A stretch of DNA of 46,496 nucleotides. Source: Hyphococcus sp. (GTDB lineage Bacteria > Pseudomonadota > Alphaproteobacteria > Caulobacterales > Parvularculaceae). Made by a program: the position numbers and the translations under genes. The notes under the pieces are model-generated. The model saw only the letters and a list, made by a program, of their open reading frames with translations. It was not told the origin of the DNA and did not search any database. The stretch is taken from the NCBI GenBank assembly GCA_021776295.1, contig JAJFGE010000108.1, positions 1 through 46,496 on the forward strand. The letters run 5' to 3'. This document shows positions 1 through 46,496 of the stretch, piece after piece; the stretch's first letter is position 1, and every line of letters begins with the position of its first letter.

Positions 1-40
1 CAGATTCTCCCAAGGCGGGAACGCGGATTTCGGTCGACAT
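1..40 (-). CDS. sucB: 2-oxoglutarate dehydrogenase E2 (dihydrolipoyl succinyltransferase), N-terminal fragment
   Basis: Only the first 13 codons are inside the window. They read MSTEIRVPALGES, the characteristic start of the lipoyl domain of the succinyltransferase E2 subunit of the 2-oxoglutarate dehydrogenase complex. A GGAG Shine-Dalgarno motif lies at 47-50, 6 bases before the ATG. The gene starts 26 bases after the sucA stop on the same strand, so it is very probably cotranscribed with the E1 gene. The rest of the gene lies to the left of the window. Confidence 0.85.
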   Translation of the reverse strand, partial: MSTEIRVPALGES

Positions 41-66
41 GATATTCTCCGTTGCGAAGGACGCCG

Positions 67-3027
67 CTACATCGCGAGCGCGTCGTCCAAAAAGGCGTCC
101 AGTTCTTTCTTGTGCCGGCTCATCAGGCCGGTGGCGGGCGATGCGGAAGCCGGCCGGCCGGCATAGCGGGCGCGTTTGTGTTTGGCGCCGATCTGATCAA
201 GCGTCCATTCCAGGTTTGGCTCCATAAAGAACCACGAGCCCATATTTTTAGGCTCTTCCTGACACCACACGATTTCGGCGTCTTTGAAGCGCTGCAGTTC
301 TTTAATCAAGGAATGCGCCGGGAACGGATAAAACTGTTCAACGCGCATCAGATAGATATTGTCTAGCCCACGCTTTTCACGATCTTCCAAAAGATCGAAA
401 TAAACTTTGCCCGAGCACAAAACAACGCGCTTGATTTTAGCGTCCGAGACGAGCTTGACCGTCGAGCCGGGCTTGGATTCGGCGTCATCCCACAGCACCC
501 GGTGAAACGACGAACCGGGCCCCATTTCATCCAGCGTGGAGATGCATTTTTTGTGACGCAAGAGCGATTTCGGCGTCATCAATATCAGCGGCTTCCTGAA
601 ATTCCGCCGCATTTGCCGGCGAAGAATGTGGAAATAGTTTGCTGGCGTAGTGCAATTGGCGACTTGCATATTGTCTTGCGCGCAGAGCTGCAAAAACCGT
701 TCTAGCCTGGCCGAGGAATGTTCCGGGCCCTGGCCTTCATAGCCATGCGGCAATAACAGGACGAGGCCGCACATGCGCAACCATTTGCGTTCGCCGGAAG
801 ATAAAAACTGATCGATGATAATCTGCGCGCCGTTGACGAAATCGCCAAACTGGCCTTCCCACATGACCAGGAATTTTGGATTGGCGAGAGAATACCCATA
901 TTCAAAACCCATCACCGCAAATTCCGACAGGTTGGAATCATGAACCTCGAACGTTGCATTGGCGTTTTCGAGATGGCGCAGCGGGGTATAGGTGGTTTCG
1001 GTTTCCTGATCGATGAACACTGCATGGCGTTGAGAGAACGTGCCGCGGCGCGAATCCTGCCCCGACAGCCTGACGCCGAAACCGTCCTGCAATAGCGAGC
1101 CAAAAGCCAGCGCCTCGGCAGTCGCCCAGTCTATACCGGCGCCCTGTTCGAGGGCTTTGCGCTTATGGTCAATAATGCGCGCCAGGGTTTTGTGGATTTT
1201 GAAGTTTTCCGGATAGTGCGTCAGCGCCGCGCCAATGGTGTTGAGGTCATCCATAGCGACCGCCGTGTCGCCGCGCCGGTCATCGTTGATCGGCTGGACA
1301 AATCCCGACCACTGTCCATCAAGCCAATCGGCTTTGTTGGGTTTAAACGCTTCGGCGCTGTCAAATTCTTCGCCCAAAAATTTGCGGAACCGCTCGCGCT
1401 GAACTTCGCCGTCGCCTTTGGCGATGACGCCTTGCTCTTCAAGCCTCCCGGCGTAGATTTCTCTGGTGGTCGCCAGCGCGCGAATTTTTTTATACATGCG
1501 CGGCTGTGTAAAGCTCGGCTCATCGCCTTCATTGTGGCCAAAACGGCGATAGCAAAACATGTCGATGACCGCATCGGCGCCAAATTTTTGTCGAAACTCG
1601 GCGGCGATTTTAGCAGCGTAAACCACCGCTTCGGGATCGTCGCCATTGGCGTGAAAAATCGGCGCCTCGACCATTTTTGCAACGTCGGACGGATAGGGCG
1701 AGGAGCGGGAAAACTGCGGGCTGGTGGTAAAGCCGATTTGATTATTGACAATAAAGTGAATGGTGCCGCCGGTGTTGTAGCCGCGCAGCCCGGAGAGCCC
1801 GAAACATTCCGCGACAATACCCTGGCCGGCAAAAGCTGCGTCGCCATGCAACAACAATGGCAACACATGGGTGCGCGGCGCATCCAGATCGGGCGGCTCA
1901 ATGCGGTCCTGTTTGGAGCGCGCCTTGCCGAGCACCACCGGGTTCACCGCTTCCAGATGCGAAGGGTTGGCGGTCAACGACAGGTGCACGCGATTGTTGT
2001 CAAACTCGCGGTCCGACGAGGCGCCAAGATGATATTTAACGTCCCCCGATCCGCCAATATCGTCCGGCGTCACCGACCCGCCCTGAAACTCATGGAATAT
2101 ATGGTGGTAGGGTTTGCCCATCACCGCAGCCAGAAGATTTAACCGGCCGCGATGCGGCATGCCGATAATGATCTCTTTAACCCCAAGCGCGCCGCCGCGT
2201 TTGATGATCTGTTCCAGCGCCGGCGCCAGCGCTTCGGCGCCGTCAAGACCAAAACGCTTGGTGCCGGTATATTTGGCGTTGAGAAAATTCTCAAAACCCT
2301 CCGCCTCGATCAGCTTGTTCAAGATCGCCTTTTTACCTTCTGGCGTGAAGGAAATGTCCTTGTCCGGACCTTCAATGCGATGCTGTATCCACGCCTTTTG
2401 CTCCGGATTGGTAATGTGCATGAACTCAACGGCGAAGGTCCCGCAATAGGTCCGCTTCAAGATCGCCATGATCTGACGCAAGTTTGCAGTCTCAAGACCC
2501 AGCACATGGTCGATGAAGATCGGCCGCTCCATATCGGCCTCGGTAAAGCCCAGCGTCGCCGGGTCCAGTTCCGGGTGGATTTCCTTTTTTTGCAGGCCGA
2601 GCGGGTCAAGGTCGGCGATCAAATGGCCGCGGATGCGATAGGCGCGGATCAACATCAGCGCGCGCAGCGAATCCTTGGTCGCCTGGCGCACATCTTCTTG
2701 CGTTGACGCGGCCGGCGCGCGCGCTTCAATCTTGGCTTTCAGGATTTGTTCCGCATCACCCCAATTGCCGTCCATCGCCGCCGTTAATTCGCCATTCGGG
2801 GTCGGCGGCCAGTCTCTGCGGGCCCAGCTCGGACCGTCGGCTTGCTGGCTCCCGTTCGGGCGGTCGCCTTCGCGCTCGAAGAAATCGCGCCATTCGGGGC
2901 TTAGCGAGGCCGGATCCTTAGCGAAGCGCGCATAAAGCGCCTCCAGATATTGGGTGTTGGACCCGGATAATACGGATCGTTCGGGGGCGCTCCTGCTGTC
3001 TTGCGGCGCCGCTCCATCTTTTGCCAT
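67..3027 (-). CDS. sucA: 2-oxoglutarate dehydrogenase E1 component
   Basis: Thiamine-diphosphate-dependent decarboxylating subunit of the 2-oxoglutarate dehydrogenase complex (TCA cycle, cytosol). The protein is 986 residues. The N-terminal E2-binding segment NTQYLEALYARFAKDP lies near residues 24-39, the thiamine-diphosphate motif HGDAAFAGQG near 394-403, and NNQIGFTT near 428. Length matches alphaproteobacterial SucA, which runs longer than the 933 residues of E. coli. I chose the ATG at 3027 because the open frame upstream begins only with TTG (3096) and MAKDG fits the family's N-terminus; GGA lies about 8 bases upstream. sucD ends 102 bases upstream and sucB starts 26 bases downstream on the same strand. 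Identification is secure; the start is likely. Confidence 0.97.
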   Translation of the reverse strand: MAKDGAAPQDSRSAPERSVLSGSNTQYLEALYARFAKDPASLSPEWRDFFEREGDRPNGSQQADGPSWARRDWPPTPNGELTAAMDGNWGDAEQILKAKIEARAPAASTQEDVRQATKDSLRALMLIRAYRIRGHLIADLDPLGLQKKEIHPELDPATLGFTEADMERPIFIDHVLGLETANLRQIMAILKRTYCGTFAVEFMHITNPEQKAWIQHRIEGPDKDISFTPEGKKAILNKLIEAEGFENFLNAKYTGTKRFGLDGAEALAPALEQIIKRGGALGVKEIIIGMPHRGRLNLLAAVMGKPYHHIFHEFQGGSVTPDDIGGSGDVKYHLGASSDREFDNNRVHLSLTANPSHLEAVNPVVLGKARSKQDRIEPPDLDAPRTHVLPLLLHGDAAFAGQGIVAECFGLSGLRGYNTGGTIHFIVNNQIGFTTSPQFSRSSPYPSDVAKMVEAPIFHANGDDPEAVVYAAKIAAEFRQKFGADAVIDMFCYRRFGHNEGDEPSFTQPRMYKKIRALATTREIYAGRLEEQGVIAKGDGEVQRERFRKFLGEEFDSAEAFKPNKADWLDGQWSGFVQPINDDRRGDTAVAMDDLNTIGAALTHYPENFKIHKTLARIIDHKRKALEQGAGIDWATAEALAFGSLLQDGFGVRLSGQDSRRGTFSQRHAVFIDQETETTYTPLRHLENANATFEVHDSNLSEFAVMGFEYGYSLANPKFLVMWEGQFGDFVNGAQIIIDQFLSSGERKWLRMCGLVLLLPHGYEGQGPEHSSARLERFLQLCAQDNMQVANCTTPANYFHILRRQMRRNFRKPLILMTPKSLLRHKKCISTLDEMGPGSSFHRVLWDDAESKPGSTVKLVSDAKIKRVVLCSGKVYFDLLEDREKRGLDNIYLMRVEQFYPFPAHSLIKELQRFKDAEIVWCQEEPKNMGSWFFMEPNLEWTLDQIGAKHKRARYAGRPASASPATGLMSRHKKELDAFLDDALAM

Positions 3028-3129
3028 CACGCGTTCCAACTCTTTCGTCGTTCGCTCGTTGGCTTTTCTAAATACGCCAACTCCCGGACGATTCAATGAC
3101 TAAACACGTAACATTAACCATCGAGAGGT

Positions 3130-4041
3130 TTATTTTTTAAGAATTTCTAACAACGTCCGGCCCATGGCGCCCGGGGTCGGCGAAACCGCTATGCCGGCGG
3201 ATTTCATCGCCTCGATTTTCGCCTCGGCGGTGTCTTCCGCTCCAGAAACCAGCGCCCCGGCATGGCCCATCCGCCGTCCAGGCGGCGCGGTGACACCGGC
3301 GATGAAGCCGACCGTGGGTTTTTTGATCTTATGGGCTTTGAGGAACTTGGCCGCATCCGCCTCCGCAGAGCCGCCAATCTCGCCAATCATGATGATCGAA
3401 TGGGTATCCTCGTCATGGAGGAACATATCCAGCACCTCAATAAAGTCCGTCCCCTTCACCGGATCGCCGCCAATCCCGACACAGGTCGATTGCCCCAATC
3501 CGGCAACCGTTGTCTGATGCACCGCCTCATAGGTTAAGGTGCCCGAGCGGGAGATGACGCCGACATGGCCTTTGCGGTGAATATGGCCCGGCATAATCCC
3601 GATTTTACATTCATCCGGAGTGATGACGCCGGGGCAATTGGGCCCGACAAGCCGTGTCATCGAGCCATCAAGGGCGCGCTTCACCTTGACCATATCCAGC
3701 ACCGGAATGCCCTCGGTGATGCAGATCGCCAGCGGAATTTCCGCAGCGATGGTCTCCAGTATCGCATCTGCCGCAAATGGCGGCGGCACGTAGATCACAG
3801 AAGCATCCGCACCGGTTTTCTCTCGCGCCTCGGCGACCGTATCGAAGACAGGCAGGCTCGCCCCCTTTGCCGCGTCCGGCGCCTCATCGCCAGCCTTCCA
3901 GCTCTGGCCGCCCTTGCCGGGGGTCACGCCGCCGACCATCTTTGTGCCATAGGCAATCGCCTGCTCGGTGTGGAATGTGCCGGTATCGCCGGTCAGGCCC
4001 TGGCATATGACTTTGGTTTTCTTGTCGATGAGAATGGACAT
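3130..4041 (-). CDS. sucD: succinyl-CoA ligase [ADP/GDP-forming] subunit alpha
   Basis: Alpha subunit of succinyl-CoA synthetase, which binds CoA and carries the phosphohistidine of the reaction succinyl-CoA + ADP + Pi = succinate + ATP + CoA. The protein is 303 residues. It starts [18 protein letters not shown], has the CoA-binding Rossmann region, and has the active-site motif GHAGA at 259-263 (His260). The ATG at 4041 has a GCGGAG ribosome site just upstream; the longer frame to 4104 starts with TTG and is not conserved. Unusually, its partner sucC is not the adjacent gene: a cupin gene and an FkbM methyltransferase gene lie between them, all on the same strand. Confidence 0.97.
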
Positions 4042-4144
4042 GGGGGCTCCGCAAGAGGGGTCGGGATCAGCCTCGGTCTTAACTGCGCCCGACGACCGGA
4101 GCAACCGGCAAACTCTTGCACGGTTGAAGGCAATGGGGTCGGCC

Positions 4145-4519
4145 TTAAAGCTCGGGCAGGTCGCGTTTGGTCCGCGCCGAGGCGTTCTCCCCGGTGTTCA
4201 GCGTGCCGGCATCCTCAATCATCATGATCCAGCATTCTTCCTCTGCGACCGGCATATGCTCAACACCGGCGGGCACAACCAGGAAATCGCCTTCGCCCAT
4301 CGCAATATCGCGATCCCTGAAGCGCATAGTGAAGCCGCCTTTGACCACAAAGAACGCTTCATCGACGCCGTCATGATGGTGCCATTCAAACGCGCCGTTG
4401 ATTTTTGCAAGCCGCACTTCCTGATTGTTCACCCGCCCGGCAATATGCGGCGACCAGGCCTCAGGGATGCGGTCGAAGGCTGAAGCGATGTTGAGCTTTT
4501 TTATCGTCTCAGCGTTCAT
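4145..4519 (-). CDS. small single-domain cupin protein
   Basis: A 124-residue cytosolic protein with one Cupin_2-type beta-barrel. The first cupin motif is visible as WHHHDGVDE (residues 46-54) with metal-ligand candidates His47, His49 and Glu54. The second motif has [12 protein letters not shown] ending at His88. Metal binding is therefore likely; the substrate is unknown. The gene lies inside the sucC-sucD interval, 103 bases before sucD and 58 bases after the methyltransferase, and is probably transcribed with them. Stand-alone cupins of this size have been given many functions (sugar isomerases, dioxygenases, storage), so nothing more specific is claimed. Confidence 0.85.
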
Positions 4520-4577
4520 CGCTAGCCCTTTCGATCACAGGCAAAGCCTCGCGCACGCGAAAATAACATCTTTAACG

Positions 4578-5450
4578 TCACTCTGTTTTCGAGCGATATC
4601 CATAGAGTGTATCGCGTATGTAAGGCCGCGGATCGTCGTCGCGGTTACGCAGACGAAACCCGGCTTTGGTCAATATCTCAGCAACGGCGGCTTTGGTCCG
4701 AAAATATTCGCTTTCGCCGCGCACTGTCCTAAAGTCGTGACAGGAAATAGCCACAGCCGACGTATTCGCCAACATCTTCGGCATGCCTTGGAGCGCGGCC
4801 GTTTCTGCGCCCTCAATATTCATTTTCAACAATGACACATGCTTGATTCCAAGCTCATCGGCGAGGTCGTCAAATCGCCTTAGGGGAACCTCCACGCCAC
4901 TTTCAGCCCCGGTAACATCTTCAGCGATCGTATTGTGGACCTCATCGTCATTGCCGGAAATCTCGACCATTCCATTGGCGTCGCCGACAGCGACGCCAAG
5001 CGGCGTTACGTTATCGAGCCCAGACCATTTGCAGGTCTTTTCAAGCTTTCGAAAGGCAACCGGATGCGCCTCGATAGCAACAACCCTACCGGTAGGGCCT
5101 ACAGCGCGTGAAAATATCAGCGCATCGTTGCCAAATCCGGCGCCCACATCGACGACGACATCACCGGGCTCGGCATTGTTTGCAAAAAACCAATAGTCAG
5201 CCGGGTCCTCCAGCCACGTCTTGTGCTGGCTATTCCAAATTTTGAATTCATCAATGTAATAATTGAAGCGCGCCTTGTCTCCAAAGCTAGCATCGCCAAT
5301 CCTCCGCACCCATATTTCATCAAAGAAAAGCGCAACATCTTGTCCGGTGATGCGCCGAGCAAAGTGAGTGCCGAAGAAGGCAAGAACGTGGTGCAATCCT
5401 GCGGCCTCAATAGCGTGGATAAGACGTCGAGTGAGCGTTGCGTTGCTCAT
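4578..5450 (-). CDS. FkbM family SAM-dependent methyltransferase
   Basis: A 290-residue methyltransferase. The SAM-binding motif I is VVDVGAGFGNDA (about 99-110). The acidic residue of motif II is in VVAIEAHP, and the FkbM hallmark KMNIEGAE lies at 209-216. About 95 residues precede the catalytic fold, more than in minimal FkbM proteins. FkbM enzymes usually O-methylate sugars or small metabolites; the acceptor here cannot be read from sequence. It starts 49 bases after the sucC stop on the same strand, so it sits in the middle of the sucC-sucD-sucA-sucB cluster. That position is odd, and could mean a metabolite-related role or simply an insertion that exploits a strong promoter. Confidence 0.9.
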   Translation of the reverse strand: MSNATLTRRLIHAIEAAGLHHVLAFFGTHFARRITGQDVALFFDEIWVRRIGDASFGDKARFNYYIDEFKIWNSQHKTWLEDPADYWFFANNAEPGDVVVDVGAGFGNDALIFSRAVGPTGRVVAIEAHPVAFRKLEKTCKWSGLDNVTPLGVAVGDANGMVEISGNDDEVHNTIAEDVTGAESGVEVPLRRFDDLADELGIKHVSLLKMNIEGAETAALQGMPKMLANTSAVAISCHDFRTVRGESEYFRTKAAVAEILTKAGFRLRNRDDDPRPYIRDTLYGYRSKTE

Positions 5451-5499
5451 TTTGATTGCCCCCGCATCACTGCGCCTTGATCACCAGCAGGCGCGACCA

Positions 5500-6693
5500 T
5501 CACCCCTGCACCGCAGCCACAACTTTCTTCGCGGCGTCTTCCAAATCATCCGCTGTCGTGATCTTCAGCCCTGAATTGGCGAGGATTTTCTTGCCCTCAT
5601 CGACATTGGTGCCCTCCAGGCGGACCACTAGCGGGTCTTCCAGGCCGACCTCTTTGACAGCCGCAACGATGCCCTCGGCGATGATGTCGCAACGCATGAT
5701 GCCGCCGAAGATATTGACGAGGATGCCTTTGACGCCCGGATCGGTGGTGATGATTTTGAAGGCTTCAGTGACTTTTTCTTTAGTGGCGCCGCCGCCGACA
5801 TCGAGGAAGTTTGCAGGCTCGGCGCCATAATGCTTGATGATGTCCATCGTCGCCATGGCGAGGCCCGCGCCATTGACCATGCAGCCAATATTGCCATCGA
5901 GCTTGACGTAAGACAAATCATATTCGGAAGCTTTCAGCTCCATCGGGTCTTCTTCTGTTTCGTCGCGCATTTCCAATATGTTCTGATGACGGAACATTGC
6001 GTTGGGGTCGAACCCGACTTTGGCGTCGAGCACCAGCAAATCACCGGCTTTGGTGACCACCAGTGGATTAATTTCCAGAAGGCTCATATCCTTTTCAGTG
6101 AACGCCTTATAAAGCGCCGGGATGAGGCGCCCGCATTGTTTTGCCGGCGCGCCTTTAAGGCCAAGCGCCTGGGCGATGCGCCGGGAATGGTGCGGCATGC
6201 ATCCGGTCACCGGGTCAATACTGACGGTGACTATTTTCTCCGGCGTTTGCTCAGCGACCTCTTCGATATTCATCCCGCCTTCGGTCGAAGCGATAAAGGC
6301 GATGCGCCCTTGCCCTCTGTCCACCAGCGCCGAGAGATAAAGCTCGGTCTCGATATCAGCGCCATTTTCAATATAAATCCGCCCGACTGTCTTGCCGGCG
6401 GCGCCAGTCTGCTTGGTGATCAGGGTAGCGCCAAGCATCTGTTTGGCGAACTGCGCTGCTTCTTCCGGCGTTTTGGCGATCCGCACGCCGCCAGCCTCGC
6501 CGGCAGTCTGTTCTTTGAACTTGCCCTTGCCGCGCCCGCCGGCGTGGATTTGCGCTTTCACCACATAGACCGGGCCCGGCAGCTCTTTTGCCGCCGCTTC
6601 CGCCTCTTTGGCCTTAAAGACGGCGCGGCCATCGGAGACCGGCGCGCCATATTCTTTCAACAGGCGCTTGGCTTGGTATTCGTGAATGTTCAT
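5500..6693 (-). CDS. sucC: succinyl-CoA ligase [ADP-forming] subunit beta
   Basis: Beta subunit of succinyl-CoA synthetase, carrying the ATP-grasp nucleotide-binding domain. The 397-residue length is normal for the family. It begins [19 protein letters not shown], has the GGRGKGK phosphate-binding loop in the ATP-grasp part, and has FLDVGGGA in the C-terminal domain that contacts the alpha subunit. The ATG at 6693 is preceded by GGAG with 8-base spacing. It is the first gene of the minus-strand TCA cluster after a 71-base gap holding a candidate promoter. In most bacteria sucC abuts sucD; here about 1.46 kb separate them. Confidence 0.97.
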
Positions 6694-6727
6694 GAAAACG
6701 TCTCCGGCGTTCTAGGTTGCATATGCG

Positions 6728-6755
6728 GTTATAGCTGCGCCGAAATGTTAAACAA
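6728..6755 (-). promoter_or_regulatory. candidate sigma-70 promoter for the sucC-fkbM-cupin-sucDAB cluster
   Basis: On the minus strand, TTGTTT (6750-6755) and TATAAC (6728-6733) are separated by 16 bases, 35 bases before the sucC ATG. The -10 box matches the consensus at five of six positions; the -35 box is weak. No operator is recognised. This is a pattern match only. Confidence 0.35.
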
Positions 6756-6764
6756 CTGTTCGGA

Positions 6765-7463
6765 TCAACCACTGTGCCGACATTGACGAAGGGGGCGCCG
6801 CTGGCGACCTTCACTGTCAAAATTATCTGGCGACAGCCAAGCCTCAAACCCGGCTTTAACCTGCAGCCATTCGCTGTCGATGATGGAGAACCAGGCGGTG
6901 TCGCGGTTTTCGCCCTTAACCACCATATCCTGGCGGAAGACGCCCTCGAATTTAAAGCCCAAACGCTCCGCGGCAGACTTTGAGGCGGCGTTATCGTCGT
7001 TGCATTTCCACTCGTAGCGGCGATAGCCGAGATCGTCGAAAATATGCCGCGCCATCAAATACATTGCCTCACTGGCGGCGGGGGTTCTTTGCAGCTGTTT
7101 TGAAAAAACAATGCAGCCGATTTCGACCGACCCCGCCTCAGGGCGGATGCGCATATAACTCGCCATGCCCAAAACCTCCTCTGTTTCGGCCGCACGGATA
7201 ATATGCGTGCGCCAGTTTTGAACATCGGCCACGTATACTATGGCATCAGCCAGCTCAACGGCGGATGCGCAAGGCCCAAACGGAATATATCGCCACAGAG
7301 CATTGTTGCTGGCGCCGCCAATCGCAGCGAACAACGCGTCGCGATCACGGTCCGGCGAGAAGGCGTCAACCTGCACGAAGGCGCCGCGGACGCTTGACAA
7401 AGCGGGCGGCGCGCATAGCTTCCAATTGTGCAAATCCGTCATGGTTTCCGACCCATACTGCAT
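6765..7463 (-). CDS. GNAT family N-acetyltransferase
   Basis: A 232-residue acetyltransferase of the RimJ/RimL-like GNAT group. The substrate and acetyl-CoA regions read in order: an N-terminal beta-alpha part containing the segment ALWRYIPFGP, the beta-strand pair around VLGMASYMRIRPEAGSVEIG, the CoA-binding turn QLQRTPAASEA (about 122-132), and NAASKSAAERLGFKFEG, typical of the last GNAT helix and strand. The acceptor is unknown. The ATG at 7463 has an excellent GAGGAG site 4 bases upstream; a second ATG at 7442 is possible. It is divergent from the ABM-domain gene (74-base gap) and lies upstream of sucC on the same strand. Confidence 0.9.
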   Translation of the reverse strand: MQYGSETMTDLHNWKLCAPPALSSVRGAFVQVDAFSPDRDRDALFAAIGGASNNALWRYIPFGPCASAVELADAIVYVADVQNWRTHIIRAAETEEVLGMASYMRIRPEAGSVEIGCIVFSKQLQRTPAASEAMYLMARHIFDDLGYRRYEWKCNDDNAASKSAAERLGFKFEGVFRQDMVVKGENRDTAWFSIIDSEWLQVKAGFEAWLSPDNFDSEGRQRRPLRQCRHSG

Positions 7464-7537
7464 ATTCTCCTCGACGCCGCCGCGTGCAAGCCGTTACATG
7501 CACAAAAATCAACGCAAGCAACAACAGGAGTACTGGC

Positions 7538-7843
7538 ATGATCATCGTTTCAGGAAAAGCCAAATTTAAGCCCGGCGCGATTATTGGGTTGCACGACATA
7601 ATGCAAGCGACCATCACCGAGACACGCAAAGAAGACGGCTGTATCGATTACTCCTATGGCGTCGATGTGCTCGACCCCGACGCCATTGTGGTGGTTGAAT
7701 ATTGGGAGAGTTGGGCAGCGCTCGAAAAACATTTCACCCAACCACATATGGCCGAGTGGGTCACCGCGCTCACAAAAGCCGGCGTTGTCTTGCGGGACAT
7801 AAAGTTCGTCGAGGCTGGCGAAGAAAGGGAATTCTTTCGCTAA
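7538..7843 (+). CDS. antibiotic biosynthesis monooxygenase (ABM) domain protein
   Basis: A 101-residue ferredoxin-like fold protein of the ABM/YgiN type. The pattern is a short beta strand (MIIVSGKAKFKPG), a helix, CIDYSYGVDVLDPD, VVVEYWESWAALEKHF and a C-terminal PHMAEW helix, which is the usual order of the family. Members act as cofactor-poor quinone monooxygenases or as enzymes of unknown function; the substrate here is not evident. The start at 7538 is fixed by AGGAG at 7526-7530. Its stop overlaps the end of the convergent Mur ligase gene by 4 bases. Confidence 0.88.
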   Translation: MIIVSGKAKFKPGAIIGLHDIMQATITETRKEDGCIDYSYGVDVLDPDAIVVVEYWESWAALEKHFTQPHMAEWVTALTKAGVVLRDIKFVEAGEEREFFR

Positions 7844-9240
7844 GGGCGAAGCTTTTCAACCAGCCCAGCGGCAAATATCGACAGCGTATCATCGCGCGCA
7901 CCCATGATGATAATCCGGTCTCCGGACCGTGCGCATTCAAGCAGTCTTGCGCCGCAAGCGCCCCGGTCCGGCAACGCTTCTGCATTGCCACCCGCAACCG
8001 CGACGCCTTGCGCGATATCAGCACTAGATACCGAGCGATCGACGCTGCCGCCATAATAGACCGGCTGCGGCATTATCAAAATATCGTCCGGGCTCAGATT
8101 ATCGGCAAAACAGGCGATGAATTCATCTTTCATCTTGTTAAGCGGGCCGAACCCATGCGGTTGAAACATCACCAGCAAGCGCCCGGGAAATTCGTGCAAG
8201 GCTTTAAGGCTCGCGGTGATCTTGTCGGGATTATGGGCAAAATCGTCGACGACAGTCACGCCGCCGCCCTCACCGACAAATTCAAGCCGACGCTTGACGC
8301 CCTCAAATTTGCCGAGCGCCTGCGCCGCATCCGAGACTGCAACGCCACAGGCGGTAGCGGCGGCGATGGCCGCCAGAGCATTGGAAACATTGTGGCGGCC
8401 AGGCATTTTCAGCGCCACGGGCGCCGATAGATTTTCATCGCGTCCCACGACATCAAACGAAACGCCGAATGGCTCCGGGCAGATGTTGTGCGCGCCCAAA
8501 TCACCTTTGCCAGCCTCAAGACTATAGGTGACGCATTTTGTTTCACCAAGCGCGGCAATGCGCGCTGTTTCTTCATTGTCCAAATTCAATATAGCGGTCT
8601 GCGCCCGGTCTACGAAGCCGCCAAACAGCGCGCGTAACTCAGCCATGGTTTTATGGTCAAGAGCGATATTGTTCAGCACCGCAATCTTCGGATTAAACGC
8701 TGCAATCGAGCCGTCGCTTTCGTCAACCTCGCTGACAAACGCCGCGCCGGCGCCAACTAGCGCGCTGGCGAACAGCGCATCGTCGCGGACAAAGTTTTTC
8801 ATCACCGCACCGTTCATCACCGTCGGGTCTTTGCCAGCATGGTAAAGAATCCAGCCAATCATCGCCGTCGTCGTTGATTTGCCGCTGGTGCCAGCGACGC
8901 CAATGGGACAGGCAGACTGGTTGAACAGCTGCGCCAACAGGTTCGCGCGGGTGAGCCGCACAGCGCCAATTGCATTTCCCGCCACAATATCGGGCACGGT
9001 GTCTTCAACCGCCGCAGAAGCCACCAGAATTTGGCCCGGCCGGGTCAGGCCGGTTCCGTCCTGGGCGTGGAGCGCGACGCCAAGCGACCGCAAATAATCG
9101 AACTTCGCAGCCGTCCGGCCCTGATCCAGCGCCCGGTCAGAGCCCTCCACATGGTCGCCGCGCGCACTCACAATCATCGCCAAGGGCAACATGCCCGAGC
9201 CGCCAATGCCGCAGAAGAAATAGTCTTTTGTGTCCGCCAT
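7840..9240 (-). CDS. mpl: Mur ligase family protein, probably UDP-MurNAc:tripeptide ligase (Mpl-type)
   Basis: A 466-residue Mur ligase. The N-terminal UDP-binding Rossmann region starts CGIGGSGMLPLA, the ATP-binding loop GTSGKST lies at 117-123, then the central-domain motif SEVDESDG, and the C-terminal ligase domain has GVKRRLEFVGE and DDFAHNPDKI. The MurC and Mpl enzymes share this architecture. I favour Mpl, which reattaches recycled tripeptide to UDP-MurNAc, because the divergent neighbour encodes an LD-carboxypeptidase that generates exactly such tripeptides. The cell-division murC gene would normally sit in the dcw cluster, which is absent here. The choice between MurC and Mpl rests on context. 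Confidence 0.85.
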   Translation of the reverse strand: MADTKDYFFCGIGGSGMLPLAMIVSARGDHVEGSDRALDQGRTAAKFDYLRSLGVALHAQDGTGLTRPGQILVASAAVEDTVPDIVAGNAIGAVRLTRANLLAQLFNQSACPIGVAGTSGKSTTTAMIGWILYHAGKDPTVMNGAVMKNFVRDDALFASALVGAGAAFVSEVDESDGSIAAFNPKIAVLNNIALDHKTMAELRALFGGFVDRAQTAILNLDNEETARIAALGETKCVTYSLEAGKGDLGAHNICPEPFGVSFDVVGRDENLSAPVALKMPGRHNVSNALAAIAAATACGVAVSDAAQALGKFEGVKRRLEFVGEGGGVTVVDDFAHNPDKITASLKALHEFPGRLLVMFQPHGFGPLNKMKDEFIACFADNLSPDDILIMPQPVYYGGSVDRSVSSADIAQGVAVAGGNAEALPDRGACGARLLECARSGDRIIIMGARDDTLSIFAAGLVEKLRP

Positions 9241-9315
9241 CAGGCAACCGCTATAGGGTGATTTTGTTTATAGTGCGTCATCAATCGAGTTAGGGCCTGA
9301 TTTACACCGTCTTGC

Positions 9316-9420
9316 TAGAGCGTGTTCACGAAAAGTGTAGGCGGTTTTTGGGTTCGAACACGCGACAACCAAAGGATCTGGACTGGGTTCCCGATTCGAT
9401 AAAAAGTGAATGCAGTCTAG
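9316..9420. repeat. twin-hairpin TAGAGC repeat, copy A (uninterrupted)
   Basis: A 105-base intergenic element that begins TAGAGCGTGTTCAC and ends GCAGTCTAG. It shares long blocks with 33937-34162, among them AAAAGTGTAGGCGGTTTTTG and GGGTTCCCGATTCGA. It holds a hairpin whose loop contains the reverse complement of the conserved CCGNNNCACAC, and a second one (GACTG...CAGTC) whose loop holds GATTC. It lies in the 195-base divergent gap between mpl and ldcA and ends 15 bases before the ldcA start codon, so ldcA transcription must start in or beyond it. Confidence 0.85.
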
Positions 9421-9435
9421 GCTAAAAGCTGAATT

Positions 9436-10281
9436 ATGAGCCAAGAAACAAAACATATCGCCCTTGTCTGCCCCGGCGGGCCGATTGACCGCGGGCTTGC
9501 CAATCAAACCAGCGCGATTGCGGCCGCGAGGTTTGGCGAGCGCGCGGCGCTCCATTTCCATCCGCACTGTTTTTTCGAGGCTGGCCATTTTGCCGGCGAC
9601 GACGCGACGCGCAGCGCCGCCTTTTTGGAGGTTGCGAACGATCCGAAATTTGACGCCGTGTGGTTTGCGCGCGGCGGTTATGGCGCCTGTCGGCTGGATG
9701 ATGGTCTATTCACAAAGCTCAACGCCGCGGCGCGCACGAAAACCTATCTTGGCTATTCTGACGCCGGGATGATATTGGCGCGGCTCTATCAGGCCGGGAT
9801 CGGCAGGCCCGTACACGGGCCAATGCCGACCGACCTTACCCGGCCGGATGGCGCCCAGGCGATTGCGCGCGCACTCGACTTTCTCGTCACCGGCGCTGCT
9901 GACACGCTGGAGCCGACGGCAACATTCGGCGAGAAAACCGTCGCGTTCAACATTACTGTCCTTAGCCATCTCATCGCCGCAGACTGGGCGCCGGACCTTT
10001 CCGGCCATGTCGTCCTTCTGGAAGACGTGTCGGAATATTTATACAGCATCGACCGGGCGATGTTTGCGATCCTGTCGAGCCCTAAATTACGCCACGCGGC
10101 GGGCATAAAACTCGGCCGCATCACCGACGTGCCGGAAAACGACCGTCCGTTCGGCCACAGCGCGGAAGAAATCGTCGCCTATTGGTGCGCCCGAGCCGGC
10201 GTTGCCTATCTCGGCCGCGCCGATATCGGTCACGACGCGGACAACAAGGTGGTTCCATTCGGAGCAAGCCAACCGTCTTAG
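9436..10281 (+). CDS. ldcA: LD-carboxypeptidase, peptidase family S66
   Basis: A 281-residue serine peptidase of the S66 family (LdcA/MccF type), which removes the terminal D-Ala from muropeptide tetrapeptides in the cytosol. Visible markers are the N-terminal CPGGPID, WFARGGYGACRL near 76-87, the nucleophile in GYSD (Ser108), HGPMPTDL, LLEDVSEYLYSIDRA with a catalytic Glu candidate, and GHDADNK with the catalytic His candidate. Length is slightly below the usual 300. No good ribosome site precedes the ATG at 9436. The divergent mpl-type gene suggests both serve peptidoglycan recycling. An MccF-like immunity role is an alternative but less likely in this context. Confidence 0.9.
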   Translation: MSQETKHIALVCPGGPIDRGLANQTSAIAAARFGERAALHFHPHCFFEAGHFAGDDATRSAAFLEVANDPKFDAVWFARGGYGACRLDDGLFTKLNAAARTKTYLGYSDAGMILARLYQAGIGRPVHGPMPTDLTRPDGAQAIARALDFLVTGAADTLEPTATFGEKTVAFNITVLSHLIAADWAPDLSGHVVLLEDVSEYLYSIDRAMFAILSSPKLRHAAGIKLGRITDVPENDRPFGHSAEEIVAYWCARAGVAYLGRADIGHDADNKVVPFGASQPS

Positions 10282-10308
10282 CTTGGCTTTGCCAATCCGC
10301 CCGACGCC

Positions 10309-11112
10309 CTACTCAGCTTTCGCATCAGCTTCCGGGCAAATATCGCCGATAAACTCCACCGTATAAGTATCAGTCTTGTAGCGCGGCACATAAGGCATGC
10401 CGGCGGCAGGGTCCTGCACCAGCCAATAGCGCCCACCGCTAGCATCGGGGCCCGGCGGATAAACATCGCCAAGCTCGTTATGCGTCCACTCAACATCAAC
10501 CAACAAAACCTCTACCTCCTTGCCATCATGGGAGATCATCTCACGCCCGGCGAGCGTTGCGGTCACGGCGTAGGTCGCTTTCATGCTCATCATCGATGCT
10601 TCAAAATCGTAAGACCCCCGTTCCCAATCAAGCATCGCCAAAGGCAGCCCTAATATTCCGCCATGGAACATTTCGGACGTAATGGCGCCAGCTGCTTGCT
10701 TGGTTGCGCCGTCCCTCGTCATCGTCGCGGAGTAGCCGTCAGGCCCTAATACATGCTCGACGTTTATCGCCGATTGATCTTCCGTTGCTCTTACCTCTTG
10801 CTCCAACCGTAGCGGCGAAAGCGAAGGCCGGTCGAAATAGGTGGTTGAAACAATCTCTTGCCCGTTCGGCGATATGAGCCTTTGGCGAACGCGCAACATG
10901 TGATCGCCAATGACCACAGCACGTTCAGTAAGCGGGCTGGCCGAGACCCAAGCCCCTTCATTTAATGCGCATTGCCGCCAGGTGAATTCATACGGCTTTA
11001 TCTTGGCGCCATCGATTTGGCCGTCTCCCATCGCCACTGGCGTAGTACTTGCTGCAGCGCAAGAAGTCGTTAGCAGCGCCGCCAGAACCGTTATCCGCAC
11101 AATCACATCCAT
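10309..11112 (-). CDS. exported protein of unknown function
   Basis: A 267-residue protein I do not recognise. The first 22 residues form a signal peptide (hydrophobic VRITVLAALLTT followed by SCAAAS). The Cys could be lipidated but TTSC is not a clean lipobox. The rest looks like a soluble beta-rich periplasmic protein with three or more Cys. AGGAG sits only 1 base before the ATG at 11112; a GTG two codons in (11106) would have better spacing, so the true start may be there. The gene is divergent from a membrane-bound winged-helix regulator, with three direct repeats between them, which suggests it is a regulatory target. Confidence is high for a gene, low for function. Confidence 0.75.
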   Translation of the reverse strand: MDVIVRITVLAALLTTSCAAASTTPVAMGDGQIDGAKIKPYEFTWRQCALNEGAWVSASPLTERAVVIGDHMLRVRQRLISPNGQEIVSTTYFDRPSLSPLRLEQEVRATEDQSAINVEHVLGPDGYSATMTRDGATKQAAGAITSEMFHGGILGLPLAMLDWERGSYDFEASMMSMKATYAVTATLAGREMISHDGKEVEVLLVDVEWTHNELGDVYPPGPDASGGRYWLVQDPAAGMPYVPRYKTDTYTVEFIGDICPEADAKAE

Positions 11113-11133
11113 TCTCCTTTAAAGCGTGGCGTC

Positions 11134-11173
11134 CGATTTAAGGCCCCCGATCTAAGGCCCCCGATCTAAGGCC
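11134..11173. repeat. three 14-bp direct repeats in a divergent promoter region
   Basis: The unit CGATCTAAGGCCCC occurs at 11134-11147 (with one T for C), 11148-11161, and 11162-11173 (last two bases lost). It lies in the 99-base gap between the divergent exported-protein gene and the ToxR/CadC-like regulator gene. Head-to-tail repeats in this place are a plausible operator for the regulator, although the 14-bp period does not match one or two helical turns. Confidence 0.7.
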
Positions 11174-11211
11174 ATTGTGCCGGCCGTCAGAAATCTATTA
11201 TTCTCTATTTT

Positions 11212-11979
11212 ATGGATGAGCCGGAAAAAGACGCCGAAATGACGACTGATCGCGCCATATTCGCGCTGGAACCGCGATCACAAACCGTCATTTCAGGCGA
11301 GCGCCGCACAACACTCCAGTATAAATCCTGGGGCGTTCTCATGATGTTGATAGACTGTGCACCCAAGACGGTAACCCGCGCAGAACTAATCGATGACATC
11401 TGGGGCGGCAATTACGCAACTGGAGACAAAGCGCTCAGCCACGCGCTGTGGTGTATTCGCTCTGCGCTCGACGACAACGCAAAATCACCCGCCTTTATTA
11501 AAACAGTTCCGCGCAGCGGCTATCAGTGGATTGGTGCGGCGCCAAAGCCGACGCCAGGAGTAAACGCGCCAGCAAAAGCGCGATGGAACCTTCCGATGAT
11601 GGTCGCCGCAGGAGTGGTTGGTTTGCTTTGCATACCCATAGCCACCACATTAATCCCCGCGCGCTCTGCAAATCCGAATTTAACCGCCGCTCCGTCGCGG
11701 CAGGCCATTAACGCAGCAAACGGCGCCAGCGCCCATTACGAAGGCGCGAGCATTATCGTCGATCATTTCGAAGGCTGCCGGCTTATTCTAAGGGCGTCCA
11801 GCGGAGTACGCCTGACCTCACCGGTATTTTCAAACGATGGCGGGCGGCTCGCCTTTCGGGTTGAAAAAGCCGGTGGATGTAAATTGGTCGTCATCGACAT
11901 TAAGACACGCGAGCAGATTGATTTCGGGGCTTGCCTCACGCCGAGCACAAACAAATTCATGCACGTCAACATGACTTGA
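11212..11979 (+). CDS. membrane-anchored winged-helix transcriptional regulator (ToxR/CadC type)
   Basis: A 255-residue one-component regulator. An OmpR/PhoB-type winged helix covers about residues 15-108, with LQYKSWGVLMMLID, a recognition-helix region KALSHALWCIRSALDD and the wing FIKTVPRSGYQWIG. A single membrane segment spans about 126-149. The short periplasmic tail contains one TolB/PD40-like blade (SPVFSNDGGRLAFRVEK). Larger CadC-like proteins carry a whole propeller, so this one appears minimal or truncated. The ATG at 11212 has no ribosome site; an ATG at 11239 after GGAAAAAG is an alternative start. It probably acts on its own gene and the divergent exported-protein gene. Confidence 0.88.
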   Translation: MDEPEKDAEMTTDRAIFALEPRSQTVISGERRTTLQYKSWGVLMMLIDCAPKTVTRAELIDDIWGGNYATGDKALSHALWCIRSALDDNAKSPAFIKTVPRSGYQWIGAAPKPTPGVNAPAKARWNLPMMVAAGVVGLLCIPIATTLIPARSANPNLTAAPSRQAINAANGASAHYEGASIIVDHFEGCRLILRASSGVRLTSPVFSNDGGRLAFRVEKAGGCKLVVIDIKTREQIDFGACLTPSTNKFMHVNMT

Positions 11980-12107
11980 CCTGACGCCTCAGCGCCTTTG
12001 TCGCTGGTGAGCTTAATCTACAAGACAGCACAGAAATCCTAAGCCCAACCCGGCTTGACACGAGCGCGGTTTGATCGTCTCTCCGTTGCCAAAGATTGGA
12101 ATAAGTC

Positions 12108-13133
12108 ATGGAAGTCAATGTCGCTCTTGTCGGCGCTACCGGCAATGTCGGGCAGGAAATGCTCGCTATTCTCGATGAACGCGGATTCCCGGTAAAGGAG
12201 GCCTTCGCGCTTGCCTCGCGCCAGTCGATTGGCCGCGAGGTCTCGTTCGGTGACAAGACGTTGAAATGTCAGGACCTTGAAACCTTTGATTTCTCCAAAG
12301 TCGATATCGCGCTTTTCGCCGCCGGCGGTAGTGTTTCAAAAGACTGGGCGCCGAAGGCCGCCAAGGCTGGCGCGGTCGTCATCGACAACTCGTCACATTT
12401 CCGGATGGACCCGGATGTGCCGTTGATCGTTCCGGAAGTGAACGCTGATGCGCTCGCCGGGTTTTCCAAAAAGAACATTATCGCCAATCCGAACTGCTCA
12501 ACCGCGCAGCTGGTCGTTGCGTTAAAACCTCTACATGACGCCGCGACCATCAAACGCGTTGTCGTTTCCACCTACCAGTCGACCTCTGGCAAAGGTAAGG
12601 CGGCAATGGACGAGTTGTTCACGCAAACCAAGGGCATCTATGTCAACGACACGCCCTCGCCGACGGAGTTCACCAAGCAGATCGCCTTCAACGTCATTCC
12701 GCATATTGATGTCTTCATGGAAGACGGCTTCACCAAAGAAGAATGGAAGATGATGGCGGAGACCAAGAAAATTCTTGACCCCAAAATCAAACTGACGGCG
12801 ACTTGCGTGCGCGTGCCGACCTTTGTCGGCCATGCCGAGGCGGTCAATATTGAGCTTGAAAATCCGCTCTCGGACGATGAAGCGCGCGAAATTCTGCGTG
12901 CGGCGCCAGGCTTGTTGATCATTGATAAACGTGAAGACGGCGGCTATGTGACGCCGGTTGAATGCGTTGGAGAATTCGCCACCTTTATCAGTCGCCTGCG
13001 GGTGGACCCCACCATCGACAACGGCCTCGCCTTCTGGTGCGTTAGCGACAATCTGCGCAAAGGCGCGGCGCTGAATGCGGTGCAAATTGCAGAGTTGTTG
13101 CTCAACCGCAGGCTCCTGCGCGCCGCCGCCTAA
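12108..13133 (+). CDS. asd: aspartate-semialdehyde dehydrogenase
   Basis: A 341-residue NADPH-dependent enzyme that converts aspartyl phosphate to aspartate semialdehyde, feeding lysine, diaminopimelate, threonine and methionine synthesis. The nucleotide-binding GATGNVGQEM lies at 9-18, the catalytic Cys130 in NPNCSTAQ, the substrate region STYQSTSGKGKAAM follows, and the catalytic His candidate is in VPTFVGHAE. It is of the shorter, non-enterobacterial ASADH type. A weak GGA site precedes the ATG at 12108. It stands alone in a 128-base upstream and 74-base downstream gap. Confidence 0.97.
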   Translation: MEVNVALVGATGNVGQEMLAILDERGFPVKEAFALASRQSIGREVSFGDKTLKCQDLETFDFSKVDIALFAAGGSVSKDWAPKAAKAGAVVIDNSSHFRMDPDVPLIVPEVNADALAGFSKKNIIANPNCSTAQLVVALKPLHDAATIKRVVVSTYQSTSGKGKAAMDELFTQTKGIYVNDTPSPTEFTKQIAFNVIPHIDVFMEDGFTKEEWKMMAETKKILDPKIKLTATCVRVPTFVGHAEAVNIELENPLSDDEAREILRAAPGLLIIDKREDGGYVTPVECVGEFATFISRLRVDPTIDNGLAFWCVSDNLRKGAALNAVQIAELLLNRRLLRAAA

Positions 13134-13207
13134 AGCACGGCACAAGAAACGGGTCGGCGTAGGATTGTCTTGGCCCTATATGACCAACAAATTTTGAGGG
13201 GTTTGAT

Positions 13208-14128
13208 ATGTCCGGCGGCAATCAAAAATCAGTGCGCTCTGATGTTCAATTTGGCCTTATCGCCGGCGTCGGCGCTTATACGCTATGGGGCCTGTTTCCC
13301 GCCTATTTAAAAACTCTCGACGATGTTTCGGCGCTGGAAATCCTCGCCCATCGCATAATCTGGTCCGTGCCGTTCGGCGCGTTGCTAATTGCCTTGCGGC
13401 GGCAATGGCCGGAGGTGAAAACCGCCTTTACAACCCGGCGGGTGCTCTTATTACTTGGCGTCAGCGCGCTCGCTATCTCCGGTAACTGGCTGATCTATGT
13501 CTGGTCGGTCATTCATGACCACATTCTGGAGGCAAGTCTCGGCTACTACATTAATCCCTTAATGTATGTCGGCGTTGGCGTCTTTGTTCTCGGCGAGCGC
13601 CTGCGCCCGGCGCAGATCGCCGCCGTCATCCTCGCCGCCGCCGGCGTTCTGGTGCTCACGGTCGGATCGGGCGTCTTCCCATGGGTGTCGCTCGCACTGG
13701 CCATATTATTCACCGCTTACGGATATTTGCGCAAAACCACGCCGGTTGGCGCGATGCCGGGGCTGTTTGTTGAAACCACGCTGCTCTCGCCGATCGCTAT
13801 GGCCTATCTTTTTTGGTTGATGAGTTCCGGCGGCGCCGTCTTTCTAACCCAGTCCGCCAGCAAGGATATATTGCTGCTGCTTGCCGGGCCCGTCACGGTT
13901 ATTCCGTTGGTGTTGTTTGCGCTGTCCGCCCGGCGTCTTAAACTATCGACGGTTGGGTTTCTTCAATATATCGGCCCCACCCTTCAGTTTGCGCTGGCAA
14001 TTTTTTACGGCGAAAGCTTCACTATAGCGCATGCGATTTGCTTTGGCTTGATCTGGACGGCGCTGGCGATTTTCAGCTTCGACGCGATGCGCGCCAATCG
14101 CACGGCGCGCATTATGAAAGCCGCTTGA
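13208..14128 (+). CDS. rarD: RarD-type EamA family transporter
   Basis: A 306-residue integral membrane protein of the drug/metabolite transporter superfamily. About ten hydrophobic segments are visible, arranged as two EamA halves. The RarD signature region GVGAYTLWGLFPAYLK occurs at the first helix, and the second-helix region EILAHRIIWS follows. The substrate of RarD proteins is not firmly established. The start has an AGGGG site 7 bases upstream. Its 3' end overlaps the convergent thioesterase gene by 17 bases. Confidence 0.93.
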   Translation: MSGGNQKSVRSDVQFGLIAGVGAYTLWGLFPAYLKTLDDVSALEILAHRIIWSVPFGALLIALRRQWPEVKTAFTTRRVLLLLGVSALAISGNWLIYVWSVIHDHILEASLGYYINPLMYVGVGVFVLGERLRPAQIAAVILAAAGVLVLTVGSGVFPWVSLALAILFTAYGYLRKTTPVGAMPGLFVETTLLSPIAMAYLFWLMSSGGAVFLTQSASKDILLLLAGPVTVIPLVLFALSARRLKLSTVGFLQYIGPTLQFALAIFYGESFTIAHAICFGLIWTALAIFSFDAMRANRTARIMKAA

Positions 14129-14555
14129 GTACGCCTGAAAAACTTAAAACCGGTTTTTCTTTTGCGCTCACAACGCCCCGGACAAAGGCGGTTGTGCGGC
14201 CGGCTTTCATCACCTCGCCGGTGGCGGTGATAAACTCGCCCAATGGCGCCGGAGACAAAAATTCTGCATTCATCGTCATGGTGAGCGCGGGGACCCGGCC
14301 TTTCGCACGAAAGAAAATATCAAACAGCGACATGTCGGCCAGCGTCATCAGCGCACCGCCATGAACGATGCGGGCGAGGTTTGCGTGGTGCGGCTCGGAG
14401 AAAAACCCAACCCCGGGCGGCGCGCCCTCCTCACGGAAATAAAACGGGCCCGCATGGCCGCTAAAGGTTTGCGGGTGCGCCTGCAGCACCCATCCCTCCG
14501 GCGCGGGCCTTGCTTCCTGTAATTTGGCTTTCAGCAATGCTTGTTCGTCTGTCAT
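14112..14555 (-). CDS. PaaI-family hotdog thioesterase
   Basis: A 147-residue single hotdog domain. The 4HBT/PaaI features are HHANLARIVHGGALMTLADM, in which the central helix follows HGG, then MTMNAEFLSPAPLGEFI and a closing strand FSGVLKRL. Such enzymes hydrolyse aryl- or acyl-CoA thioesters as tetramers; the substrate is unknown. I chose the ATG at 14555 (MTDEQ); the longer frame to 14582 starts with TTG. The tail overlaps rarD by 17 bases on the opposite strand. Confidence 0.88.
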   Translation of the reverse strand: MTDEQALLKAKLQEARPAPEGWVLQAHPQTFSGHAGPFYFREEGAPPGVGFFSEPHHANLARIVHGGALMTLADMSLFDIFFRAKGRVPALTMTMNAEFLSPAPLGEFITATGEVMKAGRTTAFVRGVVSAKEKPVLSFSGVLKRLS

Positions 14556-14666
14556 CCGGAAGGCTTTAGCGAGCTTAAGCAAAATTGAAAACAGGCATCA
14601 GCAGCGCCGACACATAGGCTGCGTCAAGCCATTGCGCTTGAGGTTGATTGCCGCCACCCTCCGGCG

Positions 14667-15638
14667 ATGGACCGCCCCTTTCCAGAGCCTCAATTTATCG
14701 GCGCTGCTGGCGTCAAAATCGCCTTCTATGAGGCCGATGGCGACGCGAAGCGCGAACGGCTTCCGATTATTCTCATCCACGGCTGGCCGGAGATCGCCTA
14801 TTCGTGGCGCAACCAAATCCACGCTCTCGCGGCGGCGGGCTATCGCACTATCGCCATCGACCTGAAGGGCTTTGGCCGCTCCGATGCGCCGATGGATGTG
14901 CGCGCCTATGACATCGAGCATATCACCTACGACCTGTGCGGCATCCTCGATGCACTCGACATTGAACGGGCGGTTTTTTGCGGTCACGACTGGGGCGGTT
15001 CTATCGTCTGGAGCATGGGCCAGTGGCGCACAGACCGCGTCGCTGCGATTATCGGCGTCTGCACGCCGGTAAAACCGCGCCCGCCGGCGCCGCCAATCGC
15101 GATTTTAAAAAAACGGTTCGGCGAGATGCATTATTTCGTTCAGTTCCAAGAGCCGGATGCGCCGGAGCAATTGTTCGAAAGCGATATTGAGCGCTTCGTG
15201 AAGATGATGTTTCAAACGCCGCCGCCGCGAGACCAATGGAGCGCGCTCATCCCGTGGATTTACGATCTGCCCGGCCGGTTCAAACATGCCAAAGCGCCAA
15301 ATCCGGATAAGCTTATTGTTAGCGATGACACCATCCAAATTTATGTCGACGCCTATAAGCGCAGCGGCTTTCATGGCGGCGTCAATCTTTACCGCAACAT
15401 CGATCGCAACTGGGAATTGATGGCGGGGCGCGACGAAACTATTCGTGCACCGGGTCTATGGGTTGGCGCCGAGCTTGATCTTTTCCTGCCGCCGGAAAGC
15501 GCGGACGGCATGGAAGCTATCGTCCCCGAGCTTGAAAAACATGTCATCAGCGGCAGCGGCCATTGGGTGATGTGGGAAAAACCGGCTGAGCTGAACGCAT
15601 TGTTGATCGATTGGCTGAACCGGAAAATTTCAATCTAA
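14667..15638 (+). CDS. alpha/beta hydrolase, epoxide-hydrolase-like
   Basis: A 323-residue alpha/beta-hydrolase. The oxyanion motif HGWPE is at 38-42, the nucleophile Asp108 is in GHDWGG (soluble epoxide hydrolases and haloalkane dehalogenases use Asp here), and the catalytic His299 is in SGSGHWVMWEKP. HGWP followed by the HDWGG elbow favours an epoxide hydrolase over a dehalogenase. Tyr residues in the cap that would polarise the epoxide are plausible but not assigned. No signal peptide. It is preceded by a 111-base gap and is divergent from the thioesterase. Confidence 0.9.
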   Translation: MDRPFPEPQFIGAAGVKIAFYEADGDAKRERLPIILIHGWPEIAYSWRNQIHALAAAGYRTIAIDLKGFGRSDAPMDVRAYDIEHITYDLCGILDALDIERAVFCGHDWGGSIVWSMGQWRTDRVAAIIGVCTPVKPRPPAPPIAILKKRFGEMHYFVQFQEPDAPEQLFESDIERFVKMMFQTPPPRDQWSALIPWIYDLPGRFKHAKAPNPDKLIVSDDTIQIYVDAYKRSGFHGGVNLYRNIDRNWELMAGRDETIRAPGLWVGAELDLFLPPESADGMEAIVPELEKHVISGSGHWVMWEKPAELNALLIDWLNRKISI

Positions 15639-15744
15639 TTTATTGGAATTTCGCCGATCATTTTGATGCAAACTGGTGCTTTCGGCATAAATTTTTCGAT
15701 ACCTCCCCCATGCACCGTTGATGCTTCCGGGATGGAGGCGAATG

Positions 15745-16035
15745 ATGTTGATCAAAATGATCGCGGCTGCGGGCTTGTGTCTTTTCTGCGTCAAACCTGC
15801 ACTCGCGCAGAGCCAAACACGCAGTCACCACACCGAACGCCAGGCAACGCCGCATCCGATTACGGCAGTAACGTTTGGCGAGCGGCGCATTGAAATGCTG
15901 GCGGTGACGGCGCGGGCGCGCGCCGATACGCCGCTGCGCAAAGATTACCTTTATGAAAGCCGGTCGATGTCGAAAGTGTTCCCCGGCTATCCGCAACAAG
16001 CCTTTGTGAGCGTTGATTTTCGCGTAAAGTTTTAA
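15745..16035 (+). CDS. small secreted protein of unknown function
   Basis: A 96-residue protein I do not recognise. It has a clear signal peptide (MLIKMIAAAGLCLFCVKPAL, cleavage likely after ALA-Q), leaving a basic mature part of about 75 residues without Cys, rich in Arg and His. The start is decided by GGAGG at 15734-15738, 6 bases before the ATG at 15745; the ATG at 15742 is an alternative. It ends 3 bases before the convergent beta-lactamase-fold gene. The mature C-terminus (AFVSVDFRVKF) is strand-like, as if it could pair with another beta structure, but this is a guess. Confidence 0.7.
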   Translation: MLIKMIAAAGLCLFCVKPALAQSQTRSHHTERQATPHPITAVTFGERRIEMLAVTARARADTPLRKDYLYESRSMSKVFPGYPQQAFVSVDFRVKF

Positions 16036-16038
16036 CCT

Positions 16039-17178
16039 CTAAAGGCCGTCATACATCGCATTGATTAATCGTAATGCGCGCGGATCGCCCACCAGATAGG
16101 GCGACATTTTGTTCATCACATAGGCAGCGGTGAGCCGGTATTGCGGGTCAATTAAAACACACGAACCGCCAAAGCCGGCATGACCGTATGCGGCTTCATT
16201 CGGGCCAAGGTGGTGGTTGATATTGCGCATCAGTCCGGCGGTCCAGGAAAGATGAAACGGCAGCACCAGATCATCGCCGCGAATGCGTTCGGCAAGCGCG
16301 CCGTCAATCGCCCGTGATGTCAGATATTGCACGCCTTCCAATTGGCCGCCATTGGCAAAGGGATGAACGATGCGCGCCAGAGAACGCGCATCACCGTGCA
16401 TGTTGGATGCGGGGATTTCCGCCGCCATCCAGTCTTCACGAGCAACGCCCGCCGGCGCGGACCATTTTTTCAGGAAGGCAAGCTGCGTAAAGTCATTAAG
16501 ATCGCCAAGGTCAGGCGCTGTCGGCGGTTTGGGCATGAAGGCCGTGCGTAGCATTTCGCCCGGCGTCAATCCGCAATAGACTTCCAGCCCGTGGGCCTCG
16601 CGCAACTCGCCAATCAATTCGCCAACGGACTTTCCGCGCACCCGCCGAAGCAATTCGCCGGCAAGAAATCCGAATGTCTGCGGGTGGTATCCGTTTGCAG
16701 CTCCCGGCTCCCAAAGGGGCGCCATAGCCGCAAGGCGGCGGGTGATGTCGTCCCAGTCGAGCCAGGTTTGAGGCGGCATTTCGTCGGCAATGCCGCAAAG
16801 ACCGGCCTGATGCGACAGTAGCTGCGCAACGGTGACCTCGCTTTTGCCGGCTTGCGCAAATTCCGGCCAATATTGCGCGACCGGCGCGTCATAGTCCAAC
16901 TTACCGTCGCTCACCGCCTGCGCAAGTAACAGCGCCAACACCGCCTTGCCAGTGGAGTAAACGCAAACAAGGCTTTCCTCCGTCCACGGCTGTTGTTTTA
17001 CTTTATCGACATGCCCGCCGCGAATATCGACAACAAGCTCGCCATCGATCACCACCGCAAACGCCGCGCCCAACTCCAGTCCTTCGGCGAAATTCTCGCA
17101 AAATGCATCGCCGACGCTGGCAAATGCCTCATGCAACGCGCCCGAGGAATTCGGCGTGCGGGCGTCAGTCCAAGTCAT
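16039..17178 (-). CDS. beta-lactamase-fold serine hydrolase (class C / esterase type)
   Basis: A 379-residue cytosolic-looking serine hydrolase of the Beta-lactamase (PF00144) family. The nucleophile motif is STGK (Ser75, Lys78). The second motif residue is probably Tyr164 in NGYHPQTFG, and a late GHAGFGG replaces the KTG triad as in EstB-like esterases. No signal peptide is present, which argues against a true periplasmic beta-lactamase and for an esterase or transesterase. It is 34 bases downstream of the small lipoprotein gene on the same strand and convergent with the secreted-protein gene. Confidence 0.92.
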   Translation of the reverse strand: MTWTDARTPNSSGALHEAFASVGDAFCENFAEGLELGAAFAVVIDGELVVDIRGGHVDKVKQQPWTEESLVCVYSTGKAVLALLLAQAVSDGKLDYDAPVAQYWPEFAQAGKSEVTVAQLLSHQAGLCGIADEMPPQTWLDWDDITRRLAAMAPLWEPGAANGYHPQTFGFLAGELLRRVRGKSVGELIGELREAHGLEVYCGLTPGEMLRTAFMPKPPTAPDLGDLNDFTQLAFLKKWSAPAGVAREDWMAAEIPASNMHGDARSLARIVHPFANGGQLEGVQYLTSRAIDGALAERIRGDDLVLPFHLSWTAGLMRNINHHLGPNEAAYGHAGFGGSCVLIDPQYRLTAAYVMNKMSPYLVGDPRALRLINAMYDGL

Positions 17179-17212
17179 GCAATATCCCTATTCGTAGACC
17201 GGCGCCGTTGGA

Positions 17213-17521
17213 TTAATTTTGATGGCCCAAAGCGCAAGCCAAGCTCGCCCGCGCGATGGCGGCGGCGGCGCGCGGGTTGCCAATCCGCAAAAGCGCGTCC
17301 AACGCTTCGCCGGCGCTGGCCGCCTCATTGAGGCCGCCAATATAATCGGCAACGTCATTGAGGTCGTCTCGCTCAAGCCTCTCATCAAGCTCGGAAGCGA
17401 GGCAATCGGCGCGCTCCTGGGAAACCCCGAACTCGACAAACCGGTCCGCGATTTTCGCCCGCGGCGACGCCGTCGCGCAAGCGGCGACAAATAAAATCAG
17501 TGCAACAACAGTAAGGCGCAT
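17213..17521 (-). CDS. small lipoprotein of unknown function
   Basis: A 102-residue protein I do not recognise. The signal peptide MRLTVVALILF is followed by the lipobox VAAC, so a lipoprotein anchored by Cys15 is likely. The mature part is predicted mostly helical, with two further Cys. The start at 17521 is fixed by GGAGG 7 bases upstream; the frame extends to 17578 but without a good site. It probably shares a transcript with the downstream beta-lactamase-fold gene. Confidence 0.72.
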   Translation of the reverse strand: MRLTVVALILFVAACATASPRAKIADRFVEFGVSQERADCLASELDERLERDDLNDVADYIGGLNEAASAGEALDALLRIGNPRAAAAIARASLACALGHQN

Positions 17522-17690
17522 CTCACCCCTCCTCAAAAACCAGCCGCGAGCATAGGAGGATCGCCGGCCCGCGTCCACGCGAGTTTTAACCCGGCGTCAA
17601 TCCACATATTCCTAGTATAAGGGCGGCGATTTGGGCCCGGCGGCGCAACCGTGCCATAGAAGGCGCAAACCAGCTTGAGAGGAAGACGGC

Positions 17691-18563
17691 ATGAAGGGCA
17701 TCGTTCTGGCAGGAGGCTCCGGCACGCGGCTGCACCCGGTAACGCGCGGAGTTTCCAAGCAACTATTGCCGATCTTCGACAAGCCGATGATCTATTACCC
17801 GCTAAGCGCGTTGATGCTGGCGGGGATACGCGACATTTTGATTATTACGACGCCGGAGGACCGGATCGCGTTTGAGCGGCTGCTCGGCGACGGCTCAACG
17901 CTTGGCATGCGGTTTCAATATGCGGTGCAGCCAAAACCCGAGGGCCTCGCTCAGGCGTTTATCATTGGCGAGGAGTTTATCGCCGGCGATAAATGCGCAC
18001 TGGTGCTTGGCGATAATATTTTCTACGGCCACGGCCTTGCGGACATGCTGCAGCAAGCGGCGACACTGCAATCGGGCGCCGAAATTTTCGGCTATCATGT
18101 CGCCGATCCCGAACGCTATGGCGTCATTGAGTTTGGCAATGGCGGCAACGTCCTCAGCATTGAAGAAAAACCGGCAAAACCAAAATCTTCATTCGCTGCG
18201 ACTGGCCTGTATTTTTACGACGAAACCGTGTGCGAGCGCGCCCGCGCGGTCAAACCCTCCGCTCGCGGAGAATTAGAAATTACCACGCTCAATGAAATGT
18301 ATATGCATGACGGCAAGTTACGCGCGCAAATTATGGGCCGCGGCTTTGCCTGGCTCGACACCGGAACCCACGCCTCCCTATTGGAGGCGGCGCATTTTGT
18401 GCAAACCATTGAAGCGCGCCAGGGATTGAAAATCGCCTGCCTTGAGGAAATCGCTTACCGGCTCGGCCATATTGACGCCGCCGCGCTCAGCGCCCTCGCC
18501 AAGCCGCTGTCGAAAACCGGTTATGGCCAATATCTGGCGCAGGTTGTAGCCGAAAAATCTTAG
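17691..18563 (+). CDS. rmlA: glucose-1-phosphate thymidylyltransferase
   Basis: First enzyme of the dTDP-L-rhamnose pathway: glucose-1-phosphate + dTTP to dTDP-glucose. The protein is 290 residues, normal for RmlA. The nucleotide-binding signature GGSGTRL lies at 8-14, followed by [26 protein letters not shown] and the late [10 protein letters not shown]. The ribosome site GAGAGGAAG precedes the ATG at 17691. Neither rmlB nor rmlD lies in the window; rmlC is 2.3 kb away behind nrdB. The product probably feeds the surface polysaccharide made by the genes to the right. Confidence 0.96.
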
Positions 18564-18577
18564 CGGCTAACCGCTAA
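18560..18577 (-). terminator. candidate terminator between convergent rmlA and isomerase genes
   Basis: A perfect 7-bp hairpin (TTAGCGG / CCGCTAA, loop of 4) covers both stop codons. Read on the minus strand it is followed by GATTTTT, so it could be an intrinsic terminator for the nrdB-side transcript. On the plus strand there is no T-run. Confidence 0.45.
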
Positions 18578-19215
18578 TCACGACGTAATCCGCGCTGCTC
18601 CAGCCGCCAAACCAGCGAATCCAAACGGTCCTGGCCAAAAAACGGCTCACCGTCCAGCACCATCAGCGGCACGCCCCAATGTTGTTCGAGCTGCGCGGCT
18701 TCGTTTCGCTTGATGGTCTCGGTAATGGCGGATGGGTTGTCCGCCGCCCATTGTGACAGCGCGGCCAAATCAAGTCCGGCATCGTTCAGCGTCTCGCCCA
18801 ACACGTCCGGCGCGTTCCAGTTTTGCTTGCCGCCCCAGATCGAGGCGCCGACCACTTGCGCAAAATCAAGCCCGCGATTTTCGGCGCAGGCCGCAAGCGC
18901 AAGCGCCATGATTTCATTCAAAATCGGTTGATCCGGATCGACCTTGCCGGTGGTCATATCCATCTTGATCGGGTCCGGGTTTGGCATGCCAAAGGCAATG
19001 CCAAGCTGTTCCGCCTCGCGCGGAACATCGCGAAAAAGATAGGGCAGGAATTGTTTGCGGCCGCGCTCAAAAAAATCCGGCTCGCGCATCGCCAGCGGCC
19101 GCACCGGGCGAAAATCTATATCGACGTCAAAATCGCGCGCAATCGCAACCAACCGGTCGATGGCCAAATATGAATAAGGGCTGCGGAACGACCAGTAGAT
19201 GTCGAGCTTGGCCAT
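18574..19215 (-). CDS. DsbA-family 2-hydroxychromene-2-carboxylate isomerase-like protein
   Basis: A 213-residue protein with the DsbA-like thioredoxin/helical-insert fold of glutathione-dependent 2-hydroxychromene-2-carboxylate isomerases (GST kappa relatives). The N-terminal active-site loop reads WSFRSPYSY with Ser in place of the CxxC motif, and the cis-Pro motif WGVPLMVLDGEPFFGQDRL is near the C-terminus. The true substrate in organisms without naphthalene catabolism is unknown. I chose the ATG at 19215; the frame's TTG at 19221 is unlikely. It starts 6 bases after the stop of the small gene upstream. Confidence 0.9.
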   Translation of the reverse strand: MAKLDIYWSFRSPYSYLAIDRLVAIARDFDVDIDFRPVRPLAMREPDFFERGRKQFLPYLFRDVPREAEQLGIAFGMPNPDPIKMDMTTGKVDPDQPILNEIMALALAACAENRGLDFAQVVGASIWGGKQNWNAPDVLGETLNDAGLDLAALSQWAADNPSAITETIKRNEAAQLEQHWGVPLMVLDGEPFFGQDRLDSLVWRLEQRGLRRD

Positions 19216-19221
19216 GGGCAA

Positions 19222-19443
19222 TCAGTCGGCAGCGTCACGCTTGACGAAGGTCACCGCAAACAGCGCCTCGCCGTCAAACAAATCCTTTGGCGCATCCATG
19301 CCCTCGATCATCTTAAAGGCGCGCGGCGTGATTGAGCCTTCCATGCGATAGCCCTTTTCGGCCATGCGCCCGCGGTGAAATTCGAGAGCCGCCACGGTAA
19401 ATTCGCGGGCGAGAATGGTAATGCGTTCGGGATCGTTGGACAT
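19222..19443 (-). CDS. conserved-looking small protein of unknown function
   Basis: A 73-residue soluble protein that I do not recognise. It is mixed alpha/beta in appearance (helix REFTVAALEFHRGRMAEKG, then strands around LFAVTFVKR). The ATG at 19441-19443 has only a weak purine-rich site. Its position argues that it is real: 129 bases downstream of nrdB on the same strand, with the isomerase gene starting 6 bases after its stop. No function is claimed. Confidence 0.6.
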   Translation of the reverse strand: MSNDPERITILAREFTVAALEFHRGRMAEKGYRMEGSITPRAFKMIEGMDAPKDLFDGEALFAVTFVKRDAAD

Positions 19444-19572
19444 GGGGTTTCTTTCTCAGCCTGGCGATTGGATGATCACAAAATTCAACCGGAATATGGC
19501 CGCCCGCGGCAGGCTTGTCCACACCGACCGGCGGCATGCCAAATCGGTAAACGCAATGTGCGATCAGATGGT

Positions 19573-20613
19573 TTAAACCGCCGCTTCTTTCCTCTTGTCC
19601 ATCATCTGATCGAAATTCGCCCACACGCCATCGCCGCCGTGCCATTCGCCGCGGGTGGCGGCTTTTGAATATTCGGTTGCACGCGCCTCGAAAAAGTTTG
19701 CGTGCTCGACGCCATTTAAAATTTCGGTGAGCCAGGGCAGCGGGTGTTTTTCCACGCCGTAAACCTTCGGCAGGTCAAGCTGGTCGAGGCGCCAGTCGGC
19801 GATATAGCGGATATATTGCTTGATATCGGCCGCCGTCATGCCTTCCACCGGGCCCATCTCGAAGGCGAGATCGATGAACTTGTCTTCAAGGCCGACAACG
19901 GTTTTGCAGCAATCGATAATATCGTCGGCGACGGCTTTGGTGACGCAACCGGTCTCACGTGCAAACGCGTGATAGAGCTGAACCATACCCTCGCAATGCA
20001 GCGATTCATCGCGGATCGACCAGGTCACGATCTGTCCCATGCCCTTCATTTTGTTAAAGCGCGGGAAGTTCATCAGCATGGCGAAGGAGGCGAATAATTG
20101 CAGACCTTCAGTAAACCCCCCAAACATTGCAATTGAGCGGGCGATGTCTTCATTCGTCCCGGTGCCGAATTCCTGAATGTAATTGTGTTTGGCGGCCATG
20201 GATTCATATTCCATAAACGCGGAAAATTCTGAATCCGGCATGCCCACGGTTTCCAAGAGCAGCGCATAGGCGGCGATGTGGACGGTCTCCATGTTGGAAA
20301 ACGCCGACAGCATCATTTTCACTTCGACCGGTTTGAACACCCGCGCATAGTGTTCCATGTAGTTGTCGTTGACCTCGATATCGCCTTGCGTGAAAAACCG
20401 GAAAATCTGGGTGAGGAGATTGCGCTCAGCATCGGTGATGTTATTCGCCCAGTCCTTGCAGTCCTCACCCAGGGGCACCTCTTCCGGCATCCAGTGGACC
20501 TGCTGCTGGCGCTTCCAGAAATCATAGGCCCAGGGGTAACGAAACGGCTTGTAGCCGCGCGAAGACGTCAACAGGCCAGGCAGCGGGTGGGTCGTTTCGG
20601 CAACATCAGACAT
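19573..20613 (-). CDS. nrdB: class I ribonucleoside-diphosphate reductase small subunit
   Basis: The R2 subunit of aerobic ribonucleotide reductase, which holds the dinuclear metal centre and radical. The protein is 346 residues. Candidate metal ligands are Asp78, Glu109, His112, Glu169, Glu203 and His206 (motifs METVHIAAY, TEGLQ and RDESLH). Tyr116 is 7 residues after Glu109, matching the E. coli radical Tyr122. The ATG at 20613 (MSDVAETTH) is the start; frame upstream is not conserved. Two NrdR boxes lie 47-93 bases upstream. nrdA is not in the window. Confidence 0.96.
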   Translation of the reverse strand: MSDVAETTHPLPGLLTSSRGYKPFRYPWAYDFWKRQQQVHWMPEEVPLGEDCKDWANNITDAERNLLTQIFRFFTQGDIEVNDNYMEHYARVFKPVEVKMMLSAFSNMETVHIAAYALLLETVGMPDSEFSAFMEYESMAAKHNYIQEFGTGTNEDIARSIAMFGGFTEGLQLFASFAMLMNFPRFNKMKGMGQIVTWSIRDESLHCEGMVQLYHAFARETGCVTKAVADDIIDCCKTVVGLEDKFIDLAFEMGPVEGMTAADIKQYIRYIADWRLDQLDLPKVYGVEKHPLPWLTEILNGVEHANFFEARATEYSKAATRGEWHGGDGVWANFDQMMDKRKEAAV

Positions 20614-20659
20614 CGGTCGGTTTTCCCGTTCACAAAGGATCGCCCTGGGGCGGTGGTTA

Positions 20660-20706
20660 CCACAGCATATTGCGCGCATGTCAGTGAAAAACGCAAGATA
20701 TGGTGT
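20660..20706 (-). promoter_or_regulatory. pair of NrdR boxes upstream of nrdB
   Basis: Two near-palindromic 16-mers: 20691-20706 ACGCAAGATATGGTGT (13 of 16 matches to the NrdR consensus acaCwAtATaTwGtgt) and 20660-20675 CCACAGCATATTGCGC (11 of 16). Their starts are 31 bp apart, about three helical turns, as known for NrdR operators. NrdR would repress nrdB when dATP is abundant. Confidence 0.8.
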
Positions 20707-20866
20707 TTGGTAGTTTTCCACGGAGTTTTCCCCGCGCCCTCAATCTATGAGCGGATTCGCCCCCATGGAAAGCGCCAAACCGGTTGCATCCGGACAGGGC
20801 TCGCCGGATAAAGCGGAAACTGAACCCGCAAGCAGGGCGCTGCCGCGCCCAAGGATTATTTGCCGC

Positions 20867-21415
20867 ATGCAAGTCGAGCCTCTCAGCATTCCTGAAGTAA
20901 AACTCATCACGCCGAAGCGGATTGGCGACGAACGCGGCTATTTCTGCGAGACCTATAACGCCAAAGCCTTCAAGCAGGCCGGGATTGATTGCGATTTCGT
21001 CCAGGACAATCAGTCTTATTCGGCCCGCAAAGGCACGCTGCGCGGGCTCCACTATCAGGCGCCGCCCTTTGCGCAGGCAAAACTGGTGCGGGTTTTGAGC
21101 GGCGCGATTGTCGATGTCGCGGTCGATGCGCGGCGCGCCTCGCCGACATTCGGCCAATGGTTCAAAGCCGAGCTTAGCGCGGACAATGGCGCGCAGCTGT
21201 TTGTGCCCGCCGGCTTTCTCCACGGCTTCATAACGCTCAAGCCTGACACCCATGTCGCCTATAAGGTCGATAATTATTATGACCGGCAAAGCGATGGCTC
21301 AGTGAAATGGGACGACCCGGAGCTTGCCATCGATTGGACCGTCGACGGCGACGTGACGGTTTCCGACAAAGACGAGGCGGCGCAATCCTGGCAAACATTC
21401 AAGACGCCGTTTTGA
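20867..21415 (+). CDS. rmlC: dTDP-4-dehydrorhamnose 3,5-epimerase
   Basis: A 182-residue cupin-fold epimerase that converts dTDP-4-dehydro-6-deoxyglucose to the L-configured intermediate of dTDP-L-rhamnose. Motifs are RGYFCETY, the catalytic His62 in LRGLHYQ, VDVAVDARRASPTFGQW, VPAGFLHGF and the catalytic Tyr region YKVDNYYD. The ATG at 20867 (MQVEPLSIPEVKLITP) fits the family; the open frame begins 40 codons earlier but that part is low-complexity and overlaps the promoter zone. It is divergent from nrdB. Confidence 0.96.
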   Translation: MQVEPLSIPEVKLITPKRIGDERGYFCETYNAKAFKQAGIDCDFVQDNQSYSARKGTLRGLHYQAPPFAQAKLVRVLSGAIVDVAVDARRASPTFGQWFKAELSADNGAQLFVPAGFLHGFITLKPDTHVAYKVDNYYDRQSDGSVKWDDPELAIDWTVDGDVTVSDKDEAAQSWQTFKTPF

Positions 21416-21446
21416 AGTTGGACGCAAAGCCTTTGCAGATGCAGCG

Positions 21447-22349
21447 CTATATTGCGACGTGTTTGGCGTCGTCAAAATACCATGGCTCGGGCCTGCCCGG
21501 CGATGACGCCAGCGCAATTTCAAATAGTCCGCCGGCATCGGGGTAATCGCTCAGCGCTTGCTCATCGAGGCTGGCGCAGGCGGAGGTTACAAAAAGCCGG
21601 CGCCCGGCAAACGCCAGGCTGGTCGGGCGCGGCGCCGGTATGGCTATTTCCTCAAGCAACGCGCCATCCGGCGAGAACCGCCTGACCGCAAAGCCGTCCC
21701 AGAAGGCAATCCATAAACACCCTTCCGCATCAGCTTCCATGCCGTCAGGGTAGCCGTCGCCAGCGTTAAATTGCAAAAACACCTGGCGGTCGCCGAGCTT
21801 GTCGCCATCGCTCTGCGCCACATAAACGCTCTGCCGCGCCGAATCCGTGAGGTAGACACGCCCGCGCACCGGATCGAAGGCCGGGCCATTGGTTACTTTA
21901 TAGCCGTCAGCAAGCTGCTTCGCCACGCCCTCCGGCGATAGCCGCCACCAGGCGCCGGAGACAGACTTTTCGCCATTGTCCATCGTGCCGGCCCAAAACC
22001 CGCCCGCAGGATCAACCTTGCCGTCATTGAAGCGGTTGCCGGGGGTTTTTCTTTCAGGGTCGGTCAGTCTACGGATTTTTATCTGACCGTCATCAATATT
22101 AAGCAAGGCAAAGCCGTCTTGCATGGCGCAAACATAACCGCCGCTACGCGCCAGACCGAGCGCGCTGACCATGCCCGGCGCATCAAACGCCTCGACAACG
22201 CCATCATCGGGCGCATAGCGAAACAACTTTTCGCCTTTGATGTCGAGAAATAAAAGCTTACCAATCCGCGGATCCCAAATAGGCCCCTCGCCAAGCATCG
22301 CCGCAACCGGCGCGACGCATCTTGCCGAGGCTGTGACGATTCTCGTCAT
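21447..22349 (-). CDS. SMP-30/gluconolactonase family lactonase
   Basis: A 300-residue six-bladed propeller of the SMP-30/Gnl/LRE family, which hydrolyses aldonolactones. Metal ligands are visible in family order: Glu in LGEGPIWDP, Asn in RFNDGKVDPAGGFWAG and VTNGPAFDP, and Asp in GYPDGMEADAEG. No signal peptide, so it acts in the cytosol. It is the last gene of a coupled minus-strand operon, 2 bases after the SDR stop. Context with an SDR, a 2-hydroxyacid dehydrogenase and a sugar-acid cytidylyltransferase suggests it opens the lactone of an aldonic acid on the way to a surface sugar. Confidence 0.92.
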   Translation of the reverse strand: MTRIVTASARCVAPVAAMLGEGPIWDPRIGKLLFLDIKGEKLFRYAPDDGVVEAFDAPGMVSALGLARSGGYVCAMQDGFALLNIDDGQIKIRRLTDPERKTPGNRFNDGKVDPAGGFWAGTMDNGEKSVSGAWWRLSPEGVAKQLADGYKVTNGPAFDPVRGRVYLTDSARQSVYVAQSDGDKLGDRQVFLQFNAGDGYPDGMEADAEGCLWIAFWDGFAVRRFSPDGALLEEIAIPAPRPTSLAFAGRRLFVTSACASLDEQALSDYPDAGGLFEIALASSPGRPEPWYFDDAKHVAI

Positions 22350-22351
22350 CG

Positions 22352-23095
22352 CTAGGCCGGGTCATGAAGGCGCGAAAGAATCCCGCCATCGGCATACAGT
22401 GTGGCGCCGGTCAGGAACGAGGCATCGTCGGATGCAAGGAACAGCGCAATTTTTGCAATCTCTTCAGGCTCGCCAATGCGCCCGGCTGGATGCACGCCCT
22501 TCAGCGCTTTTAAGGCTGCATCATTGCCTTCAAAACCCGCCTTCATCATCGGCGTGTTGACCGCCGCCGGCGCCAGCGTCACGACACGCACTCGCGGTCC
22601 GAGATCTACCGCAAGCGCACGCGTCAACCCATGCAGCGCCGCCTTGGATGTGGCGTAGGCGGAAAATTCTGGCTTTGTCGCTTCAGCGTGAACCGAGCCA
22701 ATGTTGATAATGACGCCCTTATTGGCTTCAAGCTCGGGCAAAAATTCCCTCACCAGCAGCATTGGCGCCGTCACATTGACGTTCATCGTTTCAATAATCG
22801 CCGCCGGCTCGAGACAATCGAGACGGCCTAGATGCTGCACGGCGGCGTTGTTGATGAGCGCCCGCAACGGCGCGTCGCCGCATTTGCCTCGAACCTCGCT
22901 CGCAAAGGCGGCAAGGTCTGCTGGCCGGCCCGCAAAGGCGCCGATATCAGCCTCAATATATGCGTCCTTGCCGCCAGGCTTGGCGTGCGGCGCGCGGTCA
23001 ACACCGATTACCTTCCAGCCGGCGCCGGCAAAGCTGTCAACAAGTTGGGCGCCGACGCCGCCGAGGCTGCCGGTAATCAATATGCTGGCGTTCAT
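22352..23095 (-). CDS. short-chain dehydrogenase/reductase
   Basis: A 247-residue classical SDR. The cofactor motif TGSLGGVG is near the N-terminus, NNAAVQHLG is the NNAG-type motif, and the catalytic Ser, Tyr and Lys are in GSVHAEATKPEFSAYATSK. An Asp in VIGVDRAPHA after the second strand favours NAD(H). Substrate unknown; the operon suggests a sugar or sugar acid. Its ATG overlaps the stop of the hydroxyacid dehydrogenase gene (ATGA), so the two are translationally coupled. Confidence 0.93.
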   Translation of the reverse strand: MNASILITGSLGGVGAQLVDSFAGAGWKVIGVDRAPHAKPGGKDAYIEADIGAFAGRPADLAAFASEVRGKCGDAPLRALINNAAVQHLGRLDCLEPAAIIETMNVNVTAPMLLVREFLPELEANKGVIINIGSVHAEATKPEFSAYATSKAALHGLTRALAVDLGPRVRVVTLAPAAVNTPMMKAGFEGNDAALKALKGVHPAGRIGEPEEIAKIALFLASDDASFLTGATLYADGGILSRLHDPA

Positions 23096-24036
23096 GGCCT
23101 GACCTCCAAAAACCGCGCGATCTTTTCAATTGCGATATAGCTCACCCTGCGCACGGCGTCGGCTGAATTTGATCCGTTATGAGAGCCGAAAATGCACCGC
23201 TCATATTGGCGCAGCGGATTGTCCGGGGCGAGCGGCTCGACCTCAAAAACATCAAGCGCCGCAGAATGCACGACGCCATTTTCGAGGCCGCGCAACAGAG
23301 CGGCCTCCTCAATCACCGGCCCGCGCGCAACATTGACGACGCGCATGCCTGGTTTCAATTGGCCAAGCAGCTCTGCATTGAACATACCCTTTGTCGCCGC
23401 GTTTAGCGGACAGGTGAAGATCAGAAAATCTGCTTCATCAAGGCGCGCGGGCCATTCGGCGCATTCGACATCAACGCCGTCGACCGGTTTGAAATAGGGG
23501 TCATAGGCGATAACCCTGCCGCCGCAGGCGATGATGCGTCTGGCGGTCTCAGAGCCGATATCGCCAAAGCCGACAATGGCGACTTTACGCCCGGCAATCG
23601 AAATGCCGCTCGGTTTTGGCCAGCCATTATTGGTGCGGATATCCCGGTCGATAAAATAAGTCTCGCGCGCGAGCCCGAGCGTATAGGTAAGCGCGACATC
23701 GGCAACCTCACCACCGAAGACGCCGGGCGTGTTCTCAACCGGAACCCCGAAATCGCGAAATGCGCCGAAATCAACATTATCAACGCCGACGCCCCATTTG
23801 ACCGCCGCTTTAAGCTTGCCGCGCACCGCCGCTTCGATCACCCGCCGAGTGGCCGGGTCATCGCCGATGATCCAGCCGTCATGGTTGGGGACCAGATTGA
23901 TCAACTCTTCTTCACTCAGGGTCTGTGTGACTTTCGCGGCCGTAAAGTCGAGACTGTTGCGCGCAAAGGCTTCGGCAAATTCATCAATCAGCCCCAGCAT
24001 CGGCGGACAGGTGACGAGAATATTGGGCCTGCCCAT
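23092..24036 (-). CDS. D-isomer 2-hydroxyacid dehydrogenase (phosphoglycerate dehydrogenase-like)
   Basis: A 314-residue NAD-dependent 2-hydroxyacid dehydrogenase. The Rossmann motif GFGDIG lies in the middle, followed by the catalytic Arg in NVARGPVIEE, Glu in DVFEVEPL and His in GSHNGSNS. It lacks the C-terminal ACT domain of long SerA enzymes. The family interconverts 2-hydroxy and 2-oxo acids. Lying 3 bases after the cytidylyltransferase stop and overlapping the SDR start, it probably acts on the same sugar-acid precursor rather than in serine synthesis. Confidence 0.92.
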   Translation of the reverse strand: MGRPNILVTCPPMLGLIDEFAEAFARNSLDFTAAKVTQTLSEEELINLVPNHDGWIIGDDPATRRVIEAAVRGKLKAAVKWGVGVDNVDFGAFRDFGVPVENTPGVFGGEVADVALTYTLGLARETYFIDRDIRTNNGWPKPSGISIAGRKVAIVGFGDIGSETARRIIACGGRVIAYDPYFKPVDGVDVECAEWPARLDEADFLIFTCPLNAATKGMFNAELLGQLKPGMRVVNVARGPVIEEAALLRGLENGVVHSAALDVFEVEPLAPDNPLRQYERCIFGSHNGSNSADAVRRVSYIAIEKIARFLEVRP

Positions 24037-24039
24037 GGG

Positions 24040-24759
24040 CTACTCCTGCGGCAATTCTGCGCCGCCGGCCACGCGCATCAGAAGGGCCTCGGCCATAAAC
24101 CAGTCGGACGGCTCGTCAATATCAACCGATTCAAGACGCGGTGTTTCAAACAATAATGGCTTGTGGCCAATGCGTGTTGCCGTGTTGTTAAAACTGTCCG
24201 GCGTGAACAGATAGCATACAGAGTTTTCTTCAAAATAAGGCGCCAAATCCTGGGTGCGAATAAGGTTCTGCGGATCGTGATTGATGGGCTTTCCAGCCGG
24301 CGTATAAAACCGCGTCTGATGGCGGTTCACTGTAAATAATGTATCCGCTTCGCCCGTCGCTTCCGCCGCCAGGAACGCCTCTATCATCGCCTCGATCGTC
24401 TCATGGCGCAGGAGCGGGTTGGTGGTGTGGGTCATCAGGAAATAATCAGACGCGACATGCGCAATATCGTCGCCGAGAACCAGGTTCATCGAAACAAAGT
24501 CGCCGCAAATCTCCGGCTTGCGATCGCGGATCACCACCTTGCCGTCATAGTCACCATCTTTCAGGCCATTATCGGCAAGGATGGCGCGCGCATCGGTGTT
24601 GATGACAATCTGATCTATAGCCGGCGTCGCCGCGATCATATCAAGCACCCATCGGAACAATGGCTTTCCCGCGATCGCTCGGAAATTCTTCGATGACACA
24701 CGAGCGCTATGCGCCTTCATGGGCAACAGCGCCGTCAGGCGTTTGGACTTGCCGATCAT
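24040..24759 (-). CDS. CMP-sugar cytidylyltransferase (NeuA/KdsB-like)
   Basis: A 239-residue enzyme of the acylneuraminate cytidylyltransferase family, which couples a ulosonic acid to CTP. The nucleotide-binding N-terminus is a variant of the usual AxRGGSKxxxxKN: LLPMKAHSARVSSKNFRAI. Further motifs are GKPLFRW, THTTNPLL and the terminal VDIDEPSDWFMAE, where family members have DID...D for metal binding. The sugar acid is not identified. No neuB, kdsA or other ulosonic synthase is seen in the window. It follows the GT2 gene by 24 bases and precedes the dehydrogenase by 3. Confidence 0.9.
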   Translation of the reverse strand: MIGKSKRLTALLPMKAHSARVSSKNFRAIAGKPLFRWVLDMIAATPAIDQIVINTDARAILADNGLKDGDYDGKVVIRDRKPEICGDFVSMNLVLGDDIAHVASDYFLMTHTTNPLLRHETIEAMIEAFLAAEATGEADTLFTVNRHQTRFYTPAGKPINHDPQNLIRTQDLAPYFEENSVCYLFTPDSFNNTATRIGHKPLLFETPRLESVDIDEPSDWFMAEALLMRVAGGAELPQE

Positions 24760-24783
24760 TGCAAATTTTCTTTCTCTGCCCGT

Positions 24784-25749
24784 TTATTCCGCAGGCGCAT
24801 TTTTACGATGCGCGGCGACATTACCGTCGCCGGCCTGGTTTTGGTCTCCGGCATTGTTCGAACGCGGATAGTAATAGCTTTCTTTCTGAGCGCGCGAGAG
24901 TACCCGATGCTCATTGTGGCCGCGATATGCGCCCCAATATTGCATCAGCCGGAACATGAATATCTCCGGCGCCGTCTTCCAAAAGCGCCGTTGATTCAGC
25001 GCCTCAGAAAAATCATGCAAAAGGCCCGCAGATAAATATCGCAGGAAGTCACCGAAATGGAAGTAGACCTCCGGCATGATCTCTCGCAATGTCAGCGCTT
25101 CGCGATAATATCGGCGGCGGGTCTGCCTAAAGGTCTCCTCATGGATGTGGGTGACCGGCGCTTCGGCGACATAGCCAACCTTACGGCCAGCTTTTACAAG
25201 CGCCTTGCCAAGCACCATATCTTCTAGGCCGGTAACCGCCTCATCAAATTTATAAAGCGCCCAAAGATCCCGACGGATGGCTGCGTTTGCATTATTGACG
25301 AAAAAATCTTTCTGCGGAAGTTTGTCATATTTCGGAAAATATTGCGCGAACACCTGATGTTCAGAAAAACGCGTCACATCATGGCCGGTCTGGCGGCCAT
25401 AGACATAGTCCGCCTGGCCTTCACGCAGGGGCGCAACGAGGTTTTCCAGCCATCGATTATGCGTTGGGATGCAATGTGCTGACAGGAAGACAAGATAGTC
25501 GCCCGCCGCCGCTTCACAACCATAGTTAAGCGAGCGACCGAAGGTGAAGTCGGACTTCTGGATGTGAATAACCCGGCAGCCAAAATCTTCAGCAATATCG
25601 AGCGTCCTGTCCGATGATCCCGAATCAACAAGCACAATCTCGACGTCAACGCCATCGGTGTGCTGGCGCTTGCAAGCGGCCAACGCCTCGCCGAACCATT
25701 TTTCCTCATTCAGCGAGCGAAAGATGATGCTGACTGTTTCCCGACCCAT
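24784..25749 (-). CDS. glycosyltransferase family 2
   Basis: A 321-residue GT-A glycosyltransferase with an N-terminal strand VSIIFRSLNEE, the nucleotide-binding VLVDSGSSDRT and later FLSAHCIP and GLEDMVLG (the acceptor-site acidic motif). It resembles rhamnosyl or related transferases of O-antigen clusters; donor and acceptor are unknown. I chose the ATG at 25749 (MGRETVSIIF); the open frame upstream begins with TTG at 25908 and its extra 53 residues are basic and unlike the family. It lies in the same minus-strand operon as the GNGPSL glycosyltransferase (118-base gap) and the cytidylyltransferase. Confidence 0.9.
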   Translation of the reverse strand: MGRETVSIIFRSLNEEKWFGEALAACKRQHTDGVDVEIVLVDSGSSDRTLDIAEDFGCRVIHIQKSDFTFGRSLNYGCEAAAGDYLVFLSAHCIPTHNRWLENLVAPLREGQADYVYGRQTGHDVTRFSEHQVFAQYFPKYDKLPQKDFFVNNANAAIRRDLWALYKFDEAVTGLEDMVLGKALVKAGRKVGYVAEAPVTHIHEETFRQTRRRYYREALTLREIMPEVYFHFGDFLRYLSAGLLHDFSEALNQRRFWKTAPEIFMFRLMQYWGAYRGHNEHRVLSRAQKESYYYPRSNNAGDQNQAGDGNVAAHRKNAPAE

Positions 25750-25867
25750 CGTTTCTTTCTCAACGTCTAAAGGCTGCCCCGCGCCGCCATTTCCGGCTAA
25801 CCTTATGCCGCATTCACGCGCGACGATGAAGCCCCTTTGTCGGCGCCTGGCGTTCTGCTGCAACAAT

Positions 25868-26974
25868 TTAAGGCAAAATACCCTCATTGCCTGCCGCAAA
25901 GCGTTCAAGGTCTGAAATTCGAGCGCGCAGGGCTGTCAGCGCCTCGTCCTGGCATCTGAGATGGTCCAAAATCGCGAACCGGATATAGGCCAACGCAATC
26001 AGCCCGCCGGCAACCATCACGGCCGCCGCACCAGCAGCCGCCAACACCGTCGATGACGGCGTGGCGATACTCGCCCAGACGGCAAAGCCGATGGCGGCCG
26101 CCACAGCCAGGCCGATTACCTTGCCAGCATAGGCGCGCACAAATGACCGCAACCGGTGATGCGCTGTTTGCGGCGGCGCAATAGTTTCCTCGCGCCGTTC
26201 CACAAGCGGCTCGCCGGCGCTTTCTGGCCGGTCGCCTCCGGCTAAAAATACCTCAAGGTTGATAAATGGAAAGCACTGAACTGCAGATGCTTTATTGGCG
26301 TTAAAAACCCGCACGCCGGCGCCCGCCATATGCGCGCCCGCCCGTCGCCATGCATTGACATGCAAATCCGGGCGCGGATTTGGCAAGTTGTAGCGATCAC
26401 CCGGCGCTTGATAGCCAGGAAAGAAATAATTCGGATTATCGCGGTCTTCAACAATTTCAAGCTCAATCCCATCGCGGCGCTCCGCGCCGGCAACCATCTC
26501 TTTGTACTGAACGTCTACCCCAAGCATGACAATTGTTTTATACCCCATACTCGCCGCCCACAGTGCTGAATGGCTGCCAGTTGTCGGCGATGGCGGCGAC
26601 AGGAGGGGCTCGCGCTTGCTCAGAACGTCAAAATTAACAACCCGCGGAGTGTGAGCCGCAGCGCCCAACGTCTCAATCAGATTGTTGCGCAGGAGAAAAC
26701 GCTCAATGCGCCCCTCTCCAATCAGTTCGGCGATGGCGTCTTTGTGAGACAGGCCAACAACGAGATCGAGGCAGGCGTAATAGCGCGGACGCCAATCGAT
26801 TTCCCGCCAGAAACGATAGGCTGCGTTGAGGCCCACGGTGGCGTAGCTCGATAAGGAGGGCAAAGACACGCCGGCGAGCGAAGGCCCGTTGCCAAGAATG
26901 AAGGCGGTTTCGTTATCGACGCGAACGAGCGGTTTATCGGGGTTGGCAGCATCCATAAAAAAGATGTATTTCAC
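25868..26974 (-). CDS. membrane-anchored GNGPSL glycosyltransferase-like protein (GT42/DUF115-like)
   Basis: A 368-residue protein with an N-terminal GT-like domain and a C-terminal membrane anchor. GNGPSL occurs at 28-33, and a second block TTGSHSALWAASMGYK followed by MLGVDVQY at 131-157 matches the pattern TSGxxxxxxAxxxGYKxIYLxGIDFY of CST-I-type sialyltransferases (GT42). DUF115 (Maf-type) proteins also carry GxGPSL. His205 is a candidate catalytic residue by position. Two membrane helices span about 284-303 and 308-330, then a short coiled coil. The start is GTG at 26974; an ATG at 26956 is an alternative. A CMP-sugar cytidylyltransferase is in the same operon, which supports transfer of a CMP-activated acid. 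Confidence 0.75.
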   Translation of the reverse strand: MKYIFFMDAANPDKPLVRVDNETAFILGNGPSLAGVSLPSLSSYATVGLNAAYRFWREIDWRPRYYACLDLVVGLSHKDAIAELIGEGRIERFLLRNNLIETLGAAAHTPRVVNFDVLSKREPLLSPPSPTTGSHSALWAASMGYKTIVMLGVDVQYKEMVAGAERRDGIELEIVEDRDNPNYFFPGYQAPGDRYNLPNPRPDLHVNAWRRAGAHMAGAGVRVFNANKASAVQCFPFINLEVFLAGGDRPESAGEPLVERREETIAPPQTAHHRLRSFVRAYAGKVIGLAVAAAIGFAVWASIATPSSTVLAAAGAAAVMVAGGLIALAYIRFAILDHLRCQDEALTALRARISDLERFAAGNEGILP

Positions 26975-27027
26975 CTGTTGCTGCTTGAATCTAGTGCCCC
27001 GCCGCCCGAAGATAAAGAGATCCTACC

Positions 27028-29088
27028 TTGACTGATCCTCGCTTGCTCCTGCTCGATTTCACACAGATCACAGGGCCGGCGGCGACAAGCACTTTAAAGG
27101 CGGCCTATTTCAACGACTGGCGGGAAGGCGCCCTACTCCATGTCATGGATATCGCGCATGGTCGGCTGGGGGCTGCTGCGGGCTGTGATGCGCCGCAGGC
27201 AATTTCATCAAATGATTATGATGCGCAACGCCTGGTGGCGGCGTTTAAGCCGCAGGTCGTCTTATATCGCCCGGTCGCCGACTCTCCTGCGCTTCATCAA
27301 TTCGCGCTGACGGCGATTGACGCCGCGCTCCCGCGCGGCGCCGGGCTCGCGCTTTGGATGATGGATGATTGGCCGGCGCGTATTAAATCAGCCAATCTCG
27401 TACAGTTTCAGGCGCTGGATAAAAACCTGCGAGAATTATTCTCAAAATCAACGCTGAATTTCGCGATATCCGACGGAATGGCCGAGGCGTTCGGCAGACG
27501 GTATGGCGTAAAATTTGAAGTCGCCCACAATGGCGTTGACCCAAGCGCATGGCCGCTGCGCTCAAAAAACCCGCCAAGCGATATCGTCGTCAAATATGCG
27601 GGATCTTTAGCGCCTGACACAACGCAAGACAGCGTCGCCGATGTCGCCAAAGCGATCTCTCGTCTGGCGCAAAAAGGCTTACGGGTCCGTCTTGAAGGGC
27701 GCACGCAAAGCACCTGGATGGAAACGGCCGGCAGGGCTCTGAGCGCGCTTGAAGCTGTTACGTTCGATGCATCGGATCTTGATGAGGGCGCCTATCGGCA
27801 ATGGCTGGCGGAGGCCGACATTCTTCTCGTCGCCTATAATTTCGATGCGGCGACACGCACCTATCTGAAATATTCTTTCGCCAACAAACTGCCGGAAACC
27901 ATGGCGGCCGGCGCTGCGATCCTCGCCTATGGCCCCGGCGACCTTGAAACGCTCAACTATCTTCGTCGAAGCCAAACCGCGCTTATGGTCACAAGTCAAC
28001 GCCCACAAGAACTTGAGGCCGCCATCGCCACGCTCGTCAAAGACCAAACCAAACGGGCAGCTCTTGCGGCGGCGGCCCGCGACCACGCCTTCACCCATTT
28101 CAACCTGAAACACATGAAAGCCCGATTTCGCAAATCTCTTTCTAGCGTCGCGGCGGCGCCTCTTGGCGACTTCGAGGCGGCGCAAACCGATAAAGTCCAA
28201 CTGGATGAATGCCGCTTTGTGTTCGAGATTTTAAATGCAAGCGCGCATTATGGCGTCATGGTCGATGTCGGCGCCCATGTCGGCGGCTCGCTCATGCCTT
28301 ACGCGCGAGCGGGATGGCGTGTTTTCGCTTTTGAGCCGGATGATAAAAACCGCACGGCGCTCCTCGCCGCTGCTGACGCGATGGAAAATATTACCGTCGA
28401 CAATCGCGCAGTCGGCGCCGAAGCAGCGACTGGGCTTGCATTTTACCGCTCAGAAATCAGCACCGGGATCAGCGGCCTCACCCCATTCCACGACAGCCAC
28501 CAGAAGGCGGGAAGCGTCGATGTAACCACGCTCAACGCGCTGATTGGAAGGCAAAAGCTCAATGCAATCGACTTTCTCAAAATTGACGTCGAGGGCCATG
28601 AAATGGCGGTGCTCGACGGCATCGATTTCATTCAATTAAAGCCGCGCGCGATAGTCGCCGAATTTGAGGACGCCAAGACGCTTTCTCACGGCTATACGGT
28701 CAAAGATCTGGCGGAGCGATTTGTCAATGCAGGCTACACGGTTTTCGTCAGCGAGTGGCGTCCAATTGAGGCCTATGGCCGCAAACATGCATGGCGGTGC
28801 CTGCGCCCATATCCTTGCGACATTGATGAGGGCGCCTGGGGCAATCTCGTCGCTCTCCTTGAGGCGCCATCTGCAGGCGCGGTTGCTGCTGCGTTGGATG
28901 CGGCCTTGTCCGGCGGGCCGGCCGGCGAGGGCGCGATGGACGCAATCGGAGGCATTGCTCGATCGAGTGTCACTTCGTCGTTATATCGCCGGGTCGCCGT
29001 CGCGATAAATGAACGCGCGCCCAGCTTGGCCGCAGCCCTGCGCCCGATCGCAAGGGCGCTTCGTTCAATGCTTCAAAAACGCCGATAA
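27028..29088 (+). CDS. glycosyltransferase-FkbM methyltransferase fusion protein
   Basis: A 686-residue two-domain protein. Residues about 1-370 look like a GT-B glycosyltransferase (CgeB/GT4-like, with VAHNGVDPSAWP, YAGSLAPDT and the late SFANKLPETMAAGAAILAYG). Residues about 405-580 form an FkbM methyltransferase with MVDVGAHVGGSL from 411 and FLKIDVEGHE near 516. About 100 mostly Ala-rich residues end the protein. The start is TTG at 27028 after AAAGAGATC; no ATG occurs before codon 40. One polypeptide that adds a sugar and methylates it could cap a chain. It is divergent from the GNGPSL gene (53-base gap). Confidence 0.85.
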   Translation: MTDPRLLLLDFTQITGPAATSTLKAAYFNDWREGALLHVMDIAHGRLGAAAGCDAPQAISSNDYDAQRLVAAFKPQVVLYRPVADSPALHQFALTAIDAALPRGAGLALWMMDDWPARIKSANLVQFQALDKNLRELFSKSTLNFAISDGMAEAFGRRYGVKFEVAHNGVDPSAWPLRSKNPPSDIVVKYAGSLAPDTTQDSVADVAKAISRLAQKGLRVRLEGRTQSTWMETAGRALSALEAVTFDASDLDEGAYRQWLAEADILLVAYNFDAATRTYLKYSFANKLPETMAAGAAILAYGPGDLETLNYLRRSQTALMVTSQRPQELEAAIATLVKDQTKRAALAAAARDHAFTHFNLKHMKARFRKSLSSVAAAPLGDFEAAQTDKVQLDECRFVFEILNASAHYGVMVDVGAHVGGSLMPYARAGWRVFAFEPDDKNRTALLAAADAMENITVDNRAVGAEAATGLAFYRSEISTGISGLTPFHDSHQKAGSVDVTTLNALIGRQKLNAIDFLKIDVEGHEMAVLDGIDFIQLKPRAIVAEFEDAKTLSHGYTVKDLAERFVNAGYTVFVSEWRPIEAYGRKHAWRCLRPYPCDIDEGAWGNLVALLEAPSAGAVAAALDAALSGGPAGEGAMDAIGGIARSSVTSSLYRRVAVAINERAPSLAAALRPIARALRSMLQKRR

Positions 29089-29234
29089 AACCTTCAATAC
29101 ACTCCTTGAACGGAGTTTTGGCCGTATCCCAACAGGCCTCGCGAAGAGGCTGGAAAACTAGCCTAAAACTGGTATGCGTGTTAACACTTGCATCGTCTGA
29201 ATCCGGGATTTACCCAGCCGCGCGATCCAAACAG

Positions 29235-29266
29235 GAGCCGCCGATCAGGCCTTGCAATGGCGGCTC
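29235..29266. other. hairpin in the 268-base leader upstream of gmd
   Basis: The gap 29089-29356 holds no gene I can support. It contains a perfect 8-bp stem, GAGCCGCC (29235-29242) and GGCGGCTC (29259-29266), with a 16-base loop, 90 bases before the gmd start. A smaller GCCTC/GAGGC stem occurs around 29136-29150. Neither is followed by a T-run, so they are not terminators; a regulatory leader is possible. Confidence 0.4.
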
Positions 29267-29356
29267 AGCTCAAGGGTTGCATCACTTGAGAAAATCGGGT
29301 GTGTAAGACTTTCCCGTCGCCCTGTTTCGCCGTTGAGCACCAAGCAAAGGATTGAA

Positions 29357-30418
29357 ATGATGTCGAAAAAGATCGCCTTGATCACTGGGGTTACGGGTCA
29401 GGACGGCTCCTATCTGGCGCGGCTGTTACTGGAAAAGGATTATATTGTCCACGGCGTCAAGCGCCGCTCATCGTCGTTCAATACCGGGCGCGTGGACGAG
29501 ATATATAAAGATTTCCGCGATCCCCATACACGGTTTTTTCTGCATTACGGCGACCTGACCGATTCGACGAATTTGATCCGCCTGGTTCAGGAAACGCAAC
29601 CAACCGAAATCTATAATCTCGGCGCTCAGTCTCATGTTCAGGTCAGTTTCGAAACGCCTGAATACACTGCAAACTCTGATGCGATAGGCGCACTGCGCAT
29701 TCTCGAGGCGATCCGTATTCTCGGTATGGAAAAAAATGTCCGTTTCTATCAAGCATCAACGTCTGAACTTTACGGCCTGGTGCAACAAACGCCGCAATCA
29801 GAGACGACGCCGTTCTATCCGCGCAGTCCTTATGCCGCCGCCAAGCTTTACGCCTACTGGATTACGGTGAACTATCGTGAAGCCTACGGCATGCATGCCT
29901 CAAACGGCATTCTTTTCAATCACGAAAGTCCGGTCCGCGGAGAGACATTCGTGACCCGCAAAATAACTAGAGCCGTCGCCCGGATTGCGCGTAACATGCA
30001 GAGCGAGCTATTCCTCGGCAATCTCGACGCCAAGCGCGACTGGGGGCATGCGCGCGATTATGTCGAAGGAATGTGGCGCATCGTGCAGCATGATACGCCG
30101 GACGATTTCGTACTCGGGACTGGCGAGACCCATTCCGTGCGTGAATTTGTAGAGCGGTCATTCGCGCATATAGACGTGCCAATCGAATGGCGCGGCAAAG
30201 GCGTCGAGGAACAGGGCGTCAATGCAAAAACTGGCGATGTTCTCGTTCGCGTCGATCCGGTTTATTTCAGGCCAACCGAAGTCGACTTGCTGCTTGCAGA
30301 CCCGTCCAAGGCGCGTGACGTGTTGGGCTGGGAGCACAAGACGCCGTTTGAAGATCTGGTGAGCGAGATGGTTCAGGCCGATATGGCCGAAGTCGATGAA
30401 CTTCTTAAAAAGGCGTAA
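29357..30418 (+). CDS. gmd: GDP-mannose 4,6-dehydratase
   Basis: A 353-residue extended SDR that converts GDP-mannose to GDP-4-dehydro-6-deoxymannose. Motifs are [15 protein letters not shown] near the N-terminus, [33 protein letters not shown], the YxxxK pair in [12 protein letters not shown], and [13 protein letters not shown]. The ATG at 29357 follows AAAGGA at 29346-29351; the next ATG (29360) is nearly as good. The open frame upstream is unrelated to the family. fcl follows after 5 bases, so the two form the GDP-L-fucose operon. Confidence 0.97.
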
Positions 30419-30423
30419 CTGGA

Positions 30424-31389
30424 ATGGCGCCCGGACAGCCTCCCCTCATATACCCGCTTGCAGGCAAACGGGTCTGGGTCGCCGGTCATCGCGGCATGGT
30501 GGGCTCAGCGCTGGTGCGGCGTTTACAGGCGGAAAACTGCGCTGAAATTTTGACGCTGTCCCGTCGCGATCTCGACCTCACCCAACAGGCGTCGGTGATG
30601 GATTGGCTTGGCCAGGAAAAACCACAGGCGGTATTTCTCCCCGCCGCTAAAGTCGGCGGCATCTACGCAAACGATACTTATCCAGCTGAATTTCTCTACG
30701 AAAATTTGATGATCGCCGCCAATGTCATTCACGCATCCCATGCGGCCGGCGTTGAGAAGCTTTTGTTTCTCGGCTCATCTTGTATTTATCCGCGAGGTGC
30801 AGAGCAGCCGATGAGCGAAGAGGCTTTGCTAACTGGCCCGCTTGAACCCACCAATGAATGGTATGCGATTGCAAAGATTGCCGGCATCAAACTTTGCCAA
30901 GCTTACCGAAAACAATATGGCGCCGATTTCATCTCGGCAATGCCGACAAATCTTTATGGGCCGCATGACAATTACCATCCGGAAAACAGCCACGTTATTC
31001 CGGCGCTCTTACGCAAGGCGCGGCTCGCCAGCGAGACAGGTGAGAACGATCTGGAGATTTGGGGCTCGGGATTGCCCTTGCGGGAGTTCCTGTATGTCGA
31101 CGACTGCGCGGATGCGCTGGTTTTTTTGATGAAGCATTACTCCGGAAATGACTTCATCAATGTCGGCGCAGGCTCTGACGTAACCATCGCAGAACTCGCA
31201 GGGCAGGTTATGAAAACGGCAGGGTTGACCGGCGCGCTACGCAAAGACGCTTCAAAACCGGACGGTGCGCCGCGCAAGTTGATGTCGTCTCAACGCCTCC
31301 TCAACATGGGCTGGCGTCCGCAAACACCGCTGAAAGAGGGGCTGAGGCTGGCCTATGACTGGTATTTAGAGAACGTAACCGACGCCTAG
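30424..31389 (+). CDS. fcl: GDP-L-fucose synthase (epimerase/reductase)
   Basis: A 321-residue extended SDR that turns GDP-4-dehydro-6-deoxymannose into GDP-L-fucose with NADPH. Motifs are [24 protein letters not shown], the YxxxK pair in [11 protein letters not shown], and [19 protein letters not shown]. It begins 5 bases after gmd. Its TAG stop codon is also the first three bases of a TAGAGC repeat remnant. GDP-fucose would serve as donor for one of the glycosyltransferases in the window. Confidence 0.97.
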
Positions 31390-31403
31390 AGCATCGGGCG
31401 AGC
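31387..31403. repeat. degenerate end of a TAGAGC repeat
   Basis: TAGAGCATCGGGCGAGC differs at only a few positions from the reverse complement of 34097-34113, the right end of the repeat copy at 34008-34113. The rest of the 74-base convergent gap shows no further match. It starts in the fcl stop codon. Confidence 0.5.
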
Positions 31404-31463
31404 GTTGCGTAAATCTGTTTGGAGTGCTGTTTCCTCAATGCCGGCCCACCTTATGCGCCAAAG

Positions 31464-32540
31464 TTACCGCAAAACGACATGCGACAAACAAACAGGTTTT
31501 GCGCTGTCATTCACTAGGATAAGCCGCGCTATTTCTCCCGCCTTGAGCGGTGTTGAAAGCTCTACTCTTGCAACGGCGCCATCAACAAAAACCTCGCCCT
31601 CGCGGCCTTCTATTTTAACAGCAATGCGCGTTGCGTCATAGGTGAAGATCGCCTCCACGCAGCGCCGCGGCTCATCATCATAGTGCAATAGCGGCAGACG
31701 CGCCATGACTGCGATCTCGCCATTACGTCCGAGGCCATTTATCGGCGCGCATGCCGGTGCGAGCCGCTGGCGAATCGGACGCGCCAGCCTATCCGGCATC
31801 ATATATTCAAACGCATGGTTTAAGCCAAAACCGATGCGGGTTTTGAGCCGCCTCACCAATGATGCAGAGGTATTTTGCCCGATGATACGCTCAAGCTCCT
31901 GGCGCCGGGACGCACCGAGACCGCCGGTTTTCGCCTCCCTGGTCCAAAGGACGCGGGACAAAACGTCATCGATAAAAGAAAATTCGACGCCCGCGCGCCA
32001 CAGCCGCACCCACAAATCCCAGTCCATTGTATAATGGAGAGCCGCATCAAGGCCGCCAATTGCCTCATAGGCGCCGCGCCGAAAAAAACACGAAGGCTGC
32101 GAAATAATGTCGCCGGCAAGCAGGCGGTTGTTCGGCGGCTCGACCGCCCAGTGATAACCGGTAAACCACCCGTCATCGTTGACAATACTACTATGGCCAT
32201 AAACGACGCCGGCGCACGGAGTTGCCTGAAAGCGCGCGCTGACTTGCGCTATGGCTTGCGGATAGAGCGCGTCATCTGCGTTCAGCCAGCCGAGGATGTC
32301 GCCGTCGAGGTTGCGCCAGCCTTCGATGATGGCGTCTGACTGGCCGGCGTCCGGGCCATGGCGGCGGTAGCTGAGGATGGCGTTAAATTCATCTGCTATG
32401 GCCGTCACCCGAGCGTCATCTGACGCATCAAGCAACGCAACTTGCGGGCACGGATCTTGACCGGCCAGGCTGTTCAAACAATCGCGCAAGAGCGGATGAT
32501 ACGTCCCAACCGGCACCGAGATGGCAAATTTGCAGTTCAT
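31464..32540 (-). CDS. glycosyltransferase family 2 with C-terminal extension
   Basis: A 358-residue GT-A glycosyltransferase. The N-terminal strand and helix read FAISVPVGTYHPLLRDCLNS, the donor-binding acidic cluster is GWLNADDALYP, and the acceptor region includes ISQPSCFFRRG and MDWDLWVRLWRAG. About 120 C-terminal residues form a probable beta-sandwich of unknown role. Donor and acceptor unknown. I chose the ATG at 32540 (MNCKFAISVPV); the earlier in-frame start at 32582 is GTG. It is convergent with fcl and divergent from the aminotransferase gene across a 238-base gap in which I see no gene. Confidence 0.88.
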   Translation of the reverse strand: MNCKFAISVPVGTYHPLLRDCLNSLAGQDPCPQVALLDASDDARVTAIADEFNAILSYRRHGPDAGQSDAIIEGWRNLDGDILGWLNADDALYPQAIAQVSARFQATPCAGVVYGHSSIVNDDGWFTGYHWAVEPPNNRLLAGDIISQPSCFFRRGAYEAIGGLDAALHYTMDWDLWVRLWRAGVEFSFIDDVLSRVLWTREAKTGGLGASRRQELERIIGQNTSASLVRRLKTRIGFGLNHAFEYMMPDRLARPIRQRLAPACAPINGLGRNGEIAVMARLPLLHYDDEPRRCVEAIFTYDATRIAVKIEGREGEVFVDGAVARVELSTPLKAGEIARLILVNDSAKPVCLSHVVLR

Positions 32541-32778
32541 AACCCAAGCGCTGAAGAATACCGAAAGACCGGTGCACAGCACGCTTCCGCCATGGAATCA
32601 ACGTTTCTGAACGCATAAGAAGCGCCAGACGCCGAGGATGTGCGGATTTTGCCCGATTCATGCCGTGATTGCACGCCATAGATTGGCGCCCAAAAAGCTT
32701 GACGCCGCGATATTTGCAACCGGAAAACACAACCGCTAAGCCTCAACCAGGCGCCGTCCGCATCAGAAAGTATCCGTC

Positions 32779-33939
32779 ATGAGTATCCCGTTCATCGACC
32801 TGCAGGCGCAGCGACGCCGGATTGCCGGCAAAATCGACCGCGCCATTCAAACCGTCCTTGACCATGGCGCTTTTGTTATGGGACCTGAAGTCGGCGAACT
32901 CGAACGTCGGCTCGCTGCATTTTCAGACGCAAAACATGCCGTCGCCTGCGCCAGTGGAACTGACGCCATTGCCCTGGCGCTGATGGCCTGGGAGGTGAAA
33001 CCCAATGACGCGGTTTTCTGTCCCAGCTTTACGTTCTGCGCAACCGGCGAGGTCATCCCGTGGTTTGGCGCATCGCCCGTCTTTGTCGATATCGAAGCCG
33101 ATACATACAATATCGACCCGGAAGACCTCGAACGGGCGATTGAGCAAACCCTTCGCGAGGGAAAACTGACGCCGAAAGTGATTATCGGCGTTTGTCTTTT
33201 TGGCCAGACCGCCAATTACCCAAGGCTTCGCGAGATTGCCGACAAATACGGCCTCAAATTACTGGCCGACAGCGCGCAAGGATTTGGCGCAACGATAAAA
33301 GGGCGCCATCCAAGCGATTTTGCCGACGCAGTGACCACCAGTTTCTTTCCAGCAAAACCACTCGGCTGTTATGGCGACGGCGGCGGCGTTCTCACCAATG
33401 ACAGCGCGCTTGCGGATATTCTCGATAGTCTGCATGTCCACGGCAAGGCAATCCCCGCCGACATGGAAGGGCGCACATTCGACCATGATGCGAAATACCT
33501 CAATATGCGCATCGGCATGAATTCGCGCCTCGATACAATTCAGGCGACAGTTCTGCTTGAAAAGCTGACAATTTTCGCTGACGAAATCGATACGCGCAAC
33601 AAAATTGCCGCGCGATACAGCGCGCTCCTGGCGCCGCATGTTTCCTCGACGCCATTTGTCAAAGATGGGTATGTCTCAATCTGGGCGCAATACACAATCG
33701 AGCATAACAACCGCGACGGCTTGCGCGACCATCTTGCCTCATCAGGTATTCCAACTGCGGTTTATTATCCGGCGCCGATGCATGTTAGTCCCGCCTATAA
33801 GGAATTTGCGCCGGCGCCGGGCGTGCTCAAAATCACTGAAGAAAAAGCCGGCGGCGTCATGTCACTGCCCATGCACCCCTATCTTGATGAAGAAACGCAA
33901 GACCGGATTGTCGACACTATCCGTGGGTATAATGGGTAG
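32779..33939 (+). CDS. DegT/DnrJ/EryC1-family sugar aminotransferase
   Basis: A 386-residue PLP-dependent aminotransferase that converts a nucleotide-linked keto sugar to an amino sugar. It starts PFIDLQAQ as usual; ACASGTDAIALALMA binds the PLP phosphate, LADSAQGFGA has the Asp that contacts the ring nitrogen, and the Schiff-base Lys is in SFFPAKPLGCYGDGG. The particular substrate cannot be told from sequence; no 4,6-dehydratase for UDP-sugars is adjacent. Its TAG stop codon is the first three bases of the repeat that follows. Confidence 0.94.
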   Translation: MSIPFIDLQAQRRRIAGKIDRAIQTVLDHGAFVMGPEVGELERRLAAFSDAKHAVACASGTDAIALALMAWEVKPNDAVFCPSFTFCATGEVIPWFGASPVFVDIEADTYNIDPEDLERAIEQTLREGKLTPKVIIGVCLFGQTANYPRLREIADKYGLKLLADSAQGFGATIKGRHPSDFADAVTTSFFPAKPLGCYGDGGGVLTNDSALADILDSLHVHGKAIPADMEGRTFDHDAKYLNMRIGMNSRLDTIQATVLLEKLTIFADEIDTRNKIAARYSALLAPHVSSTPFVKDGYVSIWAQYTIEHNNRDGLRDHLASSGIPTAVYYPAPMHVSPAYKEFAPAPGVLKITEEKAGGVMSLPMHPYLDEETQDRIVDTIRGYNG

Positions 33940-34162
33940 AGCGTGTTCACAAAAAGTGTAGGCGGTTTTTGGGTTCGAGTGAGGCGAGAGAGCGCCGAAC
34001 GCGACCACTAGAGCAAAATGCGATAAATCTGAATCGTGCATTTTGCTCTAGATTCTTTCGTGGTCGCATTGCGCGACGCGAAAACCGTTGCACACTTTTC
34101 GCTCGATGCTCTAAAGAATCCAGACTGCGTTCCCGATTCGACAAAAAGTGAACGCAGCCTAG
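33937..34162. repeat. twin-hairpin TAGAGC repeat, copy B, interrupted by a second copy
   Basis: Same ends and shared blocks as 9316-9420 (TAGAGCGTGTTCAC at the left, GTTCCCGATTCGA and GCAGCCTAG at the right), but 226 bases long because a different copy (34008-34113) sits inside. The right hairpin is CTGCGTTC (34125-34132) with GAACGCAG (34150-34157), and its loop holds GATTC. It has the opposite orientation to the inner copy. It fills most of the 343-base gap between the aminotransferase and GT2 genes, which has no coding sequence I can support. Confidence 0.82.
34008..34113. repeat. twin-hairpin repeat nested inside copy B
   Basis: Hairpin 1 has a 14-bp stem, CTAGAGCAAAATGC (34008-34021) and its complement (34038-34051), with GAATC in the loop. 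Hairpin 2 is GCGAAAA (34078-34084) with TTTTCGC (34096-34102) and loop CCGTTGCACAC. It ends in GCTCTA. Sequences on both sides continue the outer copy, so this looks like an insertion. Confidence 0.8.
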
Positions 34163-34261
34163 AGCAAATCCGAGTTAAATTGAATCATGGATTTGCTCTA
34201 GATTGTTTGTTTGCCGCATTTCTATCGGATAACCGCGTCACACTTATCCGGAAATGCTCTA
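34160..34261. repeat. twin-hairpin TAGAGC repeat, third copy
   Basis: Same plan as 34008-34113 with different stems. Hairpin 1 pairs 34159-34171 with 34189-34201 (13 bp, loop with GAATC). Hairpin 2 pairs GCATTTC (34216-34222) with GAAATGC (34251-34257) and CGGATAA (34226-34232) with TTATCCG (34244-34250), loop CCGCGTCACAC. It shares its left CTAG with the right end of copy B. Confidence 0.82.
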
Positions 34262-34282
34262 GAAGATAACGGCGCGCACGAT

Positions 34283-35278
34283 TCATTCGCCGAAAATATC
34301 GGCCTGTTTTCGAAATAGTTTTACCGGTGACCAGGTCAAAGCTCTTGCAAGTTTGCCAAGCGAAATTTTTCGGGTCCGCTGAATCTCACGGCGGGCTGCG
34401 GTTTGCGCTGGCAGACCGGCAAAGCCGTCGCGCATGGCGCGCAGATAAGGCTTGGCTTCGCCGAGAAATGCAAATCGCGCCAACAGATAAATATTTGCAA
34501 GCACCTGAAATGGCGCAGTGGCGATAAGCAGCGCCAAAGGCATGTTTCGATAGTAAGCCCAAACCCGGTTGCGGTGGCCGTGATAGACGGTGAAATCGCT
34601 GCGCCGGCCGGTAACGCCGGAACCCTCATGCAGCACAAGCGCATCCGGGATTTGCATCGCTCGCCCGCCAGCCAGACGCAGGCGAAAACCCAAGTCGATA
34701 TCTTCGCAGTAACAAAAAAAGCTTTCTTCAAATCCGCCAAGCGCTGCGAATGTCGTGCGGCGATACATCGCCGCCGCTGCGCACGGCGCGAAGCACTCGC
34801 CTTCCGGCGGCAAGGACGCAACCGGCCAGCCATGGTGGCCGCGATAGGGAACGCCGGAAAAATGATAGGCGTCGCCGGCGCCGTCGAGCTGGTCCGGGTT
34901 TGCAGCGTCAATCTGCGCCGAGCCAAACGCATCAATGCCGGGATGGCGCCCCGCCGCCGCCAGCAACGCCTCCAGCCAGCCCGGTTCCGGATAGGCGTCC
35001 GGGTTAAGAAACGCCAGCCATTCGCCCTTTGCTGTCTTAGCAGCGCGATTATTGGCGGCGGCGAAACCAAGGTTTGTTCCCGCTTCATCAATCAATACCG
35101 GCAGCACAGCGGCGCGCGCATATTCCAGCGAATTATCCGTAGACCCATTATCGACAAGGATAGTTTCAAAATCCTGGAAGCTCTGCGTGGCAAGGCAATC
35201 AAGGCAGCGCCGCAAGCGGTCGCCAGCATTGTAATTGACGATGATAATCGTAACGCGTGGAGCCAAGGCTTGTGTCAT
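34283..35278 (-). CDS. glycosyltransferase family 2 (WbbL rhamnosyltransferase-like)
   Basis: A 331-residue GT-A glycosyltransferase. Motifs are VTIIIVNYNAGDRLRRC, the donor-binding VDNGSTDNS, NLGFAAANN, FLNPDAYPEPGW (the DxD-like site), and SFFCYCEDIDLGFRLRLAG for the acceptor. The pattern of NLGFAAANN with an EDIDL(G/C) motif is typical of WbbL-like rhamnosyl transferases, which fits rmlA and rmlC in the window, but the donor is inferred. A hydrophobic C-terminal segment may attach it to the membrane. It starts 16 bases after the glmS stop on the same strand. Confidence 0.9.
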   Translation of the reverse strand: MTQALAPRVTIIIVNYNAGDRLRRCLDCLATQSFQDFETILVDNGSTDNSLEYARAAVLPVLIDEAGTNLGFAAANNRAAKTAKGEWLAFLNPDAYPEPGWLEALLAAAGRHPGIDAFGSAQIDAANPDQLDGAGDAYHFSGVPYRGHHGWPVASLPPEGECFAPCAAAAMYRRTTFAALGGFEESFFCYCEDIDLGFRLRLAGGRAMQIPDALVLHEGSGVTGRRSDFTVYHGHRNRVWAYYRNMPLALLIATAPFQVLANIYLLARFAFLGEAKPYLRAMRDGFAGLPAQTAARREIQRTRKISLGKLARALTWSPVKLFRKQADIFGE

Positions 35279-35294
35279 ATCAGGGAATATGCCG

Positions 35295-37121
35295 TTATTC
35301 GACAGTCACCGATTTGGCGAGATTGCGCGGCTGGTCAACATCCGTGCCTTTGGTCGTCGCCGTATAATAGGCAAGCAACTGCACCGGCGCTGCATAAACA
35401 ATCGGCGCCAGTAACGCATCCGTATCAGGCGTTTCAATTACCGCCCAAACCCCGTCGCCCGCTGCGGCAATGCCTTTTTTGTCGGAAATCAACAAGGGCT
35501 TGCCGCCGCGGGCGATAAGCTCGTGCATGTTTGAAATGGTTTTCGCATAGTGTCGGTCGCTGGGCGCCACCACCACCACCGGCACGGTCTCGTCGATCAG
35601 CGCAATCGGTCCGTGCTTTAACTCGCCAGCGGCATAGCCTTCCGCATGAATATAGGAAATTTCTTTCAGCTTCAGCGCCCCCTCCATCGCAATCGGGAAA
35701 CTAACGCCGCGCCCAACGTATAAAATATCATCGCACTTGGCGATATCCGCGGCGATCTGTGCAATGGCCGGCTCATGGGCGAGCGCTTCTGCAACCAGTC
35801 GCGGGGTTTCTAATAGCGCGCCAACCAACCGCTGCTCATCCTCCTGCGAGAGGGCGCCGCGCTGGCGCCCGGCGGCAATCGCGATGCAAGCAAGCGTCGT
35901 CAGCTGGCAGGTGAAGGCTTTGGTGGAGGCAACACCAATCTCCGGCCCGGCCGCGGTCGGAAAGACCACATCCGCCGCGCGGGCAATGCTCGATTCGGCA
36001 ACATTGACGACAGCGGCGATTTTCTGGCCATGGGCTTTGGCGTCGCTCAACGCCGCCAGCGTGTCGGCGGTCTCGCCAGATTGCGAGATGAACAACGCGC
36101 CGCCGTTTGCCGCATAAGGCACATCTCGGTAGCGCAACTCAGACGCAACATCAATTTCAACCGGCAGCCGGGCCCAGGTCTCGAACCAGTATTTGGCTAT
36201 CATCCCTGCATAGTATGCCGTGCCACAGGCGGAGATCGTCAACCGGTCCAGCTCTGAGAAGTCGAACCCATGGCTCAAACTTCCAAGCGTCTGGCTCACC
36301 GGGTCAACATAGCGGGACAATGTGTGGGCGATCACTTCCGGCTGCTCATGAATTTCCTTGGCCATGAAGTGGCGATGGCCGTCCTTATCGACCATTGCAT
36401 CGGATGCGGAGGATATGGTCTCCGGGCGTTCAACCTTGCGCCCGGCGTCGTCAAAGATTTCAAAGCCTGCACGCATCACCGCCGCCCAGTCGCCATCTTC
36501 GAGATAGGTGATACGATTGGTAAACGGGGCGAGTGCAAACGCATCCGAGCCGATAAACATTTCTCCGTCGCCACGTCCAATCGCCAGCGGGCTGCCGCGC
36601 CGGGCAACCAGGATGAGATCATCTTCGCCTTCGAATATCGCAGCGATCGCAAAGGCGCCGCGTAAACGCTTCAGCGCTTTGGAAAACGCCTCGCGCGGGG
36701 CAAGGTTTTCACTTTCCAGATAATGCGTGATCAGCTGGGCGCAGACTTCGGTATCCGTTTGCGACGTGAAAACGCGCCCCTTACCGACTAGCCCTTCGCG
36801 CAGCTCGGCAAAATTCTCGATGATGCCATTATGGATCAGGGCAAGACGCTCAGTTACATGCGGATGCGCATTTTCGTCGGTTGGCGCCCCATGGGTCGCC
36901 CATCGCGTATGGCCAATGCCGGCAGCGCCCGCCAGCGGCTGTTTGTCGAGCAACGCCGCGAGAACCGAAAGCTTGCCCGCCGCCCGGCGGCGAGCGAGGG
37001 CGCCGTCATTGACGCAAGCGACGCCGGCGGAATCATAGCCCCGATATTCGAGCCGCTTCAGCCCTTCCAAAATGGCTGGCGTTGCGTCCTGGTGGCCTAA
37101 AACGCCGATGATCCCGCACAT
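35295..37121 (-). CDS. glmS: glutamine--fructose-6-phosphate aminotransferase (isomerizing)
   Basis: A 608-residue enzyme that makes glucosamine-6-phosphate from fructose-6-phosphate and glutamine, the first step to UDP-GlcNAc. It starts MCGIIG, so Cys1 of the mature glutaminase is present. The N-terminal Ntn amidotransferase domain has GHTRWATHGAP, and two SIS isomerase domains follow (SACGTAYYAG in the first). The C-terminus DQPRNLAKSVTVE is the family signature. I chose the ATG at 37121 because the catalytic Cys must be second; the longer frame to 37172 cannot be right. No glmS ribozyme is seen, as expected outside Gram-positives. It lies in the glycan region. Confidence 0.97.
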   Translation of the reverse strand: MCGIIGVLGHQDATPAILEGLKRLEYRGYDSAGVACVNDGALARRRAAGKLSVLAALLDKQPLAGAAGIGHTRWATHGAPTDENAHPHVTERLALIHNGIIENFAELREGLVGKGRVFTSQTDTEVCAQLITHYLESENLAPREAFSKALKRLRGAFAIAAIFEGEDDLILVARRGSPLAIGRGDGEMFIGSDAFALAPFTNRITYLEDGDWAAVMRAGFEIFDDAGRKVERPETISSASDAMVDKDGHRHFMAKEIHEQPEVIAHTLSRYVDPVSQTLGSLSHGFDFSELDRLTISACGTAYYAGMIAKYWFETWARLPVEIDVASELRYRDVPYAANGGALFISQSGETADTLAALSDAKAHGQKIAAVVNVAESSIARAADVVFPTAAGPEIGVASTKAFTCQLTTLACIAIAAGRQRGALSQEDEQRLVGALLETPRLVAEALAHEPAIAQIAADIAKCDDILYVGRGVSFPIAMEGALKLKEISYIHAEGYAAGELKHGPIALIDETVPVVVVAPSDRHYAKTISNMHELIARGGKPLLISDKKGIAAAGDGVWAVIETPDTDALLAPIVYAAPVQLLAYYTATTKGTDVDQPRNLAKSVTVE

Positions 37122-37235
37122 AGTAAACCGCTCCGACAATAAACAGATTAACGCCGTCCCTGAGCCCGACAATGCCGACGAAACGATGCGTCATGCAAGG
37201 GCCAGGCCCCAACAAATTACGCTGAAAAATGGCGG

Positions 37236-38558
37236 TTATTTGTCTTGCAGCGCCTTATGACTGACATCTGCGAGCGGCTTCATAATATAGGCGAGAACCG
37301 TGCGTTTGCCGTTCAGAATAGCGACATCGGCGGCCATGCCTGGGAGAATATTGAGATTGCCGCGCTTGCTCTCCAGCGCCGCCGTGTGCGTGCGCACGAC
37401 GATATTATAAAAACTCTCGCCGGTTTTCTCATCTTCTATCGCATCCGGGCTGATAGTCTCAATATAACCTTTCATCGACCCGTAAACGGACGAATCATAA
37501 GCGGTGATCGAGACTTTTACGTCCTGGCCGACCTGCAAAAAGCCAATATCGGATGGTTTGATTTTCGCCTGGACAATCAACGCATCCTCGCTCGGCACCA
37601 CCTCGACAATCGTTTCACCTGGCGAAACGACGCCGCCAATCGTCGACACCAGAACCCGGTTTACAATACCGGAGACCGGCGCACGCACCTCAGTGCGCGT
37701 GACTTTATCTTCAAGCGCAGGCAATTCGCCTTTCAGATCCTCAAATTTGGCTTTTGTCTTGTTTAGTTCGTCGGTGGCGACGGCCGCAAAAGTTTTGCGA
37801 ATCCGGTCAACTTCACCTTCGGCTTCGCGCACCTCAAAGGCGGATCGCTTAACGGCGATCTCGGCCCGCTGCATCTCGCCGCGCGAGGCGGCCTCGCGCT
37901 GTTGGGCGCGCAGGAGCTCTACCCGCGGCTCAATTCCCTTTTCAACCAGGCGCTGCAACATTTGCAGCTCCTGAGTGGCAAACGCCAAGGCCTCTTTCGC
38001 CGTCGCAAAAGATACTTTTGCATCCTGATAAGCCTCGCGGCGTTGGTCGAGTTTGTTTTGCTCAACCCCGAGCGCGGCTTCCATCTCCGCCCGCCGCGCT
38101 TCATAAAGCGCGCGCTCATTGGCGACGATGCGCGGCGCGACGGCGACAAGCGCGCGCGCAAACACCGCCGGCGTCAACGCCGCCTCGGCTTCAAGCCGGG
38201 CAATCTGCGCCGCCAGCACATTATAGCCCTCGCGGCTTTTGGTGAATTCAACATTCATCTGCGTCGGGTCGAGCCGCACCAGAAGCTGTCCGGCGATAAC
38301 CTCTTCGCCTGCCGAGACCAGTATTTCCTTAACGATGCCGCCCTCGTAATACTGAACCTCCTGCAATTGGTTGGAGGTGACGACCTTGCCCGTACCGCGG
38401 GTGACGCGGTCAAGCTTTGCGACTGAGGCCCAAACCAGCGTCGTCAGAAACAGCGCCGCAATCGTATAAAGAAGGTATTGCGCCGCGCGCGCCGGCTCAA
38501 TCATCAGGACGTCGTCAACATCGACGTCAACGGCAACCACTTCGCGCGCGTCGCTCAT
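37236..38558 (-). CDS. HlyD-family periplasmic adaptor of type I secretion
   Basis: A 440-residue membrane fusion protein. One N-terminal membrane helix spans about 24-43 (after MSDAREVVAVDVDVDDV), followed by a lipoyl-like strand VTRGTGKVVTSNQLQEVQYYEGG, a long helical hairpin (about 110-265), the second lipoyl half with RAPVSGIVNRVLVSTIGG, and a C-terminal beta barrel ending in the TPEG-like GNLNILPGMAADVAI. Length fits LapC/PrtE-type adaptors. The ATG at 38558 overlaps the ABC gene's TGA by 1 base. It bridges the inner-membrane ABC protein and the TolC protein. Confidence 0.93.
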   Translation of the reverse strand: MSDAREVVAVDVDVDDVLMIEPARAAQYLLYTIAALFLTTLVWASVAKLDRVTRGTGKVVTSNQLQEVQYYEGGIVKEILVSAGEEVIAGQLLVRLDPTQMNVEFTKSREGYNVLAAQIARLEAEAALTPAVFARALVAVAPRIVANERALYEARRAEMEAALGVEQNKLDQRREAYQDAKVSFATAKEALAFATQELQMLQRLVEKGIEPRVELLRAQQREAASRGEMQRAEIAVKRSAFEVREAEGEVDRIRKTFAAVATDELNKTKAKFEDLKGELPALEDKVTRTEVRAPVSGIVNRVLVSTIGGVVSPGETIVEVVPSEDALIVQAKIKPSDIGFLQVGQDVKVSITAYDSSVYGSMKGYIETISPDAIEDEKTGESFYNIVVRTHTAALESKRGNLNILPGMAADVAILNGKRTVLAYIMKPLADVSHKALQDK

Positions 38559-40336
38559 CACGCGGCCCTCGTATCAACAAGTTTGGGCGCCTCGCGCCGC
38601 CGCGTTTTCAGCTGACGCGCCGACGCCATGGCGCTCAGCACCGTATCACGCGCGCCATCGACAATGACCCGGCCCTGGTCGAGCACGATAATCCTGTCCA
38701 CCAGCCGCACCATCGACATGCGGTGGGTGACGACCAGCAGCGTGCACCCGCGCGTCGCCTTGTTCAACCGGGCGATCAGCGCTGCTTCCGCATGGCTGTC
38801 GAGCGCGCTGGAGGGCTCGTCAAGCAGTAGTACCGACGGCTTGGGCGCCAGCGCGCGCGCCAGCGCAATCGCCTGACGCTGGCCGCCGGACAAGCCCTCG
38901 CCGCGCTCAGCCAAAGACTGGTCGTAACCACCCGACGAAGCGCCGATAAACTCGTGCACGCCAGCGATTTTCGCCGCCGACAAAATATCATCATCCGACA
39001 CCTTCTCCAGACCGAGCGCGATATTTTCCTTAATCGAACCAGAGAACAGACACACATCCTGCAACACCGCGCCGATATTGGCGCGCAAATCCGTCGGCCT
39101 GATCTGGCGGATATCGGTATCGTCGACCAGGACGGAACCTTCCGTCGGCTGATAAAGACCGGTGATCTGGCGGACAATCGTGCTCTTGCCGGAGCCATTC
39201 TTGCCGAGGATCGCAACCCGCTCGCCGGGCTCGATGGTAAAAGACACCTCATCAAGCGCGCGCACGCTCTGGCCGGGATAGGCGAAACTAACCTCGCGAA
39301 ATTCAATTTTGCCGGTGAGTTTGGGCCGCGCGAGATAGTTGCGCTTGGGGTCAATCTCCGACTTCGCCGTCATCAACTCATTAAGCGCCTTATAGGAGGC
39401 GAAAGCGCCATTGACGCGGCTTAAAAGCGAGGCGACCTGCGCCAGCGGGCCCATGGCGCGACCGGTGAGGATGACGCTCGCGATCAACGCGCCCATGGTG
39501 ATCTCATTGGCGCCAATCAGAAAGACGCCGATAACGACAACGCCGACCTGACTGAATTGCTGGGCAAAGCCGGCGACATTGACGGCGAACTGGTTCAAAA
39601 ACCGCCCGATGGTCGAGGTTTTTGCCTGCTGCATCACGCCAGAACGCCAGCGCGAGCGCATCAGCTTTCCGGCGTCAACACTCTTGACCGTCTCAAGTCC
39701 GGCAATCGTCTCGATAAGGACGGCGTGTTTCAGATGGCCCTCCGCCATCGCCTGTTTGGTGCGCTTCATAATCAACGGCTGGATAATAACGCCGGCGCCG
39801 ATCGCCATCAAAACGCCGGTCAGCGGCACCAGAGCAATTGGCCCGCCGACCATGGCGATTACTGCGATAAATAGAAAAATAAACGGCAGATCGACGACCG
39901 CAACCAGGGTTGCGGAACTAAAGAAGTCCCGCAAGTTTTCAAACTCTTTCACCAGCCCGGCTATCGCACCGGTGGCGCCGCGCCGCGCCTCAAGCTTCAT
40001 ACCCATCAGATTGTCGAAAATCGTCGCGCCAACCGTCGCGTCGAGCCGCTGGCCGGCAATATCGATGAAATAGCCGCGCAATGATTTCAATGTGAAGTCA
40101 AAAAGATGCGCAATGAGGACGCCAATCGTCAGCACCACCAGTGATTCAATCGCCTGGTTCGGCAGCACCCGATCATAAACGGTCATGATAAAAAATGACG
40201 ACACCAGGGCCAGCATATTGACAATCGCCGCCGCCAGGATGGTCTGTCCATAAATCTTTGCGTTATTGCGCAGCGGCCCAAACAACCAGTGCTGGGTTGG
40301 AATAAGAGCGTTCATGAAGGCGCCGGGCTTAGCCAT
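38558..40336 (-). CDS. type I secretion ABC transporter, permease-ATPase
   Basis: A 592-residue half transporter. About six membrane helices cover residues 30-310. The ATPase domain has Walker A GKNGSGKST (about 376-384), the Q-loop region, the signature LSGGQRQAIALARAL, Walker B VLLLDEPSSALD and the switch His in VVTHR. The family resembles LapB/PrtD exporters, but there is no room for an N-terminal C39 peptidase or C39-like domain (LapB and HlyB are about 710 residues), so it is of the short PrtD-like form. It overlaps the TolC gene by 8 bases and the adaptor gene by 1, and would be translated with them. Confidence 0.94.
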   Translation of the reverse strand: MAKPGAFMNALIPTQHWLFGPLRNNAKIYGQTILAAAIVNMLALVSSFFIMTVYDRVLPNQAIESLVVLTIGVLIAHLFDFTLKSLRGYFIDIAGQRLDATVGATIFDNLMGMKLEARRGATGAIAGLVKEFENLRDFFSSATLVAVVDLPFIFLFIAVIAMVGGPIALVPLTGVLMAIGAGVIIQPLIMKRTKQAMAEGHLKHAVLIETIAGLETVKSVDAGKLMRSRWRSGVMQQAKTSTIGRFLNQFAVNVAGFAQQFSQVGVVVIGVFLIGANEITMGALIASVILTGRAMGPLAQVASLLSRVNGAFASYKALNELMTAKSEIDPKRNYLARPKLTGKIEFREVSFAYPGQSVRALDEVSFTIEPGERVAILGKNGSGKSTIVRQITGLYQPTEGSVLVDDTDIRQIRPTDLRANIGAVLQDVCLFSGSIKENIALGLEKVSDDDILSAAKIAGVHEFIGASSGGYDQSLAERGEGLSGGQRQAIALARALAPKPSVLLLDEPSSALDSHAEAALIARLNKATRGCTLLVVTHRMSMVRLVDRIIVLDQGRVIVDGARDTVLSAMASARQLKTRRREAPKLVDTRAA

Positions 40337-41867
40337 CTACGCCCTCGCTTATGACATCTGCATATTCATTCACCGGCGAGAAAAATCGCAGCAAATCGCC
40401 AGTATGCTCCATCAGCGCATAAGTCGCCATATCGCGATTGGTCAGGCCGATAAGATAGGCGACGCCGGATTCAAAATAATCATTTTCCGCCTGCAGAACA
40501 TCGATGAGATCGCCGCGCGCGACGCGGTAGCGCTCGAGGATTAACTCACGGGTCTGGTCACTGGCGATAACCGCGACTTCGAGCGCTTCAAGGCGCGCCG
40601 CCGCGCCTTCACGGCGCTCAAATGCAATCGCCGCGTCGCGGGCAATTTCCTGGCGCGCCTGGTCTTCGCCGAACTTCGCCTGGCGCGCCCGCGAGCCGGC
40701 CTGAGCAATGTCCGCCGCACGGGCGCCGCCGCCGAAAATGTCGTAATTGAGATTGACGCCGGCGCGAACGTCAAAATCATTACCGCTGTCGAAAACATCG
40801 AACTTGGTCGCATTGACCGAAACGCGCACCTCTGGAAGCCGCGCGCCTTTTGCAGCTTTGTATTCAGCGCGTGAGGCGTCGGCGCGGGCGGTGGCGACAG
40901 CGATTTCCGGGTTATGCTGAACCGCAGCGAAGGCCGCATCTTCCCTGCTCTTTACCACCAATGCATCAAACGACGGGCGGGTCAGGGCGCCCGGTTTTTC
41001 GGCGAAGAATTCCTCATAGCGGATTTCCGACAAGCGCTGGGCTTCCCGGATTTCAGCAACCCGCGCCCTAGATATGGCAAGACGGCCAGTGGTGCGCATG
41101 ATATCTGCTCGTGCGCTGGCGCCAAGGCGTTCGCGTTCCTTGACGTCACCGAGGATTTTTTCATGACGGCGAATAAACGCTTCGCCAAGCGCCAATAACG
41201 CCTGTTGGGTCAGCAAGTCATGATAGGCGCCCAGCGCCGTGAATGATAAATCATTGATGCGAGTGCTGATTGAGTTTTTAAATTCGGAATGGCGCGCCCG
41301 AGCACTTTTTATGCGCTGGAATGTCGCGCCGCCATCAAACACAAGTTGGGACGCCGAAACACCCGCTCTGAATTGCTCGCGCGGCCGCAAAGATTCAACC
41401 ACATTATCCGTCCCAGCACCAAAGTCGCGTGTTAGCACATAATCGCCGGTTACCTGCGCCGACAATTGCGGATAAAGCGCGGAACGTGCGCGCCGCGCGC
41501 CGGCCTTGGTTTCATCGAGCGTAGAAACCTGACGGTGATAAGCGGGATGGCGCCCGACGGCGCGGCGTATCTGTGCGCGGAATTTTTCTCCGGCGCCGGA
41601 AGCATTTAATACAAACGCCGCCGGCCCGAGCGCGGCGGCAAGTTCAGGATTGGCCCTTACCGCCGCCGGCGACGGCAACATGCCCGGCGCCGAAAGTCCA
41701 GAACCTGCATATGCGTCTTGCGTCTCCGCAACGCGCAGCGGCGCCACGATGTCGGCGGGATATAAAGCCCCTTCAGCCGTGCTTTGGGCGCATGCATTGG
41801 CGCCCGCCCCAAGCACAATCCCTGAAATCGATGCGCCCATCAGCAAGCTAAATTTACGCGCGGCCAT
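40329..41867 (-). CDS. TolC-family outer membrane protein
   Basis: A 512-residue outer membrane efflux/secretion channel. A signal peptide (KFSLLMGASISGIVLGAG, ending ANACAQ) is followed by a long N-terminal linker of about 80 residues and two outer-membrane efflux (OEP) repeats made of strands and long helices (repeat one with FRAGVSASQLVFDGGATFQR, repeat two with VRAGVNLNYDIFGGG by symmetry). I chose the ATG at 41867, which has GGGTGG upstream; earlier ATG and GTG starts (41885, 41909) lack a site. It is the first gene of the type I secretion operon, which makes it a LapE/TolC-type partner. Confidence 0.93.
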   Translation of the reverse strand: MAARKFSLLMGASISGIVLGAGANACAQSTAEGALYPADIVAPLRVAETQDAYAGSGLSAPGMLPSPAAVRANPELAAALGPAAFVLNASGAGEKFRAQIRRAVGRHPAYHRQVSTLDETKAGARRARSALYPQLSAQVTGDYVLTRDFGAGTDNVVESLRPREQFRAGVSASQLVFDGGATFQRIKSARARHSEFKNSISTRINDLSFTALGAYHDLLTQQALLALGEAFIRRHEKILGDVKERERLGASARADIMRTTGRLAISRARVAEIREAQRLSEIRYEEFFAEKPGALTRPSFDALVVKSREDAAFAAVQHNPEIAVATARADASRAEYKAAKGARLPEVRVSVNATKFDVFDSGNDFDVRAGVNLNYDIFGGGARAADIAQAGSRARQAKFGEDQARQEIARDAAIAFERREGAAARLEALEVAVIASDQTRELILERYRVARGDLIDVLQAENDYFESGVAYLIGLTNRDMATYALMEHTGDLLRFFSPVNEYADVISEGVDG

Positions 41868-42179
41868 AAACCACCCACTGGTCATACTACAGGTTGAACC
41901 AAACGACACATGCCCGTGGCGGGAATACGTTAAGGTTAACGAATCCAGTAATAGGCATTTATCGCTGACAAAGGTTTAATTGGGCCGGTTGGTCAACGGT
42001 TTCAGGCTAAAGCGAGGCATGAAATTTTGTTAAAAGATTCTCGCAACGCTTTTAAACAGTTTTTAATAAAGTGCTTCGGTCCTGTATCAATAGCTATTGG
42101 CTGGTTTCAGGCCTTGCGCGTTGCGTTTTTATCCACCGGCGAGCCGTATGTTTTCCCTGGCAAATTGCCGCAAACGGCG
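41868..42179. other. AT-rich gene-free stretch upstream of the type I secretion operon
   Basis: 312 bases between the tolC-like gene and the Wzx end on the same strand. The middle part (about 41930-42090) is much richer in A and T than the flanks, with several T-runs and TTAA words. It probably holds the promoter of the secretion operon, but I cannot point to a convincing -35/-10 pair. The GCCG/CGGC stem just beyond the Wzx stop is too weak for a terminator. No gene is seen. Confidence 0.5.
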
Positions 42180-43565
42180 TCAGAAGGCCGGAATAAGCCC
42201 GGTGGCGATCGCTGCATGCGCGGCCCAGTCGACGATGAACCCAATGAGGTATCCGACGGCTGCGGCGCCAAAGATGAACAATTCTTCAGAAACTTTTAGA
42301 AGACCGCGGCGGCGCTGCTGCCACCAGAAAAACGGCAGCAGAACGACCTCCGTCAGGCTCATCACCACAATGACGGCAAGAGGTCCGATCTGGATGTAAG
42401 CGATTGGCGCCGCAGCCAAAACCCAAGTCAGTCTCAAAATATTAGCGATCAACGCTATTCGGATAAAGCCCTTAGCAACCAGCGCATGTTCGGCGGCGGC
42501 TGAGCTTAGCCTGGCAAGCGGCAGGAGGCACAAGATCGCCAGGTAAAACCCGGCGCCGAGATAATTATCGTTAAAAAGAATTCTGATGATGAGTTCGGCG
42601 CCGCCAATAACGCCGCCGGCGCCAAATGCCAGCAAAAGCATTATCTGCCTGCGCGAAGCATAAAACACATCCCCCGCTTTTTCCGGCGCCTCACGATTGG
42701 CCTGTGCAAAGCGAGGATAAAAAACGCGCATAATGTATTCATTCGTGACCGTGAGGATAGTCATCGCAAGCGCTGACGCCAGCATGTATTTTCCAAGCTC
42801 GGCAAGTGGAAAGAATTTTGCGAGAAAAAATTTATCCGTCTGTGTCAAAATAATGCTTATCATACTAGCGGGAATGACATATCGACAAAACCGCCACAGA
42901 TCGAGCACATGCTCGCGATCTAGTCGAAAACGAATCGGCGGGCCTTTCACCAGCGTATAACTCACCACCAGAGTAAAAACAGCGCTTACGAACATCGAAA
43001 TGATAATCGCCCAGAAATTTCTGAGAAAGTAGGCAGCGAAAATCGTAACGGTGGTGGTAAACAAAAATTTTGCAAAATCGATTAGCGTCAACCGAATAAC
43101 TCTTCGGGCGCGCTCATTGGTTAAAAAACCCAATGACGTAAGGCCTTCAATGAGTATAAATGCCGACGCCACCCTTATTGCCGGGCTCACTTCCGGCGCC
43201 GAATAAAGGCTTGCAAAGAAATCTGCGCCGACGAACATGACGGTCGCAAGAAAGATATTGCGTATAAACCGTATCGTCCAAACCGTCTGGACAAGCTCAT
43301 CGCTCGCCGTCGGGTGGCGCGTTACATAGGTGCGCAATCCAAGATCCGACAGCATTACCAGGACGTACCAAATCGACACCACAATCGCGACGACGCCAAA
43401 CGCTTCCGGAACCAAAAGCCGCGTCAAAATCAGATTGCTGCCAAGGCGCAAAATGCTGGTCGCCGCCTGCAAGATGATCAACAGGCTCGACCCGTCACCC
43501 AAATAGGGCCTTACGCGTGAGACAAGCCGGATGGGATCAGGAACGGCGGACAAACCGGGCTCCAT
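42180..43565 (-). CDS. polysaccharide flippase, Wzx/MOP superfamily
   Basis: A 461-residue integral membrane protein with about 12-14 hydrophobic segments, of the polysaccharide transporter (PST/Wzx) type. The N-terminal helix LGSNLILTRLLVPEAFGVVAI is characteristic of the Polysacc_synt domain; TQTDKFFLAKFFPLAELGKY is another conserved block. It moves undecaprenyl-linked repeat units across the inner membrane. The start at 43565 overlaps the upstream Wzy-like gene by 29 bases; an ATG at 43637 would overlap by 101 and is less likely. It lies beside a Wzy-like protein and a GT4, the expected set. Confidence 0.9.
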   Translation of the reverse strand: MEPGLSAVPDPIRLVSRVRPYLGDGSSLLIILQAATSILRLGSNLILTRLLVPEAFGVVAIVVSIWYVLVMLSDLGLRTYVTRHPTASDELVQTVWTIRFIRNIFLATVMFVGADFFASLYSAPEVSPAIRVASAFILIEGLTSLGFLTNERARRVIRLTLIDFAKFLFTTTVTIFAAYFLRNFWAIIISMFVSAVFTLVVSYTLVKGPPIRFRLDREHVLDLWRFCRYVIPASMISIILTQTDKFFLAKFFPLAELGKYMLASALAMTILTVTNEYIMRVFYPRFAQANREAPEKAGDVFYASRRQIMLLLAFGAGGVIGGAELIIRILFNDNYLGAGFYLAILCLLPLARLSSAAAEHALVAKGFIRIALIANILRLTWVLAAAPIAYIQIGPLAVIVVMSLTEVVLLPFFWWQQRRRGLLKVSEELFIFGAAAVGYLIGFIVDWAAHAAIATGLIPAF

Positions 43566-45105
43566 AGGGTAAATGCGCGCGCGAATTAGACGCGCCCAGC
43601 GGCGGTGATGGTTCTTGTGCTGGTGGAATTTCGACATGCTGTTCAGGCGCGGCGCCAGGAAGCGCGCCGACCCGGACTTGCGCCACCATAAGTCCGAGAA
43701 TGACAAACCCATATTGCCAGATATACGAGACCCAGCTTATCGTCCCTATCATTGCCAGATAACCAATATGAGTTGAGATCAACAACACAACAGTCCTGCG
43801 CGCGGCCGCCGCTTTAGCTCCAATATCACGACCAAATGGCAAGCGTCCCAACATCGCAAGACCAGCGCGCAACACCAGCAAGTTTGCTCCAAAAAAAAGT
43901 GAAAACCCAACGAGCCCATAATGTAAGGAAAGCTGGATATAAACATTCACCAGATCGATGATGCCTTCTCCCTGGCGTAAATGAGCAAATCGCGGCGAAT
44001 CTAAAAAATCCGCAGACCCAAACAACGGCCTTTCTGCAATTTGATGCATGCTCGTACGCAACAAGTCTGCGCGATAATCAATGGTGCCATACTCGTCGCT
44101 AAGCAATGCGCTGTCTTGAAATACAAGAACCAGGATTGTGACAACGCCTGCAATGAGTGAAAGCAATAATATTTGGCGGCCGGACTTGTTTAGTTTTGAC
44201 AATAAAAAATAAGACCCAATGATTAGCACAGCCCCCAACCACCCGCCCCGGGCGCCTGTAGTGAATAGTACAAACGCGAAAACACTCGAAAGAGCAATCG
44301 CATAAATCTTTGGGTATTCCTTGGCTGCTTGAAAAACAAACGCTGTCGTAATCGCAACGCCCATCACAAACCCAAGGAGTGTACCGCCTACAGTCGCGCT
44401 GATTCTTAAAAATCCGTTGCGGTACTCCGTAAACGACTTTGCGAATATGTGTTCGCTTAAATGAACATAATAATTCCAACGCCACAGCGTGGAGAAAATA
44501 CCTATACCCGCAAGAATGATCGCACTCAAAAACAAGGCTCTGACGGCGTTGTCTATTTCAGCCTGGGTGGTCAACGAGCGACTAATGGCAAAATAGGGTA
44601 TAATCACCAGCAAGAACTGATCCAATAACGCCCTTAGCATGCTGGTAAACGGCAAATCTCGAATAGACATTACGCCGGTCAGCAACACAAAGATAACCAA
44701 CAGCCTACCGACGATTTTCAAATGCTGGGGCGACCGTAACATCAAGTTCTTGACAAAAACCGGCCCTAATAAAATAAGCGTCGTGATCTTGGCGTAGTCA
44801 AGACTGATAAGATAATTCAACCCCGGGAAAGGCAGGTTCAAACTAAGCCCTGCAGGGATCGCAACCATAGCGCCGATATAAAGATAGACCCTTTCAGCCG
44901 GTCGCGCTGGCGCAGCAATCAATAGCGTGAGGCTTATCAGAGAAAATATAAGCCATTTGTTGCCAATTAGAAATCCAAAGACTGCGACCGACACCCAGAC
45001 AGCGAGAATTCTGAAAAGGCAAAAGCCGCCCCCGCGCGGCGCCGACACAAAGGCGGCCATCGCTGAGACGGCGGTAAAAAAGATGCTTATCAGTCCGCCG
45101 CCCAT
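43537..45105 (-). CDS. O-antigen ligase/polymerase-like membrane protein (Wzy/WaaL type)
   Basis: A 522-residue integral membrane protein with about 12 hydrophobic segments and a large loop, of the Wzy_C/O-antigen ligase family. The conserved TTGARGGWLGAVLIIG (the RGxxxG-like motif) lies past the middle. A proline-rich cytosolic tail ends it. It would polymerise repeat units or ligate a polymer; pairing with an adjacent Wzx favours a polymerase. The ATG at 45105 follows AAGGA directly, and a GTG at 45117 is an alternative. The upstream GT4 gene ends at 45128. Confidence 0.85.
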   Translation of the reverse strand: MGGGLISIFFTAVSAMAAFVSAPRGGGFCLFRILAVWVSVAVFGFLIGNKWLIFSLISLTLLIAAPARPAERVYLYIGAMVAIPAGLSLNLPFPGLNYLISLDYAKITTLILLGPVFVKNLMLRSPQHLKIVGRLLVIFVLLTGVMSIRDLPFTSMLRALLDQFLLVIIPYFAISRSLTTQAEIDNAVRALFLSAIILAGIGIFSTLWRWNYYVHLSEHIFAKSFTEYRNGFLRISATVGGTLLGFVMGVAITTAFVFQAAKEYPKIYAIALSSVFAFVLFTTGARGGWLGAVLIIGSYFLLSKLNKSGRQILLLSLIAGVVTILVLVFQDSALLSDEYGTIDYRADLLRTSMHQIAERPLFGSADFLDSPRFAHLRQGEGIIDLVNVYIQLSLHYGLVGFSLFFGANLLVLRAGLAMLGRLPFGRDIGAKAAAARRTVVLLISTHIGYLAMIGTISWVSYIWQYGFVILGLMVAQVRVGALPGAAPEQHVEIPPAQEPSPPLGASNSRAHLPYGARFVRRS

Positions 45106-45127
45106 TCCTTGGCGCACCCTTCACTAA

Positions 45128-46351
45128 CTATTGTAACATTGCTCCGACTACGTCCGTCGGGTTATTTGCGATAACATACTGATAAAAATTCAGCGCTTTC
45201 ATGGCGACATTTTCGGGCGACAAATGCGCAATCGCCGTTTGTCGCCCAGTTGCGCCAAGCAGCCGCGCCCTTTCAGGACATTCGATCAATGATGAAATAC
45301 GCGCCTCCAGAGCCTCAGGGTCGTTGACGTTTGCAAGCAGCAAGTCCTCGTCGTTGCGAAGATATTCTGTCAGACCTTCGGTCGCCGACGCGACAACAGG
45401 ACACCCAAGCGCGAGCGCTTCGGTAACCGCATAGGGGAAGCACTCAAACCGCGAGGCGGAAATGCAAACCAATGCCTGGCGGCGCAATTCATCCGCGCGT
45501 GTACGGCTTACCGGCCCCAGAAAGTCAACGCGCGCCAGAACATCATCGTCCAGATGCGCGCGCGCGTATTCTTCGAAGTGCTGAACACGCCCATCCGCCT
45601 GTTCAATGCCAATGTCTTTCCCGAGCATAACCAGTTTCAAATCCGTGTAGCGAGCCGCCAACTCGGAAAATGCAGAAAGCATGATGTCCGCGCCTTTGAT
45701 CGAATCAAAACGCCCGACAAACAGCAACATATTATGATCGCACGCATCGAGGCGCCACGGATTGGCGGAGATTTCTACTGGGTTTGGGATCGCGGTTCCG
45801 AAGGCTTCATCCAGATCATAATAGGACGCAACCTTGTCGAGAACGGATCGCGATGGGCAAGTAACAGCCTGGCTCTCGCGCACCGCAACACCTTCGGCGT
45901 CAATACGTTGGCGATTGCGCTCTTCAATCTTTCCTTGATGAACGAGGAAGTGCGGGCCATGCAGGCGAGTGACGACTGGCGCAGTTATTAGTTTTTGCAA
46001 ATGGTATGAGTGGCCAAACGATTCTTCAATTTCGACCAGATCAAACGGCGCGCTTTGCGACGCTCTGTCAATTGCCTCTGCTATGGCGCGCGCATAAGGT
46101 TTGTTGTCGGACACAGGCTCGCCGCTTATCCGGCGAAGAATAGCTTTAGCAGCTTTTTCCCAAATCGGCTGCTTTATGGGACCGATCTGAAATACATCGC
46201 GCTCGCTCTCTGGTCCAATCAATCTCGGGGTGATGACAACGCATTCATGGCCAGCCTTTCGCAGCGCTCGGGTCATGATATCGACATAGGTCGCGATACC
46301 GTTTTGAGCTTGCGCCACGGGCCATGCCGGCGAGAAAAAGGCGATCTTCAT
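45128..46351 (-). CDS. glycosyltransferase family 4
   Basis: A 407-residue GT-B retaining glycosyltransferase. It starts MKIAFFSPAWPVAQAQNGIA (glycine-rich acceptor loop), has LLFVGRFDSIKGADIMLSAF at the start of the donor domain, and the donor-binding EX7E motif in SRFECFPYAVTEALALGCPV. Donor sugar unknown. I chose the ATG at 46351; an ATG at 46381 is also in frame but adds ten non-conserved residues. Followed by the Wzy-like gene and downstream Wzx on the same strand, so it probably starts a polysaccharide transcript. Confidence 0.92.
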   Translation of the reverse strand: MKIAFFSPAWPVAQAQNGIATYVDIMTRALRKAGHECVVITPRLIGPESERDVFQIGPIKQPIWEKAAKAILRRISGEPVSDNKPYARAIAEAIDRASQSAPFDLVEIEESFGHSYHLQKLITAPVVTRLHGPHFLVHQGKIEERNRQRIDAEGVAVRESQAVTCPSRSVLDKVASYYDLDEAFGTAIPNPVEISANPWRLDACDHNMLLFVGRFDSIKGADIMLSAFSELAARYTDLKLVMLGKDIGIEQADGRVQHFEEYARAHLDDDVLARVDFLGPVSRTRADELRRQALVCISASRFECFPYAVTEALALGCPVVASATEGLTEYLRNDEDLLLANVNDPEALEARISSLIECPERARLLGATGRQTAIAHLSPENVAMKALNFYQYVIANNPTDVVGAMLQ

Positions 46352-46427
46352 AAAACACCAAAGGACATACGCCGCGCGCATGCGAGACCTGCGCCAGTTT
46401 GAAGCCTATTTTGTAAGGATTTGTTAA

Positions 46428-46496
46428 TGGTACCGCCTCCCCGGATTGAACGGGGGACCTCTTGATCCACAATCAAGCGCTCTAACCAACTGAGCT
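46428..46496 (-). tRNA. tRNA-His (anticodon GTG), 5' end cut by the window edge
   Basis: The minus strand reads from position 9 of the tRNA to the encoded CCA. The D-arm starts AGCTCAGTTGG, the anticodon stem CTTGA/TCAAG holds the loop TTGTGGA with anticodon GTG, and the T-arm is CCCCG-TTCAATC-CGGGG. The 3' acceptor strand AGGCGGT is followed by A and CCA. About 8 bases at the 5' end are outside the window. The A before CCA is discussed as a finding. Confidence 0.92.

Follow-up and report, generated by a model that had tools for sequence, protein, structure and literature searches.

The closest described counterparts of the repeats analysed here are the CcrM-associated intergenic repeats, or CIR (Chen and Shapiro 2003, as summarised in the review PMC2229807). 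According to the review's account, CIR are about 110 bp long and consist of two hairpin arms and a linker; one of the hairpins bears GANTC in its terminal loop, and TA stands at the termini. They are present in many copies in Alphaproteobacteria, between genes and not inside them, and are linked to CcrM through the GANTC; the review leaves their function undetermined and the mechanism of their mobility open. The same review describes RUP of Streptococcus pneumoniae, a non-autonomous element of about 107 bp that inserts at TA and has ends like those of IS630-Spn1 (PMC2229807), and Correia elements have also been termed IS630-derived MITEs (PMC2817692). A literature search, with most subscription journals outside its range, found no paper tying CIR or GANTC to IS630; PMC9296519 contains the terms IS630, GANTC and CcrM, but IS630 stands there only within a count table.

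Four copies of a two-hairpin repeat

The whole stretch of DNA that was analysed (46,496 nucleotides, henceforth the window) is one contig, C11, of an assembly of 3.08 Mb in 186 contigs, 85.5% complete and 6.1% contaminated. Four copies of a repeat had been noticed in it from the letters alone, and all four are present, at coordinates that were right to within a base or two. The family plan consists of two hairpins with a linker between them and TA at both ends. That one plan fits the four copies stands, with the 9316 and 33937 copies following it on the minus strand; the TAGAGC ascribed to all four, however, is replaced in subfamily C by TAGACT...AGTCTAG at its hairpin 1 end. Read on the plus strand, C copies have the GAATC hairpin second. 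The features are as follows (basis in brackets).

9316..9419, minus strand: CIR-like element of subfamily C, uninterrupted, hairpin 1 decayed (covariance model, 94.5 bits)
9393..9397, minus strand: GANTC, nt 23-27 of the 9316 C copy (sequence)
33937..33938, no strand: left TA of the composite insertion (single TA at the matching place in the relative G026)
33937..34161, minus strand: C-type element interrupted by B, whole span (sequence, covariance model)
33937..34008, minus strand: right-end (hairpin 2) part of the C-type element, severed by B (sequence, covariance model)
34009..34113, plus strand: CIR-like element of subfamily B, TA at both borders, within the C copy at CTA (covariance model, 97.1 bits)
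34031..34035, plus strand: GAATC, nt 23-27 of B (sequence)
34112..34161, minus strand: left-end (hairpin 1) part of the C-type element (sequence, covariance model)
34135-34139, minus strand: GANTC, nt 23-27 of the interrupted C copy (sequence)
34160..34261, plus strand: CIR-like element of subfamily A, 102 nt, TA to TA (covariance model, 105.9 bits; ends of the IS630 relic)
34160..34200, plus strand: hairpin 1 of A, left end (inverted repeat, fold, covariation)
34182..34186, plus strand: GAATC (GANTC, a CcrM-type site), nt 23-27 of A, in the hairpin 1 loop (sequence)
34216..34257, plus strand: hairpin 2 of A, right end (covariation, fold)
34260..34261, no strand: right TA of the composite insertion (comparison with G026)

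Every window copy thus carries GANTC at nt 23-27. Hairpin 2 of A has nested arms, GCATTTC/GAAATGC and CGGATAA/TTATCCG, around the loop CCGCGTCACAC. The TA at 34160-34161 is common to A and the left-end part of the interrupted C, i.e. A occupies the terminal TA of that copy, and the TAG of the same C element doubles as the stop codon for an aminotransferase-like gene at 32779-33939. The 9316 copy is flanked by a Mur-ligase-like gene, divergent in sequence or orientation as called (7840-9240, minus strand), and by an LD-carboxypeptidase-like gene with its ATG at 9436.

A multicopy family in the assembly

Copies beyond these four had been expected, and when the window and 72 fetched stretches were scanned with a covariance model, 90 matches resulted, of which 79 reached 47 bits. 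The assembly holds at least 79 family copies, a count that strain duplicates within it could inflate. By blast we found pieces of A at least 48 times, of B (34008-34113) at least 43 times and of C (9316-9424) at least 25 times, the pieces overlapping between queries; they include 22 more full or near-full copies of subfamily A with 94-98% identity to the window copy. The reverse complement of C aligns with A and B along its full length, linker (CTAGATTCTTT..TGGTCGC) included, so that the three subfamilies belong to one family. Its members measure 102-106 nt, with variants of 120-122 nt, and contain two hairpin arms and a linker without a transposase gene. When two short matches (L072, L075) are set aside, 77 copies remain, 65 with TA at both ends and 62 with GAATC at nt 23. 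From the published description of CIR, rather than from its letters, the family would be classed as CIR-type.

About a dozen A copies are 119-120-nt variants (L019:635-753, L030-L039, L041:672-791) in which an extra hairpin, e.g. GTTGAAAG..CTTTCAAC, replaces the inner stem of hairpin 2, indicating that modules are exchanged. Elements of a further kind in the same genus (L174, L175, L177, L185 and L186, from G016, G021 and G027) have two right-end-type hairpins, GCGCATTTCC.. and GGCGTTTCCG.., without the GANTC hairpin, and are possibly a one-ended derivative family.

Insertion at TA

The interruption of one copy by another had been taken as a sign of mobility. The nesting is real, and mobility is supported by the nested insertions, by the 94-98% identical A copies and by two genomes of the same genus (G026 and G006) that lack the whole composite at the same site. 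Where the window reads GGG-TA-GAGCG...GCTC-TA-GAAGATAA, G026 reads GGA-TA-AAAGATAG, with one TA instead of two. Downstream of it G026 has A where the window has G, so the duplication that we claim is of TA only. The more diverged G006 has GGT-TG-AAATATG, with TG in place of TA, so the single-TA empty site comes from one relative, G026. The sequence would fit an order in which C entered a TA, B then entered a CTA inside C, and A entered the terminal TA of C. The insertion point of B reads CACTAAAG in some uninterrupted copies of C, among them L049, L051 and L052, and varies in others. C-A neighbours with a common TA, as in the window, recur in L028 and L032.

The target is mainly C-TA-R: among the 65 TA-ended copies, C precedes the left TA in 61, compared with 15% of window TAs, and G or A follows the right TA in 61. 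IS630 elements behave likewise, with C before TA in 40/47 and R after it in 46/49.

An IS630 element with the same ends

The single IS630 (DDE_3) element found in the assembly (contig C59, L088:148-1189) has TAGAGC ends between TAs. It is a relic whose DDE region is interrupted by an in-frame TAA, and it is 90% identical to an element in a Parvularculaceae MAG; the host may thus belong to that family, although a mobile element says little about kinship. Its ends are TAGAGCGTTTCCGAGCTTGATTGAATCA on the orfA side and TAGAGCATTTCCGATTTAG on the orfB side. Over 28 positions the left end of A shares 22 with the orfA end, the best score among the 2725 window 28-mers that begin with TA; the next, at 17/28, is A's own right end. 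The right end of A matches the orfB end at 13/13 of its first positions and differs beyond nt 13. Since the left end of A also fits the orfB end at 21/28, which IS630 end gave which A end is uncertain. B agrees with the IS630 end at 12/28, and both B and C match little beyond TAGAGC and GAATC. The repeats and the IS630 have their ends in common but no interior sequence.

We consider it probable that the repeats are CIR-type non-autonomous miniature transposons, cross-mobilised by a transposase of the IS630 family (Tc1/mariner-type DDE). TAGAGC-type ends with TA flanks were found in many alphaproteobacterial IS630 elements by an end-finder whose only criteria were TA and inverted similarity. 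Of 398 genomes sampled across the phylum, 34 had a match to the transposase, 30 of them in the same class and the other four at only 30-34% identity. Bradyrhizobium barranii subsp. apii 1S5 has dozens of loci with a related IS630 (L117, L126-L150, L152-L164, L166, L168), 58% identical in the query region, an expansion that is apparently recent.

A CcrM site at nucleotide 23

What these data add is a fixed place, nt 23, for GANTC (the CcrM methylation site) in the orfA-side end of IS630. The first set comprised 111 loci, of which 9 lacked an end pair and 102 had one; 27 of the latter were not TAG-type (truncated elements, other IS630 types, chance pairs and some further B. barranii copies), and the 75 TAG-type loci reduced to 40 non-redundant elements. 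Among these 40, 38 have a GANTC beginning at orfA-end nt 23 (GAATC in 28, GAGTC in 9, GATTC in one), and positions 13 to 21 have an information content of 0.03-0.30 bits. The two exceptions (L152, L231) look like chance or other-type ends and were excluded after inspection. Of 29 loci scored afterwards, 5 had no ends, 3 were duplicates and 10 were not TAGAG, and the prediction held in all 11 that remained; two uncounted TAAAG-type elements (L274, L279) have GANTC at nt 23 as well.

Over the resulting 49 elements G, A, T and C of the site are invariant and N is A in 39, G in 9, T in one and never C. None of them has GANTC at the corresponding place, nt 23, of the orfB end. The interiors contain 1.78 GANTC per kb, and 26/49 elements have a second GANTC at nt 28-45. 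The first orfA start codon, present in 47/49, lies at a median of nt 74, which puts the site ahead of the transposase coding sequence, in its leader or promoter. Retention of GANTC at this position in repeats that lack a gene suggests that the site acts through the end itself.

The assembly encodes CcrM, matched by Caulobacter CcrM 6pbd at E = 1.8e-162, although the protein scores 608 bits with the NCBIfam CcrM model, below the cut-off of 830. Its RAMA domain was found in 24/28 genomes of the genus, with no match in the copy-rich relatives G019 and G026 (assemblies 83% and 91% complete). Two very similar CcrM genes, L291 and L292, lie on contigs C156 and C136 of G000; they may not be paralogues but strain duplicates within the assembly.

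An alternative, to which we would give nearly even chances, is that the transposase simply recognises the nt-23 GANTC as sequence, tolerating changes of its middle base, and that the site is unrelated to CcrM. GAAAC often stands in place of GAATC in distant repeat families, and the absence of C at N among the 49 elements fits a recognition sequence too. Against this, N takes three values around four invariant bases, the pattern of a GANTC site, and a quick tree built from the 49 transposase fragments requires a minimum of 8 changes of N (9.4 with shuffled labels), 3 of them forced by well-supported branches. Moreover, GANTC is depleted nearly fourfold in the window (49 against 183.6 expected), such depletion being usual in CcrM hosts. 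Five of the 49 window sites fall inside the 325-nt composite insertion.

Paired arms and folding

It had been observed that the stems of the copies differ and yet still pair. We scored 26 pairs (12 in hairpin 1, and 7 outer and 7 inner in hairpin 2) in an alignment of 22 sequences, from which the extra-hairpin variants and the TATAGC subgroup of B were excluded. The observation held against both shuffled and slid controls: standard pairs fill 90.0% of pair cells (shuffled 71.4 +/- 1.2; slid 30-52%), the covariation score is 0.469 against 0.166 +/- 0.015 in shuffles, and 103 cells are changed on both sides against 39.4 +/- 5.4. The excess of pairs with both-side changes is modest (17/26; shuffled 14.4 +/- 1.4, matched by 22/500; slid 2-7), and the number of pair types is not above shuffles (27 vs 28.1). 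With all 90 matches, in an alignment that was itself fitted to the structure, 92.6% of cells are paired, 22/26 pairs are changed on both sides, and five of five measures beat all 500 shuffles. Chance is excluded as the source of the pairing in the family. Hairpin 1 has TATAGC..GCTATAG in a B subgroup and TAGACT..AGTCTAG in C while the far end is still GCTCTA, so internal pairing is preserved and end-to-end symmetry is lost.

The z scores of RNA folding are -4.10 for A, -2.48 for B, -2.59 for L051, -4.67 for L178 and -4.62 for a copy in Shinella. The 9316 copy, at -0.50, is decayed. The orfA-side IS630 end scores -0.46 over its first 60 nt, so the hairpins belong to the short elements and not to that IS630. 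The folded form may matter, as the strong covariation indicates, yet this IS630 end does without such a hairpin and mutation templated by the palindrome could match the arms too.

Such a mutational origin, in which template switching in quasi-palindromes copies one arm onto the other, is a plausible source of the matched changes, though one we lean against. The copy at L183 in G006 is now a near-perfect palindrome across the loop, and in one copy (L029:643-744; G000:C128) hairpin 1 is flipped while the remainder of the element keeps its orientation, a mark left by palindrome-mediated inversion. However, the loops (GAATC; CCGNNNCACAC) remain unsymmetrised in most copies, and template switching would need selection on the loops to keep them so.

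Another way to account for the covariation is that mobility explains only the origin of the elements, which were then retained as RNA-level devices (terminators or hairpins for the processing of mRNA tails) and had their paired arms selected for that purpose. This we regard as rather unlikely. By crude, greedy ORF calls, 20 of the 77 copies lie between convergent ORFs, 29 between tandem and 8 between divergent ones, with 12 overlapping an ORF and 8 without a flanking ORF, against 8 convergent, 22 tandem and 8 divergent among 38 window gaps; the gene context speaks in favour, the quality of the calls against. At gathering scores Rfam gave tRNA only in the window, and a permissive search of 33900-34300 gave two weak matches. 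The Brucella sRNA CI408 matched over hairpin 2 with 22 bits, but its gathering score is 398. Also against a role in RNA, hairpin 1 of A copies contains mismatches without compensation, and the 9316 copy, just upstream of a start codon, barely folds.

Other candidate mobilisers

Two other transposases could be proposed in place of the IS630 type. It is very improbable that the repeats are MITEs of an IS5-family (IS427 group) transposase with YTAR targets and TA duplication. The precedent is IS711 of Brucella, which appears to duplicate TA at YTAR and has a reported preference for Bru-RS repeats (PMC2266754), and the target here is mostly CTAR; nevertheless, none of the 5 DDE_Tnp_1 (PF01609) matches in the assembly is bracketed by exact TAGAGC and GCTCTA, as the only IS630 found is. 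The RAYT (Y1 tyrosine transposase) suggested in the original prediction, which would move REP/BIME-type repeats as single-stranded DNA with the hairpins as its substrate, agrees with hairpins conserved by pairing, as a single-strand enzyme would need, and with one Y1_Tnp gene in the assembly, but is scarcely credible here, as a single exact TAGAGC and not one GCTCTA occur in the 3.3 kb around that sole gene (L081), and the repeats have IS630-type ends and TA at both borders, neither TA duplication nor terminal TA being known for RAYT elements.

Distribution beyond the assembly

In a class-wide sample, repeats at E <= 0.001 were found in at least 25/289 genomes, the source genome included. Taking the repeat and IS630 surveys as the same 289 genomes (the listed genomes agree), we saw no significant co-occurrence: IS630 is present in 8/25 genomes with repeats and 58/264 without (Fisher p = 0.32). 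Of 28 repeat loci of other families, 8 have GANTC at nt 23, 10 retain GA, often as GAAAC, and 10 have neither, although the low-scoring ones among them could be false members. Near IS630 loci of named genomes the model, run on 43 of 80 loci, gave one weak match (L127, 26.9 bits). A link to known alphaproteobacterial repeat families had also been foreseen, and it was found both with CIR, by description, and with the Rhizobiaceae: Shinella sp. PSBB067 (NZ_CP069303.1) has a full relative of 70.9 bits with GAATC at nt 23, and S. meliloti pSYMB a weak one of 25.8 bits. The hairpin 2 half of A matched 1 of 72,556 plasmid records (Shinella), and phages gave no match to the repeat.

A proposed mechanism and its relation to known systems

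The IS630 transposase would bind the TAGAGC end together with the inner, GANTC-containing site, cut at TA and reinsert a unit of about 100 nt. Because the only IS630 found in the assembly is a relic, current moves would need a copy elsewhere. CcrM methylates GANTC, which is hemimethylated once the fork has passed; through this mark, end recognition or transposase expression could be coupled to replication, as is reported for Dam-regulated elements of other families, and transposition would be timed by methylation. Tentatively, and with rather less than even confidence, we propose that an alphaproteobacterial IS630 clade and CIR use the CcrM state of the nt-23 GANTC as a replication-timed transposition switch. 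If so, the GANTC of CIR was inherited from a transposon end and not kept for host cell-cycle control.

The repeats share with CIR, as the review describes them, a length of about 110 bp, two hairpins and a linker, the loop GANTC and TA termini; where the review leaves mobility open (PMC2229807), we see TA at both borders and propose IS630 as the partner and as the origin of the GANTC. The data thus give CIR a likely mobiliser and its GANTC a likely source in the IS630 end. RUP and IS630-Spn1 offer the same combination of a short non-autonomous element, TA insertion and IS630-type ends, but in another phylum; the review's text on RUP reports no functional DNA motif and describes it among elements with one end-to-end stem, whereas the repeats here have two hairpins (PMC2229807). 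RIME of Rhizobium and Bru-RS of Brucella, the latter about 105 bp long (PMC2267715), are likewise alphaproteobacterial intergenic palindromic repeats. We compared them by their descriptions, and the ties to these groups are the full relative in Shinella, the weak one on pSYMB and the weak Rfam link to a Brucella sRNA.

The Dam-regulated insertion sequences IS10 and IS50 resemble the proposed system in that a replication-linked methylation site of the host is tied to transposition. In other IS families, too, methylation is described as restricting transposases to the interval that directly follows replication (PMC9296519). The differences are that here the site would be GANTC and the enzyme CcrM, not GATC and Dam, that the family is IS630, and that the link is predicted. 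If it is real, the IS630 clade and its repeats would represent an independent case of a transposon using its host's replication-linked methylation mark.
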